Of a stretch of 64,000 nt of DNA, positions 1 through 64,000 are shown piece by piece. The DNA comes from Nitrospirota bacterium. GTDB taxonomy: Bacteria > JACPQY01. The DNA lies in assembly GCA_016180645.1 (NCBI GenBank), contig JACPAV010000012.1, positions 38,031 through 102,030 on the forward strand, given 5' to 3'. Within the stretch, counting starts at the first letter, position 1; each line of letters begins with the position of its first letter. The translations under genes were made by a program, and so were the position numbers. The notes beneath the pieces were generated by a model that was given only the letters and a program-made list of their open reading frames with translations, was not told the DNA's origin and searched no databases.

Positions 1-715
1 GACGGGCCGTAACATTCGAGTAGACCGGGATCGCAGGTTTCCGGAAGGTGAACCGCGCAAGCAGCTCCTGCATGCGGTCCGCGGCGGGCTGCATCAGGGA
101 GCAGTGGAAGGGGGCGCTCACGGAGAGGGGAATCACCCTCTTGGCGCCCCGCCCGCGGGCTTCTTCACCCGCCTTCTTGACCGCCGCCGCCTCTCCGGCA
201 ATGACAATCTGTCCGCTCCCGTTATAGTTGGCGGGGGAGACGACGCCGTTTCCGGAGGACACACTGCGGCAAACCTCGTCCAGCGCCGCACGATCGAGTC
301 CCAGCACGGCCGCCATGGCGCCCCGACCGGGCGGAACCGCATCCTGCATATACCGGCCACGCTCCCTCACGCATTGGAGGGCATCGGCGAATTCCATCGC
401 TCCGGCGGCCACGAGGGCCGAAAACTCTCCGAGACTGTGCCCTGCGCATGCGGTGGGCGTGAGGTCGAAACTCTTTCTGAGATGCTGGAGCGCGGCCACG
501 CTTGCCGCGAGGATGGCCGGCTGGGTATTCGCGGTGAGGGTGAGTTCCGATTCCGGCCCCTCAAACATGAGTTTAAGGAGGGCGGTGCCGAGGGCCGGAT
601 CGACCCGCTCCAGGAGGGCACGGCAGTCGGCGTCCGTGTCGTACAGCGATTTCGCCATGCCGACGTACTGGCTCCCCTGGCCGGGGAAGATGAGCGCAAT
701 TTTTCTACTTACCAT
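1..715 (-). CDS. fabD: Malonyl-CoA:ACP transacylase, C-terminus beyond window
   Basis: Transfers the malonyl group from CoA to acyl carrier protein in the cytoplasm, supplying extender units for fatty acid synthesis. The frame opens with MVSRKIALIFPGQGSQYVGM, carrying the GQGSQ motif at residues 12-16. The nucleophile motif GHSLGE has its Ser near residue 94, and the catalytic His is near residue 204 in APFHCSLM, matching the family spacing. The ATG (713-715) overlaps the fabH stop by 7 bases, so the two are translationally coupled. 238 codons are visible; the family is about 310 residues, so roughly 70 residues lie beyond base 1. It is the last visible gene of a DUF177-rpmF-plsX-fabH-fabD cluster; fabG and acpP would be expected next. 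Confidence 0.95.
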   Translation of the reverse strand, partial: MVSRKIALIFPGQGSQYVGMAKSLYDTDADCRALLERVDPALGTALLKLMFEGPESELTLTANTQPAILAASVAALQHLRKSFDLTPTACAGHSLGEFSALVAAGAMEFADALQCVRERGRYMQDAVPPGRGAMAAVLGLDRAALDEVCRSVSSGNGVVSPANYNGSGQIVIAGEAAAVKKAGEEARGRGAKRVIPLSVSAPFHCSLMQPAADRMQELLARFTFRKPAIPVYSNVTAR

Positions 716-1689
716 CGGAGGGTCATCGCGCCCCACGTCAGCCCTCCGCCCATGGCCGCCAGGATCACGACATCTCCTTCGCGCAGGCGGCCTTCTCGTG
801 AGGCTTCATCCAAGGCGATCGGCAGGGAAGCGGCCGACGTGTTGCCGTACTTGTCGATATTCACGAACACCTGGTCGTCCTTGAATCCGAGTCTTTCCTG
901 AATGGATCGGATGATCCGGAGATTGGCCTGGTGAATCATCAGGAGGCGCACGGTGTCGGGCTTGAGGCCGTTGCGTTCGATCTCTTTTCGGATCGCGGCC
1001 TCGGTGGCGCGCACGGCCCACTTGAAGACCTCGGGTCCGTTCATATGGATGAACTGCTCGCGCGCTTCCAGCATTTTCAAGCTCGGCGGCCGGGCCGATC
1101 CGCCGCCGGGGATGCACAGGAAATTCCCGCCCTTGCCATCGGCGGCCAGATGGAACGACACGATTCCGCGCGACGAGCGTCCGTTCTTCGAGAGGACCGC
1201 CGCGCCCGCGCCGTCGCCGAACAGGATGCACGTTCCGCGGTCCTGCCAATCCGTCACTTTCGAGAGGAGATCGACGCCCACCACGAGTATTTTCCCCGCG
1301 TCGGTCGACTTGAGCATCGAATCGGCGACCGAGAGGGAGTGAACGAATCCGGAGCAGGCGGCGTAGAGGTCAAAGGCGAACGCGCGGGTCGCGCCGATTT
1401 CCTTCTGGATGAGGCATGCGGTGTTGGGCATGATGGAATCCGGGGTCGTCGTGGCGACGATGATGCCGTCCAGATCCTCCGGGCGCACTTTCGCCTGATG
1501 CAACGCCGCCGTCGCCGCGCGCGCGCCGAAAATCGAGCTGGATTCCCCTTCCGCGGCAATCCGGCGCTCCCGGATGCCGGTCCGTTCGACAATCCAGGCG
1601 TCCGAGGTCTTGACCATCTTCTCGAGGTCGGCATTCGTGAGGCGTCGCTCGGGCAGGGCGCTTCCGAGGCCGGCGATGATGTTGCCCAC
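709..1689 (-). CDS. fabH: Beta-ketoacyl-ACP synthase III
   Basis: Condenses acetyl-CoA with malonyl-ACP to start type II fatty acid synthesis. The 326-residue protein has the complete Cys-His-Asn triad: Cys112 in AACSGF, His253 in MIHQAN and Asn283 in KYGNTSAAS, the same numbering range as E. coli FabH. Length is normal and the protein is intact from MGNIIAGLGSALPERRLTN to ALTLRW-type ending (AMTLRW). It starts one base after the plsX stop and overlaps fabD, the classical plsX-fabH-fabD order. Nothing unusual is seen. Confidence 0.97.
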   Translation of the reverse strand: MGNIIAGLGSALPERRLTNADLEKMVKTSDAWIVERTGIRERRIAAEGESSSIFGARAATAALHQAKVRPEDLDGIIVATTTPDSIMPNTACLIQKEIGATRAFAFDLYAACSGFVHSLSVADSMLKSTDAGKILVVGVDLLSKVTDWQDRGTCILFGDGAGAAVLSKNGRSSRGIVSFHLAADGKGGNFLCIPGGGSARPPSLKMLEAREQFIHMNGPEVFKWAVRATEAAIRKEIERNGLKPDTVRLLMIHQANLRIIRSIQERLGFKDDQVFVNIDKYGNTSAASLPIALDEASREGRLREGDVVILAAMGGGLTWGAMTLRW

Positions 1690-1690
1690 G

Positions 1691-2701
1691 TCAGTTCTTG
1701 ACCATGTGGTGAAACACCCGTTCCATCTGGCCGATCAAGTCCTTGTGCGCCAGCTCGGAAGCGGATCGGACGGCGTTGCGGATGGCCTTGGGCGATGAAG
1801 CGCCGTGCGAAATGATGGTGATGCCGCGCACGCCCAGAAGAGGCGCCCCGCCGTATTCGGCATAGTCGAGTCGCTTCGCAAGTTCCTTGAGATAGAGCGC
1901 TGGGACGGCCGACACCACCTTGCGGAAGGTTGATTTGGTGAGCTCCGTCTTGATGAGCGAGAGGATCATTTCCGCGAGACCTTCGCTGGCCTTTAGGATC
2001 GCATTGCCGACGAAACCGTCGCAGACGACCACGTCGACCTTACCCTTGAAAATGTCCCGCCCTTCCACGTAGCCGGTGTACCGGACGGGCGCCGCCTTCA
2101 GCGCCTCCGCCGTTTTTTGGGTTAAGTCGTTTCCCTTGGATTCCTCTTCGCCGTTCGCGAGGAGCCCCACCGTGGGGGCCGATTTACCCAGGAGCGCCTT
2201 CATGTACGTGGCGCCCATCACGGCGAAATCCCGGAGGTGTTGCGGTTTGCAATCGACATTCGCGCCCGCGTCGATGAGGAGACAGGTGGAGTTGTTGGTC
2301 GGAACGGGGGTGGCGATGGCGGGCCGTTCGATGTCCGCGAGCCGTTTCAGGGTGAAGAGCGCACACGCCATCACCGCGCCGGAGTTGCCCGCGCTGACGA
2401 AGGCAGAGGCTTTTCCATTCCTTACCGCTTCAAGTCCCACCACGATGGACGAACCTTTCCGACGGATGGCCTTGGCGGGGCTCTCGTCCATGGCCACCAC
2501 ATCGGGGGCGTCCAGAACCTCGATGGGGAGGTCGTAATAGGAGAAGCGCTTCAGCTCATGATCCACGGTGTTCTTGCGGCCTACGAGGAGCACCGGAATC
2601 TTGAGGTCGCGGGCGGCCTGAATGGCGCCGTCCACCGCGGCCATCGGCGCGTGATCGCCGCCCATCGCGTCCACCGCGACGGGAAGAATTTTCGGGGTCA
2701 A
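1691..2701 (-). CDS. plsX: Phosphate acyltransferase PlsX
   Basis: Makes acyl-phosphate from acyl-ACP, the donor for PlsY in phosphatidic acid synthesis; a peripheral membrane enzyme. The 336-residue protein begins with the characteristic VAVDAMGGDHAP segment (residues 8-19) and continues with family features such as the AGNSGA loop, DAGANVDCKP and VCDGFVGNA. Length is typical. The start lies 4 bases from the rpmF stop and the end 1 base from fabH, so it is clearly part of the same transcript. No defects are visible. Confidence 0.97.
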   Translation of the reverse strand: MTPKILPVAVDAMGGDHAPMAAVDGAIQAARDLKIPVLLVGRKNTVDHELKRFSYYDLPIEVLDAPDVVAMDESPAKAIRRKGSSIVVGLEAVRNGKASAFVSAGNSGAVMACALFTLKRLADIERPAIATPVPTNNSTCLLIDAGANVDCKPQHLRDFAVMGATYMKALLGKSAPTVGLLANGEEESKGNDLTQKTAEALKAAPVRYTGYVEGRDIFKGKVDVVVCDGFVGNAILKASEGLAEMILSLIKTELTKSTFRKVVSAVPALYLKELAKRLDYAEYGGAPLLGVRGITIISHGASSPKAIRNAVRSASELAHKDLIGQMERVFHHMVKN

Positions 2702-2705
2702 GGGC

Positions 2706-2885
2706 CTACTTTTCCGCCGGGAAGATTTCGCGTTCCTTGTACGTTCCGCACTGGGGGCAGACCGTGTGCGGGCGCTTCACGTTTCCACACTTCGGGCATT
2801 TGGAGGAGGCCGGCACGGCCAGGCCCGTATGGGTCCGCTTCGAGAGCGTTCGGGACCGTGAATGTTTGCGCTTGGGATTTGGCAT
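2706..2885 (-). CDS. rpmF: 50S ribosomal protein L32
   Basis: A 59-residue zinc-ribbon ribosomal protein beginning MPNPKRKHSRSRTLSKRTH. Two cysteine pairs, CPKC and CPQC, form the zinc-binding knuckle, so this is the C+ (zinc) form. A longer in-frame opening exists to 2996, but family alignment places the start at the ATG at 2883-2885. It sits between DUF177 and plsX, an arrangement conserved in many bacteria that couples lipid and ribosome synthesis. Confidence 0.96.
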   Translation of the reverse strand: MPNPKRKHSRSRTLSKRTHTGLAVPASSKCPKCGNVKRPHTVCPQCGTYKEREIFPAEK

Positions 2886-2922
2886 GTGAACTCCTGACAG
2901 TCGTGCGGAGCCTCGGACGCCC

Positions 2923-3483
2923 CTAGCGGGGGCAGCCGCAGGCTCCCGGGTTGAGGTTTGCGCCGCACCGGGGGCACAGGCCTTTGCATTCCTCACGGCA
3001 GAGGAATCGCATCGGCACGGCGAGGTTCATGTGTTCCTCGATCATCGGATCGAGGTCGATCATACCAGAAAAGTAGGCTTCCGTCCCCATCTCCTCCGCC
3101 GAGAGTTCCACGTCGGCGCGACCGGCGCCACGGCCGTGTGGAGCATTTCGATGGCCGCCCCGCCGGTGGGAGGCTCGATCGGGTTCGTCCTCCATTTCGA
3201 CCACCTCCTTGCGGGGGACGCACAGAAGGTCGAACTTGTATCGGAGCGGGCAGGGGAACTCCGCCAGACAGCGCACGCAAACGGCTTGAACCGTGACAGC
3301 AAGTGATCCCCTTACGAGCACGTCTCGATGGCTTCGCTGGAGGTGGATCTCGGCTTCGAGCGGCCGGGTAAACGTGAGATCATCCACCATGCTCCGCTTC
3401 TGATGATGCTTGAGCCAGTCGACATCCATCTCGACGCGAAGTGACATGCCTTCCTGCGGTATCTGATCCACCCTGATTTTCAT
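2923..3483 (-). CDS. DUF177/YceD family protein, upstream of rpmF
   Basis: YceD/DUF177 proteins are encoded next to rpmF in many bacteria and are implicated in 23S rRNA maturation or accumulation; the biochemical role is unsettled. This 186-residue protein shows the expected central CVRCLAEF motif and the C-terminal Cys cluster CREECKGLCPRCGANLN ending in CGCPR, probably metal-binding. Residues about 92-125 (RKEVVEMEDEPDRASHRRGG onward) form a charged, low-complexity insertion before the acidic segment. It is the first gene of the minus-strand cluster; a TTGACA/GATAAT promoter lies about 65-95 bases upstream. Confidence 0.85.
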   Translation of the reverse strand: MKIRVDQIPQEGMSLRVEMDVDWLKHHQKRSMVDDLTFTRPLEAEIHLQRSHRDVLVRGSLAVTVQAVCVRCLAEFPCPLRYKFDLLCVPRKEVVEMEDEPDRASHRRGGHRNAPHGRGAGRADVELSAEEMGTEAYFSGMIDLDPMIEEHMNLAVPMRFLCREECKGLCPRCGANLNPGACGCPR

Positions 3484-3550
3484 GGGATGTCGTTTGTGAT
3501 TGTGCTTTGCCCGGTCTCAATATCTCGATCGGGTCCGATCGAGCGGGCGG

Positions 3551-3578
3551 ATTATCCCAATTTTCGTCCGCGTGTCAA
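3551..3578 (-). promoter_or_regulatory. Sigma70-type promoter for the DUF177-rpmF-plsX-fabHD cluster
   Basis: On the minus strand TTGACA (3573-3578) is followed by a 16-base spacer and GATAAT (3551-3556). Predicted transcription start is near 3544, about 60 bases before the DUF177 ATG. It is divergent from the mraZ promoter in the 310-base intergenic region 3484-3793. Confidence 0.6.
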
Positions 3579-3718
3579 ACGCCCCCATGTTGCGCGGTCC
3601 CGTGCCAAGACTTCGGGCGACTCAACGGCTCCCGCGTCAGTCCCGGTCGAACCTCACATTCCACTTTAAGTTTCCCAACGCCGCAAAAGCCTCTTTATAG
3701 GCAATCGTGGGATATTAC

Positions 3719-3747
3719 TTGACAAGAAAACCACAGAATTGTATATT
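3719..3747 (+). promoter_or_regulatory. Sigma70-type promoter of the mra operon
   Basis: TTGACA (3719-3724), a spacer of exactly 17 bases, and TATATT (3742-3747). Predicted start is near 3754, giving a short leader of about 40 bases to the mraZ ATG at 3794, which is preceded by GGAGG at 3784-3788. No other equally good promoter is visible before ftsZ, so this one may drive the whole 18-kb cluster. Confidence 0.7.
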
Positions 3748-3752
3748 GTCCC

Positions 3753-3772
3753 ATGAAATGGTATGAAATACC
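3753..3772 (+). promoter_or_regulatory. Possible MraZ autoregulatory repeats
   Basis: Directly after the -10 box the heptamer ATGAAAT occurs twice with a 10-base period (3753-3759 and 3763-3769), overlapped by the inverted repeat GGTAT-GAA-ATACC (3760-3772). MraZ is known to bind short direct repeats with about one-helical-turn spacing just upstream of mraZ. The sequence here differs from the E. coli TGGGN boxes, so the assignment is inferred from position and spacing. Confidence 0.45.
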
Positions 3773-3793
3773 GTACGGATCTGACGGAGGCAC

Positions 3794-4234
3794 ATGGACA
3801 GTTTCAGAGGCAGTTTCGTCCACACAATTGACTCCAAGGGACGTCTCAGTATCCCCTCAAGATTTCGGCAACTTCTCAAGGAAGCTTATGCCGCGGACAG
3901 CCTTGTTTTGAGCCACTACGATGGGTGCCTCAGGGCCTTTCCGCTCGCCGTGTGGGAGAAGATGGAAGACCGAAACCGCGAGAAGTTGGATCTCCTTCCG
4001 TTTGCCGATCCCGCGGCGATTCGGACGATCCGCTCCATCAATGCCAATGCGCAAGAATGCGAGGTGGACCGATTGGGCCGGATTCTCGTTTCGAGGAATC
4101 TGCGCGAAGCGGGGGACCTCAGGCAGGACGTGGTGATCGTGGGGATGACGACCTATTTCGAAATTTGGGCACGCGAGCGCTGGTTGGCCCAGCTCGAGAA
4201 GGACCGCGAAGCGGCTGTTTCGGGTGGGGCATGA
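3794..4234 (+). CDS. mraZ: Transcriptional regulator MraZ
   Basis: DNA-binding regulator that heads dcw clusters and usually represses its own operon. The 146-residue protein starts MDSFRGSFVHTIDSKGRLSI and contains two tandem SpoVT-AbrB-like swapped-hairpin domains; the second has the DRLGRILVSRNLREAG segment. The ATG has a GGAGG ribosome site 5 bases upstream. Its stop overlaps the rsmH start (ATGA). Length is usual for the family (about 140-150). Confidence 0.95.
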   Translation: MDSFRGSFVHTIDSKGRLSIPSRFRQLLKEAYAADSLVLSHYDGCLRAFPLAVWEKMEDRNREKLDLLPFADPAAIRTIRSINANAQECEVDRLGRILVSRNLREAGDLRQDVVIVGMTTYFEIWARERWLAQLEKDREAAVSGGA

Positions 4235-5157
4235 GTCCAGCGGGCCAGGCGTGGGAACACCAACCGGTGATGGTGAACGAAGTGGTTCAGTGGATGAACC
4301 CGTCGGCGAACAAAGTGTACGTTGACGGCACGCTGGGCGACGGCGGTCACTCGGAGGCGATCCTGGAGGCCTCGTCGCCGGACGGCATTGTCGTCGGCGT
4401 GGACGTCGATGACGATGCGATCCGTTCGGCGCGGGATCGTCTCCGCCGGTTCGGTGATCGTTTTCAGACCGTGCGTGGAAACTTCCGCCGTCTGCAATCT
4501 CTCTTGCGAGAGGCGCCGGCCTTTTCGCGCGAGGAGGCGAAAGCGGATGGCATCCTCTTCGATCTGGGCGGGAGCACGCGGCAGTTCCTCTCGCCCGAAC
4601 GGGGATTCAGCCTCAGCGCGGACGGGCCGCTCGACATGCGGATGGACCGCACGCTCCCGACGACGGCGGCCGATGTGGTGGCGGAGGAGCGTGAGGACCG
4701 GCTGGCCGAAATTTTCAAGGACCTGGGTGAAGAGCGGTTCGCGCGCCGGGTGGCCCGAGACCTGGTTCGTCGGCGAAGGCGAAACCCCATCAGGACTACG
4801 CGCGATCTCGCCGACTGCGTGGCGGGCGCGGTGGGGCCGCGACGCGGCCGTCTTCATCCGGCCACGAAGGTGTTCATGGCCCTCCGGATTTTCGTAAACG
4901 AGGAAATGGAAGCCCTGGAGGAGGGCCTGCGGGAGGCGATTCAAGCCCTGAAGCCGGGTGGACGATTCCTCGTGCTCACCTATCACTCGCTGGAGGACCG
5001 TCGAACGAAGCATGCTTTTCGCGATGCGAGCCGGGGAGATTCCCCGAAGTTTGTACTCTTATCCCGGAAACCTCTCACGCCCTCCGTTCGTGAACGGCGG
5101 GAGAATCCCCGTTCGCGCAGCGCGAAGCTCCGCGGTGTGGAGGCGCTGCCGGGGTGA
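4231..5157 (+). CDS. rsmH: 16S rRNA (cytosine1402-N4)-methyltransferase
   Basis: SAM-dependent N4 methylation of C1402 in the ribosomal P site. The 308-residue protein begins MSPAGQAWEHQPVMVNEVV; YVDGTLGDGGHSEAIL is the SAM-binding region, and FDLGGSTRQF, GPLDMRMD and LTYHSLEDRR are conserved RsmH motifs. The frame is open upstream into mraZ, but the ATG at 4231, overlapping the mraZ stop, matches the family N-terminus. FDLGGST replaces the commoner DLGVSS. It is followed immediately by ftsL with stop/start overlap. Confidence 0.95.
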   Translation: MSPAGQAWEHQPVMVNEVVQWMNPSANKVYVDGTLGDGGHSEAILEASSPDGIVVGVDVDDDAIRSARDRLRRFGDRFQTVRGNFRRLQSLLREAPAFSREEAKADGILFDLGGSTRQFLSPERGFSLSADGPLDMRMDRTLPTTAADVVAEEREDRLAEIFKDLGEERFARRVARDLVRRRRRNPIRTTRDLADCVAGAVGPRRGRLHPATKVFMALRIFVNEEMEALEEGLREAIQALKPGGRFLVLTYHSLEDRRTKHAFRDASRGDSPKFVLLSRKPLTPSVRERRENPRSRSAKLRGVEALPG

Positions 5158-5426
5158 AGTTGAAACTGGCCGTCCTCGGCCTTCTCAACGCCTTTCTCCT
5201 CCTGGGCTACGTCTGGTGCCGGCTCCAGACGTATGACATCGGCTACGAGATCAGCCGGAATCTCGAAGAGCTACAGACCGCTCGCGATTCGAATTCGAGG
5301 CTGAGGCTGGAGTACTCGCGGCTGTCTTCGCCGTCGCGAATTCGCGACGAGGCTGAAAACCGATTGGGCCTGAAGCCGCTCCGGCCGGCGCAGCGTGTGG
5401 TCTTGGAGGTTCCAGTCGGTGGATGA
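5154..5426 (+). CDS. ftsL: Cell division protein FtsL-like
   Basis: A 90-residue bitopic protein starting at a GTG that overlaps the rsmH stop. Residues about 4-21 (LAVLGLLNAFLLLGYVW) form one membrane segment. The periplasmic part is a predicted coiled coil (LEELQTARDSNSRLRLEY) followed by a segment with ENRLGL typical of FtsL/DivIC proteins. It should form the FtsL-FtsB-FtsQ complex that activates FtsWI. Identification rests on position, size and topology, since FtsL sequences are poorly conserved. Confidence 0.82.
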   Translation: MKLKLAVLGLLNAFLLLGYVWCRLQTYDIGYEISRNLEELQTARDSNSRLRLEYSRLSSPSRIRDEAENRLGLKPLRPAQRVVLEVPVGG

Positions 5427-7140
5427 GCCGGTGAGATCCTGGCGCGAACGATCGTCCAGGCGATTCGCGGTCCTGACCGGAATACTGTCTCTGGCGCTCG
5501 CGGTCATCGGCGGGCGGGTATTCATGCTCGCCTATCTCACCGATCCGGAGATCGCGAACCGGGCGCGCCGGCAGCAGGGGGATGTCATTGAGCTGGCGCC
5601 GCGTCGAGGGAAGATCCTCGATCGCAACGGGACCCTCCTTGCCATCAGTCGCCAGATGGCCTCCGTGTACGCCCATCCGAGGAAAGTTCAGAACAAAGTC
5701 GCCGCGGCGCGCCGGCTGTCGCCGTTCGTCGGCCGATCGCCGGAAGCGGTTCTTCGCGATCTGCGTCAAAACAAGAACTTTGTCTGGATCGCCCGACAGG
5801 TGTCCCCTGCGGTCCGCGATGATCTTGAACGACGACCGATTGAGGGCGTGGGGTCATTTCCGGAGTACAAGCGGTTCTACCCCTCGGGCCCGATGGCCGC
5901 GCATGCGCTCGGCTTCGTCGGTCTCGACGGAAAGGGCCTGGAAGGGATCGAGCTCGCGTATGACACCCTCCTGAAAGGAAAATCCTCCACGCTGGTCATC
6001 ACCCGCGACGGGCTGGGCAACATGATTTTCGACGGCGTGTCGGATGAGTACGAGAGCGAGGGGCAGGGCCTCGTGCTGACGATGGATCTGAACGTCCAGT
6101 CGCTCGTCGATGCCCGCCTTCAGGAGGCCGTGGATTCCTCGGGAGCCAAGCGCGGCTGGGCCGTGGCGATGGACCCGCAGAGGGGCGAGATTCTGGCCTG
6201 GTCCACCGTTCCAAGCTTTGATCCGAACGCCTTCCGAACCCTCTCGCCTCATCAGTGGAAGAATCACCTGGTGGCCGACGCCATCGATCCCGGCTCCACC
6301 CTGAAGGCCATCGTGATGACCGCCGCGCTGGAGACCGACGCCTTCAACGAGAAGGACACCCTGTACTGTGAGAACGGCGAGTACAAGTTCTACGACCGTG
6401 TGATCCACGATTTCCACAAATATGAGAGGCTCAATTTCCTCGAGGTGTTCCAGCTTTCGAGCAACATCTGCGCCGCGAAAATCGGGGTCGATCTCGGGCG
6501 AAAGACGGTCTATGAATTTGTGAAAAAATTCGGTCTCGGCGACCGGACGGGGATCGACCTTCCCGGCGAAATCCGGGGGTTGATCTCGCACTATTCGTCG
6601 TGGACGCCGGTGGACGTGGCGAACATTTCCTTTGGGCAGGGCCTGGCCGTGACTCCCATCCAGATCGCGGGCGTATTTTCCGCTTTTGCCAACGGTGGGC
6701 AGCTCGTTACGCCTCACCTTGCGAAGAAAGTGACCGACGCGCATGATCGATTGGTGAGGGAGATCGACTTTCCACCCGGCCGCCGGGTGGCCTCCGCTCG
6801 CACCATCGAGCGCGCCGTGCGGATTCTGGAAAGCGTGGTGACCGACAAGGGCACGGGCCGTCTCGGGATGGTCGAAGGATACCGCGCGGCCGGCAAGACG
6901 GGAACGGCGCAGAAATTGGATCCCGTGACCAAGACGTATTCGAAGGACGCCTACGTGGCCTCTTTCGTCGGATTCGCGCCGGCGGATTCGCCGCGGGTGG
7001 TTCTGCTGGTCATGCTGGACGAACCGCGAAAGATCATCTACGGCGGGGTTGTGGCGGCGCCGGTCTTCCGGGCCATCATGACGGAACTGCTCCCCTATCT
7101 GGGTGTCTACCCGAACTCGGCTGACGTCCGCACATCCTGA
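5419..7140 (+). CDS. ftsI: Division-specific peptidoglycan transpeptidase (PBP3-like)
   Basis: Class B penicillin-binding protein that cross-links septal peptidoglycan in the periplasm. From the GTG at 5419 it is 573 residues: a short cytoplasmic tail, a membrane segment (about residues 16-34), the pedestal domain (RRGKILDRNG, GLEGIE) and the transpeptidase domain. Active-site motifs are complete: Ser293-Thr-Leu-Lys296, Ser347-Ser-Asn349 and Lys493-Thr-Gly. The start was chosen for the GGAGG at 5405-5409, 9 bases upstream; an upstream GTG at 5395 is also in frame. It overlaps ftsL by 8 bases. No PASTA domain is present. Confidence 0.95.
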   Translation: MDEPVRSWRERSSRRFAVLTGILSLALAVIGGRVFMLAYLTDPEIANRARRQQGDVIELAPRRGKILDRNGTLLAISRQMASVYAHPRKVQNKVAAARRLSPFVGRSPEAVLRDLRQNKNFVWIARQVSPAVRDDLERRPIEGVGSFPEYKRFYPSGPMAAHALGFVGLDGKGLEGIELAYDTLLKGKSSTLVITRDGLGNMIFDGVSDEYESEGQGLVLTMDLNVQSLVDARLQEAVDSSGAKRGWAVAMDPQRGEILAWSTVPSFDPNAFRTLSPHQWKNHLVADAIDPGSTLKAIVMTAALETDAFNEKDTLYCENGEYKFYDRVIHDFHKYERLNFLEVFQLSSNICAAKIGVDLGRKTVYEFVKKFGLGDRTGIDLPGEIRGLISHYSSWTPVDVANISFGQGLAVTPIQIAGVFSAFANGGQLVTPHLAKKVTDAHDRLVREIDFPPGRRVASARTIERAVRILESVVTDKGTGRLGMVEGYRAAGKTGTAQKLDPVTKTYSKDAYVASFVGFAPADSPRVVLLVMLDEPRKIIYGGVVAAPVFRAIMTELLPYLGVYPNSADVRTS

Positions 7141-7147
7141 TCGACAC

Positions 7148-8626
7148 GTGAAACTCTCTGCCCTCCTCAAAGGAATCAAGCCGGTCCGGTGGAACGTGGC
7201 GCGGGACACGGAAATCCTTCACCTGACCGCGGATTCGCGGGACGTGAAGCGCGGCTCGGCCTTCATCGCCGTCCGGGGAACAAAGTCGGACGGCCATCAG
7301 TTCCTGGCTCAGGCGAGGGTGAACGGAGCGGCGGCGTGCATCGTCGAAACGGTGCCGGAAGGCGAGTTGGCCCGAAGCGTGCCTTGGGTCCTCGCTCCCA
7401 GCTCCCATGAGGCGATGATTCATGCGGCGAGAAATTTTTTCGGCGATCCGGCCTCCCAGATGACCGTGGTGGGGGTGACCGGCACGAATGGGAAAACGAC
7501 GTTCACCTACCTGATGGAAGGGGTGCTGGAAAGCGCGGGAATGCCCACCGGAGTCGTAGGGACCGTGAACTACCGGGCTCGTCGGAAGATCTGGCCCAGC
7601 AAGAACACCACACCGGGCGCGGTCGATCTCCAACGTATGCTCTCCGAAATTCTGAAAATTGGAGCCAAACACTGTGTCATGGAGGTCTCCTCCCACGCCC
7701 TCGACCAGAAGCGGGCGGACGGAATCGAATTCGACATCGTGGTCTTCACGAATCTGACCCAGGACCATTTGGACTATCATGCGGACATGGAAATGTATGG
7801 GAACGCGAAGCGCCGATTGTTCACCGAGCTCCTGGAATCCAGCCGGAAGAAGCGGAAGGCGGCCGTGGTGAATGTCGACAGCGCGTTCGGCGCGGCCCTC
7901 GCCCGCCAGCTCCATGGGCGGGTCGTCCGGTACGGATGGGAGACGGGTGACGTGCGGGTGTTGCAGTCGCGAGGCGATGAAAACGGAACCCAGGCCGTGG
8001 TGTCCACTCCCGAAGGCCCGGTGGAAGTTCACTCGGCGCTCGTCGGCCGTCACAATCTCTACAACATTCTTGCGGCCGTGGCCGCCGGTTGGGCGATGGG
8101 TCTGGGCCGGGAAGACATGAAGCGGGGCATTGCCCGCGTTCGCACGGTTCCGGGCCGGATGGAGAGGGTGGATCACGCCGGCCGATCCGTCTGGGTGGAC
8201 TACGCCCACACGCCCGATGCCTTGAAACACGTGCTTTTGGTGACGAAAAGCATCACGCCGGGCCACGTCACCTGCGTTTTCGGCTGCGGCGGCGACCGCG
8301 ATCGCGGGAAGCGTCCTCAGATGGGAAAGATTGCATCCACGCTCGCGGATCGCGTGATCATTACTTCAGACAATCCCCGCTCGGAGGACCCGCTCCGCAT
8401 CATTGAGGAGATCAAGCGAGGAATCGAGGCCCGGCCCGAGATCGAAATCCTTCCCCTTCCCGACCGCCGGCAGGCCATCGTCGAGGCGGTGCGAGGGTGC
8501 GGTCCCGGAGACGGCATTCTCCTCGCAGGGAAAGGGCATGAGGACTATCAGATCATCCGCGACAAGAAACTCCCCTTCAGCGATGTAGCGGTGGCGAGGG
8601 AAGCGTTGAAGGCCCATGCGTCCTGA
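7148..8626 (+). CDS. murE: UDP-MurNAc-tripeptide synthetase (meso-DAP adding)
   Basis: Adds the third stem-peptide residue in the cytoplasm. The GTG start at 7148 gives the family-like N-terminus VKLSALLKG; a frame extension to GTG 7103 inside ftsI is possible but adds unlike residues. GVTGTNGKTT is the ATP loop, STPGAV-type TTPGAVDLQRML binds substrate, and DNPRSEDPL carries the DNPR motif associated with meso-diaminopimelate specificity, implying Gram-negative-type peptidoglycan. 492 residues, normal length. It overlaps murF by 11 bases. Confidence 0.96.
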   Translation: MKLSALLKGIKPVRWNVARDTEILHLTADSRDVKRGSAFIAVRGTKSDGHQFLAQARVNGAAACIVETVPEGELARSVPWVLAPSSHEAMIHAARNFFGDPASQMTVVGVTGTNGKTTFTYLMEGVLESAGMPTGVVGTVNYRARRKIWPSKNTTPGAVDLQRMLSEILKIGAKHCVMEVSSHALDQKRADGIEFDIVVFTNLTQDHLDYHADMEMYGNAKRRLFTELLESSRKKRKAAVVNVDSAFGAALARQLHGRVVRYGWETGDVRVLQSRGDENGTQAVVSTPEGPVEVHSALVGRHNLYNILAAVAAGWAMGLGREDMKRGIARVRTVPGRMERVDHAGRSVWVDYAHTPDALKHVLLVTKSITPGHVTCVFGCGGDRDRGKRPQMGKIASTLADRVIITSDNPRSEDPLRIIEEIKRGIEARPEIEILPLPDRRQAIVEAVRGCGPGDGILLAGKGHEDYQIIRDKKLPFSDVAVAREALKAHAS

Positions 8627-10067
8627 GGCGGAAGCACGAACGGTGAAGTTCACGCTGAAAGACCTGATGCGCGCGACCGGAGGAATTTTCCGGGGGGGTC
8701 GCTCCACGGCCACGTTCGACGGCGTCAGCACCGATTCGCGGGATGTTCGCTCCGGCGCCCTCTTTTTTGCGCTCTCCGGCCCGCGGTTTGATGGCCACCG
8801 GTTTGTGGTTTCGGCCTTGAAATCCGGCGCCTTCGGAGCGGTGATCCGGGAGGGTGAGGCGCCCTCCCTCCGGGGCCCGGCCACGGCCGCCCGGGAGGAG
8901 AGCATTCTCGTGGAGGTCTCGAATCCTCTCGACGCCCTCGGCGACCTGGCGCAACAGGCGCGCGCTCGCTTCGCGGGGGCGGTGGTGGGAGTGACCGGCA
9001 GTAATGGCAAGACCACAACCAAGGAAATCCTCCGACTCCTTCTGGGCACCCGACTCGACGTGGGGTGCACCTCGGGAAATTTCAACAATCAGATCGGCCT
9101 GCCCCGGACCCTCCTGGGGTTCTCCGGAGATGAAAAAGTCTGGGTCCTTGAATTGGGAATCAATCAGAGGGGCGAGATGGAACGACTGGCGGCCGTCGCA
9201 TCGCCCACGATCGGGGTGATCACCGACCTTTCCGAATCGCATTTGGAAGGGCTGGAGTCCGGAGAAGGGGTCGCCGAAGAAAAGGGCAGGATGTTTTCCA
9301 GGATGGGGTCGGACGGTGTGGCGGTCGTCCCTTTTGGAAATCCGTTTGTGCCGGTTGCGCTTCGATCCTTCGCCGGACGCGCGGTGACTTTCGGGTTGGA
9401 CGAGCGGGCGGACGTCCATGCGCGAAATATCCGCCGAGAGGGAATCCGAGGCGCGCGATTCGAACTGCATTCGAGGGGGGAAAAACTGGACCTCCTCCTT
9501 CCGGGGGGGTCCACACCGGTTCTCCTCAATACGCTGGCGGCCATCGCCGCCGGCCAGGAAGCCGGATTGGAACTCGGGGACGTTGCGGCGGGGATCGAGA
9601 AATTCACACCCGTCAAAGGGCGACTGAACGTCATCGAGGGACGATGGACGATCGTGGACGACACGTACAACGCCAATCCGGCTTCCACGATCGCGGCCCT
9701 GAAATTTCTGAAAATGGAGATGCGTCCAGGAAGGACGGTCTGCTGTTTGGGGGACATGAAAGAGCTAGGGACGGCAAGCGAGCGATGGCACAGGGCCATC
9801 GGCCGGGAAGCGGCAACGCTGGGCTATGGCTGCATCATTGCAGTGGGGAACATGGCTTCGTGGGTTGCCGAGGGGGCCAAGGAAGGCCGCTGTCCTCCAA
9901 ACAAAGTTTTTTCGTGCGGAACCGCGGACGAAGCGCTCGACGTGTTGCGGGAGCAGCTCCGCCCCGGGGACGGCGTGCTGGTCAAGGGCAGCCGCGCCAT
10001 GGCGATGGAACGAGTGGTTGAGGGGTTGAAGAAAATGGAGGAAGAGATTCGTGGATCGTCCTCCTGA
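8616..10067 (+). CDS. murF: UDP-MurNAc-tripeptide--D-Ala-D-Ala ligase
   Basis: Adds D-Ala-D-Ala to complete the UDP-MurNAc-pentapeptide. 483 residues from the ATG at 8616; a GTG at 8643 (VKFTLKDLMRATGG) gives an equally family-like start and cannot be excluded. GVTGSNGKTTTKE is the ATP-binding loop, FNNQIGLP the substrate segment, and DDTYNANPAS the conserved Mur-ligase C-terminal motif. It lies between murE (overlap) and mraY (5-base gap). Confidence 0.96.
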   Translation: MRPEAEARTVKFTLKDLMRATGGIFRGGRSTATFDGVSTDSRDVRSGALFFALSGPRFDGHRFVVSALKSGAFGAVIREGEAPSLRGPATAAREESILVEVSNPLDALGDLAQQARARFAGAVVGVTGSNGKTTTKEILRLLLGTRLDVGCTSGNFNNQIGLPRTLLGFSGDEKVWVLELGINQRGEMERLAAVASPTIGVITDLSESHLEGLESGEGVAEEKGRMFSRMGSDGVAVVPFGNPFVPVALRSFAGRAVTFGLDERADVHARNIRREGIRGARFELHSRGEKLDLLLPGGSTPVLLNTLAAIAAGQEAGLELGDVAAGIEKFTPVKGRLNVIEGRWTIVDDTYNANPASTIAALKFLKMEMRPGRTVCCLGDMKELGTASERWHRAIGREAATLGYGCIIAVGNMASWVAEGAKEGRCPPNKVFSCGTADEALDVLREQLRPGDGVLVKGSRAMAMERVVEGLKKMEEEIRGSSS

Positions 10068-10072
10068 CCGCC

Positions 10073-11149
10073 GTGCTGTACTACCTTTTCTTTCCGTTCC
10101 GGGACATCCACACGGTGTTCAACGTCTTCCGCTATATCACCTTCCGGACTTTTTGGGCGCTCATGACCGCGCTGATTCTGGGGTTCATCATCGGTCCGGC
10201 CCTCATCCGGAAATTTGCGGCGCTCAAGATCGGGCAGACCATCCGGCCGGAAGGGCCGCAGGGACACGCCTCGAAAGCCGGGACGCCCACGATGGGAGGC
10301 GCGCTCATCCTATCCGGAGCGATTCTCTCCGTGCTCCTGTGGACGAACGTGCGGAACGCCTATGTGTGGATTCTCCTCTTGGTCACGGCCGGCATGGGGT
10401 TGGTGGGGTTCCTGGACGATTGGTTGAAGTTGAAGCGTGGCGCCGCCCGAGGGCTTTCCGCGCGCGAAAAGTTTCTTTTCCAGTGCGTGGTGGCGGCTGC
10501 CGCCGCCTATTTCATTTTCCGACTGCCGAACTTCTCCACGGAGGTCTGGATCCCCTTCTTCAAGAACCTTCACCCGGACATCGGCCTCTGGTACCTGCCG
10601 TTCATGATGCTGATCATCGTGGGCACGGCGAACGCGGTGAATCTCACGGACGGTCTGGACGGACTGGCCATAGGACCGATCCTGGTGGCGTCGCTCGCCT
10701 TCGCGGTGTTCGCCTACGTGGCCGGCCACAGCCAGATCGCGGAGTACCTCCAGGTGCGTTTTGTGCGCGGGGGGGGGGAAGTGGCGGTTTTCTGCGGGGC
10801 CCTGTTCGGGGCGAGTTTGAGCTTCCTCTGGTACAACTCCTATCCGGCGCAGGTGTTCATGGGCGACGTGGGCTCGTTGGCGTTGGGCGGCGCACTGGGG
10901 GTGGTGGCGATCGTCAGCAAACAAGAGCTGTTGCTTCCCATTGTGGGCGGAATTTTCGTGGTCGAAACGCTCTCGGTGATCATCCAGGTGACGTCGTACA
11001 AATTGAGAAAAAAGAGGGTCTTCCGCATGGCGCCATTCCACCATCACCTCGAACTCAAAGGGTGGTCCGAGCCGAAAATCGTGGTCCGATTCTGGATCCT
11101 CTCCATCCTGCTCGCCGTGTTCGCCATGAGCACGCTGAAGGTCAGATAA
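10073..11149 (+). CDS. mraY: Phospho-MurNAc-pentapeptide translocase
   Basis: Integral membrane enzyme that makes lipid I from UDP-MurNAc-pentapeptide and undecaprenyl phosphate. 358 residues from the GTG at 10073, giving VLYYLFFPFRD and then the signature FNVFRYITFRT. About ten membrane segments; catalytic-site motifs are FLDDWLK, NLTDGLDGLAIGP and the HHHLELKGW loop near the C-terminus. A run of nine G occurs near 10770. Another open frame covers the same bases (10051-11154) but is not hydrophobic and matches nothing. Confidence 0.95.
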   Translation: MLYYLFFPFRDIHTVFNVFRYITFRTFWALMTALILGFIIGPALIRKFAALKIGQTIRPEGPQGHASKAGTPTMGGALILSGAILSVLLWTNVRNAYVWILLLVTAGMGLVGFLDDWLKLKRGAARGLSAREKFLFQCVVAAAAAYFIFRLPNFSTEVWIPFFKNLHPDIGLWYLPFMMLIIVGTANAVNLTDGLDGLAIGPILVASLAFAVFAYVAGHSQIAEYLQVRFVRGGGEVAVFCGALFGASLSFLWYNSYPAQVFMGDVGSLALGGALGVVAIVSKQELLLPIVGGIFVVETLSVIIQVTSYKLRKKRVFRMAPFHHHLELKGWSEPKIVVRFWILSILLAVFAMSTLKVR

Positions 11150-11150
11150 T

Positions 11151-12665
11151 TTGAAATCTCAAATCTCAAATCTCAAATCGGCCCGCGTGGCCGTTCTGGG
11201 CCTGGCCTCCACCGGGCGAGCGGTGTGCAGGTTCCTCCTAAGAGAGGGCGCCACGGTATTGGGACTGGACCAGAAGGATACCCTTCTCATGCAGGAAATC
11301 GTGAAACCCCTGGTGGAAGCGGGCGTGACCGTCCGTCTCGGTCCGCATCGCAGCGAGGATTTTCGGGGAGTGGATGTGCTGGTCCTGAGTCCCGGCGTGT
11401 CGATTTCTCATCCCACGATCAAGGAGGTTTCGAACCGGATCCCCGTCTGGAGCGAGATCGAACTGGCGTATCGCCATCTGAAGGCTCCGATCATCGGCGT
11501 GACAGGGACCAACGGCAAGAGCACGACCACGGTGCTCATCGGCAAGATCTTGGAAGCGGCGGGAAAGCGGGTCTTCACGGGCGGCAACCTCGGAACGCCC
11601 CTCATCGAAGCGGTCGGTGGCTCCTGGGATTGGATCGTCTGCGAAATCAGCAGTTTCCAGCTTGAGGCGATTCGGGAGTTCAGGCCGAAAATCGGCGTCT
11701 TTTTGAACATCACGGACGACCATCTGGACCGGCACAAGGATTTCAACGAGTATTTCGACGCCAAGAAACGATTGTTCGAACACCAACGAAGCGAGGATTT
11801 CGCCGTCATCAATCTGGATGATCCGCTGTTGGCGGATTGGGCCCGCGCATTGTCCGCCTCGCTCATCGGTACGAGCCGGCTTCGATCGACCTCGCCGGGC
11901 GCCTTCCTCCGGGGGGACGAGTTGGTGTACGGCGATACCCGTGTCGAGGAGAGCTATCCGCTGGCGGAAGCCAACCTCAAGGGCGTGCACAACATTGAGA
12001 ACATGCTGGCTTCGATTGCGGCGGCCCGCCTCGCCTTCTGTCCGCCGGATGCGATCCGCTCCGTCCTGAAAACATTCCAGCCCCTTCCGCACCGGATGGA
12101 ATGGGTGGGAGCGGTGAAGGGCGTCGACTTCTACGACGATTCCAAGGCCACCAACGTTGGCGCGGTGATTCGCGCCATCGAATCGATGACCCCCACGACG
12201 GGGGAAATGCCGCGGGAGGGCAGGAGCCCGGAGCGGCTGACCCGCAAAACGGTCTTGATCCTCGGCGGCCTCGACAAAGGTGGGGATTTCGGCCTGATCG
12301 CGAGTCAGTCCGATCGAATCCGCCATGCGGTCTTGATCGGCCAGGCCAGGCAGCGATTGGAAGAAGCATTGCGGGGCAGGGTGGAGACCTCCCCCGCCGG
12401 ATCGATGGGTGAAGCGGTGCGGTCGGCGTGGAAATCCGCGGAAGAGGGAGATGCGGTGCTGCTTTCACCGGCGTGCGCGAGCTTCGACATGTTCAAAAGC
12501 TACAAGGATCGAGGTGAACAATTTTGTGAGGCCGTCAGGAAACTGGCGGCCGAAGTGTCCGCTTCAGGGCGGGAGGGGTCCCAGGCCCGGAAGACAGGCA
12601 GCAAGCCGAGCGATGGAGGGACGGCGAAGTCGCCAAAAGGGGTTTATGAAGCGCGCATGCATTGA
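11151..12665 (+). CDS. murD: UDP-MurNAc-L-Ala--D-Glu ligase with repeat-encoded insertion
   Basis: Adds D-glutamate to UDP-MurNAc-L-Ala. Begins at TTG 11151, two bases after the mraY stop; the first codons are built from an AAATCTC tandem repeat. GVTGTNGKSTTT is the ATP loop; DDHLDRH and DDSKATNVGA are conserved. At 504 residues it is some 50-60 longer than typical. About 20 extra residues (TPTTGEMPREGRSPERLTRK) lie between DSKATNVGAVIRAIESM and the LILGG strand, exactly where a 53-bp double-hairpin repeat sits, and about 35 low-complexity residues extend the C-terminus. The insertion falls at a loop of the C-terminal domain, so activity is probably retained. Confidence 0.94.
   Translation: MKSQISNLKSARVAVLGLASTGRAVCRFLLREGATVLGLDQKDTLLMQEIVKPLVEAGVTVRLGPHRSEDFRGVDVLVLSPGVSISHPTIKEVSNRIPVWSEIELAYRHLKAPIIGVTGTNGKSTTTVLIGKILEAAGKRVFTGGNLGTPLIEAVGGSWDWIVCEISSFQLEAIREFRPKIGVFLNITDDHLDRHKDFNEYFDAKKRLFEHQRSEDFAVINLDDPLLADWARALSASLIGTSRLRSTSPGAFLRGDELVYGDTRVEESYPLAEANLKGVHNIENMLASIAAARLAFCPPDAIRSVLKTFQPLPHRMEWVGAVKGVDFYDDSKATNVGAVIRAIESMTPTTGEMPREGRSPERLTRKTVLILGGLDKGGDFGLIASQSDRIRHAVLIGQARQRLEEALRGRVETSPAGSMGEAVRSAWKSAEEGDAVLLSPACASFDMFKSYKDRGEQFCEAVRKLAAEVSASGREGSQARKTGSKPSDGGTAKSPKGVYEARMH
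11154..11179 (+). repeat. AAATCTC heptamer tandem repeat at murD start
   Basis: Three full copies of AAATCTC plus AAATC. They encode the first residues of MurD (KSQISNLKS) and lie in the translation initiation region. A related AAATTTGAGATC palindrome occurs at the ftsW 5' end. Confidence 0.85.
12188..12240 (+). repeat. 53-bp double-hairpin repeat, copy A (in murD)
   Basis: Two adjacent hairpins: CCCCC-N5-GGGGG (12190-12204), then GCCGC/GCGGC enclosing GGGC-agga-GCCC (12209-12237). It is translated in frame inside murD. It matches copy B (20367-20419) at 51 of 53 positions and copy C (59412-59464) at 45 of 53 by hand alignment. Confidence 0.9.
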
Positions 12666-13918
12666 CCCCGCCTCGAACCCATCTCAGATCTCAAATTTCG
12701 AATTTGAGATCGCCGGAACGCGGCGGCGGACTCGACTGGCCGCTCGTGGTGGCCGTGGCCTCTCTCTGCATTCTGGGCGCCTTCATGGTCTACAGCGCGA
12801 GCTACTTCTACGCCCTCAAGAAATTCGAGGATCCGAGCTTCTTCTTCAAGAAACAGCTCCTCTGGCTGGCGGTGGGACTGATCTCGATGCTGGCGGCATC
12901 CCGGATTCGCCTGGAAACCTGGGGCCGACTCGCCGCGCCGCTTCTGCTGCTCAGTATCATCATGCTGGGACTGGTTCTCACGGGATTGGGCACGGAAGTC
13001 GGCGGCGGGCGCCGGTGGTTCCGGCTCGGGGGATTCAGTTTTCAGCCGGCCGAATTGGCCAAGTTCAGCTTGATTCTCTACATGGCCGGCTCCTTGCCGC
13101 GGAAAGAAGACTCCATGCGTAGTTTCCTGAAGGGCGTTCTGCCCTACCTGATCATCGGAGGACTCTGCGTCGTTCTCGTTCTGGCCGAGCCGGATTTCGG
13201 GATGGCCATGACCATGCTCGGGCTCGTGCTGCTCATGGTGTTCATCGCGGGGATGCGTTTCCGGTACGTGGCCATGACGGTCCTGGCGGCGGCGCCGATG
13301 GCCGTTTTTCTCGTCATGAAGCAGCCGTATCGCGTGAAGCGCGTCGTTTCCTTCCTCAACCCCTGGGAACACTACGAAGGGAGCGGGTTCCAACTGATCC
13401 AATCCCTTCTTTCGTTCATGGCCGGGGGGGGGGCGGGAGTCGGACTGGGCTCGGGCCGGCAGAAGCTGTTCTTTCTGCCCGAAGCACACACTGATTTTCT
13501 CCTGGCCGTGGTGGGGGAGGAGTTGGGACTGGTGGGCGTGTTGATCGTTCTCGGACTGTTCGGACTGATCCTGCACCGCGGTCTCCAGATCAGCCGGCGC
13601 GCGCCGGATGCGTTCACGTCGCTCCTGGCCACAGGGCTCACGCTGCTCATCGTGTTCCAGGCTATACTGAATGCAGGGGTTTCGGTGGGGCTTCTTCCGA
13701 CGAAGGGAATGCCCTTGCCCTTCATGAGTTATGGGGGTACATCGATATGGGTCAATTTGATGGCCGCGGGAATTCTCCTCGGCATAGGCAGGAGATCCCA
13801 TGAAACGGTTGTTGATCGCATGCGGGGGTACGGGGGGGCACCTGTTCCCGGCATTGGCGGTCGCGGAAAAATATGGGGAAGCCAGGGTCGGCTCCCCGGA
13901 GGGACACAGGGATCGTGA
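12662..13918 (+). CDS. ftsW: Septal peptidoglycan polymerase FtsW
   Basis: SEDS-family glycosyltransferase that polymerises septal glycan with FtsI. 418 residues from a TTG overlapping the murD stop. About ten membrane segments; family motifs are YSAS near residue 45, the GGGRRWFRLGGFSFQPAELAK region, the NPW/GSGFQLIQS region and the final MSYGGTS. Residues 8-20 (LRSQISNLRSPE) come from a palindromic repeat. The C-terminus runs unusually far: the last 40 residues overlap murG by 119 bases and are Gly/Arg-rich, unlike other FtsW tails. Confidence 0.94.
   Translation: MTPPRTHLRSQISNLRSPERGGGLDWPLVVAVASLCILGAFMVYSASYFYALKKFEDPSFFFKKQLLWLAVGLISMLAASRIRLETWGRLAAPLLLLSIIMLGLVLTGLGTEVGGGRRWFRLGGFSFQPAELAKFSLILYMAGSLPRKEDSMRSFLKGVLPYLIIGGLCVVLVLAEPDFGMAMTMLGLVLLMVFIAGMRFRYVAMTVLAAAPMAVFLVMKQPYRVKRVVSFLNPWEHYEGSGFQLIQSLLSFMAGGGAGVGLGSGRQKLFFLPEAHTDFLLAVVGEELGLVGVLIVLGLFGLILHRGLQISRRAPDAFTSLLATGLTLLIVFQAILNAGVSVGLLPTKGMPLPFMSYGGTSIWVNLMAAGILLGIGRRSHETVVDRMRGYGGAPVPGIGGRGKIWGSQGRLPGGTQGS
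12687..12711. repeat. Perfect palindrome inside ftsW 5' end
   Basis: GATCTCAAATT (12687-12697), loop TCG, AATTTGAGATC (12701-12711): 11-bp perfect arms. It is related to the AAATCTC repeat at the murD start and is translated in FtsW. Confidence 0.85.
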
Positions 13919-14903
13919 ACTCTTGTTCGTCGGTGTAGAAGACAAAGTCTTCGAGAAAGTCCTCTCGAAGCAGGGCCTGCCCTATCGGACGATTTCCTCG
14001 GGCGCCCTGCACGGAGGGGGATGGCGGGGTCGACTCCGTTCGGTGCGCCGCATCGGGCGGGGCATAGGGGAGGCACGAAAGATTCTCCGTGAATTCGCCC
14101 CGGACGCGCTCCTCGGCATGGGCGGATTCGCCCAAGTCCCCACTTTTCTTGCCGCTCGATTGGCGGGAATCCCTTCGGCCCTTCATGAACAGAATGCGAC
14201 CGCGGGGCGGGCCAATCTTCTCCTTTCGCGGCTCGCCGCACGGGTGTTCGTGTCGCATGACTCCGCCGTGAATCAGTTCCCGAAAGGCCGGGCCCTGTTC
14301 ACCGGCCTTCCCGTCCGACGCTCCTTCTTCGAGTACCCGTCACCCGTCCCCCATCACCCGTCACCTTTCACGCTTTTTGTGCTCGGCGGAAGCCAGGGAG
14401 CCTATTTTCTCAACCGGTTGATGGCGGACGTACTGCCGAAACTCGGAAGTCTGGCGGCCCGATTCCGATTCATTCACCAGACAGGGGAGGGTGACTACTC
14501 TTTCGTGGCGGATGCGTACCGGGCCGCGGGGGTTCGGGCGGAGACCGCCCCATTTTTCCACGACGTGGATCGTCGCCTCCGGGAAACTCATTTGGTCCTC
14601 GCCCGCGCCGGGGCCTCATCCGTGGCCGAATTCTCCGCCGCCGGCCGCGGCGCCGTACTCGTGCCGTATCCATTCGCCGTGAAGGATCACCAATTCGCCA
14701 ATGCCAGGGCGTTGGAATCGGCGGGCGGGGCGCAGGTCTTTCGCCAGAGCGAGATGACCGCCGACAAGATGGCCAACATTCTCGCGTATTTTCTGGAGAA
14801 GCCTGAAAAGGCCGTGGAGATGGGGACAAACGCAGCGAAGCTGGCCCGCCCGGACGCCGCGAAGCGGGTTTGCGAAGAACTTGAAAAACTATGTCTGAAT
14901 TAG
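13800..14903 (+). CDS. murG: Lipid II synthase (GlcNAc transferase) MurG
   Basis: Transfers GlcNAc to lipid I at the inner membrane face. The ATG at 13800 gives MKRLLIACGGTGGHLFPALA with the GGTGGH donor/lipid motif; GMGGF, HEQNATAGRAN and the C-domain ARAGASSVAEFSAAGRG with the DHQFANA segment are all present. 367 residues. A Pro/His-rich stretch (YPSPVPHHPSPF, about residues 179-190) between the two Rossmann domains is encoded by degenerate ACCCGTC repeats (14334-14368). It starts within the 3' end of ftsW and overlaps murC by 13 bases. Confidence 0.96.
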   Translation: MKRLLIACGGTGGHLFPALAVAEKYGEARVGSPEGHRDRELLFVGVEDKVFEKVLSKQGLPYRTISSGALHGGGWRGRLRSVRRIGRGIGEARKILREFAPDALLGMGGFAQVPTFLAARLAGIPSALHEQNATAGRANLLLSRLAARVFVSHDSAVNQFPKGRALFTGLPVRRSFFEYPSPVPHHPSPFTLFVLGGSQGAYFLNRLMADVLPKLGSLAARFRFIHQTGEGDYSFVADAYRAAGVRAETAPFFHDVDRRLRETHLVLARAGASSVAEFSAAGRGAVLVPYPFAVKDHQFANARALESAGGAQVFRQSEMTADKMANILAYFLEKPEKAVEMGTNAAKLARPDAAKRVCEELEKLCLN

Positions 14904-16318
14904 CCGGCGCAACCGATACGGCCTACCCCCGCATCCGTCGGGTCCACATGATCGGCGTGGGCGGGAGCGGCATGAGCGGAATCGCCGAAGTCTTGTTGAC
15001 CCACGGTTATGACGTGAGCGGGTCGGACGCGAAGTGGACCTCCGTGACCGAGCGGTTGGAGAAGATGGGGGTGAAAGTTTCGATCGGTCATCAGGCGGAG
15101 AACGTGAAAGATGTGGACGTGGTGGTCTTTTCTTCCGCCGTGGCGCCGGACAATCCCGAAGTGTCCGAGGCCCGGCAGCGGGGAATCCCGGTGATTCCGC
15201 GGGCGGAAATGCTGGCGGAAGTCATGCGCATGAAATACGGCATCCTCGTGGCCGGCGCGCATGGAAAGACGACCACGACCTCCCTTTTAGCCCATCTCCT
15301 CACCGAGGCGAAGTTCGACCCCACCGTGGTCATCGGGGGCCGTTTCCTCTCGTGGGGAGGGGGCGCGAAGCCCGGCCGCGGGAAATTCGTCGTGGCGGAG
15401 GCGGACGAAAGCGACGGCTCTTTCCTTAAGCTCAGTCCGACGATCGCCGTGGTGACGAATGTGGACCGCGAGCACATGAATCACTACCGCACGATGGGCC
15501 GGCTGAAGACGGCATTTCTGGAATTCATGAACAAAGTGCCGTTTTTCGGGCTCTGCGTGGTCTGCACCGAGAATCCAATTCTCCGGAAGCTCAGACCCAA
15601 AATCCAGCGCCGGGTGGTCACCTACGGTTGCAAACCCAAAGGGGACAGCTGGGCCAGGAAGATCACGTTCGACGGTGGCCGCAGCTCCTTCGAGGTCATG
15701 CTGGGGAAGGAGTCTCTGGGGCCATTCGAGGTCCCGCTCATCGGATACCACAACGTACTCAATTCCCTTGGCGCACTCGCCACCGCCCGGGAGCTCGGCA
15801 TCCCGGTGGAAACCGCGCGGGCGGCTCTGAAGACTTTTCCCGGTGTGCACCGGCGGTTTGAAGTGAAGGGGGTCCACCACGATGTCATGATCGTGGACGA
15901 CTACGGCCACCACCCACAGGAAATCCGCGTGACTCTGCGCGCCGCCCGTGAGAGCTGGCCGAAGCGGCGGCTCGTGGTGGCTTTCCAGCCGCACCGCTAC
16001 TCGCGCACCCAGGATTTATTCGAGGAATTCATGGTCTCGTTTGGGGACGCGCATGAACTTTTTGTCGCCGACATCTACTCGGCCGGCGAAACGGCCATCG
16101 AGGGCGTACACGCCTCCAAATTGGTGGAAGGCCTCAAGGCAAAAGGATTCGACCGAGCGCACTACCACGCCGACCGCCGGCAGATGACGGAGGAGATCGC
16201 GAGGCTCCTCCGGCCCGGAGATCTCTTTCTCACCCTCGGGGCGGGGGATATCTGGATGGTGGCCGAAGAAATCATCCACCGGCTGACCCAGGAAGGAGAG
16301 CAGGCCCGTGTCGCTTAA
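14891..16318 (+). CDS. murC: UDP-MurNAc--L-alanine ligase
   Basis: First amino-acid ligase of peptidoglycan synthesis. 475 residues: N-terminal UDP-binding domain with GVGGSGMSGIAE, ATP loop AGAHGKTTTTS, EADESDGSF, and C-terminal DDYGHHPQEI and FQPHRYSRT motifs, all canonical. Its start overlaps murG and its end overlaps murB. Length is normal. Confidence 0.97.
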   Translation: MSELAGATDTAYPRIRRVHMIGVGGSGMSGIAEVLLTHGYDVSGSDAKWTSVTERLEKMGVKVSIGHQAENVKDVDVVVFSSAVAPDNPEVSEARQRGIPVIPRAEMLAEVMRMKYGILVAGAHGKTTTTSLLAHLLTEAKFDPTVVIGGRFLSWGGGAKPGRGKFVVAEADESDGSFLKLSPTIAVVTNVDREHMNHYRTMGRLKTAFLEFMNKVPFFGLCVVCTENPILRKLRPKIQRRVVTYGCKPKGDSWARKITFDGGRSSFEVMLGKESLGPFEVPLIGYHNVLNSLGALATARELGIPVETARAALKTFPGVHRRFEVKGVHHDVMIVDDYGHHPQEIRVTLRAARESWPKRRLVVAFQPHRYSRTQDLFEEFMVSFGDAHELFVADIYSAGETAIEGVHASKLVEGLKAKGFDRAHYHADRRQMTEEIARLLRPGDLFLTLGAGDIWMVAEEIIHRLTQEGEQARVA

Positions 16319-17276
16319 TGCCGAAACGCGCGCCGTGTTGAAGGAGACGCTCAAAAGCGATGTGGAGTTCGAGGCCTCCATGGCGAAGTGCACCACCTTG
16401 CGCGTGGGCGGGCCGGTCGATGCCATGGTCCACCCCCGATCCATCGATCAGGTCCAGTGGCTCCTGTCGTTCTGCAAGGCGCGGGGCGTTCCGTATTGGG
16501 TCAAAGGCCGCGGCTCGAATATGCTTGTCCTTTCCAAAGGCATTGAGGGCGTCCTCATCGATTTCACCGAGGGGATGTCAAAGATCAAACGGCTGGCCGG
16601 AAACCAGGTGTACGCGGAGAGCGGGGCCAACATCACGAAGCTCCTCGATTTCTGTCGGAAAGAAGGACTGGGTGGAGTGGAGTTCATCACGGGGACGCCG
16701 GGCACGGTGGGCGGCGCGCTGTTCATGAATGCGGGTGCGAACCAGGGCGAGATGAAGGACATCGTGCGCGAAGTGACGCTGGTGAACGGAACGGGCACGG
16801 TGGCGCGGAAGCGGCGCGAGGAGATCGGGTTCCGGTATCGCGCGAGCGGACTCGCGCCGGGGACGGTTGTCCTGGGCGTGACCTTTTCGCTCACCCCCAG
16901 GAAGCCCGAGGAGATCCGCAGCACCATCAACCAACTGATCAAGGAACGCCGCGCCAAGGAGCCGAAAGGCCATCCCAGCGCGGGATCGATTTTCAAGAAT
17001 CCGCCCGGAGACTACGCGGGGCGGCTCATCGAGGCCTGCGGGCTGAAAGGCACTCGACTGGGCGGCGCCATGGTTTCCCGGGAACATGCCAATTTCATCG
17101 TGACCACGGGCGATGCGAGCGGGGACGACGTTCTCGCGCTCATCCGCGACATTCGCGGGACCGTGAAGGAGAAAACCGGGATTCTCCTGGAGCCGGAGGT
17201 ACAGATCGTGGGCCGACCCGAGCGGCAGGACCTGGAGGGGTTCATGGAGGAACTGAGTCGTGAAAGGAAAACATAA
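16308..17276 (+). CDS. murB: UDP-N-acetylenolpyruvoylglucosamine reductase
   Basis: FAD/NADPH enzyme making UDP-MurNAc. 322 residues from GTG 16308. FAD-binding segments GRGSNMLV and GTPGTVGGALFMNAGAN are present, as are the catalytic Ser in PSAGSIFKNP and the Glu in LLEPEVQIVG. Lack of the extra Tyr loop and the sequence layout fit the type II (shorter) MurB. Overlaps murC by 11 bases and ddl by 17. Confidence 0.96.
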   Translation: MSLNAETRAVLKETLKSDVEFEASMAKCTTLRVGGPVDAMVHPRSIDQVQWLLSFCKARGVPYWVKGRGSNMLVLSKGIEGVLIDFTEGMSKIKRLAGNQVYAESGANITKLLDFCRKEGLGGVEFITGTPGTVGGALFMNAGANQGEMKDIVREVTLVNGTGTVARKRREEIGFRYRASGLAPGTVVLGVTFSLTPRKPEEIRSTINQLIKERRAKEPKGHPSAGSIFKNPPGDYAGRLIEACGLKGTRLGGAMVSREHANFIVTTGDASGDDVLALIRDIRGTVKEKTGILLEPEVQIVGRPERQDLEGFMEELSRERKT

Positions 17277-18198
17277 ATACCAGGGGAAGAGAGTCGGCGT
17301 CGTCATGGGTGGCGCCAGCACGGAGCGGGAGATCTCGCTCAAGACCGGCGCCGCGGTGGCCGACGCCCTCGAAACGGAGGGTTTCAAAGTCGTCCGCGTG
17401 GTGGATCAGGCCAACCTGCTCGACGCGGTCAAGCAGAAGAAATTCGACGTCGCTTTTCTCGCGTTGCACGGGCGCTGGGGAGAGGATGGAACCGTGCAGG
17501 CGATTCTCGAGTACGCCGGAATTCCGTATACGGGCTCGGGGGTGCTGGCCAGTGCGCTGGGCATGAACAAGCTCCGATCGCGGCTTCTCTTCGAGAAGGC
17601 CGGCCTGCCCACGCCGCGCTGGTTCTCCCTGAACGGCTCGTCCGGCGGCCGGGTCCCCGAAGACGCCCCTTTCCAATACCCGTGGGTGGTGAAGCCGAAT
17701 GGCGAGGGTTCCAGCGTGGGCGTGAACCTTGCCCGCTCACGGAGCGAGGCGGGCCGCGCGATCGACGAGGCCTTCCGGCACGACCACACGGTGCTCGTGG
17801 AGAAATTCGTCCCGGGCCGCGAAGTTTCCGTGGGCATTGTCAGCGATGCGCCGCTGGGCGCGGTGGAGGTCGTTCCCCGCGATGAGTTCGCGACCTACAA
17901 GGCTAAGTACACGGCCGGGATGGAGACGTTCTTCTGCCCGCCGCGGCTGCCCCGGCGGCTCGTCGAGGATATTCTGGAACTCGGGTGGAAAGCCCACGGA
18001 GCGGTCGGAGCGAACTACTACAGCCGAATCGACATGCGTGTCACGGAAGAGGGACGGCCGTTTATCTTGGAAATCAACACACTACCGGGGCTGACGCCCA
18101 CGAGCTGGCTCCCGAAAATCGCCCAGCGGGTGGGGATCTCGTACCGAGGTCTCGTCCGGCTGATCCTCGCTTCCGCGTCCTTGAAGGCGGCCGGATGA
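17260..18198 (+). CDS. ddl: D-alanine--D-alanine ligase
   Basis: ATP-grasp enzyme making D-Ala-D-Ala. 312 residues from GTG 17260. Motifs include GGASTEREISLKTG, LHGRWGEDG, the KPNGEGSSVGV ATP/Mg loop and LEINTLPGLTPTSWLP, which contains the final Mg ligands. Length and sequence are normal. It overlaps murB and is followed by a 113-base gap containing a hairpin repeat before ftsQ. Confidence 0.96.
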   Translation: MKGKHKYQGKRVGVVMGGASTEREISLKTGAAVADALETEGFKVVRVVDQANLLDAVKQKKFDVAFLALHGRWGEDGTVQAILEYAGIPYTGSGVLASALGMNKLRSRLLFEKAGLPTPRWFSLNGSSGGRVPEDAPFQYPWVVKPNGEGSSVGVNLARSRSEAGRAIDEAFRHDHTVLVEKFVPGREVSVGIVSDAPLGAVEVVPRDEFATYKAKYTAGMETFFCPPRLPRRLVEDILELGWKAHGAVGANYYSRIDMRVTEEGRPFILEINTLPGLTPTSWLPKIAQRVGISYRGLVRLILASASLKAAG

Positions 18199-18270
18199 TC
18201 GGACGATGAGGATTTGTTCTGGACCCCCCATCCTGATCTTCCCCCATAAGGAGGGAAGGGAGGAGAATTA

Positions 18271-18301
18271 CCCCCTCCCCCTCGACGAGGGAGGGTGGGG
18301 G
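18271..18301. repeat. Imperfect C/G-rich palindrome between ddl and ftsQ
   Basis: A C-rich arm followed by CTCG-A-CGAG and a G-rich arm forms an imperfect long hairpin just upstream of ftsQ. Its G-rich arm doubles as the purine-rich sequence before the ftsQ ATG at 18312. Copies elsewhere in the genome are likely but cannot be seen here. Confidence 0.6.
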
Positions 18302-18311
18302 TGAACACTCG

Positions 18312-19133
18312 ATGAAGATCAACAAGCGGCTTCGCAGCGGTGGATCCCGAATCCGCGGATTCTCCAGGGCCGTGACCGGATTCTTCGCCCGGGTGGCGGA
18401 AATCCCCCACGTGGGATCCATCCTGCTGGGCGCCTTCGTCGCGGGGATTCTGACGGCTCTCGCGGGCCAGGTCTTCGTCCTGAAGCGGGTGGTCGTGGAG
18501 GACACCGGGGGGTTCGAATCCAACCAGGTCGTGGGCTGGGCCGGACTCCACGGCGGAGAGAATTTGCTTTTCCTTGACCTACAAGATGTGGTAAAAAGGC
18601 TGGAAGCACAGCGATGGATCGCGGACGTGCGCATATGGAAAGTGTGGCCTCATACCCTCCGGGTTCGCCTCAATCGGAGAACCCCGTTCGCTCTCCTTTC
18701 CACATCTCAAGGCCTGGTGGCCGTTGATTCGGAAGGAAAACGTCTCGGAGGGGTGGAGGAAAACTCTCCTGGATTTCGCCTCCAAGGATTGGCCCTTCCG
18801 GAGTCCGGAACATTCGACGATCCGCGCTGGAAGGAAATTGTGATGCTTGCGACCCGAATTTCGAGCGCCCCGGATCTCGCGGGAGATCGTGTCGATACGG
18901 TGGCCGTGACTCCCGGTCGACTGGAATTCCAGACGTCCCGGTTTCGGATGGTATTTGCCGCGGGCCGCGCGGATGAGGGCTGGAAGACGTTTGAGAAATT
19001 CAGAACGGCGTACGGCTCGGAACGGCTGGATGAATTCCAGGTGTTTGATTTGACGATTGCGGATCGCGTGATTACGCGTCCAACACCCATTAAGCAAGGC
19101 TCCCCCGGGCCTCTCACTTCCACCCAAGGCTGA
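18312..19133 (+). CDS. ftsQ: Cell division protein FtsQ/DivIB
   Basis: A 273-residue bitopic division protein. The basic cytoplasmic part (residues 1-35) is followed by a membrane segment near residues 38-55 (ILLGAFVAGILTALAGQVF). The POTRA domain begins at LKRVVVEDTGGFES and contains the GLHGGENLLFLD and WPHTLRVRLNRRTPFALL signatures. It would bind FtsL-FtsB. Position before ftsA agrees. The C-terminal tail is Pro/Ser-rich and not conserved. Confidence 0.9.
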   Translation: MKINKRLRSGGSRIRGFSRAVTGFFARVAEIPHVGSILLGAFVAGILTALAGQVFVLKRVVVEDTGGFESNQVVGWAGLHGGENLLFLDLQDVVKRLEAQRWIADVRIWKVWPHTLRVRLNRRTPFALLSTSQGLVAVDSEGKRLGGVEENSPGFRLQGLALPESGTFDDPRWKEIVMLATRISSAPDLAGDRVDTVAVTPGRLEFQTSRFRMVFAAGRADEGWKTFEKFRTAYGSERLDEFQVFDLTIADRVITRPTPIKQGSPGPLTSTQG

Positions 19134-19135
19134 CG

Positions 19136-20368
19136 ATGGCGCGCGGAGATATTGTCGTCGGACTCGATATCGGTACCACGAAGATTTGCGTGGTGGTGGG
19201 CGAGGCGACGGAGTCGGGTACGGATATCATCGGCGTGGGCGACCACCCCTCCCGGGGCCTCCGCAAGGGCGTGGTGGTGAACATCGACAACACCGTCGAA
19301 TCCATCAAGAAGGCGGTGGCCGAGGCCGAGTTCATGGCCGGGTGCGAAATCAACACCGTCTTTGCGGGCATCGCCGGCGGGCACGTCAAGAGCTTCAACA
19401 GCACGGGCGTGATCGCCATCAAGGACCGTGAGGTCAAAACAGTGGACATCGACCGGGTCGTGGAAGCGGCCAAGGCGGTGGCCATTCCCATGGACCGTGA
19501 AGTCATCCACATTCTCCCGCAGGAGTTCATCCTCGACGGACAGGCCGGGTTGAAGGATCCGGTCGGCATGTCGGGTGTACGCCTGGAGTCGAAGGTCCAT
19601 ATCATCACGGCGGCCGTGACCTCGGCCCAGAACATCATCAAGTGCGCGAACAAGGCGGGGCTGGACGTGAGCGACATCATCCTTCAGCAGCTCGCAAGTT
19701 CCGAGGCCATCCTTACGCAGGATGAGAAAGACATGGGTGTGGCGATCCTGGATATCGGGGGGGGGACGACCGATATCGCCGTTTTTGCGGACGGCTCGCT
19801 CAAATACACGTCGGTGCTCAATCTCGGCGGCGACCACGTCACGAACGACATCGTGGTCGGGCTGCGCACGCCGGCCCACGAGGCGGAAAAGATCAAGGAA
19901 AAGTACGGGTGCGCGCTGTCGAGCCTCATCACGAAGGACGAGAACATCGAGGTTCCCGGCGTGGGCGGGCGCAAGTCACGGCAGGAGAGCCGGAAGTTTC
20001 TGACGGAAATCATCGAGCTGCGAATGGAAGAGGTGCTCGAACTGGCGTTTCGGGACCTCGAGAAAGCCGGATTCGGGGAGACCTTGACGGCCGGGGTGGT
20101 GATCACCGGCGGCGGTTCCATGCTGGAGGGATGCGTGGAGCTGGCGGAGAAGGCGTTCAACATGCCGGCTCGCAGGGGAATTCCTGAGAAAGTCGGCGGA
20201 CTCTCGGATGCCGTGAAACATCCGAAGTACGCCACGGGCGTCGGCCTGGTGCAACTGGGAGGCGGATCGAGCAAGCGCAATCAGTTCCGCATCAGGGATG
20301 AGGAGATCTTCGACAAGGTCAAAGCAAGGATGCGAGAATGGTTCAAGGGGATAAAAGACTACTTTTGA
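19136..20368 (+). CDS. ftsA: Cell division protein FtsA
   Basis: Actin-like ATPase that tethers FtsZ to the membrane. 410 residues, starting 2 bases after the ftsQ stop. Phosphate-1 loop GLDIGTTKICVVVG, the 1C domain, phosphate-2 DIGGGTTDIAVF and the ITGGGSMLEG adenosine loop are present. The C-terminal amphipathic membrane helix ends KARMREWFKGIKDYF. The TGA stop (20366-20368) shares two bases with the first bases of the 53-bp repeat copy B. Confidence 0.97.
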   Translation: MARGDIVVGLDIGTTKICVVVGEATESGTDIIGVGDHPSRGLRKGVVVNIDNTVESIKKAVAEAEFMAGCEINTVFAGIAGGHVKSFNSTGVIAIKDREVKTVDIDRVVEAAKAVAIPMDREVIHILPQEFILDGQAGLKDPVGMSGVRLESKVHIITAAVTSAQNIIKCANKAGLDVSDIILQQLASSEAILTQDEKDMGVAILDIGGGTTDIAVFADGSLKYTSVLNLGGDHVTNDIVVGLRTPAHEAEKIKEKYGCALSSLITKDENIEVPGVGGRKSRQESRKFLTEIIELRMEEVLELAFRDLEKAGFGETLTAGVVITGGGSMLEGCVELAEKAFNMPARRGIPEKVGGLSDAVKHPKYATGVGLVQLGGGSSKRNQFRIRDEEIFDKVKARMREWFKGIKDYF

Positions 20369-20419
20369 CCCCCAGGACGGGGGAAATGCCGCGAGAGGGC
20401 AGGAGCCCGGAGCGGCTGA
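20367..20419 (+). repeat. 53-bp double-hairpin repeat, copy B (ftsA-ftsZ junction)
   Basis: Same structure as copy A: CCCCC-N5-GGGGG then GCCGC/GCGGC enclosing GGGC/GCCC. It begins on the ftsA stop codon. In the frame continuous with ftsZ it reads TPRTGEMPREGRSPERL, the same phase and nearly the same peptide as in murD. Confidence 0.9.
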
Positions 20420-20895
20420 GCGAGAAGCAGGCGGAACTTTTCCAAGAGGGGTCAAGTTCCGGTTCGACGGAGGCGGCTGGTCCCACCGGATCTGCCGTGG
20501 CCATTGCGTCAGAGCCGTCGAATTCCGATACGCAGATAGGAGGGCCAAATTCCCTGAGCGCGGCGGAGGAACCCGCCGGTGCATCGGGGCCAGTACGGTC
20601 CGGTACTTGCCAAGAAGAGCCGCTCCAGAGTGGGCGGCTAGAGGAGGAAAGTGCAGGGCCAATTGAGGAAACCGTAGCGGCAGAGCCGGGAGATTCGGCG
20701 ACGACCCACACGCCAGAGATGGCCGCCGAGGGTCAGTCGCCGGAAGCTCCGGCCTCCGACGGATCCTCCGAATCCACCTCCACGCTGGGGGAAACGTTTC
20801 TTCTCCAATCCTTGGAGCAGGAGTCGAATCCCTCCACACCGGAGGAAGCGCTCCTTGCCGAAGAGGGCGAGGAAGCATTGCAAAGGAGGCCTTCT
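20386..20895 (+). other. Open, low-complexity frame continuous with ftsZ (possible FtsZ N-terminal extension)
   Basis: The ftsZ reading frame stays open from the ATG at 20338 (inside ftsA) and from a second ATG at 20386 (inside repeat copy B) to the well-defined ftsZ start at 20896. It would encode about 170 residues rich in Glu, Ser, Pro, Ala and Gly, for example SLEQESNPSTPEEALLAEEG, with few hydrophobic residues and no recognisable domain. It could be a disordered FtsZ extension, a separate short product, or an untranslated spacer that is open because of high GC. Codons keep a G/C-rich third position, which favours coding but is not decisive. Confidence 0.45.
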
Positions 20896-22227
20896 ATGGA
20901 AGAGCAAAAAGGGACAACGGAGAAAGCGGCCGCCGCCGAATCGGCTCCCTCGACTGAAACCCCGGAGACGAGCATGTTCAAACTGGCGGAAGAGGAACCC
21001 ACGTTCGGCGCGAAGATCAAAGTCTTTGGCGTCGGCGGGTGCGGCTGCAACGCCATCAAGAACATGTTCCAGTCCCATGTCCGTGGAGTGGAACTGATCG
21101 CGGCCAATACGGACGCGCAGCATCTTGAGAAACGGGCGAAAGCGGACAAGAAAATCCAGCTTGGTCCGGGATCCACGCGTGGACTCGGCGCGGGCGGCGA
21201 TCCCGAGCGGGGAAAGACGGCCGCGCAGGAAAGCCGCGAAGAGATCCGGAAGGTGCTCGAAGGCGCGGACATGGCTTTCATTACGGCCGGCATGGGCGGC
21301 GGCACCGGCACCGGCGCAGCGCCCGTGGTCGCCCAGATCGCCAAAGAAATGGGAATCCTGACCGTAGGCGTGGTGACCCGCCCCTTGGCCGATGAGGGCC
21401 CGCGGCGCCAGAAGCACGCCGAAGAAGGCCTCCGCGAGATGCGGAACTACACCGACACCATCATCGTCATCCCGAACCAACGGCTTCTCGCCGTGGCGGG
21501 AGACCGGGATCTGCGCGAAGCGTTTAAGAAGGCGGACGACGTCCTGATCAACGCCGTGCGCGGGATCTCGGACATCATCACCGTACCGGGACTGGTGAAC
21601 CGGGATTTCGCGGACATCAAGAGCGTGATGCAGGAAATGGGTCTGGCCATGATGGGCATCGGACTTGCGCAGGGCGAGAATCGCGCGAAGGAAGCGGCGG
21701 AATTCGCCATCTCCAGCCCGCTGCTTGAAGACGTGTCCATCCAGGGCGCGAAGGCCATCTTGGTGAACTTCACGGGCTACTCGATGACGCTCAACGAGGT
21801 GCATCAGGCCATTGATTACATCCGCCAGCAGGCCGGCGATCAGGCCCACCTGCTGTGGGGTGCCGTCTACAACAAGAACAAGAAGTTCAAGGACACCCTG
21901 CGCGTGACGGTGATCGCCACGGGCTTCGGCACCACGAAGCGCGAGGAAACAACCGCTCGAACGGGGAACGTGCGCGAGCTGAGCGACTACGACAGCCCGA
22001 CGTGGCTCCGGCGGAAACGCCAGGAGAAACCCGAGACAGCGGAGAAGGAGGTCGAACCCCTACCGCCCGCACCGCAGCAGGCGGCCAGTGTGAATGCGAG
22101 CGCAAAAGCGGCGGCGGCGAAAACCGCGGCGGGCTACGGCGGCGTGACCATCCACGAGCGGTCGCGCGTGGAGACCACGGACGAGGACTACGACATCCCG
22201 ACCTTTCTGAGACGCCGCCCGGACTGA
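20896..22227 (+). CDS. ftsZ: Tubulin-like division GTPase FtsZ
   Basis: Polymerises into the Z-ring. The ATG at 20896 has an excellent ribosome site (AAAGGAGG at 20882-20889), giving 443 residues; Met27 (MFKLAEEEPTFGAKIKVFGV) is the conventional family start. GGGTGTG at residues 134-140 is the GTP signature and NRDFADIK the T7 catalytic loop. The tail carries the conserved C-terminal peptide DYDIPTFLRRR that binds FtsA and other partners, and a second similar motif, DYDSPTWLRRKR, just after the GTPase domain; an Ala/Pro-rich linker separates them. Confidence 0.97.
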   Translation: MEEQKGTTEKAAAAESAPSTETPETSMFKLAEEEPTFGAKIKVFGVGGCGCNAIKNMFQSHVRGVELIAANTDAQHLEKRAKADKKIQLGPGSTRGLGAGGDPERGKTAAQESREEIRKVLEGADMAFITAGMGGGTGTGAAPVVAQIAKEMGILTVGVVTRPLADEGPRRQKHAEEGLREMRNYTDTIIVIPNQRLLAVAGDRDLREAFKKADDVLINAVRGISDIITVPGLVNRDFADIKSVMQEMGLAMMGIGLAQGENRAKEAAEFAISSPLLEDVSIQGAKAILVNFTGYSMTLNEVHQAIDYIRQQAGDQAHLLWGAVYNKNKKFKDTLRVTVIATGFGTTKREETTARTGNVRELSDYDSPTWLRRKRQEKPETAEKEVEPLPPAPQQAASVNASAKAAAAKTAAGYGGVTIHERSRVETTDEDYDIPTFLRRRPD

Positions 22228-22255
22228 ACCGCGACCGGTTTTCGGATTTGTACTG

Positions 22256-22380
22256 GGCTCTGTTTGATAACGTGTTGGACCGGTAGGCGCAGGCTTCAGC
22301 CTGCGTCCGAAGACGCACCCGTAAAGGGTGCGGCTACCAAGAGAGGCGCCCCGGCAATGATGGGGTTTTCAAACAGAGCC
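22256..22380. mobile_element. Miniature element with terminal inverted repeats, copy 1
   Basis: A 125-bp element bounded by GGCTCTGTTTGATAACG and the inverted GGCTCTGTTTGAAAACC (15 of 17 identical). It contains a GTAG...CTAC double hairpin (22283-22337: CGCAGGCT/AGCCTGCG and CGCACCC/GGGTGCG). A related 195-bp copy lies inverted at 55067-55261. It has no coding capacity, so it would depend on enzymes supplied in trans. It sits between the convergent ftsZ and rhodanese genes and may also limit read-through. Confidence 0.75.
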
Positions 22381-22391
22381 TAGCTGCCCGA

Positions 22392-22485
22392 GTAGCCGAG
22401 CCTTACCTGGCCGAGGACGGCCTGGTACTGCGATATGAAGGCCGGCCATGGATGGCCGGCGATAAGCGCTGTAAGGCTCGGCTAC
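22392..22485. repeat. GTAG...CTAC composite palindrome
   Basis: A 94-bp REP/BIME-like unit with 15-bp perfect outer arms GTAGCCGAGCCTTAC / GTAAGGCTCGGCTAC and two inner hairpins, GGCCG-agga-CGGCC and GCCGGCCA-tgga-TGGCCGGC. It lies 12 bases from the TIR element in the ftsZ 3' intergenic region. Confidence 0.85.
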
Positions 22486-22521
22486 AAAGCGTGAGGGATT
22501 CGGCGAAGGTCAGCTCCTGAG

Positions 22522-23214
22522 TCAGTACCTGGGCACCGTCGGGTCAACCTCCGCGGACCAGGCTTCAATACCGCCGGTCATGCTGCGCACGTTCGTGAAT
22601 CCGTGCCCGGCGAAGTAGGACGCAGCATCCAAGCTCCGAATTCCGTGGTGGCAGTGGAAAATGATGGGTGTGTCTTTGGGCCAGCTCTCCATCATTTCCT
22701 GCGCAAGCTCCCGTGTGAGGAGAACGGAGCCGTCGATGGCGGCCATGCGCCGCTCGTGCTCGTCGCGGACGTCCACGAGCTTGATGGCCGACCCTTGCTT
22801 GAGCAGTTGGGCGGTGTCCGATGCGCTGACCCGCATCTGCTTCTCGCCATCTTCGCTCTTCAGGATAAAACTCATCACTTCCTGCATGTCCGTCACGCCG
22901 TGGTTGGCCATGACGTCCTTGAGCGTTTCGCTCTCCTCGTATCCGCAACTGCTGCATCCTCCAACGTGATACTTCTGGAATAGCGCCCGCTGCGCGCTCG
23001 GAAATCGCGAGAGGAGATCTCCCATCGTCATGTCCGCCGTGAGCGCTCCATCCGCCGTAGATCCGCCGTTCGGGCGTGACGGAGGGTTCTCAGGTGGCTT
23101 TAGCATGATCGTGGATTCACTCCCGAGATGTTCAACCGATGTGGTGACTTCGCTGGGAAGCACAACCGGCTTCCCGAGCGAAGCGATTTTCGAAACCAAC
23201 GTTCCTAACCCCAT
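22522..23214 (-). CDS. Redox-disulfide (DUF1858-like) plus rhodanese domain protein
   Basis: A 230-residue cytoplasmic protein. Residues about 60-118 resemble the hybrid-cluster-associated disulfide domain (FPSAQRALFQKYHVGGCSSC), with paired cysteines. Residues about 128-228 form a rhodanese fold, with the active-site loop CHHGIRS after IIFH. It may carry a persulfide or relay thiol redox state; the substrate cannot be inferred. The N-terminal 55 residues are unassigned. Transcribed toward ftsZ, with purine-rich GAGAGG before the ATG. Confidence 0.82.
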   Translation of the reverse strand: MGLGTLVSKIASLGKPVVLPSEVTTSVEHLGSESTIMLKPPENPPSRPNGGSTADGALTADMTMGDLLSRFPSAQRALFQKYHVGGCSSCGYEESETLKDVMANHGVTDMQEVMSFILKSEDGEKQMRVSASDTAQLLKQGSAIKLVDVRDEHERRMAAIDGSVLLTRELAQEMMESWPKDTPIIFHCHHGIRSLDAASYFAGHGFTNVRSMTGGIEAWSAEVDPTVPRY

Positions 23215-23332
23215 ATGGACCTCTCTTTCCAGTCGAATGCCTTTATATGTGGACTAACACGGTCCATAGTATCAATGATGCGATACGCTCGCAATGGGAT
23301 GACGGGTCGATCCTTGAGTTGAGAGCGTCCAA

Positions 23333-23458
23333 CAGAATGCGTAGGGGAGGGTCTTCAGACCTTCCCGACAAGAGGGAGCAAGCAAGTAGGGGAGGGTCTT
23401 CAGACCCTCCCGACAAGAGGGAGCATCTGAAGATGCTCCCCTACGAATCGGCATTCTG
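23333..23458. repeat. REP/BIME element with outer CAGAATGC inverted repeat
   Basis: Contains GTAGGGG at 23341 and again at 23386, the hairpin arms GGGAGGGTC-ttca-GACCCTCCC-type and GGGAGCATCT-ga-AGATGCTCCC, and a final CCCCTAC (23438-23444). The whole is framed by CAGAATGC (23333-23340) and GCATTCTG (23451-23458). It looks like one partial and one complete GTAG-CTAC unit in tandem. Confidence 0.85.
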
Positions 23459-23484
23459 CTAGAGGCTCTATACTTCGACGGCTG

Positions 23485-23507
23485 CTATCGAGGCTCAGCC
23501 CCGATAG
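23485..23507. repeat. Palindrome containing the amidase stop codon
   Basis: CTATCG-A-GGCT-C-AGCC-C-CGATAG. The TGA of the minus-strand amidase gene (23495-23497) lies in its centre, so the last codons of that gene derive from the palindrome. It is related to the longer palindrome at 28040-28078. Confidence 0.75.
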
Positions 23508-24925
23508 GAAGATGAGCGGCGACGGAGGAAGGAGCGAGCGGCGAGGAAGGCCATTGCGAGGAGGCCGGGAGGGAGGCCGGAGGCGGATGGCGAAGGGAGG
23601 GATGTACAGCCGGGCGAGTCGGGAGGAGGGGGTGGGGTTCCGGGGTCACCGGACAAAGGATTGAAGGTTACGGTCACGGATTCGGCACCTTTGTTGCCGG
23701 CCGCGTCCCAAGCTTCGGCGGTGATCTTGTTGCTGCCTGTTTGGAGCTTGACGGATGCGGCGAACTTGCGGCCCTCGGTGAGCGTGACATCCACCCCGTT
23801 CACCAAAGCCCGGGTGACTGAAAGGTTATCCGTCACTTCGCCGGACACGGTGATCTCCGCCTGATTCGTCGTGGCGCCGTCGGCGGGGAAAGCGATGCTG
23901 ATGTCCGGTGCTTCCGTGTCCGATGGGGGGGGCGGTGGCGGTGGAGGCGGCGGCTCTTCGATTTTGGCCAGGCCGATGCTGCCCCACGTGGTTTGGCCTG
24001 CGACCACGGTTCGACTCAGGCTCCCTGCTTGGTATCCCGTGGCCACGGCGGTGACGGTGTAGTCGCCGGGGGACAACGAAAATGTATATACGCCGTTCAG
24101 ATCCGATTGCGAGGAGACGTTGGAGATCAACGTTACGTCCGCATTGGGAATGCGAGCACCCGTTCCCAGGGATGAGTCGTAAATCATGCCCGTCAATGTT
24201 CCCGTGGATGGCGGCGGCGGGGGTGGCGGGTCGTCGGGTGGCGGTGGAGTGACCGCCGAAGGGTCGTAGTCGGCCATTCCGTAGTGATTCTGAATCCCGT
24301 GCAGGTGGGCTCGCGCCGCCTCCTGTCTCTTGGCGGGATCGTTCAGGTAGACGAAATCTCCTGCATTCGAAACAAAGGCCAACTCGTGCAACTCCGCAGG
24401 CATGGCCGTTTCGCGGAGGACGTGAAAGTTGGCCGTCAGATTGCCGCGGTCGCGCAACGGCCAATGCTTCATGGCCTCGGCGTGAACGTCGTTGCGGAGC
24501 CGGGCCCCCGTGCCGCCTTCGGAATAGGAGAAGGTGGAGATGCCGTTCGCGGAAGGATCGGAGAAACTGTTGGTATGGATGGAAAGGAAACGATCCGCGC
24601 CGATGGAGTTGGCGTAGTCCGTCCTCGAAGAGAGGCTGACGAAGACGTCCGTCTCCCTCGTCATGGTGACCTGCCAGTCGCCGCCGCCGCGGGTGTCGTC
24701 CGTGTCGCTCTTCAGGAGATCCCGGAAGCGTTCGGAGACATCGAGATTGATGAGTGCCTCTTTCAACCCGTTCGATACGGCGCCCGGGTCCGTTCCGCCG
24801 TGCCCGGCGTCTATGACGACTTTGGGCGAAGCCGCCCAGGCTTGGTTGGTGAGGAGTGAGGTATGAGGGGTGAGTAGAAAGACCAGGAACGAGGAACCAG
24901 GAACCAGGAACCGGCGGAGGATCAT
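23495..24925 (-). CDS. N-acetylmuramoyl-L-alanine amidase with Ig/peptidase-regulatory domains and sorting tail
   Basis: A 476-residue secreted protein. After a signal peptide (about residues 1-32, ending QAWAAS) comes an Amidase_3 domain: VVIDAGHGGTDPGA, SIHTNS and ELAFVSNAGD carry the Zn-ligand and catalytic positions. A Pro-rich linker leads to a carboxypeptidase-regulatory-like domain (TGTLTGMIYD onward), a second poly-Pro linker, and an Ig-like domain (APDISIAFPADGATTNQAEI). The C-terminus (SPGCTSLPSP, a hydrophobic segment, then RRRSSSYRG) resembles MYXO-CTERM-type sorting signals. The ATG overlaps the stop of the upstream beta-propeller gene. Likely a cell-wall remodelling enzyme displayed at the surface. 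Confidence 0.85.
   Translation of the reverse strand: MILRRFLVPGSSFLVFLLTPHTSLLTNQAWAASPKVVIDAGHGGTDPGAVSNGLKEALINLDVSERFRDLLKSDTDDTRGGGDWQVTMTRETDVFVSLSSRTDYANSIGADRFLSIHTNSFSDPSANGISTFSYSEGGTGARLRNDVHAEAMKHWPLRDRGNLTANFHVLRETAMPAELHELAFVSNAGDFVYLNDPAKRQEAARAHLHGIQNHYGMADYDPSAVTPPPPDDPPPPPPPSTGTLTGMIYDSSLGTGARIPNADVTLISNVSSQSDLNGVYTFSLSPGDYTVTAVATGYQAGSLSRTVVAGQTTWGSIGLAKIEEPPPPPPPPPPSDTEAPDISIAFPADGATTNQAEITVSGEVTDNLSVTRALVNGVDVTLTEGRKFAASVKLQTGSNKITAEAWDAAGNKGAESVTVTFNPLSGDPGTPPPPPDSPGCTSLPSPSASGLPPGLLAMAFLAARSFLRRRSSSYRG
24850..24920 (-). repeat. Simple tandem repeats encoding the amidase signal peptide
   Basis: Degenerate GGAACCA-type and GGAGTGAG/GAGGGGTGAG-type direct repeats. Read on the minus strand they encode most of the signal peptide (RRFLVPGSSFLVFLLTPHTS). 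Confidence 0.65.
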
Positions 24926-25734
24926 TTGGAAACCAGGTCGCCCACGTAGATGACGCCCTCGGCGTCAAAGACCAGTGCCTTCATATCGGGTGAAGGCGCC
25001 GGTCGCTGCTCGAGCCGGTCTTTCGTGAACGTGAGCCGGATGCGGCCGAGTTTTTTCAGGTCCTGTACGAACAGGTCGGCGGAGAGGAGGTTCCTCCCAT
25101 CGTCCGTCGATACGTCGAAGAAGACCAAATCGGAATCCGGCGAGAAGGCCGGGTGATTGCCTCGACCCAGGTTCAGCGTCCGGCCCGATGCCGGTTCATG
25201 AACGAAGAGGCCCGAGGCCAGCCCTTGGTACAGTACTTTGGATCCATCAGGCGAGAGCATCGGCGCGAAGAACTTGTCACCGCCCCGAGTGATCTGAATC
25301 GCAGGTGTCTTTGCTTGAATTATGAAGATTTCGTCCGATTCGGCGTAGACCTCCGTGCCGCCGCTCCGCGAGGGCGCCCGGAAAGTGGGAATCGTATGTA
25401 ACGCGTTTCCCTGGAGGTCGATGGCGCGCAGCTTCTCGCTGCCCGCCCCGGGGAAGGATGTGATGAGGGCGCGGCTGTCGTTCGACCAGATCGGGCGGAA
25501 CCCGGCCCAAGGGTCGCTCGTGAGTTGACTCAGTGTCCCTCCCGCGAGCGGCGCGACAAACAGGCCCCTGTATTTGAAGCCGGAGAAGGCGATTTGTTGG
25601 GCGTCGGGCGACCACGACGCGGCCATGTACTCGCCGCGAGCGAACTCCCGGATGTTGGATATCGAAATCGAATCCGCCCAACTTGCGGTGGCGGCTACGA
25701 AAACGCTTGCGAGGAGCCGAACCAACGTTTTCAT
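24922..25734 (-). CDS. Exported TolB-like (PD40) beta-propeller protein
   Basis: A 270-residue protein from the ATG at 25734, giving a signal peptide MKTLVRLLASVFVAATASWA. Repeated units such as AASWSPDAQQIAFSG, PMLSPDGSKVLYQG, PAFSPDSDLVFF and PAPSPDMKALVFD are PD40/WD40-like blades; the fold would be a six-blade propeller. Such proteins act as periplasmic binding scaffolds, and no substrate can be named. An upstream TTG at 25779 is possible but poorer. It overlaps the amidase start (ATGA) and follows thiE by 108 bases. Confidence 0.75.
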   Translation of the reverse strand: MKTLVRLLASVFVAATASWADSISISNIREFARGEYMAASWSPDAQQIAFSGFKYRGLFVAPLAGGTLSQLTSDPWAGFRPIWSNDSRALITSFPGAGSEKLRAIDLQGNALHTIPTFRAPSRSGGTEVYAESDEIFIIQAKTPAIQITRGGDKFFAPMLSPDGSKVLYQGLASGLFVHEPASGRTLNLGRGNHPAFSPDSDLVFFDVSTDDGRNLLSADLFVQDLKKLGRIRLTFTKDRLEQRPAPSPDMKALVFDAEGVIYVGDLVSK

Positions 25735-25842
25735 CTTGGACTGTGGAGGAGCAACTGAGATGCCAACTTTGATAGACAAGTAATTTCAATGCATTAAGAG
25801 CAACCCTTTCAAAGTGAGATTTCAGATTGAAAGGATCGTCCC

Positions 25843-26487
25843 CTAATCGGGACGTTTGCATCTCTCCAGCCACAAGCGAGCGTTTGACTCCACCTTCCCG
25901 CCCTCGATGGCACCGGCGATGGAGCAGACCATGGCGGGACGGGCAGCTAACACGGAGTCAAGGCTCTGAAAAGTGATCCCGCCGAGCGCAACCACCGGCA
26001 ACCTGACCGTGCCCACCGCTTCGCGAAGGGCTTCAACGCCTGTTACGGGGTCGGGGTTGGGCTTGCTGCGAGTGGCGAAGACGGGACCGAACCCGATGTA
26101 ATCGACCGGATCGCCGAGCGCCATTCTCGCCTGGCGCAGGTTGTGCGTGGACAGTCCGATCACGGCCTTCGGCCCCAAGATCTCTCTTGCCTCGGCCGGC
26201 GGCAGGTCGTCTTGTCCCACGTGCACGCCTTCGGCCCCCACGTCCCTCGCGATTTCCACGAAGTCGTTGATGATGAAAAGACGGTCGCGAGGAATCAGCG
26301 GCCGGATCTCTTGAGCGATCTTCCTCGCATCGTGCTCCTCCAGACCCTTCATTCGAAGCTGGATGATCGGGCAGCCCGCGCGAACGTAGGCCTCGGCGAT
26401 TTCCCGGAAGGAAAGTGAAGGATCGGGATACGGATCGATAATGGCGTAGAACCCGCGGAGGGGCGGCCGGGAAGGGGCGGGGGGCAT
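25843..26487 (-). CDS. thiE: Thiamine phosphate synthase
   Basis: Joins HMP-pyrophosphate and thiazole phosphate to make thiamine phosphate. The 214-residue TIM barrel shows YAIID, IQLRMKG, FIINDFVEIA, GVHVGQDDLP, IGLSTHN, DYIGFGPVFAT and ALGGIT, all canonical ThiE motifs, including the pyrophosphate-binding Arg and Gly residues. It begins 3 bases after the ZIP transporter stop, so they are cotranscribed. No other thiamine genes and no TPP riboswitch are apparent nearby. Confidence 0.93.
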   Translation of the reverse strand: MPPAPSRPPLRGFYAIIDPYPDPSLSFREIAEAYVRAGCPIIQLRMKGLEEHDARKIAQEIRPLIPRDRLFIINDFVEIARDVGAEGVHVGQDDLPPAEAREILGPKAVIGLSTHNLRQARMALGDPVDYIGFGPVFATRSKPNPDPVTGVEALREAVGTVRLPVVALGGITFQSLDSVLAARPAMVCSIAGAIEGGKVESNARLWLERCKRPD

Positions 26488-26490
26488 GGC

Positions 26491-27225
26491 TCAGGAGCGC
26501 AACAGCCGGACGCCGCCCATCATCACCAGACCCGCCAGGAAGAGAAAGATATGGAGGGCGCGGGAATCCTTGGCCTCATGAATTTCGGGGATGAGGTCGG
26601 AGATGCCGATGTGGAGGAAGATACCGCCTGAGAAGGCCAGAAGCGCCGGGAGCAGGGCTGCACCCGCGAGATCCGAGGGGATCCCTGCGGCTACGGCGCC
26701 GAGGGGGATCATCGCCACGAACAGGAGGTTTGTCCACACGACCTTCGTCCAAGTGAAGTGCTCGCGCAGGAGGAGGCTCGTGAGCGAAAAAGCCTGCGGT
26801 GCATGGTGGGCCAGAATCCCCAGGAAGACGGCAAAACCGAGGCCCGTGGCGGGCAGCATCATGCTGGAGCCGAGGGCCAGACCGTCCGAGAAGGAATGGA
26901 TCGAGAGGCCGACGAAGGCGGGGTAGCCCAGCACGTGCGTTTCACAATCGGGCTCCTCGCACGGATGCACCATGAAGAACCTCTCCAGGACGTAGATCAG
27001 ACTGAAGCCGGCAATGAAGAACAGTCCGGCCTTGGCCGCGAGCGAGTCAAACACTTCGGGTACGATATGGAAGAAGGTGAGTCCGAGAAAAACGCCCGCG
27101 CTCAGGCTCAGGCTTCGGGTTCGCCATCGCGTGCCGGGTCTCCGCCGGAGGAGTGCGAGACCCATGGCCACGGAGATCATGATGAGGATCGTGTAGAGGG
27201 AAAGGCGGGCCAATGAGAGGGACAT
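26491..27225 (-). CDS. ZIP family metal transporter
   Basis: Inner-membrane importer of divalent metal (zinc or iron are usual for the family). 244 residues from the ATG at 27225, chosen for its GGGAG ribosome site; the frame is open 13 codons further upstream. Seven to eight membrane segments; the metal-site helices carry HSFSDGLALG and HHAPQAFSL, equivalent to the His/Glu-rich TM4 and TM5 motifs, with Asp and Gln at positions that are often Glu. The loop HPCEEPDCETH could bind metal. First gene of the ZIP-thiE-propeller-amidase run. Confidence 0.85.
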   Translation of the reverse strand: MSLSLARLSLYTILIMISVAMGLALLRRRPGTRWRTRSLSLSAGVFLGLTFFHIVPEVFDSLAAKAGLFFIAGFSLIYVLERFFMVHPCEEPDCETHVLGYPAFVGLSIHSFSDGLALGSSMMLPATGLGFAVFLGILAHHAPQAFSLTSLLLREHFTWTKVVWTNLLFVAMIPLGAVAAGIPSDLAGAALLPALLAFSGGIFLHIGISDLIPEIHEAKDSRALHIFLFLAGLVMMGGVRLLRS

Positions 27226-27591
27226 GCGTCTCCCATTATGAAGTTTGATCGCTTCGGCGTCCACTCACCCGCTTTGTATTCCGATGCCCGGGACCCTGCC
27301 CTCTTTTTGGAGAAGACAGCCGGACGCCAAAATGGTGTATTTCGGATTTGCCGGTTGGGGCCTTGCGAGAATGGTTAGGGCTGGTTTCCCCTCGCGGATC
27401 ACTCTCGGAGAGCAGCTCAGATCGGTAATTCTTCACCGCGTCGTCCGGTCCTCCGAATCTCGCCATGCCCTTCGCAATCCATCGTGGGCCGTCATCCGCC
27501 CGCGGCACCTGGGCACACGCCAAGGTATTGATACGCGTCATGGAGGACGGCGTTCCGGCCTGATATCGTGCATTCAAAGAAGGAGGCCTCG
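27226..27591. other. Intergenic region between divergent genes, no gene seen
   Basis: 366 bases between the ZIP start (minus) and the cytochrome start (plus). It must hold both promoters, but no convincing -35/-10 pair was found. A minus-strand open frame of 113 codons here has no recognisable features. Confidence 0.5.
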
Positions 27592-28023
27592 ATGGTTCGA
27601 CACGTCTTCCTCGGAGTGATCCTCTCCGCGTTCCTGATCCCGGTCCTTCCCTCAGTGGCGCGTGCCGCCGGAGGGAAAGACCTTTTCCTCGAAAAGAAAT
27701 GCGACAAGTGCCACTCCGTTGCGTCCGAAAAGATTGAGAAACAGGTGAACAAGAAAACGGGAAAGAAAAAGAAGGGACCCGACCTGTCGGGCGTGGGCCT
27801 CGACCATGATGCGGACTGGCTGACGAAGTTTGTGAAGAAGGAAATCGAAGCCGAGTCCGTTTACGACAAGACCAAGAAAGTGAAGCACAAAAAGAAGTTC
27901 AAAGGGACGGACGCCGATCTGAAGTCGCTCGTCCAGTATTTGGCCGGTTTGAAGACGAAGGTGGAAGTCAAAGAAGAAGCCGGAGGGGAAGAGGACGAGG
28001 AGGAAGGCGAGGAGAAAGACTGA
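27592..28023 (+). CDS. Small exported monohaem cytochrome c with Lys-rich core and acidic tail
   Basis: 143 residues from the ATG at 27592, which has AAGGAGG at 27580-27586. Signal peptide MVRHVFLGVILSAFLIPV to ARA. One haem site, CDKCH, follows at about residue 32, with a possible Met ligand not obvious downstream. The middle is strongly basic (KKTGKKKKG, KKVKHKKKF), suggesting docking to an acidic partner, and the last 20 residues are almost all Glu/Asp. The class I cytochrome fold is inferred from CxxCH near the N-terminus and the DLKSLVQYLAGL helix. Probable periplasmic electron carrier. Confidence 0.85.
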   Translation: MVRHVFLGVILSAFLIPVLPSVARAAGGKDLFLEKKCDKCHSVASEKIEKQVNKKTGKKKKGPDLSGVGLDHDADWLTKFVKKEIEAESVYDKTKKVKHKKKFKGTDADLKSLVQYLAGLKTKVEVKEEAGGEEDEEEGEEKD

Positions 28024-28039
28024 CCCGCTTCTTACTATA

Positions 28040-28078
28040 GAGGCTAAGCCTCGATAGCTACTATCGAGGCTTAGCCTC
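28040..28078. repeat. Perfect 18-bp-arm palindrome between two cytochrome genes
   Basis: GAGGCTAAGCCTCGATAG, loop CTA, CTATCGAGGCTTAGCCTC. Each arm is itself palindromic (GAGGCT-A-AGCCTC). It lies 17 bases after the small cytochrome stop. It could act as an RNA stabiliser or terminator, though no T-run follows. Confidence 0.85.
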
Positions 28079-28130
28079 GAAGACCAGAGACGACCCTCCC
28101 TGGAGGATGGGGGGGAGGAGGTGACACGTG

Positions 28131-29345
28131 ATGAGTTGGGGAATCATCTTGGTGTTCGCCTTGGGGGCGCATGGATCCGGTTCATTCGAACTCAGCCGGG
28201 AGTGTACGGAGTGCCACACCGGCATCTACGGTTCAGACTGGAGCGGCTCCATGCACGCCCGCTCCTACACAGATCCGCTTTTCCAAAACCAATTCAAAGA
28301 GGTCTCCAAGCCCGAGGAACGCCGGATCTGTTTGGGTTGTCACGCCCCGCTTGCCATCTACGATCGTGATCCGCAACTCACGAAGGCCACGACACGCGAG
28401 GGAGTGAGCTGCGATTTCTGTCACACCGTCTCCGCACTCCTGCCGATCGCCTTCGATCAACCCCTGCGATTCGTCCTCGCGCCGGGCGAGGTCAAGCGGG
28501 GGCCCTTCAGCGCGGGGGAGATGATCGAGAAAGGCCACAAGAACGAACGATCGTCCCTCTTCAGGGACTCGGCCTTCTGCGCGGGATGTCACGAGGTCGT
28601 CAACCGGCTGGGCCTTCACGTCATGAGTACCTTCAGCGAGTGGAGCCAGAGCGTCTATGCGGCCCAGCGGATCGCCTGCCAGAACTGCCATCTGCCGCAA
28701 GACATCCGGTTCCCGACGGTGGACCCCTCCACGGCCGTGACTCCCCGATCCGCCACCTCCCACTCCATGCTCGGGGGACACTCGGCGCTCCAGCTCCGCG
28801 GCGCGGGAATGCTGGCTCTAAGGGCGTACGTCATCGGCTCGGTGGTCGACGTATCGGTGGACGTCACGAACGTCGAGGCCGGTCACTTCCTGCCGACCGG
28901 ATTGCCGTCCCGCAAAGTGGTCCTCAAGGTGGGGCTGTTCGACGAGAAGGAAGCCATGATTCAGGAAAAAGAGATTGAGTACAAACGGGTGTTGGGCGAT
29001 ACGCAAGGCCGACCCATTCCATCCGGCAAAATCCTGGACCTCTTCCTGAATTCATCGAGCGTCGTTTCCGATACCCGAATTCCTCCAAAGGAAACTCGCC
29101 AGGAGCGAATTCGATTTGAGACCTCGCGATTTCGGCGGCCCCGCGTAGCCGTGGCGACCCTGGAATACCGGCTCGAGCCCGGACCCCCCGATCGGCCGTT
29201 CCCACCGCTTCGGTTGGCCGAGCAAAGGATGGACCTCCCGCTGCGGCCCGCCGCGGGCCGGTACTACATGCTGGCCCTCTTTGTCCTGGCCCTCGCCGGG
29301 GCCCTCTGGTTCATGGCCCGGCGGCGCACCGAAGGGAGCGGGTAG
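28131..29345 (+). CDS. Membrane-anchored pentahaem cytochrome c
   Basis: 404 residues from the ATG at 28131, preceded by GGAGGAGGTG. A short signal sequence leads to five haem motifs: CTECH, CLGCH, CDFCH, CAGCH and CQNCH, the layout of cytochrome c554/multihaem proteins. A beta-rich domain follows (about residues 220-360; SVDVTNVEAGHFLPTG contains a conserved His-rich turn). A single C-terminal membrane helix YYMLALFVLALAGALWFMA with RRR tail anchors it with the haems outside. Probably works with the small cytochrome encoded just upstream. Confidence 0.85.
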   Translation: MSWGIILVFALGAHGSGSFELSRECTECHTGIYGSDWSGSMHARSYTDPLFQNQFKEVSKPEERRICLGCHAPLAIYDRDPQLTKATTREGVSCDFCHTVSALLPIAFDQPLRFVLAPGEVKRGPFSAGEMIEKGHKNERSSLFRDSAFCAGCHEVVNRLGLHVMSTFSEWSQSVYAAQRIACQNCHLPQDIRFPTVDPSTAVTPRSATSHSMLGGHSALQLRGAGMLALRAYVIGSVVDVSVDVTNVEAGHFLPTGLPSRKVVLKVGLFDEKEAMIQEKEIEYKRVLGDTQGRPIPSGKILDLFLNSSSVVSDTRIPPKETRQERIRFETSRFRRPRVAVATLEYRLEPGPPDRPFPPLRLAEQRMDLPLRPAAGRYYMLALFVLALAGALWFMARRRTEGSG

Positions 29346-29425
29346 CCTCCACCCGCGCGGGCCCCGATGCGGAACCGCTCAGTATTGATTGACAGCCGTG
29401 GGCCCAGGCGGAAGAATGCCGCTCC

Positions 29426-31957
29426 ATGACCCTCCCTGATGGTTCACGATGCGCTTGGATTCTTGCCTGGATCGTTTGTGGTGTGGCCGGATGCAACAAG
29501 AATACGAATGACCCGCGTCTGGTCGGCCCGCTGGCGCCGACCGAAACGCGCGCCGGAGAAATCCGATCCGCCAAGGAGCTTCTGTCCGGCCCAAAGGCCG
29601 AAGGCAGGCTCGGCGACTACAAATTGATCAACGAACGTGTTTCGTTTGTCGTCGAGGGGGCGCGACCGTCATCCGGTTATCTCGCCTACGGGGGCCTCGT
29701 CGTCGACGCGGTTCGCGAGGGGCAGGGAGGGGGATCGGGTCAGGACTCCTTCGAGGAGGCGGGGCCCGTGATCAATCTTCAGGCGTTCCGTGGGGAGAAG
29801 GTGGAGATTGTGAATCCAGGAGGTTCGGGAATACCGGCGGTGATCAAGGTGAGGGGAAGCCTGGCGCCGGTCCCGATCGTGGCGGATCTATTTCCTCTGC
29901 AATTGGCGACGGGCGCCGCCGCGATCACCTACACCCTCGAACCGGGGGCCTCGGACCTGCGCATGGACTTGGAAATTACGAACTCGGGATCCCAGTCGGT
30001 GTCCTTTCAGGTCGGAGCCATGTTTCTGTTCGGGGACTATGTGAAAAGGTTCGTTCCCGGAGTGGGGTTCGACAGCGCCCAGTTCGGTGGGCGCACGGTC
30101 GATCTCTTCGGCGGGGTCGGGCGGGATGTGTCCTATGGTTGGGCATCCGAGACGGAAGACACCAAGATCGCCATCAACATTCTGGATGTGTTTGTTACGA
30201 TCGGTGAGCCCGTGTCCGTTGCGCCCGGCGCTTCCCTGAGCCTGACTCGACGTCTCGTCGTGGCCGGCGGCACGGTGGAAGAACTGCTTGAAGCGAGGGA
30301 TCTCGCGCTTGGCCGGAGTCGGCCCCGGGGCATCGTTGAAGGTCGGATTGTCGGGCTGACTGCCGAAGATCTCGCTCACACAGAGGTTCACGTGTTGAGC
30401 GAACGCGAAGAGGGCGAGGAACTCCTGACGCAGGGGAGGCCGGATGGCAACGGACGCTTCCACTTCGCCGTGCAGCCCGGACCGGTCCGCCTCGTTACGG
30501 TGGCCCCCGGCCGTCCAAAGAAAATTGTGGACCTGGAGGTGAAGGAGGGCGTTTCCGCACTGGGCGATCTGAGTTTGCCTGCGCGAGGCGGGCTCTCGTT
30601 TGAAGTATCTGATGAAACGGCCCCGCTTCCCTCAAAACTGACCATCGAATCTCAGGGCGAAGATCCTGATCCACCGAAGGCGATCCTCGGCGAGCCGCCG
30701 AGGCCGGAGGACACCATCCGACTCGTGTTCTCCCACTCCGGTTCTGGAGAAGTGGCGTTGCCGCCGGGCGCCTACCGTGTCACCGCATCACGGGGCGTTG
30801 AGTATACAATCGATTCTCAAGTCTTGACCGTTCCAGCCGATGGAACCGTGTCGTTCCGCGGGGCGCTCAGCAAGGTGGTCGATACGGGCGAATACCGGTC
30901 CGGAGATTTCCATATCCATGCGCTTCCGAGCCCGGACAGCGAGGACCTCCTGGAGATGAAAGTGCAGGCCTTTGCGGCGGAGGGGCTACAGATCGCCGTA
31001 TCCACCGACCACGACCGGCTGACGAACTACGCGCCTGCCGTCGCCTTGCTCGGTCTCGACCGATGGTTGACCACGTTCATCGGCGACGAAATTTCAACAA
31101 ACATCAAAGGCCACTTCAACGCCTTCCCGCTCGCCCTTCAGCCGATGGCGCGGAACTCCGGCGCCGTGGACTGGTTCGGGCTCACGGTTCCCGCGATCGT
31201 CGAATTGGCGAGGAAAGCGAACTCGGGCGATGAGCTTGTGCAGATGAATCATCCTCGCGGCAGCTCGGCCTATTTCAATTACATCGAGTTCGATCCCGCA
31301 GCCGGCGAATCCAGGAACGCCGCTGAATTCACGACCCAGTTCGACACCATCGAAGTGTTCAACGGCAAGCGGAAGTCAGACACCCCCAAGGTATTGCAGG
31401 ATTGGTACTCGCTGCTCAACCGCGGCGTCTTCATCCCGGCCGTGGGGAATTCCGATTCGCACACGGCGGCGCAAAAGCAGGAGGTTGGCTATCCGAGGAC
31501 CTACATTCGCTTCCCCGGTGTGAGTTCCCTTTCGGAGATCGACAAGGCCGGGCTGATGAAGCGGATTCGCGCCGGCGATGTCACCGTGTGCGGCGGTCCG
31601 TTCGTGACGATCGAAGCCGGGGACGTGTCGATGGGTTCAACCGTGAAGGCCGTGGACGGCGCCGTCGAAATCCGCGTGCGGGTTCAGGCTCCGCCCTGGA
31701 TGGATGTGGATACCGTGAAACTCATCGTGAATGGGAGGGAGACTTCGGAGCTTTCCTTTCCGTTGCCTTCGAGTGGTGACGTTGTCAGGCTCGACAAGAT
31801 GGTCACGGTGCGGGTGGCTACCGATGCCTGGGTTGTTGAGGTTGCTGAAGGCGACGGCGATCTGGGGCCTGTGGTTCTCGGCACCAACGCCCTGTCGTTC
31901 ACCAACCCTATTTTCATCGATGCCGACGGCAACGGCGTCTTCGATCCGCCGCGCTGA
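29426..31957 (+). CDS. CehA/McbA-like PHP-domain lipoprotein
   Basis: 843-residue lipoprotein: signal peptide with lipobox VAGC near residue 23. N-terminal half is beta-rich (about 30-490) with no clear match. Residues about 490-720 form a PHP-type metallohydrolase: GDFHIHALPS, STDHDRL, MNHPRGS and GNSDSHT supply the metal-ligand His and Asp residues seen in CehA/McbA enzymes. A C-terminal beta domain ends near an Asp/Asn-rich calcium-like loop (DADGNGVFD). Likely hydrolyses a phosphate or carbamate ester outside the cytoplasm; the substrate is unknown. No link to the flanking cytochromes is evident beyond strand. Confidence 0.78.
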   Translation: MTLPDGSRCAWILAWIVCGVAGCNKNTNDPRLVGPLAPTETRAGEIRSAKELLSGPKAEGRLGDYKLINERVSFVVEGARPSSGYLAYGGLVVDAVREGQGGGSGQDSFEEAGPVINLQAFRGEKVEIVNPGGSGIPAVIKVRGSLAPVPIVADLFPLQLATGAAAITYTLEPGASDLRMDLEITNSGSQSVSFQVGAMFLFGDYVKRFVPGVGFDSAQFGGRTVDLFGGVGRDVSYGWASETEDTKIAINILDVFVTIGEPVSVAPGASLSLTRRLVVAGGTVEELLEARDLALGRSRPRGIVEGRIVGLTAEDLAHTEVHVLSEREEGEELLTQGRPDGNGRFHFAVQPGPVRLVTVAPGRPKKIVDLEVKEGVSALGDLSLPARGGLSFEVSDETAPLPSKLTIESQGEDPDPPKAILGEPPRPEDTIRLVFSHSGSGEVALPPGAYRVTASRGVEYTIDSQVLTVPADGTVSFRGALSKVVDTGEYRSGDFHIHALPSPDSEDLLEMKVQAFAAEGLQIAVSTDHDRLTNYAPAVALLGLDRWLTTFIGDEISTNIKGHFNAFPLALQPMARNSGAVDWFGLTVPAIVELARKANSGDELVQMNHPRGSSAYFNYIEFDPAAGESRNAAEFTTQFDTIEVFNGKRKSDTPKVLQDWYSLLNRGVFIPAVGNSDSHTAAQKQEVGYPRTYIRFPGVSSLSEIDKAGLMKRIRAGDVTVCGGPFVTIEAGDVSMGSTVKAVDGAVEIRVRVQAPPWMDVDTVKLIVNGRETSELSFPLPSSGDVVRLDKMVTVRVATDAWVVEVAEGDGDLGPVVLGTNALSFTNPIFIDADGNGVFDPPR

Positions 31958-32292
31958 GCGGTTCCTCGATGGCTTCCTGGTGGTGAAATGGCAAGTGTCC
32001 CGTCATGTGCGGTTCCATTTCCGCATCACCACGGTTTTCAATCAAGACCCGAGAGATGTGAGATCTTGAGGGGAAGGCTCCTCGGGGGCAGGCTCTCCCT
32101 CTAGGCAGCAGAACAGAAGTCCTTGGAGATGCTCACCGCGGTTCGCGGAGCCTGACACGTCTTCGAGTGCGGCCTCGGCTCCGAATGCCTTCAGAGCCGG
32201 GCGGCAGCGAGGCTCCGCTGCGGATAGGGAGGTTTGTCGCAGAGCGTTTAGGCTCTACACGTAGATGTGCGCAATGAGTATTGTGTGCATTC
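31958..32292. other. Intergenic region between convergent genes
   Basis: 335 bases between the PHP lipoprotein and the sensor kinase. It contains hairpins CGGCTC-N12-GAGCCG (32176-32199) and CAGCG-N6-CGCTG (32205-32220) without T-runs. These may serve as weak bidirectional terminators. No gene is seen. Confidence 0.5.
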
Positions 32293-34623
32293 CTAGGAGA
32301 TGTCCGGGAGACGGGGGGGCTGGAGCACTGATTTCTCCACTTCACGCGAGGCGCTGCTCGCGACCGCCCGCGGGAGACTGAACCAGAAAGTCGATCCGAC
32401 ATCCTTTTCGCTGCTCACTCCCACTCGGCCCCCATGTTTTTCGATGACCTCTTTGACGAAAGCCAGACCGAGGCCTGTCCCCTTGCTTGTGCGATGTTGG
32501 GAGGAGGAGGCGCGATAGAACTTCTGGAACAGCTTGGTGAGTTCCTGATCGTCCATTCCGTAGCCCTGATCGATTACAGAGACGGTGAGACCCTCCTTCG
32601 CCGTTGCGAGCTTGACGCGGACCTCCCGGTCGTTCGGGCTGTACTCGATGGCATTCGACACGAGATTTGTCACCACCTGGCTGAGCAGATCGCCGTCCAC
32701 GTTAACGGTATTGTCACCCGGAGAAACGTCCAGGGCCAGGTGGATGGATTTCTCGGTGGCCCGGGGCCGGAAGCCCATGATGCATTGTTCGAGGAGTCCG
32801 GCGATGTTCCGTGGGGCCAGTTGCAACTCCTGCCGGCCGGACTCGATGCGGGAGACGTCCAGGAAAGAGTCGATCAGGCGTCTGAGCCGTGCGACATGGT
32901 CGAGGATCAGGTTGGTTTGTTTTTCCGCCTGGGGATCTTCGGATAGGCGATCCTGGAGAATTTCAGCGTAGGTCTGAATTACGGTCAGGGGCGCCCTCAT
33001 TTCATGGGACATGAAGTGGACAACCTCCGTCTTACGGCGATTGAGCTCGGCCAGATGTGAGACATCCGTGAATACGAACACGCAGGCAAGAAGAATCTGT
33101 TCCCGGTCCCAGACGCCCGCCGCCGTCAATCGTACGGTCCGGAGAGGTGCCTGAATCTCTGCCTGGACCTCGTAGTGGCCGCGGAGCGTGGCAATCGCTT
33201 GCAAAGCAGCGTGGGTCGCATCTTTCTCCCAGCCCAGGCGCGCCTGGAGGATTTCCCAGATGCTTTCCTCCGGCATGTGTCCGTTGACAACGATGCCCAG
33301 ATACTCTTTTGAGAGCGGGTTCAGGAAAATGATTCGTCCCAACGGGTCGGTGACCACGATGGCGGCACCCGCCTCGTTCAGCACGGTTCGAAGCATTTCC
33401 TGGGTTGAGAGCACATTGTCTGTTGCCGCGCCCAACGATTCAAACAATTTCGTGAGGTAGGGTCCATTCAACGCTTTCATCTGGGCATCCTCACCCAAAT
33501 GAGCCGCCCGAAGGATGTGTCCCTGGCGCGCGCCGACATCGCGCATTTTCCGAACTGCGGATGCCATGCGCTCGTGGAGTGGGTCTGGCGTCTGACCCGA
33601 CGGGACATCACCCAGGGCCGAAGCCATAAGCATGGATGTATACCGCTTGCCAAGGGCTTCCAGGTCGGCGGGATCATCCGGAAGCCGGAGAAAATTGGAG
33701 TTCTCCGTCAGGGTGAGTATCCCGCCGCTGATCTGCGAGACACTGGATTCCAGATTGTGCCACATCAGCTCAAAGGCGCCCGTCAGCTCCGCGATCTCAT
33801 CGGCGGATCGGCGGGTGTGAGATAGTTCGGCCATCCCCAGCCCGAGCCGGCGAATCCGTTCGGTCAAGGTTCGAAGAGGCCGGGAAAACCTTGAGGAGAA
33901 GAAGGCGACCAAGGAGGTTCCCGCGATAAGAACGATCAGGGTCAGGGCGAGAAGGGTGAGCGTCGACCGATGGAGGGTGTTGGCGACCCGCTCCTCCGAA
34001 ACGTCGACCTCAATCCGTCCGATGGGGGTCTTGTCGTGCAGAATGGGAGCGGATACGTGGAGGGCATGGATGCCGGAAGGCGTAGCATAGCGCGCCAGTG
34101 AAGGTTGGCCGGAGACCACCCGTGGGAGTGTGAGACCTGGCGGGAGCCGGTACAAAGTGTTTTCGCCGGCCGAATAGGGAACAAGGATCCTCCCGTCCGC
34201 CTGAACGACATTGAGGCTGAGGATGTCCAGATTTTGGCGGGACACCAAGTCGGCCACAACGCTGTCGAGAGCCAGGCGCAGATCGTGAGAAGGAAGCAGG
34301 ACCACCTCATGACTCTGGATGGCGATCTGGTTGGTCATCGCGAGAACTCCCTCAAGATACAATCTCCTGAAATTGGTTCGTTCCCTCAGTGTGCTGACGC
34401 CTCCAATGATGGCGACCGTGGCGATGATGACGCACCCGAAGACATAGATCAGCTTCTTCCGAACAGACAAGCCTGAGGGTCGGGAGCCATCCACTTCAGC
34501 CACTCTCCGGAAGGTTCCGAACAATGGGCGTCGAACGCTTCGACCGGATCCGTCCGGCGTGTCGGCCTGTCCGGCGGGAAGAGTCGTGAATCCTGAATGC
34601 GAGGCGTTAGCGGGAGGTGGCAT
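32293..34623 (-). CDS. Membrane sensor histidine kinase with PAS domain
   Basis: 776 residues. Two membrane segments (near 56-78 and 222-246) flank a periplasmic sensor of about 140 residues; HAMP follows (SRFSRPLRTLTERIRRLG), then a variable linker, a PAS domain (AAIVVTDPLGRIIFLNPLSK), HisKA with the phosphoacceptor in HFMSHEMRAPLT, and HATPase with NLVSNAIEYS, DQGYGMDD and GTGLGLAFVKEV. It overlaps the preceding barrel gene by 17 bases and ends its operon. No receiver gene adjoins it; the OmpR-type regulator at 46165, at the other end of the operon, is a candidate partner. Confidence 0.88.
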   Translation of the reverse strand: MPPPANASHSGFTTLPAGQADTPDGSGRSVRRPLFGTFRRVAEVDGSRPSGLSVRKKLIYVFGCVIIATVAIIGGVSTLRERTNFRRLYLEGVLAMTNQIAIQSHEVVLLPSHDLRLALDSVVADLVSRQNLDILSLNVVQADGRILVPYSAGENTLYRLPPGLTLPRVVSGQPSLARYATPSGIHALHVSAPILHDKTPIGRIEVDVSEERVANTLHRSTLTLLALTLIVLIAGTSLVAFFSSRFSRPLRTLTERIRRLGLGMAELSHTRRSADEIAELTGAFELMWHNLESSVSQISGGILTLTENSNFLRLPDDPADLEALGKRYTSMLMASALGDVPSGQTPDPLHERMASAVRKMRDVGARQGHILRAAHLGEDAQMKALNGPYLTKLFESLGAATDNVLSTQEMLRTVLNEAGAAIVVTDPLGRIIFLNPLSKEYLGIVVNGHMPEESIWEILQARLGWEKDATHAALQAIATLRGHYEVQAEIQAPLRTVRLTAAGVWDREQILLACVFVFTDVSHLAELNRRKTEVVHFMSHEMRAPLTVIQTYAEILQDRLSEDPQAEKQTNLILDHVARLRRLIDSFLDVSRIESGRQELQLAPRNIAGLLEQCIMGFRPRATEKSIHLALDVSPGDNTVNVDGDLLSQVVTNLVSNAIEYSPNDREVRVKLATAKEGLTVSVIDQGYGMDDQELTKLFQKFYRASSSQHRTSKGTGLGLAFVKEVIEKHGGRVGVSSEKDVGSTFWFSLPRAVASSASREVEKSVLQPPRLPDIS

Positions 34624-36403
34624 CGATCGATTCCAGTCGGCGGGAAATGGATTCCGCGTTCTCCAGGAAGGTTCTCATCTCGGCATCGTCGGGTGCGTGC
34701 TGCAGACCTCGTCGCCAGAAAAGGGCTGCCTGGCGGTAGTTCCGGGATCGAAAGGATTCGAGGCCCAAGTAGCGGTAGGCCCGGCTCAGGGAGAGTCGCG
34801 TGAACGAGTGTCCTGGGAGCTCTCTGAGCAGGGCCTCCCAGGTTGTGATGGCGGCGCTATACTGGTGCTCCTCATACTGTCGCCTGCCCATCTCAAAACG
34901 CCTTGACTGCTCGGGCGAGATCAGGGGTTCCGAAGCGGGTTCCGGTTCCGGGACGATGACCGGTTCCCTGGGCGGAGCCACAGCCCTCACCGGCAGGGCT
35001 TTGGGCACGGCAGGGGGCGGGGATTGAACATGGGGCGGCGCGGGAGGCTCGGCAGGTTCCGGTTCTTCAGCGATCTGTTCCGGGGCGGCCGGGATCGGCT
35101 GGACGACCGGCCTCGCGAGCACCTCCTTCAGATCGATGGCCTTGAGCGAGGCTTGGGATGCGAGAATCCAGGCGTCCTCGTAATGCTTCGACTGTGTGGC
35201 GGTGCGGGCCTCCTCGAAACTCCGCCTTGCCTCTTCGAACCGTTCGGGCTCGCGCTGTTCGGCGCCCAACTCCCAGACCGCCCCGAGTAACGTTCCGGCC
35301 TGGTTCAGCGCCTGTTCGACGAATTTCATCGAGGTATCTTCCACCGTCGACTGCACGAGTTGCTCCCGCACCGTCGTATCCTGTTCGATGCGGCGCGAGT
35401 ACAGGATGTCGGGCCCGGTCTGTCGGACAGGCGGTCCGAACTTGTATCCGAGCGCGAGACGGTGCTCAGCCGAAACCGGATTCTGGAGGGTGAAGCTGTA
35501 ATCCACGGAAATGATTCCCAACGAGAGACCGGCTCCCGTCGAATAGACGGTTCGGTCGGGGCTCAAGGCGCTGCCGCCTCTGAACGAGAGGGTATATCCA
35601 TTCGAAATCGACGGGGCGGATCCGTCCGGCCCCGTGGCGAGCCATGACGACCAGGAACTCCAGGCGTATTCGAGGCCGAGTCGGAGTCCGGGCTTTGAAC
35701 GGATGGGCACGAATCCATCCAGCCCAAGCGCAACATCACCGGCCAGAATCGGAAGGTCGCGTCGAAGCAGCTTGTAGCCGAGTCCCACGTTGGCCTGGGT
35801 GGGAAGCTGGGAGTTCCGCTTTCCCTCCCGAACGCCGGGGCCCAGATTGAGGATGGAAGCCCCGATTTGAAGATTCTGGACGGGCACTCTGTACACCGCG
35901 CCCAAGTCAGCGGCGGCGCCGATGGATCGCGTGTCGAAGACCTGCTGTTGAAAGGCTTTCAGGAAGGCGCCCACGCTTGTGGAGGGCCCCATATCCCGGC
36001 CGAATCGGCCGATGACGACACTGCGGGTTTCCCGTCCAGATCCCTGAGTCTTGGAATCCCCCGTGGTGAGGGAAAAACTCCCTAGATCCTCATAGTAGGC
36101 AAACAGGCCGATCGTGCCTTGCGATGAAAGGCCATGGTTGTACTCCATGCATCCGGCGTGCCCGCCTGAACTGGGCTGAAGGTAGCAAAAAGCGCCAACC
36201 TTGCTCACGACCATCGCCAGCGCCGCCGGATTCTGAGCTGCGGAGGAGTAGTCATCGGCTAGCCCGGAGACCGCGCGGCCCATGGCCACCGTTCGCGGAT
36301 GGTCCAGGGCGTTGAGAAACCCCGGGCCCGTGGCTCTTGCGCCCTGTGCGCGGCCGGCGCCAAAAATGAGGATCAGGGCCAGCCAGCGACGGGTGGACCG
36401 CAT
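34607..36403 (-). CDS. PorV/UPF0164-like outer membrane protein with TPR tail
   Basis: 598 residues with a signal peptide (MRSTRRWLALILIFGAGRAQG). Residues about 28-330 resemble PorV/UPF0164 barrels: the opening ALDHPRTVAMGRAVSGLADD, AQNPAAL, then alternating amphipathic strands ending HRLALGYKFG. A helical region, a Pro-rich linker (about 430-490, many APP/EPEP) and TPR-like repeats (YSAAITTWEALLREL, YRQAALFWRRGL) follow. The ATG directly abuts the stop of the giant protein gene. Barrel plus TPR next to a giant exported protein suggests a role in its export or surface attachment. Confidence 0.72.
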   Translation of the reverse strand: MRSTRRWLALILIFGAGRAQGARATGPGFLNALDHPRTVAMGRAVSGLADDYSSAAQNPAALAMVVSKVGAFCYLQPSSGGHAGCMEYNHGLSSQGTIGLFAYYEDLGSFSLTTGDSKTQGSGRETRSVVIGRFGRDMGPSTSVGAFLKAFQQQVFDTRSIGAAADLGAVYRVPVQNLQIGASILNLGPGVREGKRNSQLPTQANVGLGYKLLRRDLPILAGDVALGLDGFVPIRSKPGLRLGLEYAWSSWSSWLATGPDGSAPSISNGYTLSFRGGSALSPDRTVYSTGAGLSLGIISVDYSFTLQNPVSAEHRLALGYKFGPPVRQTGPDILYSRRIEQDTTVREQLVQSTVEDTSMKFVEQALNQAGTLLGAVWELGAEQREPERFEEARRSFEEARTATQSKHYEDAWILASQASLKAIDLKEVLARPVVQPIPAAPEQIAEEPEPAEPPAPPHVQSPPPAVPKALPVRAVAPPREPVIVPEPEPASEPLISPEQSRRFEMGRRQYEEHQYSAAITTWEALLRELPGHSFTRLSLSRAYRYLGLESFRSRNYRQAALFWRRGLQHAPDDAEMRTFLENAESISRRLESIDATSR

Positions 36404-39400
36404 TTACAGGGCTTGGCCGATCGACACCAGCCGGTCGAGCAGCCACCGAATGGACCGGATCAGCGCAGGCTTGTCCTTCAGCCGCCGGACCAGGCGGGGA
36501 GACCACTGGTAGTAGCGCCCAATGAACCACCTGCCTGGGGAAGTCCTAGAGAGAGTGGAATCGCGGAAACGTTTCAGCGCGAGAACATTTGGATGGAAAG
36601 GATTTCCATAGACGGTTGTGGCCACGAAACAGCCCTTGTCCTGCGAATGAATGACCATGTCAATGGATTTCCGATAGTCCTGGGTGGTGAATACCCCCCG
36701 ATATCGCCCGATACCCAACATTTTTCCGCGTTGATCCTTTCCGTCCCAATCAACGGACTGGGGGCCAGCCGGCCGATTGGAGTCTTGGAACACCGTGCGA
36801 ACCGGCTCGCTCGTGGAATCGTAGATGATGAGTGAGGCGGGGCCGGCCGTGGCGAGGTTGAAGCGGATCGTGGTGGATCCCAGGCGGGGATCGAAGGGAT
36901 TGGGGAAACTTTGAAACAACCGGTTTTCCGGCAGGGCCAGATACTGGATGTCCACGCCGCCGGCCAGGGTCAGGCTCTCCTCCGCCACCGTTGCATGCAG
37001 GGTGAGGGACTGTTCCTCAAACGAGTAGGCATTCACCTCTGCGGTGCCGGTGCTGTCGCTCATCCGCTCCGGGGGCTCGATAACCAGGGTCGAGGATTGC
37101 GGCGTGAAAAACTGGATCGTCTTTCCTTCAACAGGGTTGCCGTACGCGTCTCGAATGTAGGCCATCACCCGTACGGGCGTTTCACCATCGGCCACCGACG
37201 ATACCGGATCGGCGGCAAGAATGGAGAGTCGGCCGTCCGCGATGCACGCCGCGCCATTGATGGAGAAATTGAGGGGACTGCCCGCCAGCCCTGTACGAAT
37301 GGCCTGTAAGATCGTTCGACCGGCGCGCTGGCCGATTACCACCTTCACCCGGGCCATGCCGTCCGGTCCGGAATTGACGAGATCCGTGGCAATCTGGGTG
37401 GTGGGATCCGAGCCCGGAGGCAGGGAGAATGCTACGGAGACGCCCTCCACCCCCACGCCCAGTCCATCCGTAACCTTCGTTTCGAGGGTCGTTTCGCTTC
37501 CCACACAACCCTGGAGAATTCCATCGCTCGAATGAAAACTCATCCGATCCGCGATGTTCACGAGGATACCGAACGCCTGGCTCCGAATCGTACGGGCGGG
37601 ACCGGTGTTCTTTCCTTCTTGAGCACTATTGGCTCGGATCACCATGGCGTAGTCGCTCCCGGCCGCAAACTCCGGGGCCGCGGAGTCCCAGCGCGCCTCA
37701 AAGGTACCCGGACGTTCGCGAACGGTTCGTATGCCGGCCATGCCCACGGGCATGTTTCCTTTTACGATTTCAAGGGTTGGTTCCTGCGTCAGTGTGTTCA
37801 CCTGGGTACCGTCGGGCCGGGTCACGGTGAAGATCATTCTCGCGATCGATCCTCTGGAGATATCGTCAGGTTGGTCCGCGATGTCGAGGATCAGATCCGT
37901 ATTGATCTGGTGTGGCGCTTCCAGGGAGAACAGCGGAAAGGAGCCTTTGACGGCCACGCCATCCCCAAGGCGCAAATCCCCCTTTTGCTCGATAGAGGCT
38001 TTCAGGAGCTCACCCGAGTTGGCCTTGTCACTGACATCAACGGCCACGAAGAAGACGCGATCGCTGCCGGGACCAATGGCAACGTCGGTGAAAAGGAATT
38101 CCTTTTTCGCAGACCTGAACGGTCCGGGCTCACCAATCTCCGGATCGCCATTCGGACCCGAGGCGAACTTCTGATTCCCGTCATCCACAAAGAGGTGAAC
38201 CGTGGAAACGGATGAATCATTCGAATTGAGGCTTGTCACCGTCATTCCTTTTACCACCTGGCTATTCTCCCCCGCGTTGTGAACAAGGATCGCGAGGACC
38301 GGCACGTGCTTGCTTCCGGCCGGGACAACCCGGAAATCGACGGGCAGGGATCCCCAGAAGAGAGAACGCGCGGTCACGGTGAAAGCCCCCGAGGTCAGCG
38401 TCGCATCGGGTCCCCGAAGTCCGGATCGCGTTCCGGAATCGCTGGCCACCCGAAGGGTGTAATCGGTACCCGAGGCTTGTGTGGGCGGGACAGACCATGT
38501 CGCTTTGTAGCGCCCCTCGGCGGCATTCACGGTGCTCCAACTCGCGGAGCCGACGTTCCGCTCTTCTTTGAACACGAGCACGGTAGGGGATCGGTCGAAC
38601 TGTTGCACGGGTGCTGAATCGAACCCCCGACGAATTGTAAATTCCATCCAGGCGTCATCTCCGATGGCGGCCGCAGCCGGCTGGGCCTCGGCCTTGAAAC
38701 TGAGGCTTGTATCGATGCTGAAGGTGGCCGTGGAATGGGACGTGGTCGGGCCTACATTCCCCGCGCTGCCGGCCGAATCCGCCATGACCCTGAGCACATA
38801 ATCCGGACCCTTGGTCTGGAAGTCGGGAATCACCCAACTGATCCGATACTTCCCTTCACCCGGCTTGACCACGTCCCATGCGCCTGCCGCCATTTCCTGG
38901 CTTCCCTTGTAAATCTTGACCTTGGGAAGCGGATCGAAAGAGGCGACGGGGCCGCCGTCCGAATATTGAACCTGGAGATCACACCCCACGGTGTCCCGGG
39001 CGGTCCCAGCCTTGGGCTGGTTCAGCAGGGTGAATCGGAGTGATGTATCGACGGAGAAATCGGCCGAGGCCAGTTCGGCGTTTGTTCCCTTGTTGCCGGC
39101 GGCTTTGGCCACACCGGCAAAAAGCGCGATATTGTAGTTTGGCGACGTCGCTTGGAAGTCGGGGATCTTCCAAGTGGCGCGGTATCGGCCGAGAGAGGAA
39201 TCGAACACGGACCAATTGGGAACGGCAACGTTCGTAATGCCCAGCCGAACATTCAGAGTGGGTGTGGCATCGAGCGTAGGAACCGCCGTGCCATCCGAAA
39301 AGGTCACGGCATATTCCGCAACCACCGTGTCGCCCGCCTTTTGGGGCAACGGCTGTTTGACGATCGAAAACGTAAGTTGCGTGTCCACGGTGAAGCTATT

Positions 39401-42250
39401 GGAAGCCAGTCCGGTAGCCGGGCCGAAATTGCCGCCCGCCGATCCGGATGATGCCGTCAACAGAAAACTGTAGTTGCTGGACGTCGCCTGGAAATCGGGC
39501 ACCACCCACGTCGCGCGGTAAGTGCCGAGCGCGGTGTTGAGGGGAGACCAGGCGGCTGTTGCGACTTCGGTCCCGCCCTCTCTCACGCTTACCACGGGGG
39601 CCACTCCGAAATTGGTGACGGCGGTCCCGTCGGAGTATTCCGCCCTGTAATCCGCAGACACCGTTTCACGGGCCTTCGCCCGGCCGGGCTGGGCCGTCAG
39701 GACCAGGGTGAGGGTGGGATTGACCAGATGCCCGCTGTCCACCCCCGTTCCCAGCGAGCTCAGAGGAAAGGAGCCGGACATGCTGTAAGGACCTTGGGCG
39801 AGATCGGCTGCGACGTCGATCTTCGCATTCAGCCGCGCGCCGGCCGTGGCCGTTCCGGAAAGATCGAATGCGACAAACAACTGCCGTGTGCCGCCGTTCC
39901 TCGCAATGATGAGGTTCAACCCGCTGAACGTGTAGGTCCCGCCCGCAAAGGCACCCGCATTCCCAATTTCCGAATCCGTTGCCGGCGTGAATTGGCCGTC
40001 TCCCGTATCGACAAAAAGGTGTACCGTGGTGATGTCGGAATCGGCGCCGTTCACGCGCGTAACTTTCACGCTGTTCAGAACCTGATCATTCGCAATATTA
40101 TTGTTCGTGCCCGACAGAGCCAACACCGGAATCTGAGTTTTGCCCCTCGGTTGCGACTGGGAGGCGAGGAGTTGGCGCATCCATGCCACCGCCTGTGTCG
40201 CTCCGCCGGATATCGCGAATGTGCTCGTGGCCTGATCGGTCGCGGGACCGGCATTGCCCAGAGCCCTCGCGACTGCGGCTTGAATGTGAAAATCATAGTC
40301 GCTCCCAGAGAAGGCCCCAAGGGGAACCACCCAGGACGCCCGATACTGACCCGTGAGCACATTGAGCACGGACCACACCGTGGTGGCTTGAAAGACCCCT
40401 CCCTTCCGGACCGTGACGGTGGGAAGGGTGGAGAAGTTCGTAACGGGAGCACCGCCGGAGAAAGTGACCTGAAAATCCGCGAAAATAGTGTCCCCTGCAT
40501 TCCCGTTGGCGGGCGGCACGGTGTTGACGAAGGTGAGGGTGGTGTCCACGGTGAAGCCGTCGGAGGCCAGTCCGGTGGCCGGCCCGGCATTGCCGCCGGC
40601 CGATCCCGATGAGGCTGTTACGAGGAAATCATAGTCGCTGGATGTCGTCTGGAAGTCGGGCACCACCCAGGTGACGCGGTAGGTGCCAAGTGCGGCGTTG
40701 ATGGAAGACCAGACGGCCGTTGCGACTCCGGTCCCTCCCTCTCTCACGCCCACCACAGGCGCCACGCCGAAATTGGTGACGACGGTCCCGTCGGAGTATT
40801 CCGCCCTGTAGTCCGCAGACACCGTTTCACGGGCTTTCGCGCCACCGGGCTGGGCCGTCGGAATCAGGCTGATGGTTGGATCGACGAGATGCCCGCTGTC
40901 CACCCCCGTTCCGAGCGAGCTCAGGGGAAACGCGCCGGACACCGTGTAAGGATTCTGGACAAGATCACCTGCGATGTCGACCTTCGCGTTCAGTCGCGCG
41001 CCGGCCGCGGCCGAACCTGAAACGTCGAAAGCGACAAACAACTGTTGTGTGCCGCCGTTTCTTGCAATGACGAGGTTCAGCCCGCTGAACGTGTAAGTCC
41101 CGCCCACGAACGCACCCGCGGTGCCGATTTCCAGGTCCGTCGCCGGAGTGAATTGCCCGTCGTTGCTGTCGACAAAAAGGTGTACCGAGGTGATGTCGGA
41201 ATCGGCTCCGTTCACGCGCGTAACTTTCACGCTGTTCAGAACCTGGTCGTCTACAGCATTGTTGTTGATGCCCCACAGGACCAGCACAGGAACTTGAACC
41301 TTGCTCCTCGGTTGGGACTGGGCGGAGAGAAGTTGGCGTATCCACGTCACCGATTGCGTCGCGCCGCCGGATACCGTGAATGCGCTCGAGGCCTGATTCG
41401 TCCCGGGTCCGGAATTGCCCAGCGCATTCCCGGTAAGGGCCTGAATGTCAAAATCATAGTCGCTCCCCGCGGATGCCCCGGCCGGTACGGTCCAGGACGC
41501 CCGATACTGTCCCGTCTCCGCATTGAGGGTGGACCAAACCGCGTTGGCCTGGAATGCGCCTCCCTTCCGCGTCGTGACGGTCGGGAGGGTGGAGAAGCCC
41601 GTGACCAGAGAACCATCAGAGTAAGTGACCTGGAAATCGGTGAATGCAAGATCCCCGGCGTTGCAGTTGGCGGGGGGCACGGTGTTGGCGAAGGTAAGGG
41701 CACTGCTTACAAGGTGGCCGTTGGAAGCGGTTGTCCCGAGCGAGCTCATGGGAAAGGCGCCCAGAACCGATCCCGATTCGCTCACATCGGAAGAGGCGTT
41801 CAAGGATGCGCTTAGGCGGGCGCCATCGATGGCTGCCGTTGAAACGTCCACCGTAACCCAGAAATACCTGGTTGTATTTTTCGTGAGCGATACGCTCAGA
41901 CTCGAGAATGTCTTTTTCCCGCTGGAGAACGGCCCGGCCGTGCCGATTTGCGTGTCGGTGCCCGGCTCAAAGACTCCGCTGGCATTCGCATCCACCCAAA
42001 GCCGGGCGCTGGAGATGTCCGTGTCGGCGCCGTTGACACGCGTAAGGGTCAGGCCATTCAGGGTGTTCGTCGAGTTGTTCTGGGTGGCTTTGAGTTCAAG
42101 GACTTTCACGGTGGTTTTGCCTCGTGGGAGCGTCTGGGCCGTCACCGCGCCGGCGGACCAAGTCGTGCTGGAGTAGGATTTTCCCGGCAGTGCGGCCAGC
42201 CAGACCAGTCCCAGCGCGAGAAGGGTGAGGCGAGTGAAGACGGCCCGCAT
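36404..42250 (-). CDS. Giant repetitive surface protein with FlgD-like and CFI-box C-terminal domains
   Basis: 1948 residues from the ATG at 42250, which yields a signal peptide (MRAVFTRLTLLALGLVWLAA). The body is built of recurring beta modules: one type with TRVNGADSDIT and FVDxxxGQFTPATD (Asp-rich, calcium-like), the other Ig-like with YRASW/YRATWVVPDF. Two adjacent blocks of about 389 residues are near duplicates. After a Big-1-like stretch (LSILAADPVSSVADGETPV) comes a FlgD-type Ig domain (FQSFPNPFDPRLGSTTIRFN). The last 75 residues form a CFI-box tail (CFVATTVYGNPFHPNVLALK). Likely an adhesin or surface-layer fibre. Sits in an operon with c-di-GMP proteins and a PorV-like barrel. Confidence 0.8.
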   Translation of the reverse strand: MRAVFTRLTLLALGLVWLAALPGKSYSSTTWSAGAVTAQTLPRGKTTVKVLELKATQNNSTNTLNGLTLTRVNGADTDISSARLWVDANASGVFEPGTDTQIGTAGPFSSGKKTFSSLSVSLTKNTTRYFWVTVDVSTAAIDGARLSASLNASSDVSESGSVLGAFPMSSLGTTASNGHLVSSALTFANTVPPANCNAGDLAFTDFQVTYSDGSLVTGFSTLPTVTTRKGGAFQANAVWSTLNAETGQYRASWTVPAGASAGSDYDFDIQALTGNALGNSGPGTNQASSAFTVSGGATQSVTWIRQLLSAQSQPRSKVQVPVLVLWGINNNAVDDQVLNSVKVTRVNGADSDITSVHLFVDSNDGQFTPATDLEIGTAGAFVGGTYTFSGLNLVIARNGGTQQLFVAFDVSGSAAAGARLNAKVDIAGDLVQNPYTVSGAFPLSSLGTGVDSGHLVDPTISLIPTAQPGGAKARETVSADYRAEYSDGTVVTNFGVAPVVGVREGGTGVATAVWSSINAALGTYRVTWVVPDFQTTSSDYDFLVTASSGSAGGNAGPATGLASDGFTVDTTLTFVNTVPPANGNAGDTIFADFQVTFSGGAPVTNFSTLPTVTVRKGGVFQATTVWSVLNVLTGQYRASWVVPLGAFSGSDYDFHIQAAVARALGNAGPATDQATSTFAISGGATQAVAWMRQLLASQSQPRGKTQIPVLALSGTNNNIANDQVLNSVKVTRVNGADSDITTVHLFVDTGDGQFTPATDSEIGNAGAFAGGTYTFSGLNLIIARNGGTRQLFVAFDLSGTATAGARLNAKIDVAADLAQGPYSMSGSFPLSSLGTGVDSGHLVNPTLTLVLTAQPGRAKARETVSADYRAEYSDGTAVTNFGVAPVVSVREGGTEVATAAWSPLNTALGTYRATWVVPDFQATSSNYSFLLTASSGSAGGNFGPATGLASNSFTVDTQLTFSIVKQPLPQKAGDTVVAEYAVTFSDGTAVPTLDATPTLNVRLGITNVAVPNWSVFDSSLGRYRATWKIPDFQATSPNYNIALFAGVAKAAGNKGTNAELASADFSVDTSLRFTLLNQPKAGTARDTVGCDLQVQYSDGGPVASFDPLPKVKIYKGSQEMAAGAWDVVKPGEGKYRISWVIPDFQTKGPDYVLRVMADSAGSAGNVGPTTSHSTATFSIDTSLSFKAEAQPAAAAIGDDAWMEFTIRRGFDSAPVQQFDRSPTVLVFKEERNVGSASWSTVNAAEGRYKATWSVPPTQASGTDYTLRVASDSGTRSGLRGPDATLTSGAFTVTARSLFWGSLPVDFRVVPAGSKHVPVLAILVHNAGENSQVVKGMTVTSLNSNDSSVSTVHLFVDDGNQKFASGPNGDPEIGEPGPFRSAKKEFLFTDVAIGPGSDRVFFVAVDVSDKANSGELLKASIEQKGDLRLGDGVAVKGSFPLFSLEAPHQINTDLILDIADQPDDISRGSIARMIFTVTRPDGTQVNTLTQEPTLEIVKGNMPVGMAGIRTVRERPGTFEARWDSAAPEFAAGSDYAMVIRANSAQEGKNTGPARTIRSQAFGILVNIADRMSFHSSDGILQGCVGSETTLETKVTDGLGVGVEGVSVAFSLPPGSDPTTQIATDLVNSGPDGMARVKVVIGQRAGRTILQAIRTGLAGSPLNFSINGAACIADGRLSILAADPVSSVADGETPVRVMAYIRDAYGNPVEGKTIQFFTPQSSTLVIEPPERMSDSTGTAEVNAYSFEEQSLTLHATVAEESLTLAGGVDIQYLALPENRLFQSFPNPFDPRLGSTTIRFNLATAGPASLIIYDSTSEPVRTVFQDSNRPAGPQSVDWDGKDQRGKMLGIGRYRGVFTTQDYRKSIDMVIHSQDKGCFVATTVYGNPFHPNVLALKRFRDSTLSRTSPGRWFIGRYYQWSPRLVRRLKDKPALIRSIRWLLDRLVSIGQAL
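39372..41705 (-). repeat. Two tandem ~1.17-kb repeats inside the giant gene
   Basis: Unit 1 (about 40539-41705) and unit 2 (about 39372-40538) both run from LTFxNTVPPANxNAGD through QLLxxQSQPR, NSVKVTRVNGADSDIT and SSLGTGVDSGHLV to FTVDT. Unit lengths match at about 1167 bases (389 codons). Protein identity is high but not complete, and bounds are approximate to about 10 bases. Weaker related modules continue downstream. Confidence 0.8.
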
Positions 42251-42254
42251 GAAT

Positions 42255-44429
42255 CTAGCCCTGGAGCGCCTTCTGTTTGGATTCGAAGTATTGGGCGACG
42301 TGCTTTGCATCCATCGGTTGGCTGAAGAGGTAGCCCTGCCCGTAACGGCAGCCGAGACATTTCAGGCGACGAAGCTGCTCCGCCGTCTCCACGCCCTCGG
42401 CCACCACATCCATGCACAGGCTGGTCGCGAGGACGCAGATGGTCTTGATGACCTCCGAACTTTCTTCATCGATGCCGAGCCGTTTGACAAACGTTCGGTC
42501 CACTTTCAGGGCGTTGAAATTGAATCGATGGAGGTAGCTCAGGGACGAATACCCCGTTCCGAAGTCGTCGATCACCAACTGGATGCCTCGATCCTTGAGC
42601 TGAAGCAGGATGGCGGTGACGGCCACCGTGTCTCCCGTGGTCACACTTTCGCTTATCTCAAGGCGGAGGGAGCGCGGGTCCAGCTGGGTATCCCGGAGGA
42701 TGCGGTCGATCCGGGCAACAAGATCGATCTTGGCGATTCGCTTGCCTGAAAGTTTGACGCTGATGGTGAAGGAAGGGGGAAGCTTGAATTTCAATTGCCA
42801 CTCCCGCATCTGGCGGCAGGCATGGTCCAGCATCCAGAAGCTGATGGGGGTGATCAGGCCTGTCTCCTCCGCAATCGGGAGGAATTCTCCAGGCAGGATC
42901 ACTTTGCCGCTGGGGTGTTTCCACCGCAGAAGGCACTCGAGTCCGATGTCCTTCCCTGATTCCAGGTCTACAATGGTCTGGTAATCCGCGGCCAGTTGGC
43001 CGCGATCGACGGCTTTTCGAAGGTCCACCTCGAGGTTCAGCTTGGCCACGGCCCAGGACCGCATTTCGAGGTCGAAGATCTCATGCCGCGCGCCGCCGTC
43101 CGCCTTTGCCCGATACATGGCGGTATCCGCATCGCGAAGCATCTCGTGAGCGCCGGTATACCCGGTGGTACTGATCGCAACCCCAATAGATGCCGAGGTC
43201 TGCACTTCATGCTTGCCGAGCTCGAAGGGGCGGGCAATCTCCTGCTGAATCCGTTGCACGATACGCAGGGCACCGACTGCATCTTTTACGTCGTCCAGCA
43301 ACACGGCAAATTCATCCCCGCCAAACCGTGTGACGGCGTCGCCCGGTCGGAGGCAGGCTTCGAGCCGGCGGGCCGCCTCGACCAGAAGAAGATCGCCGAC
43401 GGGATGCCCCAGGCTGTCGTTGATGAACTTGAAGCGGTCAAGGTCGATAAACAGGACGGCCAGGGCGTATTCCGGGTTGCGATGGGTTCGAGCCAAGAGC
43501 CGCTCGACCCGGTCGAGGAACAGCGCGCGATTCGGTAGACCCGTAAGGGTGTCGTGCATTCGGCGTTTGCTGACGTCGCTCACCGATCCAGCCATGCGAT
43601 GAGGGGAACCGTCACTGCCCAACACGCCGAGACCGCGGTTCAGGACCCAGCGGTAGGTCCCGTCCCGGTGCAACATGCGATATTCCTCCTCAAAGGTAAG
43701 CTGGGTTCCCTTGGTGACGGCATCCACCGCGCTTCTGACCGTGAAGATGTCATTCGGATGGACCCGGCTGAACCATTCGTCGGGCTTATTCTCGAGTTCC
43801 GTCTCCCCGTAGCCGATCATGGCCTTCCAACGAGGGGAGAACTGAATCAGATTCGTCGTGAGATCCCATTCCCACAAGCCGTCGTTGGCCGCCTGAACGG
43901 CAAGGGAATAGACGGGATGCTCCGCCACCTCAGGTTTCTGGACGAGTGCGGCGAGGAGTTGTCGGCCACCGATGGTGACCCGGGTGAGACGGACGGTGAC
44001 GGGAATGGGCTCCCCGTCGTGTTTCATTCCATGCAACGCGATTCTTCGCCCGAGCAATCCCCAGGTCGTCCGCCCGAATTCCACGGGATCAACGGGGATC
44101 CTGAAGCCATTGTCTCCCACAAGGAATTTGCCCAGAGGGCGGCCCAGGAAGGCATGCGCAGGCAGGCCCCACATGGTTTCGATTTCCCGATTCAGCATGA
44201 GGATCGTTCCGGCGGAATCCGCCGTGAAAATGCCTTCGCCGATGCCATCCAAAATCGCCCGTATGTCGGGCATGGAATCGAAAGCATCCGCGGGATTGCC
44301 GTGACCCTTCGGACCAAACTTGCGGTCTGTGGCAGAAGCCGTCCGAACCGGTCCCTCCGCGCTCTGGACTCCTTCATCGAAAGGGCCGGCCGGGAATGTC
44401 CCTTCCGCCATCGTTCCACTTCCCTTCAT
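42255..44429 (-). CDS. PAS-PAS-GGDEF-EAL cyclic-di-GMP protein
   Basis: 724-residue cytoplasmic protein with no membrane segment. PAS domains at about 55-165 and 178-290, GGDEF at about 291-455, EAL at about 465-720. The cyclase motif GGDEF (370-374) is intact, with an inhibitory I-site RPGD at 361-364. The EAL domain keeps Glu498 (in ECL), LEISES, DDFGTG, the Lys of LKVDR and AEGVE, but has Lys559 (SVKLS) where the metal-ligand Asn of SVNLS is expected. It is therefore probably a diguanylate cyclase, with doubtful phosphodiesterase activity. Start overlaps the HD-GYP gene stop (ATGA). Confidence 0.9.
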   Translation of the reverse strand: MKGSGTMAEGTFPAGPFDEGVQSAEGPVRTASATDRKFGPKGHGNPADAFDSMPDIRAILDGIGEGIFTADSAGTILMLNREIETMWGLPAHAFLGRPLGKFLVGDNGFRIPVDPVEFGRTTWGLLGRRIALHGMKHDGEPIPVTVRLTRVTIGGRQLLAALVQKPEVAEHPVYSLAVQAANDGLWEWDLTTNLIQFSPRWKAMIGYGETELENKPDEWFSRVHPNDIFTVRSAVDAVTKGTQLTFEEEYRMLHRDGTYRWVLNRGLGVLGSDGSPHRMAGSVSDVSKRRMHDTLTGLPNRALFLDRVERLLARTHRNPEYALAVLFIDLDRFKFINDSLGHPVGDLLLVEAARRLEACLRPGDAVTRFGGDEFAVLLDDVKDAVGALRIVQRIQQEIARPFELGKHEVQTSASIGVAISTTGYTGAHEMLRDADTAMYRAKADGGARHEIFDLEMRSWAVAKLNLEVDLRKAVDRGQLAADYQTIVDLESGKDIGLECLLRWKHPSGKVILPGEFLPIAEETGLITPISFWMLDHACRQMREWQLKFKLPPSFTISVKLSGKRIAKIDLVARIDRILRDTQLDPRSLRLEISESVTTGDTVAVTAILLQLKDRGIQLVIDDFGTGYSSLSYLHRFNFNALKVDRTFVKRLGIDEESSEVIKTICVLATSLCMDVVAEGVETAEQLRRLKCLGCRYGQGYLFSQPMDAKHVAQYFESKQKALQG

Positions 44430-45487
44430 AGCGCCACCTCAACGACGTGCATCGGAGACTCATGGGCACTCCGAGTGGTGGAATTCTCCTTCAGGTCGGC
44501 CGCTTCCAGCACGGCCCGGAATTCATCCAGCAGGCGCCGGTCTCTCCATCCCTTGTCGGCTTCCGCCACCAAGATCCCAAAGGCGTCCTCGTGGGAAAGC
44601 GCTTTCCGGTAGACGCGTCCGCTGGTGATCGCGTCGTAAATATCCGCAATGGTGACAATGCGGGCTTCGATCGAGATGGCGTTATCGGACAGACCCTGGG
44701 GATAACCCGACCCATCCAGACGCTCGTGGTGGGCGAGCACGACCGGAACCGCTCCCCTCAGTGAGTTCATCTGACCGATGAGGTCCCGGCCCATCAAGGG
44801 ATGTTGCTGGATTTCCTTATACTCGGCCGGGGTCAGGGGTCCGGGTTTCAGGAGGATGCTGTCGCGGATGGAAATCTTGCCCAGGTCGTGGAGGAGGGCG
44901 CCTCTGCGGATGCTCCTCTGCGCAGTGTCCGGAAGTCCCACCCGTTTGGCAAGCCGGCTCGCCAGTTCAGACACCCGTTCGCTGTGCCGCGCGGTGTACG
45001 CGTCGCGCGCATCAATGCTTCTGGCGAGTGAAATGATGACTTGCTCGGCTTGATCGAGATCGTCCGTGAAGAACTTCAACTGAATCAGCGAACGCACACG
45101 GGCGATCAGTTCCACGGAGGAGAAAGGCTTGGAGAGGAAGTCCGTGGCTCCGGATTCGATGGCATGGATCTTATCCCTGCGCGTTCCCGCTCCGGTGAGC
45201 ATGATGATGGGGAGGAGGCGGGTTCGGGGATCCGACCGAAGCTCAACAACGACGTCATTTCCGGAACGGTCGGGAAGATGGAGGTCCAATAGGATGAGAT
45301 CCGGTGGGGAACCACGTACGTAGCGCAGCGCGCCTTCCACAGTGCCCTCTTCATGGATCGAGAATCCAAGGGGCCTGAGCAATTCACATACGGCGGTGCG
45401 GATTTCGATGTCGTCGTCAACGACGAGCAGCCGGCCGACTGGATTTCCGGGAGGGGAAGGGCCCTCCGCTGATGCTGATGAATTCAT
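44426..45487 (-). CDS. Response regulator with HD-GYP phosphodiesterase output
   Basis: 353 residues from the ATG at 45487 (GGAG 7 bases upstream; a further ATG at 45538 is in frame). Receiver domain about 18-135 with the acidic pair DDD at 24-26, phosphoacceptor Asp68 (LLDLHLPD), Thr in MLTGAG and Lys in SKPFS. HD-GYP domain about 150-340 with HSERV, HDLGKI, HHERLDGSGYP and DIYDAI, all metal-ligand positions present. It should degrade c-di-GMP in response to phosphorylation. First gene of the operon; its promoter is at 45797-45825. Confidence 0.92.
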   Translation of the reverse strand: MNSSASAEGPSPPGNPVGRLLVVDDDIEIRTAVCELLRPLGFSIHEEGTVEGALRYVRGSPPDLILLDLHLPDRSGNDVVVELRSDPRTRLLPIIMLTGAGTRRDKIHAIESGATDFLSKPFSSVELIARVRSLIQLKFFTDDLDQAEQVIISLARSIDARDAYTARHSERVSELASRLAKRVGLPDTAQRSIRRGALLHDLGKISIRDSILLKPGPLTPAEYKEIQQHPLMGRDLIGQMNSLRGAVPVVLAHHERLDGSGYPQGLSDNAISIEARIVTIADIYDAITSGRVYRKALSHEDAFGILVAEADKGWRDRRLLDEFRAVLEAADLKENSTTRSAHESPMHVVEVAL

Positions 45488-45660
45488 TGTACGTCTCCGA
45501 TTCGTGGCTTCAATGGGCGAAGCCTTCCTGTTTCGCATAGCTCCATTTTCTTTTCCTCAAGGCGTTCCCATCCATGCCCCTCCGTTCATGCCTTGACGGA
45601 TAGACCACTACAGACTGATAGGAATGAACGGGTTGCGCGGAAATCGAAAGCGAGGCGGTA

Positions 45661-45702
45661 CTAGATATCGCTTACGCGATGATCGGCCAAAACTGCGTCC
45701 AT
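45661..45702 (-). CDS. Possible 13-codon leader ORF upstream of the HD-GYP gene
   Basis: On the minus strand an ATG (45700-45702) has a strong GGAGG site 5 bases upstream and is followed by 13 codons (MDAVLADHRVSDI) and TAG. It lies in the roughly 300-base leader between the promoter and the HD-GYP start. Translation and any regulatory role are inferred only from the ribosome site. Confidence 0.35.
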   Translation of the reverse strand: MDAVLADHRVSDI

Positions 45703-45796
45703 AGAATCCTCCATGATTCATTGGGGATCGCCACGGTCGCCATTTTTCCGGCACACATATGTGCGATCCCTTTACACAGCCCCCCTGTGTATTTTT

Positions 45797-45825
45797 CTTA
45801 TACCAATAAAGACCAGGAATGTCAA
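45797..45825 (-). promoter_or_regulatory. Strong sigma70-type promoter of the c-di-GMP/surface-protein operon
   Basis: TTGACA (45820-45825), a 17-base spacer, and TATAAG (45797-45802) on the minus strand, within an AT-rich stretch that stands out from the GC-rich surroundings. Predicted start is near 45790, leaving a leader of about 300 bases. The remaining 45830-46164 must contain the promoter of the diverging OmpR-type regulator, but no clear boxes were seen. Confidence 0.75.
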
Positions 45826-46164
45826 CATTTACCCCACAAAAAAAACAGCTATTCTTATCCAATTTATTCTGCTCGTCTCGGTGCGGCCGGCCGATCCCAT
45901 GTGCAGGGCTGCGCGGTCGCAATTCGTGGTTGTCCATCGGGTCGAAAGATAGCAGTGCACCATCACGCGCAAGTCACGCAGATGTCACGCCTGAGTCAAT
46001 TCTTTCATCTGTCTGAAATTTTCGACGAGGGCAGCGGATACCCAGTTTCGCCCCCAAGAAGACAGTTGGGTGCACGGGAGGATCTCAGGACTCGGCCTCC
46101 GGGTACGCAAACCCGAGGTCCTCCCCTGCTTGAAACCTCCGACGGGAATCCATACCATGTGCGA

Positions 46165-46842
46165 ATGACGCAAACCATTCTTGTCGTCGACGACGACCCC
46201 AATATCCAGAGAATTCTGCAATACACTCTGAGCCAGGCGGGGTTCCATGTGAAGCCGGCCTTGGAGGCGCGTCGGGCGCTCGACTATGCGCGTGCCAAGG
46301 CGCCGGATCTGGTCGTTCTCGATATCCAACTGCCGGACCTTTCCGGAATTGAAGTGTGCAGGCTGCTCAAAGAGGATCCTCGCACGAGGGAGATTCCAAT
46401 CATCATGCTGACGGTTCGGGGCGGGGAGTCGGACAAGGTGTCGGCCTTCGAGACCGGCAGCGAAGACTACATGACCAAACCTTTCAGCACGAAAGAACTC
46501 CTCCTGCGCGTGCGGGCCCTGCTGCAACGATCCGGAAAGCCCGAAGCCCTCCGGACTCTTCAGGCCGGTGAACTGACGATGGACCTCGCAGGTCACCGGG
46601 CCGAACTGAAGGGCAAACCAATCGAGTTGACGGCCGTCGAATTCCGCCTCCTAGCGCATCTTGTCCAGAATCCGGGCGTGGTGATCGAAAGGGACATGCT
46701 GCTTGATCGTGTATGGGGCATCGAGGCGGAAATCGACACGCGTACGGTTGACACCCATGTCTGGCGCTTGAGAAACAAACTGGGGCCACTCGGTCGCAAC
46801 ATCCAAACCGTCCGGAATGTAGGTTACCGCTTCTCGATCTAG
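46165..46842 (+). CDS. OmpR/PhoB-family response regulator
   Basis: 225 residues from the ATG at 46165 (a GTG two codons earlier is also in frame; neither has a good ribosome site). Receiver: acidic pocket Asp9-Asp10-Asp11, phosphoacceptor Asp53 (VVLDIQLPD), MLTVRG and TKPFS. The C-terminal winged helix (LTMDLAGHRAEL to NVGYRFSI) includes the typical LLDRVWG and VDTHVWRLRNKLG segments. No kinase gene adjoins it; it diverges from the HD-GYP operon, which it may control, and the kinase at 32293 could be its partner. Confidence 0.92.
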   Translation: MTQTILVVDDDPNIQRILQYTLSQAGFHVKPALEARRALDYARAKAPDLVVLDIQLPDLSGIEVCRLLKEDPRTREIPIIMLTVRGGESDKVSAFETGSEDYMTKPFSTKELLLRVRALLQRSGKPEALRTLQAGELTMDLAGHRAELKGKPIELTAVEFRLLAHLVQNPGVVIERDMLLDRVWGIEAEIDTRTVDTHVWRLRNKLGPLGRNIQTVRNVGYRFSI

Positions 46843-47056
46843 TGCACCGTGCAGGAGAATTTGGCGACTTGCATGCACGATGCTGCCCTGTGAAGGAATG
46901 CTGGAGGGGGTAATGAGGTCGGTCGTCATGGCCGTCATGCCAATCACGATCCATGAAAATCGCTTGGGAGATGCAGGAGAGGGAGGAACGTTACTAGGAA
47001 GATAGATTCTTGAGGTATGCGGGCAACGGCTTCAGGCAAGGGAATTGGAACATTTG

Positions 47057-47420
47057 TTAGGAGAAGAGGTCACGGAATATCTTGATTGTGTCCCGAGTGT
47101 CACGAGCCGTGAGCCTGCCTAATCGGGTGATCACGAGTCCCTTCGACACCGTCGCGATCTTTGCAAGCCGAACCGTGGAGGGCAAGGGCAATCCTGCTTC
47201 ATCCGAATCTTGCAACGGATGGTCTCCCGGACCCGGTTTCTCTCTTCTGGCCACTTTCGAGGTGATCTGGGCAGTCACAAGGTCCGGCAGCGCTTCAATC
47301 TTCCTCGCGCGGCTGAGAACCAAGGCCGGGCGTTTCTTGGAGGCGGTTGGGTCGTCGAAAGGGAAGGGGACGAGGACAACGTCACCGGGTCGGTAGCGCG
47401 CGCTGAGGCGGTGGCTTCAA
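47057..47420 (-). pseudogene. PemK/MazF-like endoribonuclease toxin, frameshifted near its start
   Basis: The minus-strand frame encodes RYRPGDVVLVPFPF followed by KRPALVLSRARK, LVTAQITS, PSTVRLAKIAT and VITRLGRL, a complete PemK/MazF-family fold of about 115 residues. That frame has a TGA only eight codons before RYRPGD and no start codon between. A TTG at 47420 in the neighbouring frame reads MKPPPQRA and would join correctly with a 1-base deletion (or 2-base insertion) in the CGCGCGC run near 47397-47402. So either the gene is broken, expression needs a frameshift, or the sequence has an indel error. No antitoxin gene is present. Confidence 0.75.
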
Positions 47421-47509
47421 GAGGCCTTGGAGAACTCGGCCCAGTTGGCGCAGCATCCCGGTTCGGGGTCGGGGCATTCCTGCGTGAAGAACCTGGCGCG
47501 CAACCTCAC
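47417..47509 (-). CDS. Possible 30-residue Cys-rich peptide coupled to acr3-arsC
   Basis: A GTG (47507-47509) overlaps the ArsC-fusion stop codon, and the reading frame runs 30 codons with [12 protein letters not shown] near its middle, ending in a TGA that overlaps the TTG before the toxin frame. Stop/start overlaps on both sides suggest translational coupling. The three cysteines could bind arsenite, but this is speculative and I recognise no family. Confidence 0.35.
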
Positions 47510-48984
47510 GAGCCATCCGTCTCCCAACCATTCTGTCGCACGAGTTGTTTCACCCGCGCCGCGATCTCCTCGCGGATCCGGCGGACCTCCGCAAGGGGAC
47601 GACCCTTCGGGTCCTGGATGGCCCAGTCTTCGACTTTCGCGCCGGGGATCAACGGGCATTCTTCCCCGCAACCCATCGTAATAAGCCACGAAGCGCCTTT
47701 TGAAAGTTCCACGGTCAACCGCCGCGGTTGCATTCGGCTTGCGTCCATGCCGACCTCCTTCAGGACCTCGACGACTTCCGGATGAACCCGCTCCGCCGGG
47801 CGAGTCCCAGCCGACAGGGCCCGCGCCTTTCCCGGATCCGCCAGCAAATTGAATATCGCCGAGGCCATCTGTGAGCGTCCCGCGTTGTGGACGCAGGCGA
47901 AGATCACCTTCGTTGCAAAGAACCTCCGCCGGAATGCCAGCGACACGTTCACCAATGCCATGAGAACGGGCACTTCGACCAGGGGACCGATCACGGCGGC
48001 AAAGGCGGCGCCGGAATCGATTCCAAAGACCGCGACCGCGACCGCGATGGCCAGCTCGAAGTTGTTGCTCGCCGCCGTGAATGAGAGCGTGGCCGTCTTC
48101 GGGTAGTCCACCCCGATCTTCCGGCCCATCCAGAAGGAGACCAGGAACATCGCGACGAAGTAGATCAGCAACGGCGCCGCGATCCGCAGGACATCGAGCG
48201 GAAGTTTCACGATGAGTTCGCCCTTCAAGCTGAACATCACCAGGATCGTGAAGAGAAGCGCGACCAGCGTGATGGGGCTGACCCTGGGGATGAACCGTGT
48301 CTCGTACCAAGTCCTGCCCTTGGCCTTCACCAGGACGAAGCGCGTGAACATGCCGGCGAGGAACGGGATCCCGAGGTAGATGAAGACGCTCTCCGCAATT
48401 TGCCCCATCCCGATCTCGACGACGCTTCCGCTCAGGCCGAAGAGCGGCGGCAGGACGGTGATGAAGAGGTAGGCGTAAACCGAGTAGAAAAGCACCTGGA
48501 AAATGGAGTTGAAGGCGACAAGACCCGCAGCGTATTCGGTGTCGCCCTTCGCAAGGTCGTTCCATACGATGACCATGGCGATGCAGCGGGCCAGGCCGAT
48601 CATGATGAGGCCGACCATGTACTCGGGGTGGCCGCGCAGGAAGAGGATCGCCAGGAAGAACATCAGGATCGGCCCGACGATCCAGTTCTGCGCGAGCGAG
48701 AGCCCAAGGACCTTCCCATCGCGGAAAACATCGCCCAGCTCTTCGTACTTCACCTTGGCCAGCGGTGGGTACATCATCAGGATCATTCCGATGGCGATGG
48801 GGATGTTCGTCGTGCCGCTCTGGAAGCGGTTGACGAACGCCTCGGCGCCGGGGATGGCGTAGCCCACGCCGACTCCCGCCGCCATGGCCAGAAAGATCCA
48901 CAGGGTGAGGTAACGATCCAGGAAGGAAAGCCGGCGGAGTGAAGTCACGGTCAAAGTTCCCTCTCGACCTGATGTCACCGACAT
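47506..48984 (-). CDS. ACR3-type arsenite exporter fused to arsenate reductase ArsC
   Basis: 492 residues from the ATG at 48984, which overlaps the arsR stop. Residues about 20-352 are an ACR3 permease (BART fold, about ten membrane helices) with the conserved Cys134 in [12 protein letters not shown] and Glu338 in LVEVPV. Residues about 357-488 are a low-molecular-weight-phosphatase-type ArsC with the CX5R loop C364VHNAGR and a second Cys pair (C439, C443 in GCGEECPL) as used by thioredoxin-coupled reductases. Reduction and export are thus joined in one chain; such fusions are known in other bacteria. Confidence 0.92.
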
Positions 48985-49334
48985 GCGGCCGGTCCCATCG
49001 TCTTCCGCAGACGCAGCAGTTTCCTCACGAGGCGATCGTCGATGCGCGGCGACCGGGTCAAGGCCTGGAGAAGACGTCCGCGTTCGGGCTCGTCTTGAGG
49101 ACGCAAACGATAACGCATCCAAGTCCCCTCCCGGCGGACCTCCACCAGCCCGGCGCCGCGGAGCACGGCGAGGTGGCGCGACACGTTGGGTTGGGAAGTC
49201 TCCAGGGCTGCCTGGAGATGGCAAACGCAAAGTTCGCCGTGGGAGAGGAGCGCTACGATCTGGAGTCGTGTTTCATCTCCGAGAGCCCTGAAGAGCTCCG
49301 CGAGCGATCGGGACCTTTGCTCGATGCGGATCAC
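48975..49334 (-). CDS. arsR: ArsR-family arsenic-responsive repressor
   Basis: 119-residue winged-helix repressor. The inducer site ELCVCHL (Cys36, Cys38) is the classical As(III)-binding motif in the recognition region, followed by the [20 protein letters not shown]-reading helix. Starts at GTG 49334, only a few bases after the predicted transcription start, and overlaps the ACR3-ArsC start. Arsenite should release it from the operator at 49343-49364. Confidence 0.93.
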
Positions 49335-49342
49335 TATATGTG

Positions 49343-49372
49343 TATATTCGCATTTAGGAATATAAGTGTCAA
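49343..49372 (-). promoter_or_regulatory. ars promoter and ArsR operator
   Basis: Minus-strand TTGACA (49367-49372), 17-base spacer, GAATAT (49344-49349). A perfect 7-bp inverted repeat TATATTC-N8-GAATATA (49343-49349 and 49358-49364) covers the -10 box and part of the spacer, the expected position for repression by ArsR. Predicted start lies near 49337, about 3 bases before the GTG, so the mRNA would be almost leaderless. Confidence 0.7.
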
Positions 49373-49441
49373 GACCACGGATCCTTGGCTCGAAGATAGG
49401 CGCCCTTTCACAGGCCCGTGGCCGGGGTTGATAATCATCCT

Positions 49442-49597
49442 ATGGGACCAATTCGGTTGGGGATCCAGATCGACGGCCGCCGATGCTGGACGCTGTTCGA
49501 CTCCGGCGCGCGGAACACGTACGTGGTTGTCGATGCGGCAGGGGGATTGCCCCGACGGGTTATCTTCCAGGTGTGTATGAGAGGGGTTGTAGTGTGA
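49442..49597 (+). pseudogene. Short fragment resembling a retropepsin-like aspartic protease
   Basis: 51 codons starting MGPIRLGIQIDGRRCWTLFD and containing FDSGARNTYVVV, which resembles the (V/F)D(T/S)GA active-site strand of retropepsin-like bacterial proteins. The frame then ends, where full-length relatives continue for about 80 more residues. It is probably a remnant at the ars-cytochrome junction. Identification is from memory of the motif and is tentative. Confidence 0.35.
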
Positions 49598-49634
49598 AGG
49601 CGGAGGGGGTGGACCGTGGGACGACGGGAACGCC

Positions 49635-51539
49635 CTATTCCGTGTCCTCGTCCTCTTCCGGCAGGAAGCCCTTGGAGAAGTCGCCGGGTTCGTGGCATTC
49701 GCGGCAGGCCTCGTGAGAGATGGTGACCGGGCCGCGCGATCCGACGGTGTGGCACACGGTGCACATTTTCTCCTTCGGATAGTCTTCCTTGAGTTCCTCG
49801 AAGTGATCGCCGTGCACAAACATTTCTGAGGAGAACTTCACTTCCACTTCCACGCCCTCCATGTTCTTATGGCAGGAGAGGCACGATCGGCCCGCGGCGC
49901 GGGTTTCCTCATGGTGGCAGGTGTGGCAACTGTCGGCCGGGACCTTCGCCTTCGGCGGATGGTCGCCGGGATGGCACAAGGTACAGGCCGTTGCTTCTTT
50001 GACGTGGACGTCGTGCCGCATCTTCTTACCGGCCGCTTCGACGAATTCCGCCCCTTCAAGTCCGCCATGGCAGACGACGGTGCAGTTCTCCTGGTCGAAC
50101 GACCGGGGGAGGGCGACCGGGAACGTGAAGCCGGCCAGTGAGGCCACCATTTTCAGATCCTCAGCGCCCTTCTTGAGAAGATCCACCGAGTAGAACGGGT
50201 TGTGGATGGGCTTGGCCATCCGGACGAGTCGGGCGTTGGATTCGGCGCGCTTGATCAGGTTGTGGATCTTCCGCCCCTTCGGTCCATTCAATTTCGCCGT
50301 TTTCTGTCGAGATTTTTCCACCCCAATCAGAACCGTCGAAATCATGTTCTCCACCACCGGAGTCATGTGCCGGTCGAACCGCTTGAACTCATTTTCGTGG
50401 CACGAGGCGCAGGAGAGTGTGCCGGCCACCTTGGTCTGGCCCTCCCAGACCGCCTCGGATCGGGAGTGCTTCGGGATGACGTGGCACCCGGCGCAACTGA
50501 TGCCCACGATGGCCATCGGATCCGGGCGGGCTTTCACGCCTTCACCGCCGATGCCGAGATACAAGTCCCGCGGCGGGTTGTGCATGTACTCATGGCAGCT
50601 CTGGCACTGCTGGTTCTGCGTTTCCGCCAAGTGCTTGTTGAACTCGTGCTTGATGGGATCGTGGCAACTCTCGCACTCGATCTTGTGCACGGACGTATGT
50701 TCGATGTGCATCTCGTCCACATTCCCGGCTTTCTCCAGTTTCTCCGGCTCGTTGTGGCAGTTGAAACAGCGGCGGCTGTCCGTCCGTCCGTCGCCGCTCA
50801 CGACATCCGCGTGGCACCGGGTGCACTCGATATTCCGTTTCACGAAATCCTTGTGCTCGGCTTTGAAGCCCGCCGCTTCGATGGTCTTGTCGGGCGGACC
50901 GTGGCAGACGCCGCACTTCCCCAGTTTGGAGTCCTGGGCGATCTTTTGCTTTTCATGCAGGTGGCAGAGAAAGCAGGTGCCCTCGGTCACCTGGACGTGC
51001 GACCCGATCACCATCTGCGAGTGGCAACTGGTGCAGCGGAGCTTCATCCCCCGGCGCATCTCCGTGAGGTGCGGCTTGTGGTCGAAATGGATCTCTCGAT
51101 CTTTGATCTTCCAGGTGACTTTGCTCTTCAGGAGCCGTGTCTCATGGCAGCCGCTGCGAAGGCACGAGGCATCGCTGATCTCGGCGAACGGCTTGCTCGT
51201 GTAGGTGTGGGTGACGTAGGAGACGAGCTGTTTGAGCGCCTTCCACTTTCCGCGCATCTCATTCAGCGCACCCGGTTCGAAGTGGCATTCGACGCAGTAG
51301 ATGTCCTTGTGGCTGGAGTGTTTCCACGATTCGACGTAGGGCTCCATGAAATGGCAGGAATTGCAGAAAGTGGGGGTCACCGAGAACTTGTAGCCCGCGA
51401 CCAGCGCGGCAAAAAGCGCGATGAAGATGAGTCCGGCCAGGCTTCCGACCCGGATCGCAATTCCCACCGGGTCCTTCCGGCTGAATCCCGTCAGCCAGCC
51501 GATATAGCGACGTAATCTGCTCTTCCACGCTTCAACCAT
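49635..51539 (-). CDS. Membrane-anchored multihaem cytochrome c (about 18 haems)
   Basis: 634 residues. A signal-anchor helix at about 28-50 is followed by CNSCH, the opening typical of NapC/NirT-like quinol-linked proteins. I count 16 CxxCH motifs plus two expanded sites, CLRSGCH (CX4CH) and CTVVCH (CX3CH). A haem-free stretch of about 110 residues (about 395-510) splits a 12-haem N-terminal part from a 6-haem C-terminal part. The acidic C-terminus (EEDEDTE) may dock to a partner. Third gene of a cytochrome operon with 18-20 base gaps; probably moves electrons from the membrane pool across the periplasm. Confidence 0.88.
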   Translation of the reverse strand: MVEAWKSRLRRYIGWLTGFSRKDPVGIAIRVGSLAGLIFIALFAALVAGYKFSVTPTFCNSCHFMEPYVESWKHSSHKDIYCVECHFEPGALNEMRGKWKALKQLVSYVTHTYTSKPFAEISDASCLRSGCHETRLLKSKVTWKIKDREIHFDHKPHLTEMRRGMKLRCTSCHSQMVIGSHVQVTEGTCFLCHLHEKQKIAQDSKLGKCGVCHGPPDKTIEAAGFKAEHKDFVKRNIECTRCHADVVSGDGRTDSRRCFNCHNEPEKLEKAGNVDEMHIEHTSVHKIECESCHDPIKHEFNKHLAETQNQQCQSCHEYMHNPPRDLYLGIGGEGVKARPDPMAIVGISCAGCHVIPKHSRSEAVWEGQTKVAGTLSCASCHENEFKRFDRHMTPVVENMISTVLIGVEKSRQKTAKLNGPKGRKIHNLIKRAESNARLVRMAKPIHNPFYSVDLLKKGAEDLKMVASLAGFTFPVALPRSFDQENCTVVCHGGLEGAEFVEAAGKKMRHDVHVKEATACTLCHPGDHPPKAKVPADSCHTCHHEETRAAGRSCLSCHKNMEGVEVEVKFSSEMFVHGDHFEELKEDYPKEKMCTVCHTVGSRGPVTISHEACRECHEPGDFSKGFLPEEDEDTE

Positions 51540-51557
51540 TTTCCGAAACTCCTCCGT

Positions 51558-53675
51558 TCAGAAAAACAATCCTATGGCAATCCCTGCCATGATCGCCGCG
51601 CCGAGGGTGAGGGCGATGAGACCGATGACGCGCGCCCTGCGGATTTCGTCAGGCGTCGGCGGCGCCACCAACACATCGCCAGGAATCCCCCCTTCCGTCA
51701 GCCGGGCGTACTCCACCGGTCGCTCCGCCTTCAGCCGTTCCAAGGAAATCTTTCCGGTGAAGATCGTGTCATCCATCGGGAAAACGTCCGGCCTGAGATG
51801 GGCAACAAAATAGTGGAAGAGAACCACGTAAGACACGGCCAGGAACGCTTCATACGTGTGGACCACTTGGGCCGCGTTGATGACCCATCCCGGCATGAAC
51901 CGCGTGGCCACTTCCGGAAACCAAAGGACAAGCCCGGAGAGTGTGATGACCGGCACGCCCCAGAGTTCCGCGAGGTATTCGATCTTCTCCCAGTAGGCCC
52001 ACCGGTCCAGCGCCGGGGCCGGGCCGCGGTAAACGAACCACTTGAGATTCGCCCGGAAGTCCTCCAGGTCTTTGAGTCTTGGAACCATGGATTGCCATCC
52101 CCACAGAATGCCCCAGTCCTTCCTCCGGAAGAGGCGGTTGGCCAGATAGACGAAGTGAACAAGGGTGTAGACGACCGAAATTACGGCTGAGGCGCGGTGG
52201 ATCCATCGCATCGTCTCGATGCCTCCGAGCACCAGCGTGACGAACTGCGCCCACGCCGTCCCGCTGAACTTGATGGAGAAGCCCGTTAGGGCCAGCGTGA
52301 GGAAGCTGACGATCATCGCGCCATGGACCCAGCGATGCACGCGGTTGAATCGGACGACGTAGTGCGTGGCCGGCCTCGATTGATCGGCGTCGAATTCCCC
52401 TCTCCAATGTCCAATCCATGCTCGTTGCGCCCACAGGAGGTAATGGATTGCGAAAAATCCCAGCGTCCCCGAAACGAGAACGACGAAGAAGAGCCATACC
52501 CAGTGGACATAGCGGTTCGCCTCGGGACTGGAGGGGACGGAGTGGGGGTCGTAAGTGATATAGGAGGCCGTCACCTTCTCGTGGCATTCACCGCAGGTCT
52601 TCTGAAGATTCGCCGGGTGGATGGAGGATCGCGGATCGTCGGCCGGGAGATTGTGATGGGGGGTGTGGCAATCCGAACATTTCGCGGTGGCGACGTAGCC
52701 GAGCGAATACATCTGGCCGTGGACGTTGTCCTTGAACGTCGGGGCCTCGTCCTCGTGGCACTCTCCGCATTCCTTGGCGATGCCGAGCTGAAACTTCCGG
52801 CTCGCCGGTTCCTGGATTCCGTGGGCGGTGTGGCAGGTAATGCAGACGGGTCCCGAATCGTCGTGGTCCGCCCACAGTTCCCCGTGCGCGCTCTCCTTGA
52901 AGGTCGTCAGGATTTTCTCGTGGCATCCGGCGCAGGTCACCGGCACGTTCCAGGGATGGACTTTCGAGTGTTCGTCGTCTTTGCTGAAAATCGCATGGTT
53001 TCCGTGGCAATCCGTGCATACGGCGGAAACGAGGAGGCCGCTGACTTCCACGCCCCGGCCGTGAACGCTTTTCCGATAGCGCTGGATGAAGGAGGGCTTG
53101 GGCAGTTCGTGTCCCTCGGTGAGGGCTTCGTCTTCGTGACATTTGGCGCAGGTGTCGGCCAGATTGAAGCGATTGATTTTGGAATCGTGATCCTTGTCCG
53201 GGTAGATGTCGTGCTCGCCGTGACAACTCGAACACGTCGGCGCCTCTTCGTCGCCGTCCCGCGCCGCCTCCGCGTGGACGCTTTGGTCATAGTCCTTCGC
53301 CGATTTCTTGTGGCAGGCGACGCAGTTGACCGCATCGAGCGTGACGTCCTCTTCGTCGTGATCGTCCTTTACCTCGGCATCCCCATGGCACTTGATGCAG
53401 GTCTGTTTCTTGTGGACGGAGCGTTTGAGGACCGCGGTGTCGACGGTGGGCTCCTCTTCCGCGTGGCATTCGAGGCAGTCTCGGTCGGATGACCAAGCGG
53501 CGCCCGCCAATAATAAGAGCGGGACGAGCGTCAAGAGGACGCGCTGGATCCCCTTCGTCGTAGCGCCCGGTTTTACACCGGGCGTTGAACCGTCCGGCAT
53601 GAAGCCGGACGCTACGAGGAAACCGGTGGCACGAACAACCATAGGAAACATCGGGCGGGATAGGGCGCGACGCAC
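51558..53675 (-). CDS. Undecahaem cytochrome c fused to a cytochrome b561-like membrane domain
   Basis: 705 residues from GTG 53675; ATGs at 53651, 53642 and 53600 are alternatives. The signal peptide core is VLLTLVPLLLLAGAAW. Eleven CxxCH motifs follow (CLECH, CIKCH, CVACH, CSSCH, CAKCH, CTDCH, CAGCH, CITCH, CGECH, CSDCH, CGECH). Then about residues 405-640 form a prokaryotic cytochrome b561/formate-dehydrogenase-gamma-like domain with helices carrying paired His (FNRVHRWVHG, HRASAV, HTYEAF, FHYFVAHLRPD), and a final helix ends the chain. This would let quinol oxidation feed haems directly. Residues about 20-42 are encoded by a palindromic repeat. Confidence 0.87.
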   Translation of the reverse strand: MRRALSRPMFPMVVRATGFLVASGFMPDGSTPGVKPGATTKGIQRVLLTLVPLLLLAGAAWSSDRDCLECHAEEEPTVDTAVLKRSVHKKQTCIKCHGDAEVKDDHDEEDVTLDAVNCVACHKKSAKDYDQSVHAEAARDGDEEAPTCSSCHGEHDIYPDKDHDSKINRFNLADTCAKCHEDEALTEGHELPKPSFIQRYRKSVHGRGVEVSGLLVSAVCTDCHGNHAIFSKDDEHSKVHPWNVPVTCAGCHEKILTTFKESAHGELWADHDDSGPVCITCHTAHGIQEPASRKFQLGIAKECGECHEDEAPTFKDNVHGQMYSLGYVATAKCSDCHTPHHNLPADDPRSSIHPANLQKTCGECHEKVTASYITYDPHSVPSSPEANRYVHWVWLFFVVLVSGTLGFFAIHYLLWAQRAWIGHWRGEFDADQSRPATHYVVRFNRVHRWVHGAMIVSFLTLALTGFSIKFSGTAWAQFVTLVLGGIETMRWIHRASAVISVVYTLVHFVYLANRLFRRKDWGILWGWQSMVPRLKDLEDFRANLKWFVYRGPAPALDRWAYWEKIEYLAELWGVPVITLSGLVLWFPEVATRFMPGWVINAAQVVHTYEAFLAVSYVVLFHYFVAHLRPDVFPMDDTIFTGKISLERLKAERPVEYARLTEGGIPGDVLVAPPTPDEIRRARVIGLIALTLGAAIMAGIAIGLFF
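53560..53615. repeat. GTAG...CTAC double hairpin inside the cytochrome gene 5' end
   Basis: Outer CGTAGCG / CGCTACG with two perfect 8-bp hairpins, CGCCCGGT-N5-ACCGGGCG (53564-53584) and CGTCCGGC-N5-GCCGGACG (53591-53611). An in-frame ATG of the cytochrome (53598-53600) begins in the loop of the second hairpin. The encoded peptide is about GFMPDGSTPGVKPGATT. Confidence 0.9.
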
Positions 53676-53685
53676 TCCAGCGGCG

Positions 53686-54936
53686 TCACTTCCTTCGCCA
53701 CCGGCGGATCAGGCCCACCGCGAGGAGGGCGCTGACGACGAACAACCCTCCGACGGTCACACCGATCAAGAGAAAAACCACGGCCGGGCTTTCCGGTTTC
53801 TTGAGGATCACGCGTTCGGTGAACCGGACGGAACCCTCGACGAGCGCTCTTAGTTCCTCGAGTTGCACTTGAACGCGTGTGACATCCAGCGAATGGGTGG
53901 CTCGCAGGACCTTGAGCCTCGCCTCACGCACCCTTCCGGATTCGCCTTCGAGGAACCGAACGGCTTCCGGTTTGCCCCGGTGTTGTTCCAGTGCCTTGTC
54001 GAACCGCGCACCGAGGGCCTCGGCCTCATCGGCCGATGTCTGAAGATCTTTCGCCAGCCGGAGGACCTTTTCCTCGTCTTCGTCGTGGCACGATTGGCAA
54101 TTGCCCTCCTGGTCGCCGTTCCCCGTAAAGAGCCCCGCGGGCGGGATGGTGTTCTTGTGGTTGCCGTGGCAGTCCGTGCATTCGGGCTCGTCGAATTGGA
54201 TGAGCGCGGCGCGGTGTTCGCTTTCACGCAGGTATCGCGCGACCTCACGGTGGCAGCTCCCGCAGACCATGGGGACTTGCGAAACCTCGGCCGGCCGCGC
54301 GCCGTGGGTGCCGTGGCAATCCACGCACACGGGAACATCATCGGCCTTCGGGGAGGCGCGCTTGCCGAAGAGGATCTCGCCGTGGATTCCCTCCTTGTAC
54401 TCTTCGACCTGATCCGTGTGCCCTTTGTAGGGTTTCATCTTCTTCGCGTTGGAGTGGCATTCGCCGCACATGTCGGGGACGTTCATCTTGAAAACACGGG
54501 ACTTCGGATTGTCCTTCGAAACGATATCGTGGACTCCGTGACAGGAGGTGCAGATGGCCACGCGCGTATCCCCCTTGGCGAGGAGTTCTCCATGGCGGCT
54601 GGTGCGGTACTCGGAAAGGACGTGGGTGTCCACCCGATAGAACTTCATCCGGCGGATGTCCTCGTGGCATTCGCCGCACATCCGCACGGCTTCCGCGCGG
54701 GTGAATTTGCCCTTGAAACCCTTGGATGCGGCGTGGCCGGCCTTTTCGTCCTTCGCCCGATGATCGCCCCCGTGGCATCCGCTGCAACTTACGTCCGAGT
54801 CGAAATGGATACCGGCCCGGTGTTCGATGTTGGCTTTCGGAGTGGCTGTGTCGTGGCAGGTGAGGCACTCATCCGGCCCCCCGGGATCGGGCGACAGCAA
54901 CAGCGAAAACAGGACTACACCGGTCCATGATGCCAT
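53686..54936 (-). CDS. Nonahaem cytochrome c with C-terminal membrane anchor
   Basis: 416 residues; the ATG has GGAGGA 7 bases upstream. Short signal sequence (MASWTGVVLFSLLLS), then nine CxxCH motifs: CLTCH, CSGCH, CGECH, CTSCH, CGECH, CVDCH, CGSCH, CTDCH and CQSCH. After a helical, charged stalk (about 300-370) a single membrane helix VVFLLIGVTVGGLFVVSALL with RRWRRK ends the chain inside. It leads the three-gene cytochrome operon. Spacing of the haems suggests an extended periplasmic wire. Confidence 0.88.
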   Translation of the reverse strand: MASWTGVVLFSLLLSPDPGGPDECLTCHDTATPKANIEHRAGIHFDSDVSCSGCHGGDHRAKDEKAGHAASKGFKGKFTRAEAVRMCGECHEDIRRMKFYRVDTHVLSEYRTSRHGELLAKGDTRVAICTSCHGVHDIVSKDNPKSRVFKMNVPDMCGECHSNAKKMKPYKGHTDQVEEYKEGIHGEILFGKRASPKADDVPVCVDCHGTHGARPAEVSQVPMVCGSCHREVARYLRESEHRAALIQFDEPECTDCHGNHKNTIPPAGLFTGNGDQEGNCQSCHDEDEEKVLRLAKDLQTSADEAEALGARFDKALEQHRGKPEAVRFLEGESGRVREARLKVLRATHSLDVTRVQVQLEELRALVEGSVRFTERVILKKPESPAVVFLLIGVTVGGLFVVSALLAVGLIRRWRRK

Positions 54937-55037
54937 AAGCTATTCCTCCAGTTTGTGTCGACAGACGTGTCCGGGCAAGAATGGGCACTTCCAAATCACT
55001 GCTGGGCAAGGGTAGCTTTCATCCTCGATTTCCACAC

Positions 55038-55051
55038 TGACTTTGGTCAAC
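55038..55051 (-). promoter_or_regulatory. CRP/FNR-family-like binding site upstream of the cytochrome operon
   Basis: Minus strand reads TTGAC-CAAA-GTCAG, nine of ten positions of the TTGAC-N4-GTCAA palindrome bound by FNR/DNR/HcpR-type regulators. It is about 100 bases upstream of the nonahaem cytochrome ATG. Position suits anaerobic control, but no regulator gene or promoter boxes confirm it. Confidence 0.35.
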
Positions 55052-55066
55052 CCGAAACAGGACTTA

Positions 55067-55261
55067 GGATCCGTTTGAAAACCCCATCATTGCCGGGGCG
55101 CATCTCTTGGTAGGCGCACCCCCATGCCGAGGACGGTATGGGGCCATGAGATGTCGCCGTGCCACGGATGGCACGGCATGTCACATGGCCTTTAGGGTGC
55201 GTTTTCGGACGCAGGCTAAAGCCTGCGGCTACCGGTCCAGTGCGTTTTCAAACGAGGCCTG
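55067..55261. mobile_element. Miniature element with terminal inverted repeats, copy 2
   Basis: 195 bp bounded by AGGATCCGTTTGAAAACCC and inverted AGGCCTCGTTTGAAAACGC, sharing the GTTTGAAAAC core and most internal sequence with copy 1 (inverted relative to it). It contains GTAG (55111) to CTAC (55233). Compared with copy 1, the loop of the CGCACCC/GGGTGCG hairpin is filled by extra sequence carrying a nested hairpin (55143-55191). It lies between the cytochrome and molybdoenzyme operons. Confidence 0.75.
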
Positions 55262-55422
55262 GTGCGGATTCGAGGCAATCTCATAGCCCCGCTGGAAAGA
55301 CGATCTTTTCCTTGATGGCCGTCATCACACGGGTTTTCAGGCTTTGGCATAGTGCTGCACAAATGCGTCAGCAGTGCCACTGCTCTGATTCGATATCGCA
55401 CGCACATTCCATGCGTGAATAC

Positions 55423-55478
55423 GTAGGGGAGGGTGTCTACACCCTCCCAATCGGGAGCATCTGAAGATGCTCCCCCAC
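55423..55478. repeat. REP/BIME element upstream of the molybdoenzyme gene
   Basis: GTAGGGG, hairpin GGGTGT-ct-ACACCC, then GGGAGCATCT-ga-AGATGCTCCC, ending CCCCCAC in place of CCCCTAC. It ends 26 bases before the molybdoenzyme ATG, just ahead of its ribosome site. Confidence 0.85.
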
Positions 55479-55504
55479 GAACACGTAGAAACGAGGAGGT
55501 TCGC

Positions 55505-58174
55505 ATGAAGCAACAGATAACCCGAAGAGATTTCATGGCGACAACCGCCGCCGGCTTGGGCAGTTTCCTCGTTCTGGAAACCCTTCAGAGTTGCGACGGT
55601 GGCGGGAAAAAGGAAGAAATCTGGAAGACACCCCCGGACCTTCACGCCGCCTACCCGATCGAGTTCACGGAGGAGACGAAGTACACGAGCTGCTGGATCG
55701 GCAAACAGGATTGCGGGATGACGGCGCGCGTTCTCACGCAAACGATCGGGGACCGGGAAGTCAAGAGGATCGTCAAGTTCGAAGGAAATCCTGACAACCC
55801 ACGAAACAACGGCACGCTCTGTCCGAAGGGTTTCGCGCAGCTTCAGGGTATCTACGACTACAACCGCGTGAAAACCCCCCTCAAGCGAACCAATGCCAAG
55901 GGAGAAGCCGGCGCGTTCGTCCAGATCAGTTGGGACGAGGCCCTGAACACCGTGGCGGACAAGCTGAAAGCCGCCAAGAGCGCCTCTTCCTATGTCTTGT
56001 GGCAGAAAGGGCGGAGCAAGTCGGAGCCTCTGTATGACGGCGCGTTCATCAATGCGATGAAGGAGGCGGGCTACAAGAATTACAAGATCGGCCACGGGGC
56101 CTACTGCTCGGATAGCGGCTATCGCGCGGCGGAGTATACGATCGGCTACCATGGCGTGTACCACCCCGATTTCAAGAACACCAAGTACCTCCTCTCCTGG
56201 GGATGGAACCTCACGAGCGCCGGCGGGAACAAGTTCTGCTTCATCACGTGGCCGCAGGAATTCGTGAAAGCCCGGGCCAACGGAATGAAGGTGGTGGCGC
56301 TCGATCCGTTCCGCCGGGGAACCGGCCCGCACGCGGACGAGTGGATCCCCAACAAGCCGGGCACGGACCTCGCCTTCTTCCTCGGCCTCCAGCACTACCT
56401 CGTCACGAACGGCCACCTGGACAAGGACTATCTCAAGACCTACACCAACGCCCCGTACCTCGTGAAAGACGATGGCACGGTGGCGAAGGTTACGACCACC
56501 GCCTCTGACGGCACCCAGACGTCGAAGGAATTGGTCTGGGACACGAAAACGAGCGCGGCCGTCGCCTACGACACCGCGGGCATCGACCCAGTGCTCGACG
56601 GCTCCTACACGGTGGACGGCGCAACCGTCAAGCCCGCCCTTGAAAGGATGAAAGACCACCTGACGGGCAAGGGCTACACACCCGCATGGGCGGACTCCAC
56701 CTGCGATATCCCTTCTGGGACCGTTGAGCGCGTGGCCAGGGAATTGGCGTCCAACGCGAACATCGGCGGGACGACCACGATAGACGGCATCACCCTCCCC
56801 CTTCGCCCCTCCGCGATGATGGCCTACCATGTGACCCAGCAGGAACTTGGGATGCCCGCCGGCCGCGCGGCCATCATGGTGTTCATGCTCCTGGGCGCCG
56901 TGGGCGTGCCGGGGGGAACCCAAATAGACATCGGAGCGACGGCCCTGCATGAGAACTACAAGAAATTGGACGAAGCCGGCATCAAGGACGGCCCCTACAA
57001 CTGGGATCTCAGCGGCAGCAAGTTCTTCCCCATCAAGACCACGAATCCATCCTTCCTGGCAAACATCTGGCTTAACCCGTCCAAGTACGGTGTGAACGAG
57101 GCGACGCTCCCGAAGGTCGCGATCTTCCACATGAACAACGGCGCCGTGTCGTTCGCGGACAGCAAGACGATTCGAGAGGCGTGGAAGAGGATCGAGTTCG
57201 TGGTGGACATCAACCCGTGGCTCTCCGATACGGCGAGTCTCTTTGCGGACGTCATCCTACCCGCGGCCACCATCGAGAAATACGAGGGACCGGGCAGCGG
57301 CAAGGCGCTCTATGAGAAGGCCGATTCCCTCCGAATGCCCCCGATCCCGGCGCTGTGGGAGTCCCGCGGCGAGATGGAGATCTACATCGACATCGCCGAC
57401 CGGGCCGGGTTCCTCACGGGCGACAAGGGCCTTGTCGCACAGCTCAACAAGGAGCTGTCGCTCTCGGGCAACAAGATGGATGTGAGCTCCAAACCCACCG
57501 TGCGGGACATGTTCGATCGCTGGGCGAAGGACAAGCTCGGCAAGGCGGACGGCATCGCCTACCTTGAGCAGCACGGCAACACCGGGCGCAAGGCGATCTC
57601 GGCGAAAGACGCCTATCCCGCCGCCCAAAGCTATGCGGGAGCGAAGCACCGCCTGTACGGCGAGTCGCTCCTCAAGTACCAGACCACGATGAAGGGAAAA
57701 GGCGTGGAAGCGATCTACTACCAGGACTACACGGCGTTCCCCACGTGGAGGGCGCCGACGATGTATTCCTCGCCGGGCACGTATGATCTTCACTTGATCA
57801 GTTACAAGAAGATCGAGCACAAGCAGAGCCGGTCGAGCTTCGTGCCCTTGCTCGCCGAGCTCGCGCCCAAACAGGGTCTGGTCATCAATTCCGCAACGGC
57901 GAAGGCGAAAGGCATTGCCGAGGGTGATGCCGTGACCGTGACCAGCCACAATGCCGTTACGGGCGAGACGCGGTCGATCAGGACCGCCGCCCGCCTCGTC
58001 GAGAGTATCCGCCCGGACACGGTGGCCCTGTCGCACCATTACGGGATAACGACGCACCCCAACGCGAAGGACCAGGGGCCCACGCCAAACGAGCTCTTCT
58101 TCACGAGCGAGGGCTACGTCCAGTGCACGATGGATGCGTCCTTCCAGGTGAAGGTCGGCGTCTCCAAAGCGTAA
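55505..58174 (+). CDS. Tat-exported molybdopterin oxidoreductase, DMSO-reductase family
   Basis: 889 residues; the ATG at 55505 follows GAGGAGG (55493-55499). Tat signal TRRDFMATTAAG, then LETLQSC with Cys30 at a lipobox-like site, so it may be a lipoprotein. The FeS region has Cys63, Cys70 and Cys106 (CWIGKQDC to GTLCPKG), lacking one Cys of the usual C-x2-C-x3-C-xn-C set. Cys201 in HGAYCSDSG is the likely Mo ligand. DPFRRGT, WIPNKPGTDLAFFL and the C-terminal RLVESIRPDTVALSHHYG are MGD-binding features. Substrate unknown; S, As, Se or N oxyanions are all possible. Forms an operon with the ferredoxin and TorD-like genes. Confidence 0.88.
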   Translation: MKQQITRRDFMATTAAGLGSFLVLETLQSCDGGGKKEEIWKTPPDLHAAYPIEFTEETKYTSCWIGKQDCGMTARVLTQTIGDREVKRIVKFEGNPDNPRNNGTLCPKGFAQLQGIYDYNRVKTPLKRTNAKGEAGAFVQISWDEALNTVADKLKAAKSASSYVLWQKGRSKSEPLYDGAFINAMKEAGYKNYKIGHGAYCSDSGYRAAEYTIGYHGVYHPDFKNTKYLLSWGWNLTSAGGNKFCFITWPQEFVKARANGMKVVALDPFRRGTGPHADEWIPNKPGTDLAFFLGLQHYLVTNGHLDKDYLKTYTNAPYLVKDDGTVAKVTTTASDGTQTSKELVWDTKTSAAVAYDTAGIDPVLDGSYTVDGATVKPALERMKDHLTGKGYTPAWADSTCDIPSGTVERVARELASNANIGGTTTIDGITLPLRPSAMMAYHVTQQELGMPAGRAAIMVFMLLGAVGVPGGTQIDIGATALHENYKKLDEAGIKDGPYNWDLSGSKFFPIKTTNPSFLANIWLNPSKYGVNEATLPKVAIFHMNNGAVSFADSKTIREAWKRIEFVVDINPWLSDTASLFADVILPAATIEKYEGPGSGKALYEKADSLRMPPIPALWESRGEMEIYIDIADRAGFLTGDKGLVAQLNKELSLSGNKMDVSSKPTVRDMFDRWAKDKLGKADGIAYLEQHGNTGRKAISAKDAYPAAQSYAGAKHRLYGESLLKYQTTMKGKGVEAIYYQDYTAFPTWRAPTMYSSPGTYDLHLISYKKIEHKQSRSSFVPLLAELAPKQGLVINSATAKAKGIAEGDAVTVTSHNAVTGETRSIRTAARLVESIRPDTVALSHHYGITTHPNAKDQGPTPNELFFTSEGYVQCTMDASFQVKVGVSKA

Positions 58175-58188
58175 GGAGGTAACGAACC

Positions 58189-59004
58189 ATGGCACGATAC
58201 GGAATGGTCATCGATCTCTCAAAATGCATGGGCTGCCGCGCCTGTATGGAGGCGTGCAAGACGGAGAACGGAACGCCCCTCGGCCACTTCTTCATGTACA
58301 CGTTCCGATGGGAAGAGGGAACGTATCCGAGTTCCACGATCCGTTTTCTGCCTCGCCCGTGCAACCATTGCGACAACCCGCCCTGCGTGAAGGCCTGCCC
58401 CTACGATGCGCGGATCAAGTGGAAGGGCGGGCTCGTTCTCACCGACGTGGACAATTGCCGCGGCGTGCGTTACTGCGAACAGGCCTGTCCCTATGGCGTG
58501 AACTATTTCAACGCCAAGAAGCCCGAGGAGAACTACGGGCTTGATTACGGCCACGCGGACCTTGCAAGCACCACCGGTGGCGCCGTCCCGCCGTATTGGA
58601 AACCGGAACTGGAGAAGGCGTACTCCTGGGACGAGGATCCCAAGAAAAAAATAGAACGGCGCGTGGCAGGCGCGGGACACCGCGAGAACACCGTCGGGAA
58701 ATGCACCTTCTGCGTCCACCGTCTGGAGAACGGCATCACGAAAACGGCCTGCCAACAGGCCTGCCCCGTCGGTGCGATCATCTTCGGCGATCTGGACGAC
58801 GCCGGCAGCGACGTGGCCAAGGCCTTGGCCTCGCGCAAATCGGAAACGTTCCGCCTCAAGGACGTGGCCCAGACCGAGCCCAAGGTCTACTTCATCGGCA
58901 AAGCCCCGGCCGCCGCGGCTCACCTCATTGAGCAGATTCCCATTCCGGCCGACGTTCAGAAACTGGGCAAGACCGAATACGAAGGGGGTACGATCCCCTG
59001 GTAA
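58189..59004 (+). CDS. Four-cluster ferredoxin subunit of the molybdoenzyme
   Basis: 271 residues, with AAGGAGGT before the ATG and 14 bases after the catalytic subunit. A PsrB/DmsB/NrfC-type electron-transfer subunit: cluster cysteines 13, 16, 19, 23; 58, 61, 66, 70; 90, 96, 100; and a final CTFC ... CQQACPVG set. One Cys of the third group is missing: Val93 occupies its place in CRGVRYCEQACPYG, leaving 15 of 16. No signal peptide, so it would be co-exported with the Tat-dependent catalytic subunit. The C-terminus ends EYEGGTIPW. Confidence 0.9.
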   Translation: MARYGMVIDLSKCMGCRACMEACKTENGTPLGHFFMYTFRWEEGTYPSSTIRFLPRPCNHCDNPPCVKACPYDARIKWKGGLVLTDVDNCRGVRYCEQACPYGVNYFNAKKPEENYGLDYGHADLASTTGGAVPPYWKPELEKAYSWDEDPKKKIERRVAGAGHRENTVGKCTFCVHRLENGITKTACQQACPVGAIIFGDLDDAGSDVAKALASRKSETFRLKDVAQTEPKVYFIGKAPAAAAHLIEQIPIPADVQKLGKTEYEGGTIPW

Positions 59005-59070
59005 CAAGCCCACCCCCACGGGGATCCTCCCCCACGAGGGGCCATTCCTTCGTAGAAAGCGAAGCATCCC

Positions 59071-59196
59071 GTAGGGGAGCAGCTTTAGCTGCTCCCCAGA
59101 AGGGAGGACCCCGTGCCACGGAGGGCACGGGGCCATGCAATGTCGCCGCGCCAGGGGTGGCGCGGCATGGAACATGGCCTGAAGGTTCCCCCCTAC
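59071..59196. repeat. Composite GTAG...CTAC element overlapping the TorD-like gene start
   Basis: 126 bp from GTAGGGG (59071) to CCCCTAC (59190-59196). It contains three hairpins: GGGGAGCAGCT-tt-AGCTGCTCCCC-type, CCCCGTGCC-N6-GGCACGGGG, and GGCCATG/CATGGCC (59131-59179) enclosing GCCGCGCC-N6-GGCGCGGC. The GTG start of the downstream gene (59157) lies within the last hairpin. Confidence 0.85.
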
Positions 59197-59903
59197 ACCG
59201 CCAAACCGCCTATCGTTTCTTCGCCGGCCTGCTTCTCTACCCCGAGCCCGACCGCATCGAGCACCTGAAAGCCGCCGCCCGGTGGCTGGCGGAGGGTGAC
59301 GCCGTAAATCGTGAACCCGTGAACCAGAGCCGAGGAATCGGCAAACGGACGGACGGGATCACGGGATCACGGGATCACGGGATCACGCAAGCCGTCCTCT
59401 CCCTCAACGGCGACCTCCAGGACGGAGGAAGTGCCGCGGGAGGGCGGGAGCCCGGAGCAGCCAATCTCGCCGACCTGCAATCCGACTACGTCCGCTTCTT
59501 CCGCTCCAGCCGCCATGACTTCTGCTACCCGTACGAGGGAGCCTACGTGGATCCGGAGATGAGCGCGGCTCTCTCGTTCCGGCTGGAGTCCGAATACGCC
59601 CAAGTCGGCGTCCAACTCTCCGTCAAGGATTTCCCCGACCACGCGGCCACGGAACTTGAGTTCATGTCCTATCTCTGCGGACTTGAAGCGCGGGCGGCGA
59701 TGGAAGGGTACGGAGATGCCGTGGCCGGCTGGCGCCGCCGGGAGCAGATTTTCCTGCGTGACCACCTGGGCAGATGGTTCCCCCAGTTCGCCCGTCGAGT
59801 GGGCGAAACGTCCAGGGGATTCTACCGCGGCGTCTGCGCCGGGGCGGCCGACTTCATTGCCTCCGACAAGACCTGCCTGGAAAGGCTGACCCCCGTCATG
59901 TAA
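59157..59903 (+). CDS. TorD/DmsD-like molybdoenzyme chaperone with repeat-derived segments
   Basis: 248 residues from GTG 59157, the only start codon before the conserved helix RQTAYRFFAGLLLYPEPDR. Family features are LADLQSDYVRFF, FCYPYEGAYVDPE and the FPDHAATELEFMSYLC segment that binds Tat signal sequences and oversees cofactor insertion. The first 13 residues come from a REP-like element. Residues about 50-100 are an insertion made of an 8-bp tandem repeat and the 53-bp repeat copy C, absent from normal TorD proteins. Lies in the molybdoenzyme operon, 152 bases after the ferredoxin gene. Function is likely retained because the insert falls between helices. Confidence 0.8.
   Translation: MARHGTWPEGSPLHRQTAYRFFAGLLLYPEPDRIEHLKAAARWLAEGDAVNREPVNQSRGIGKRTDGITGSRDHGITQAVLSLNGDLQDGGSAAGGREPGAANLADLQSDYVRFFRSSRHDFCYPYEGAYVDPEMSAALSFRLESEYAQVGVQLSVKDFPDHAATELEFMSYLCGLEARAAMEGYGDAVAGWRRREQIFLRDHLGRWFPQFARRVGETSRGFYRGVCAGAADFIASDKTCLERLTPVM
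59353..59387 (+). repeat. ACGGGATC 8-bp tandem repeat within the TorD-like gene
   Basis: Four exact copies of ACGGGATC plus ACG. Since 8 is not a multiple of three, each gain or loss of one unit shifts the reading frame, so the tract could act as a phase-variation switch. Confidence 0.9.
59412..59464 (+). repeat. 53-bp double-hairpin repeat, copy C (in TorD-like gene)
   Basis: Same architecture as copies A and B. The first stem is CCTCC-N5-GGAGG instead of CCCCC-N5-GGGGG, a compensated base-pair change. The second hairpin has one mismatch (GCCGC/GCAGC). It is read in a different frame from copies A and B, giving DLQDGGSAAGGREPGAA. Confidence 0.88.
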
Positions 59904-59919
59904 CCCCCACGGGGGAGCT

Positions 59920-60885
59920 GTGAACATCCGCTCCGCCGTGTCCAAAGGCGCCTGGGTGCTCGTCGGAGGCATCGCCCTGACCGCGGGCTTTCTCGCCGTG
60001 GAAAGCTGGTGGTCCGCGCGGGAGGGGAGTAGACCCTTCGATATCCGCACGGGGTCGGACAACGTTCTCAAGGCGGATAGCCCTGTCCATCCGCTGAGAA
60101 TCGCCATCGCGCCCGTCCTTTCGGTCAATCGGACAATCGAGGGATACCAGTCCATTGCGGACTACCTCTCATACCGTCTGGCCGGCCCGGTCCGACTCGT
60201 CCAGCGGAAAACCTACGGCGAAGTCAACGAACTCCTTCGCCATGGGACGGTCCAGGCCGCCATCATCTGCACCGGCGCCTACATCCAGGCTCAGGCGGAC
60301 AGGGTCCCTCTCGACGCCATTGCCGTTCCGATCTACACGGACGGGCCGGTGTACTATTCCTTCATCATCGTGCGCGCGGAGGATGCCGCTCGCACGATGA
60401 CCGATCTGAAGGGGCGCTCGTTTGCCTTCAGCGACCCGCTTTCTTTGAGCGGCCACTACTACGCCCTCTCCATGCTGTTGGATAGGGGAGTCAATCCCGG
60501 GGAATACTTTTCCGGGACGACGTTCACCTACAGTCACGACGGCAGCATCAAGGCCGTGGTGGATGGAATCGCGGACGGAGCCGCCGTGGACAGCCTCGTC
60601 TATGACTACGAAGTTCGCCACAACCCGGCCCTTGCTAGGTCGCTCCGGATCGTCCACCGTTCTCCGCCGTTCGGCTCGTCGCCCGTGGTGGTACCGAGGG
60701 CTCTCGAGCCGCCTCTCCGAGCCCATCTTCAGAAGGCATTTCTGAACATGGCCGATTCCAAGCTGGGAAGGGATACGCTCGATTCGCTCGCCATCCGGCG
60801 TTTCGAGGCCCCGCCGCCCGGACTATACGATTCCGCCGAGAACATCATTCGCAAAGTCGATCGCTACCTCCAGGGCCACCGGTAG
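59920..60885 (+). CDS. PhnD-like periplasmic binding protein, probable sensor component
   Basis: 321 residues from GTG 59920 (GGGGGAG just upstream). An N-terminal hydrophobic segment (about 10-32) acts as signal or anchor. The rest is a phosphate/phosphonate-binding-protein fold: LRIAIAPVLSVNRTIEGYQ, GTVQAAIICTGAYI, DLKGRSFAFSDPLSLSGHYY and GAAVDSLVYDYE are the typical ligand-lobe motifs. No ABC permease genes follow; instead a histidine kinase starts 5 bases later. This matches systems where a PhnD-like protein presents an oxyanion to a kinase (AioX-AioS, TtrS-like). Confidence 0.82.
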   Translation: MNIRSAVSKGAWVLVGGIALTAGFLAVESWWSAREGSRPFDIRTGSDNVLKADSPVHPLRIAIAPVLSVNRTIEGYQSIADYLSYRLAGPVRLVQRKTYGEVNELLRHGTVQAAIICTGAYIQAQADRVPLDAIAVPIYTDGPVYYSFIIVRAEDAARTMTDLKGRSFAFSDPLSLSGHYYALSMLLDRGVNPGEYFSGTTFTYSHDGSIKAVVDGIADGAAVDSLVYDYEVRHNPALARSLRIVHRSPPFGSSPVVVPRALEPPLRAHLQKAFLNMADSKLGRDTLDSLAIRRFEAPPPGLYDSAENIIRKVDRYLQGHR

Positions 60886-60890
60886 GTGCC

Positions 60891-62309
60891 ATGTTCGCCC
60901 GGCTCGTGCGCCGACCCCTCAAGCTTCGGACGAGAATTTCGGCATCGTTTGTCATCCTTCTAGCCATCTGCGTCGGGTTTCTGGCCATCTCACTCGGGTA
61001 CCTCGTTTCAAAATCTTCCCTCGGTTTCTACCGTGAGAGGGGCGTCCACATCACGAGCGCCCTCGCCGCGCAGGCCGGCCCGTTGGTCTACTATGAAGAT
61101 CTGACGGGGCTGGCCAATCTCCTCCAGTCGCAAATGAAGGCGATCCCGGACATCCGGTATATCGCCGTGCTGGAGCCGGATGGTCGCCCCATTTGGAGCA
61201 CGTTCCCGTCGGGACTGCCGGCCGATCTCCTCGCCGTGCCGCACGAAACGAAGAGAAGTTCCGAAGTGTCGGCGCGGATCGTTCGCATGGCTGAAAAATT
61301 GCTCTATGACTATGAAGTTCGGAAGGGTCAGGTGGTCGTCCGGATCGGTATGACGCTCTCCCCTGTACAAGCCCTCAACCATGCGATCGTGATTTCCGCG
61401 GTGTGGATCGGATGCGGCTGCATCCTTGCGGCGGTGCTCCTGGCGCTGTACATCAGCCGCCCCTTGGAGGCCCTCAGCTCGGCCATTGAACGGGCCGTCG
61501 TCCTCGATCGTCGCACGGGAGGCGGAGAGGGGGTTAAAGATACTCTGGAAACCTCCGCCATAGCGGGACACTTCCATGATCTCATGGCTCGATTGGAGGA
61601 ACGAACCAAGCAGCTCGACGCCGCGAAGAAGCTCGCGTATCTCGGCGAGGTCTCGGCCACGATAGCCCACGAGGTCAACAACCCCCTCGGTGTTCTGGCT
61701 ATGAACTCCGAGTTTCTGGAAGATCGGGCGCGTTCGGGAGAATTGACCCCTGATGCGGCGCGGGAGGTCGCCCGATTGAGGATCGCGTCCAGGCGGGCCA
61801 CGTTGGCCGTACAGAAATTTCTCCAGTTCGCGCGGTACACGACGGCGGGCGGCCTCCGGCCGCGACCGGCCAAACTTCCCACAATGGTCCAGGAGTGTGT
61901 GGAACTGCTGGGGGACAAGATCCATCTTGCCCGATGCGTCATCCGCACAGATATTCCGTCCAACCTCCCGCCGGTCATGTGCGACGGCCAGGGCCTCCAG
62001 CAGGTCCTGTTCAACTTCTTGACCAACGCCGTGGACGCGAGTCCGGAGGGGGGGGAGATCGTCGTTCGCGCGTCGCTTGACGGTGATGGCCTTCATCTGC
62101 AAGTCTCGGATCAAGGAAAGGGAATGAGTGAGGACGAATTGAATCGCGCGACGGAACCGTTTTTTACGACCAAGGAGGAAGGTTTGGGCCTGGGTCTGGC
62201 CATCTCGCATTCCATCGTGCGTGCCCATGGGGGAACGTTGGAGTTGCGGAGCGAGGCCGGCAAGGGCACGACTGCCACGGTGATTCTGCCCACCAAGGGG
62301 CTTGCCTGA
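60891..62309 (+). CDS. Membrane histidine kinase paired with the PhnD-like protein
   Basis: 472 residues. Membrane helices near 19-38 and 165-188 flank a periplasmic domain of about 125 residues; a HAMP-like linker follows. HisKA has phosphoacceptor His260 in ATIAHEVNNPLG, the NtrB/ZraS type. HATPase motifs are NFLTNAVDAS, DQGKGMS, PFFTTKEEGLGLGLAIS. All are intact, so the kinase should be active. Gene order binding protein-kinase-response regulator and the 5-base spacing indicate one sensory unit controlling the molybdoenzyme genes upstream. Confidence 0.9.
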   Translation: MFARLVRRPLKLRTRISASFVILLAICVGFLAISLGYLVSKSSLGFYRERGVHITSALAAQAGPLVYYEDLTGLANLLQSQMKAIPDIRYIAVLEPDGRPIWSTFPSGLPADLLAVPHETKRSSEVSARIVRMAEKLLYDYEVRKGQVVVRIGMTLSPVQALNHAIVISAVWIGCGCILAAVLLALYISRPLEALSSAIERAVVLDRRTGGGEGVKDTLETSAIAGHFHDLMARLEERTKQLDAAKKLAYLGEVSATIAHEVNNPLGVLAMNSEFLEDRARSGELTPDAAREVARLRIASRRATLAVQKFLQFARYTTAGGLRPRPAKLPTMVQECVELLGDKIHLARCVIRTDIPSNLPPVMCDGQGLQQVLFNFLTNAVDASPEGGEIVVRASLDGDGLHLQVSDQGKGMSEDELNRATEPFFTTKEEGLGLGLAISHSIVRAHGGTLELRSEAGKGTTATVILPTKGLA

Positions 62310-62334
62310 GTGCTGTTCCTGAGATCTCCGAAAC

Positions 62335-62391
62335 GTAGGGGAGCATCTTCAGATGCTCCCGCCTTGGGAGGGTCAAAAGACCCTCCCCTAC
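62335..62391. repeat. REP/BIME element between kinase and regulator
   Basis: 57 bp from GTAGGGG to CCCCTAC with hairpins GGGAGCATCT-tc-AGATGCTCCC and GGGAGGGTC-N4-GACCCTCCC. The same two hairpins occur in the opposite order at 23386-23444. It separates the kinase stop from the regulator start. Confidence 0.9.
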
Positions 62392-62437
62392 AAGAACATG
62401 CCGGGACGACACCGCCCTGGGAATCCCTCTAGGTCCG

Positions 62438-63775
62438 ATGGAAATCGATTCCCACGCGAAGATCCTCGTCGTCGAAGACGATCAAGCCATGCAGGAAACT
62501 TGCCGCCAGGCCCTCGGGAAGGTCGGTTACGAGACGGTCGGGGCGACGTCCCCCAGAGAGGCGGAGCCGATTCTGCTCAAGGAAGACATCGATCTCGTGG
62601 TGACGGACCTGAAGATGCCTCATGGAGGCGGCCAAGAGGTTCTCCGCACCGCCCGGAAGATTTCACCGCACCTTCCCGTCATCCTCATTACCGCCTATCC
62701 TTCCGTCCAATCCGCCGTGGACATGTTCAAGCGCGGCCTGGCGGACTACCTCACCAAGCCGTTTACCGTGGACCAACTCCGGCAATCGGTCCGCGCGGCG
62801 TTGCAAACCGGCCACGCGAGGGATCGATCGGAGTTGCTGCGGCAAGTCGGCCCGTCGGATTGGGAGGCGCCGGGGCTCGTGGGCGCCTCCGCGAGGGCGC
62901 GGGCTCTGCTCGCAGAAATCCGCCGCGTTGCAGCGGCGGAAGCGCACGTTCTTGTTTCAGGTGAAGCAGGCGCGGGACGAGAGGCTGTCGCGCGCGCCAT
63001 CCACCGCTTCTCGGCCCGATCCGTGGGACCCTTTGTCGTGCTTCACTGCGCCTCGATCGAGGATTTTCCGGCGGCGGAGAGTCGGAAGGGCGGATGGGCG
63101 GGGGCCTTGGAGCAGGCATCGAGAGGCAGCCTCTTCCTGGATGAGGTGGGCGATCTACCTCGCGAGTTCCAGCCGAAACTGCTCGGCCTGGGTGTGGCGC
63201 GCGGAGGGAAGATCGCCGGGTCCACCGATGCGAGGGTTCTGGCCGCAACGTTCAAGGATCTACGCGAGGAAGTGCGGGCAGGCCGATTCAGGGAGGATGC
63301 CTACTATCATCTCGCCGGACTCGACATCCATGTCCCGCCGCTTCGCGAACGTCTTGAAGACGTGCCCGCCATTGCCGTCGCGATTCTCGATCGAATGCCC
63401 GGCAGGGGGGAATCGCCCGAGATCGCCGGATTCGCGGAGGAGGCATTGGAACGGCTCTCGACGTATGCGTGGCCCGGCAACCTGCGGGAACTGGAGAACA
63501 CGATCCGCAAGGCGGTGGCCCGAGCCGAAGGGCCGCTGATCAAGGCGGAGGATCTTGATCTGGGTGGATCGCTTTCCGCTGCCTCCAAGAAGGGCGCAAC
63601 CGAGAAAGCCTCTCCCCGCGACCTGGCCGTCGGCGAATACGAAAGGAAATACATCACCTCCGCTCTTTCGGACCACGACGGCAACATCAGTCACACCGCG
63701 ATCGCTCTCGGCGTCCATCGCACCACCCTCCAGCGGCTCATGAAGAAGCACGGCATCACCGGCTCCGGCCGGTAG
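62438..63775 (+). CDS. NtrC-like response regulator with degenerate AAA+ domain
   Basis: 445 residues. Receiver with phosphoacceptor Asp57 (VVTDLKMP) and Lys107; AAA+ domain about 146-370; Fis-type helix-turn-helix at the end (GNISHTAIALGVHRTTLQRL). The AAA+ core departs from bacterial enhancer-binding proteins: Walker A is GEAGAGRE (residues 175-182, Lys replaced by Arg); the sigma54-contact loop GAFTGA and preceding ELFGHE are missing, with ESRKGGWAGALEQA instead; and the sensor Arg of the LYYRL motif is His (AYYHL). Walker B FLDEVGD is kept. It probably binds DNA as a phosphorylation-dependent regulator not relying on sigma54. Confidence 0.9.
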   Translation: MEIDSHAKILVVEDDQAMQETCRQALGKVGYETVGATSPREAEPILLKEDIDLVVTDLKMPHGGGQEVLRTARKISPHLPVILITAYPSVQSAVDMFKRGLADYLTKPFTVDQLRQSVRAALQTGHARDRSELLRQVGPSDWEAPGLVGASARARALLAEIRRVAAAEAHVLVSGEAGAGREAVARAIHRFSARSVGPFVVLHCASIEDFPAAESRKGGWAGALEQASRGSLFLDEVGDLPREFQPKLLGLGVARGGKIAGSTDARVLAATFKDLREEVRAGRFREDAYYHLAGLDIHVPPLRERLEDVPAIAVAILDRMPGRGESPEIAGFAEEALERLSTYAWPGNLRELENTIRKAVARAEGPLIKAEDLDLGGSLSAASKKGATEKASPRDLAVGEYERKYITSALSDHDGNISHTAIALGVHRTTLQRLMKKHGITGSGR

Positions 63776-63799
63776 TGCCGCAGCCTCTTCTTGGTCCCT

Positions 63800-63856
63800 G
63801 TAGGGGAGGGGTCTATCCCCCTCCCGTAGGGGGGAGCCCGCAAAGGGCTCCCCTAC
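63800..63856. repeat. REP/BIME element downstream of the regulator
   Basis: 57 bp from GTAGGGG to CCCCTAC, with hairpins GGGAGGGG/CCCCCTCCC and GGGGAGCCC-N5-GGGCTCCCC; a second GTAGGGG occurs at 63826. Confidence 0.88.
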
Positions 63857-63955
63857 GGCCTCAGCTCGACTTTTGCCATTCTTCCATGCTGTGTGAACAT
63901 CGCTCAGAATCTCGCTCGGATGGGAAGGTATCTTCAGACACCGCTCAAGCGATTC

Positions 63956-64000
63956 GTAGGGGAGCATCTTCAGATGCTCCCTCTTGTCGGGAGGGTCTGA
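63956..64000. repeat. REP/BIME element cut by window end
   Basis: GTAGGGGAGCATCTTCAGAT begins the unit; the hairpin GGGAGCATCT-tc-AGATGCTCCC is complete and a second one (GGGAGGGTCTGA) is truncated at base 64000. Same hairpin sequences as at 23386 and 62335. Confidence 0.88.

Follow-up and report, generated by a model that had tools for sequence, protein, structure and literature searches.

Short two-hairpin repeats inserted in frame in genes of a Nitrospirota bacterium, with relatives in a second phylum

A 51-bp repeat made of two adjacent hairpins is dispersed through the genome of a Nitrospirota bacterium, with at least 21 copies lying in frame in genes that are unrelated to one another and often essential. 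The family most probably represents short, non-autonomous mobile elements that insert as a unit and, being translatable, can persist in genes. Rickettsia, with its reduced parasite genomes, provides the best-known case of palindromic DNA invading proteins in frame. The present family differs from the known tagged classes but likewise invades core enzymes, MurD, DnaG and SucD among them, in genomes of 3-5 Mb from two other phyla, pointing to a broader way for new peptide segments to enter proteins.

The repeat unit and its copies

The repeat (consensus GACCYCCASGANGGRGGAARTGCCGCGRGAGGGCAGGAGCCCGGAGCGGCC) has the ends GACC...GGCC. Hairpin 1 consists of 5 bp and a 5-nt loop and is followed by a 4-nt spacer; hairpin 2 consists of 5 bp, an internal loop GRGA/GGA, 4 bp and an AGGA loop. 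Three copies, A to C, lie in the window, i.e. the 64,000-nt stretch of DNA that was analysed (Table 1). A preliminary description of the same DNA had placed all three and had given identities of 51/53 (A and B) and 45/53 (A and C), which by inspection are right; the unit, however, measures 51 bp rather than the 53 bp proposed there, the last two bases of each span being flank. Copies A and B fold with an energy of -29 kcal/mol (z about -3.7 to -3.8), and the expected structure accounts for 95% of the ensemble, while a single C-A mismatch weakens the fold of copy C (z -0.9). A comparison with the covariance models of Rfam gave no match covering the element.

Table 1. Element copies in the window and the genes that carry them.
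Feature	Position	Strand	Remarks
Copy A, 51-bp double-hairpin element	12188..12238	+	in murD, in frame; 17 extra residues, TPTTGEMPREGRSPERL
Hairpin 1 of copy A	12190..12204	+	CCCCC-ACGAC-GGGGG; fold and covariation
Hairpin 2 of copy A	12209..12237	+	GCCGC-GGGA-GGGC-AGGA-GCCC-GGA-GCGGC; fold and covariation
Copy B, ftsA/ftsZ junction	20367..20417	+	first two bases (GA) complete the ftsA stop codon TGA
Copy C	59412..59462	+	in frame in TorD/NarJ-like gene; DLQDGGSAAGGREPGAA
murD, 504 aa	11151..12665	+	Pfam Mur_ligase_M and Mur_ligase_C
ftsZ ORF, 629 aa	20338..22227	+	Pfam Tubulin and FtsZ_C; with initiation at the first start codon, element close to the N-terminus
Nitrate reductase delta subunit/TorD-like gene, 248 aa	59157..59903	+	Pfam PF02613

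A BLAST search returned about 19 copies, 17 of which were used to build a covariance model. This model found 33 matches in the same genome at E<0.01, most of them at 1e-9 to 1e-15; the E-values are rough, the genome is a draft MAG and its reading frames are predicted. The weakest match (C48:20205) is doubtful, while another weak one (C15:56712) is confirmed by its sequence as a longer, 90-bp form. Copies in such numbers are far beyond chance, they greatly exceed the three from which the family was first described, and their structure is conserved.

Besides the 51-bp form there are five copies of 90 bp with a longer inner arm, one of 60 bp and two of 52 bp. The extra inner arm of the 90-bp variant, ACCCTGAAGGAATCGATGGAATCGGGCAGGGT, is conserved and contains a GGAATC direct repeat, and all five copies of this variant are found in genes. 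Head-to-tail tandems occur at two sites, one with two 51-bp units (C7:58440/58491) and one with a short unit followed by a long one (C48:13349/13400). Short arrays of other repeats adjoin several copies: just upstream of copy C, the TorD-like gene contains four tandem GGGATCAC units (window positions 59355-59386), and similar arrays (GGGATCAC, TCACGAC, GATTCAC) are located next to copies at C10:39087 and C10:49433 and on contigs C26, C3, C6 and C1.

Host genes, empty sites and the insertion step

Reading frame, codon usage and Pfam evidence place 21 copies firmly in frame in genes. Their products are a polysaccharide export protein (with a tandem of two), the PilQ secretin, a DUF1844 protein, methylmalonyl-CoA mutase (N-terminus), MurD, a polyketide cyclase-like protein (C-terminus), ribonucleotide reductase, thiolase, a C25 peptidase, two alpha/beta hydrolases, the TorD-like protein, a DUF1329 protein, a TPP enzyme, a molybdopterin oxidoreductase, DnaG, a NuoB-like protein, SucD and two Ig-like proteins. 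Three further in-gene copies, in the genes for FtsZ, ScpA and MsrA, are less certain, and whether copy B is translated as part of FtsZ is likewise uncertain. Every in-gene copy has a length that is a multiple of three, with a predicted addition of 17 or 30 residues; the two 52-bp copies have no gene assignment, and one of them lies 14 bp after a tRNA-Cys gene. The elements are predicted to be read in frame +0 (DPQDGGSAARGQEPGAA type) 12 times, in frame +1 (TPRMGEVPREGRSPERP type) eight times and in frame +2 once, in the thiolase gene.

Most copies of the 51-bp form have all six frames open; nonetheless, the in-gene copies are almost all in sense orientation. Intergenic copies point both ways (antisense on C19 and C7; sense on C51, C23, C22 and at C10:49433), and a copy on C2 is antisense within a putative ORF. 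The peptides encoded in the sense +0 and +1 frames are more hydrophilic than the antisense peptides, and tolerance of the peptide, the simplest account of the sense-strand bias in genes for this reason, is its likely cause.

Empty sites are found in relatives. One other genome of the same phylum, G001, was compared, which belongs to a different genus of the same family. It carries one strong copy itself, and its orthologs are without the insert at the five sites that align cleanly, with gaps of 17 residues in the DUF1329 protein, 29 in the alpha/beta hydrolase, about 31 in DnaG, 30 in SucD and 17 in MurD, where the aligner split the gap. In the DNA alignment of sucD, TTC|GACCC stands against TTC|GACCC of G001, so that junction bases are neither gained nor lost. 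The MurD proteins of 11 further MAGs lack the same 17 columns and align gap-free on either side; in MurD the element is thus an exact insert of 17 residues and not the replacement of a loop by 20 residues that had been proposed. Solved chains of MurD, SucD and DnaG (PDB) align up to both insert edges. An AlphaFold2 model of MurD predicts the insert between a helix (336-346) and a strand (367-373), with residues 349-363 at pLDDT below 50. That the added residues are instead old conserved loops or domains of the host proteins has no observation in its favour and a practically negligible probability: the same DNA occurs in unrelated proteins and in three reading frames, and relatives align without it. 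In the thiolase gene (contig C21), downstream of the element, there is a second insert, SPVKGKDKEAFRSPLEGEGAGGGG, which is mostly missing in the G001 ortholog and looks like a member of another in-frame palindromic repeat family.

The family extends to a second phylum. A scan of 290 genomes with the element model (best 15-20 candidates per genome) gave weak matches in one other lineage only, and a model rebuilt from these matches found four, four and seven copies in three of three genomes of that phylum. These elements measure 54 bp. They have GACC-hairpin-GGRGGAARTGYCGC...GRCC in common but carry another inner hairpin in place of the first (types B, C and D). Sense in-frame hosts include an oligopeptide ABC ATPase, TPR proteins, a glucoamylase and an EcoEI-type restriction helicase, and antisense copies lie in the genes for PepA, PhoH and an AAA/DUF4143 protein. 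In G030 (contig C27), more than 20 tRNA genes are packed into a few kb, with three elements of the 54-bp type between them. The preliminary description had proposed an independent family of protein-invading palindromes in another lineage; the family does lie outside the alphaproteobacteria, but it is not limited to one lineage. A joint model of both phyla found no further lineages among 385 genomes, for each of which the best 15 candidates were scored, a depth that makes absence elsewhere weak evidence and the rarity of the family in other lineages provisional. Viral contigs, phages and plasmids gave no match to short patterns or queries.

A direct view of the insertion step comes from G290, where a type C element is nested in one of type D. 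The uninterrupted type D sequence in G030 reads GTGTCG-C-GGGCGCC, and the interrupted one reads GTGTCG-TGACC...GACC-GGGCGCC with 55 nt in place of the single C, a net gain of 54 bp. This nested copy with its clean 54-bp empty site shows directly that the element inserts, and hence moves, as one defined unit. Together with the empty sites in relatives, it opens the insertion step to testing. The flanks show a preference for C at -1 (29 of 34 copies) and G at +1 (26 of 34). No long target duplication was seen at insertion sites. End dinucleotides match above the shuffled level (TG/TG twice, CA/CA once; p 0.006), a hint of a 2-bp target duplication, but CG is common, and the nested copy has TG/CG. 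Terminal inverted repeats, a feature of MITEs, are absent: by inspection, the two ends, GACC and GGCC, are not inverted copies of each other.

Covariation of the stems and its possible causes

Across 24 distinct 51-bp copies, standard pairs make up 97% of stem cells and the covariation score is 0.211 versus 0.108. Two-sided changes occur in five of 14 stem pairs (22 cells versus 6.1 in shuffles, 0/500), one pair being seen as C-G, U-A, U-G and G-C, and the signal is lost when partner columns are slid. One of the five is the change of C to T and of the facing G to A in the first stem of copy C, which the preliminary description had reported, correctly, and had taken to imply selection on structure. 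The covariation of the stems agrees with that proposal, but a functional RNA is not implied: wobble pairs show no strand preference, with seven G-U on the top strand of the element versus five (A-C) on the bottom strand over all copies, so that the data do not tell the folding strand or an RNA from a DNA role, and hairpin-templated repair could also yield compensated pairs.

In such quasipalindrome repair one arm is copied onto the other, and compensated pairs reflect mutation bias rather than structural selection. We consider this unlikely; it concerns only the origin of the covariation and is compatible with mobility of the elements. The hairpins are short, and both arms of one pair are altered together in several subfamilies, as repair would predict; yet 14 of 462 cells are non-pairs that persist in many copies, so hairpin-templated correction is not efficient, and the conserved loops and internal loop are left unexplained.

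It is less probable still that copies are kept because the structure has a cellular RNA function, for example in mRNA stability, regulation or translational bypassing. The strong stems (-29 kcal/mol, z -3.8) with their covariation, and the nearly uniform sense orientation of in-gene copies in the window genome, would suit such a role. Against it stand the two orientations of the intergenic copies, the antisense in-gene copies of the second phylum (PepA, PhoH, DUF4143), the balance of wobble pairs on the two strands, the lack of relation among host genes and of an Rfam match over the element, and the lengths divisible by three without stops, which favour plain translation. The antisense copies, both intergenic (C19, C7) and within genes of the second phylum, also led us to abandon a strict sense-strand rule as an argument for an RNA mechanism.

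Mobility and relation to other palindromic repeats

What is directly observed for the reading as non-autonomous mobile elements is the dispersal of the copies, their exact insertion and in-frame position, the conservation of structure and one nested insertion. On this reading, the element would enter the chromosome as a discrete unit of 51 bp (or, in the second phylum, 54 bp; variants measure 60 and 90 bp), mostly at C^G or C^GA and nearly blind to genes, mobilised by an enzyme that would act in trans and probably recognises DNA hairpins. If the insert is translated, as its frames suggest, the encoded peptide would be short, hydrophilic and probably disordered, tolerated as a surface loop or tail and near-neutral for the host. 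Survival in essential genes would then be due to a length that is a multiple of three, the lack of stops in the sense frames of the short form and the tolerated peptide. More tentatively, the elements may form an undescribed class of mobile double hairpins that evolved compatibility with translation (multiple-of-three length, open sense frames, linker-like peptides), is common to at least two little-sampled phyla and spreads chiefly into genes at C^GA via an unrecognised enzyme. The core sequence of the element did not occur in the literature searched.

Rickettsia palindromic elements (RPEs; Ogata et al. 2000) are palindromic DNA in frame in unrelated genes (PMC10969869, PMC2229807, PMC3767692). 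Like them, the present element is dispersed palindromic DNA in unrelated, often essential genes, with the encoded residues in probably exposed positions; unlike them, it has two adjacent hairpins, resides in a GC-rich genome and in other phyla, and has related versions common to two phyla. RPEs measure about 100-150 bp against 51, 54, 60 or 90 bp, and RPE-4 and RPE-6 have CGTC at one end (PMC3733652), whereas our element lacks CGTC; the distinction is drawn from described sizes and tags. RPE-4 and RPE-6 are included in the CGTC-tagged REPs, which resemble our element as short palindromes without a dedicated transposase (PMC3733652) but are built from one 8-9 bp stem with a CGTC tag and a CCA-like tail. 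The element has none of these, its two hairpins having stems of 5 bp and 5+4 bp. PARCELs are also protein-coding palindromic repeats across distant taxa, but they consist of amphipathic 25-residue units in tandem, in ORFs without an assigned function, in contrast to single insertions in housekeeping proteins (PMC2996958). The coding palindromes of Nematomorpha mitochondria are likewise hairpin DNA in essential genes; there, both arms encode conserved native residues and there is no dispersed insertion family (PMC6649704), unlike the dispersed insertions described here.

GTAG-tagged REPs, which are associated with RAYT, are short dispersed hairpin repeats that sometimes lie in genes, as in Opitutus terrae and others (PMC3733652). 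Our element resembles them in being short, dispersed, hairpin-forming and found in genes, but it has no GTAG at the hairpin end, flanks no Y1 transposase gene and is mostly intragenic rather than intergenic. It is therefore doubtful that the elements are REPs of an IS200/IS605-like RAYT system, with single-stranded DNA transposition by encoded Y1 tyrosine transposases, unusual only in their genic position. The genome does contain seven Y1 transposase (Y1_Tnp) genes, the hairpins and the absence of a long target duplication suit single-stranded DNA transposition, and intragenic REPs have precedent (PMC3733652); yet the seven genes have no copy within 1.5 kb, and this lack of linkage speaks against these transposases, the obvious candidates for the mobiliser. 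One of them, a short gene at C5:35110, has another palindrome on its flanks, of the GTAG-type REP kind (CGTAGGGGAGCATCTTTAGATGCTCCC...).
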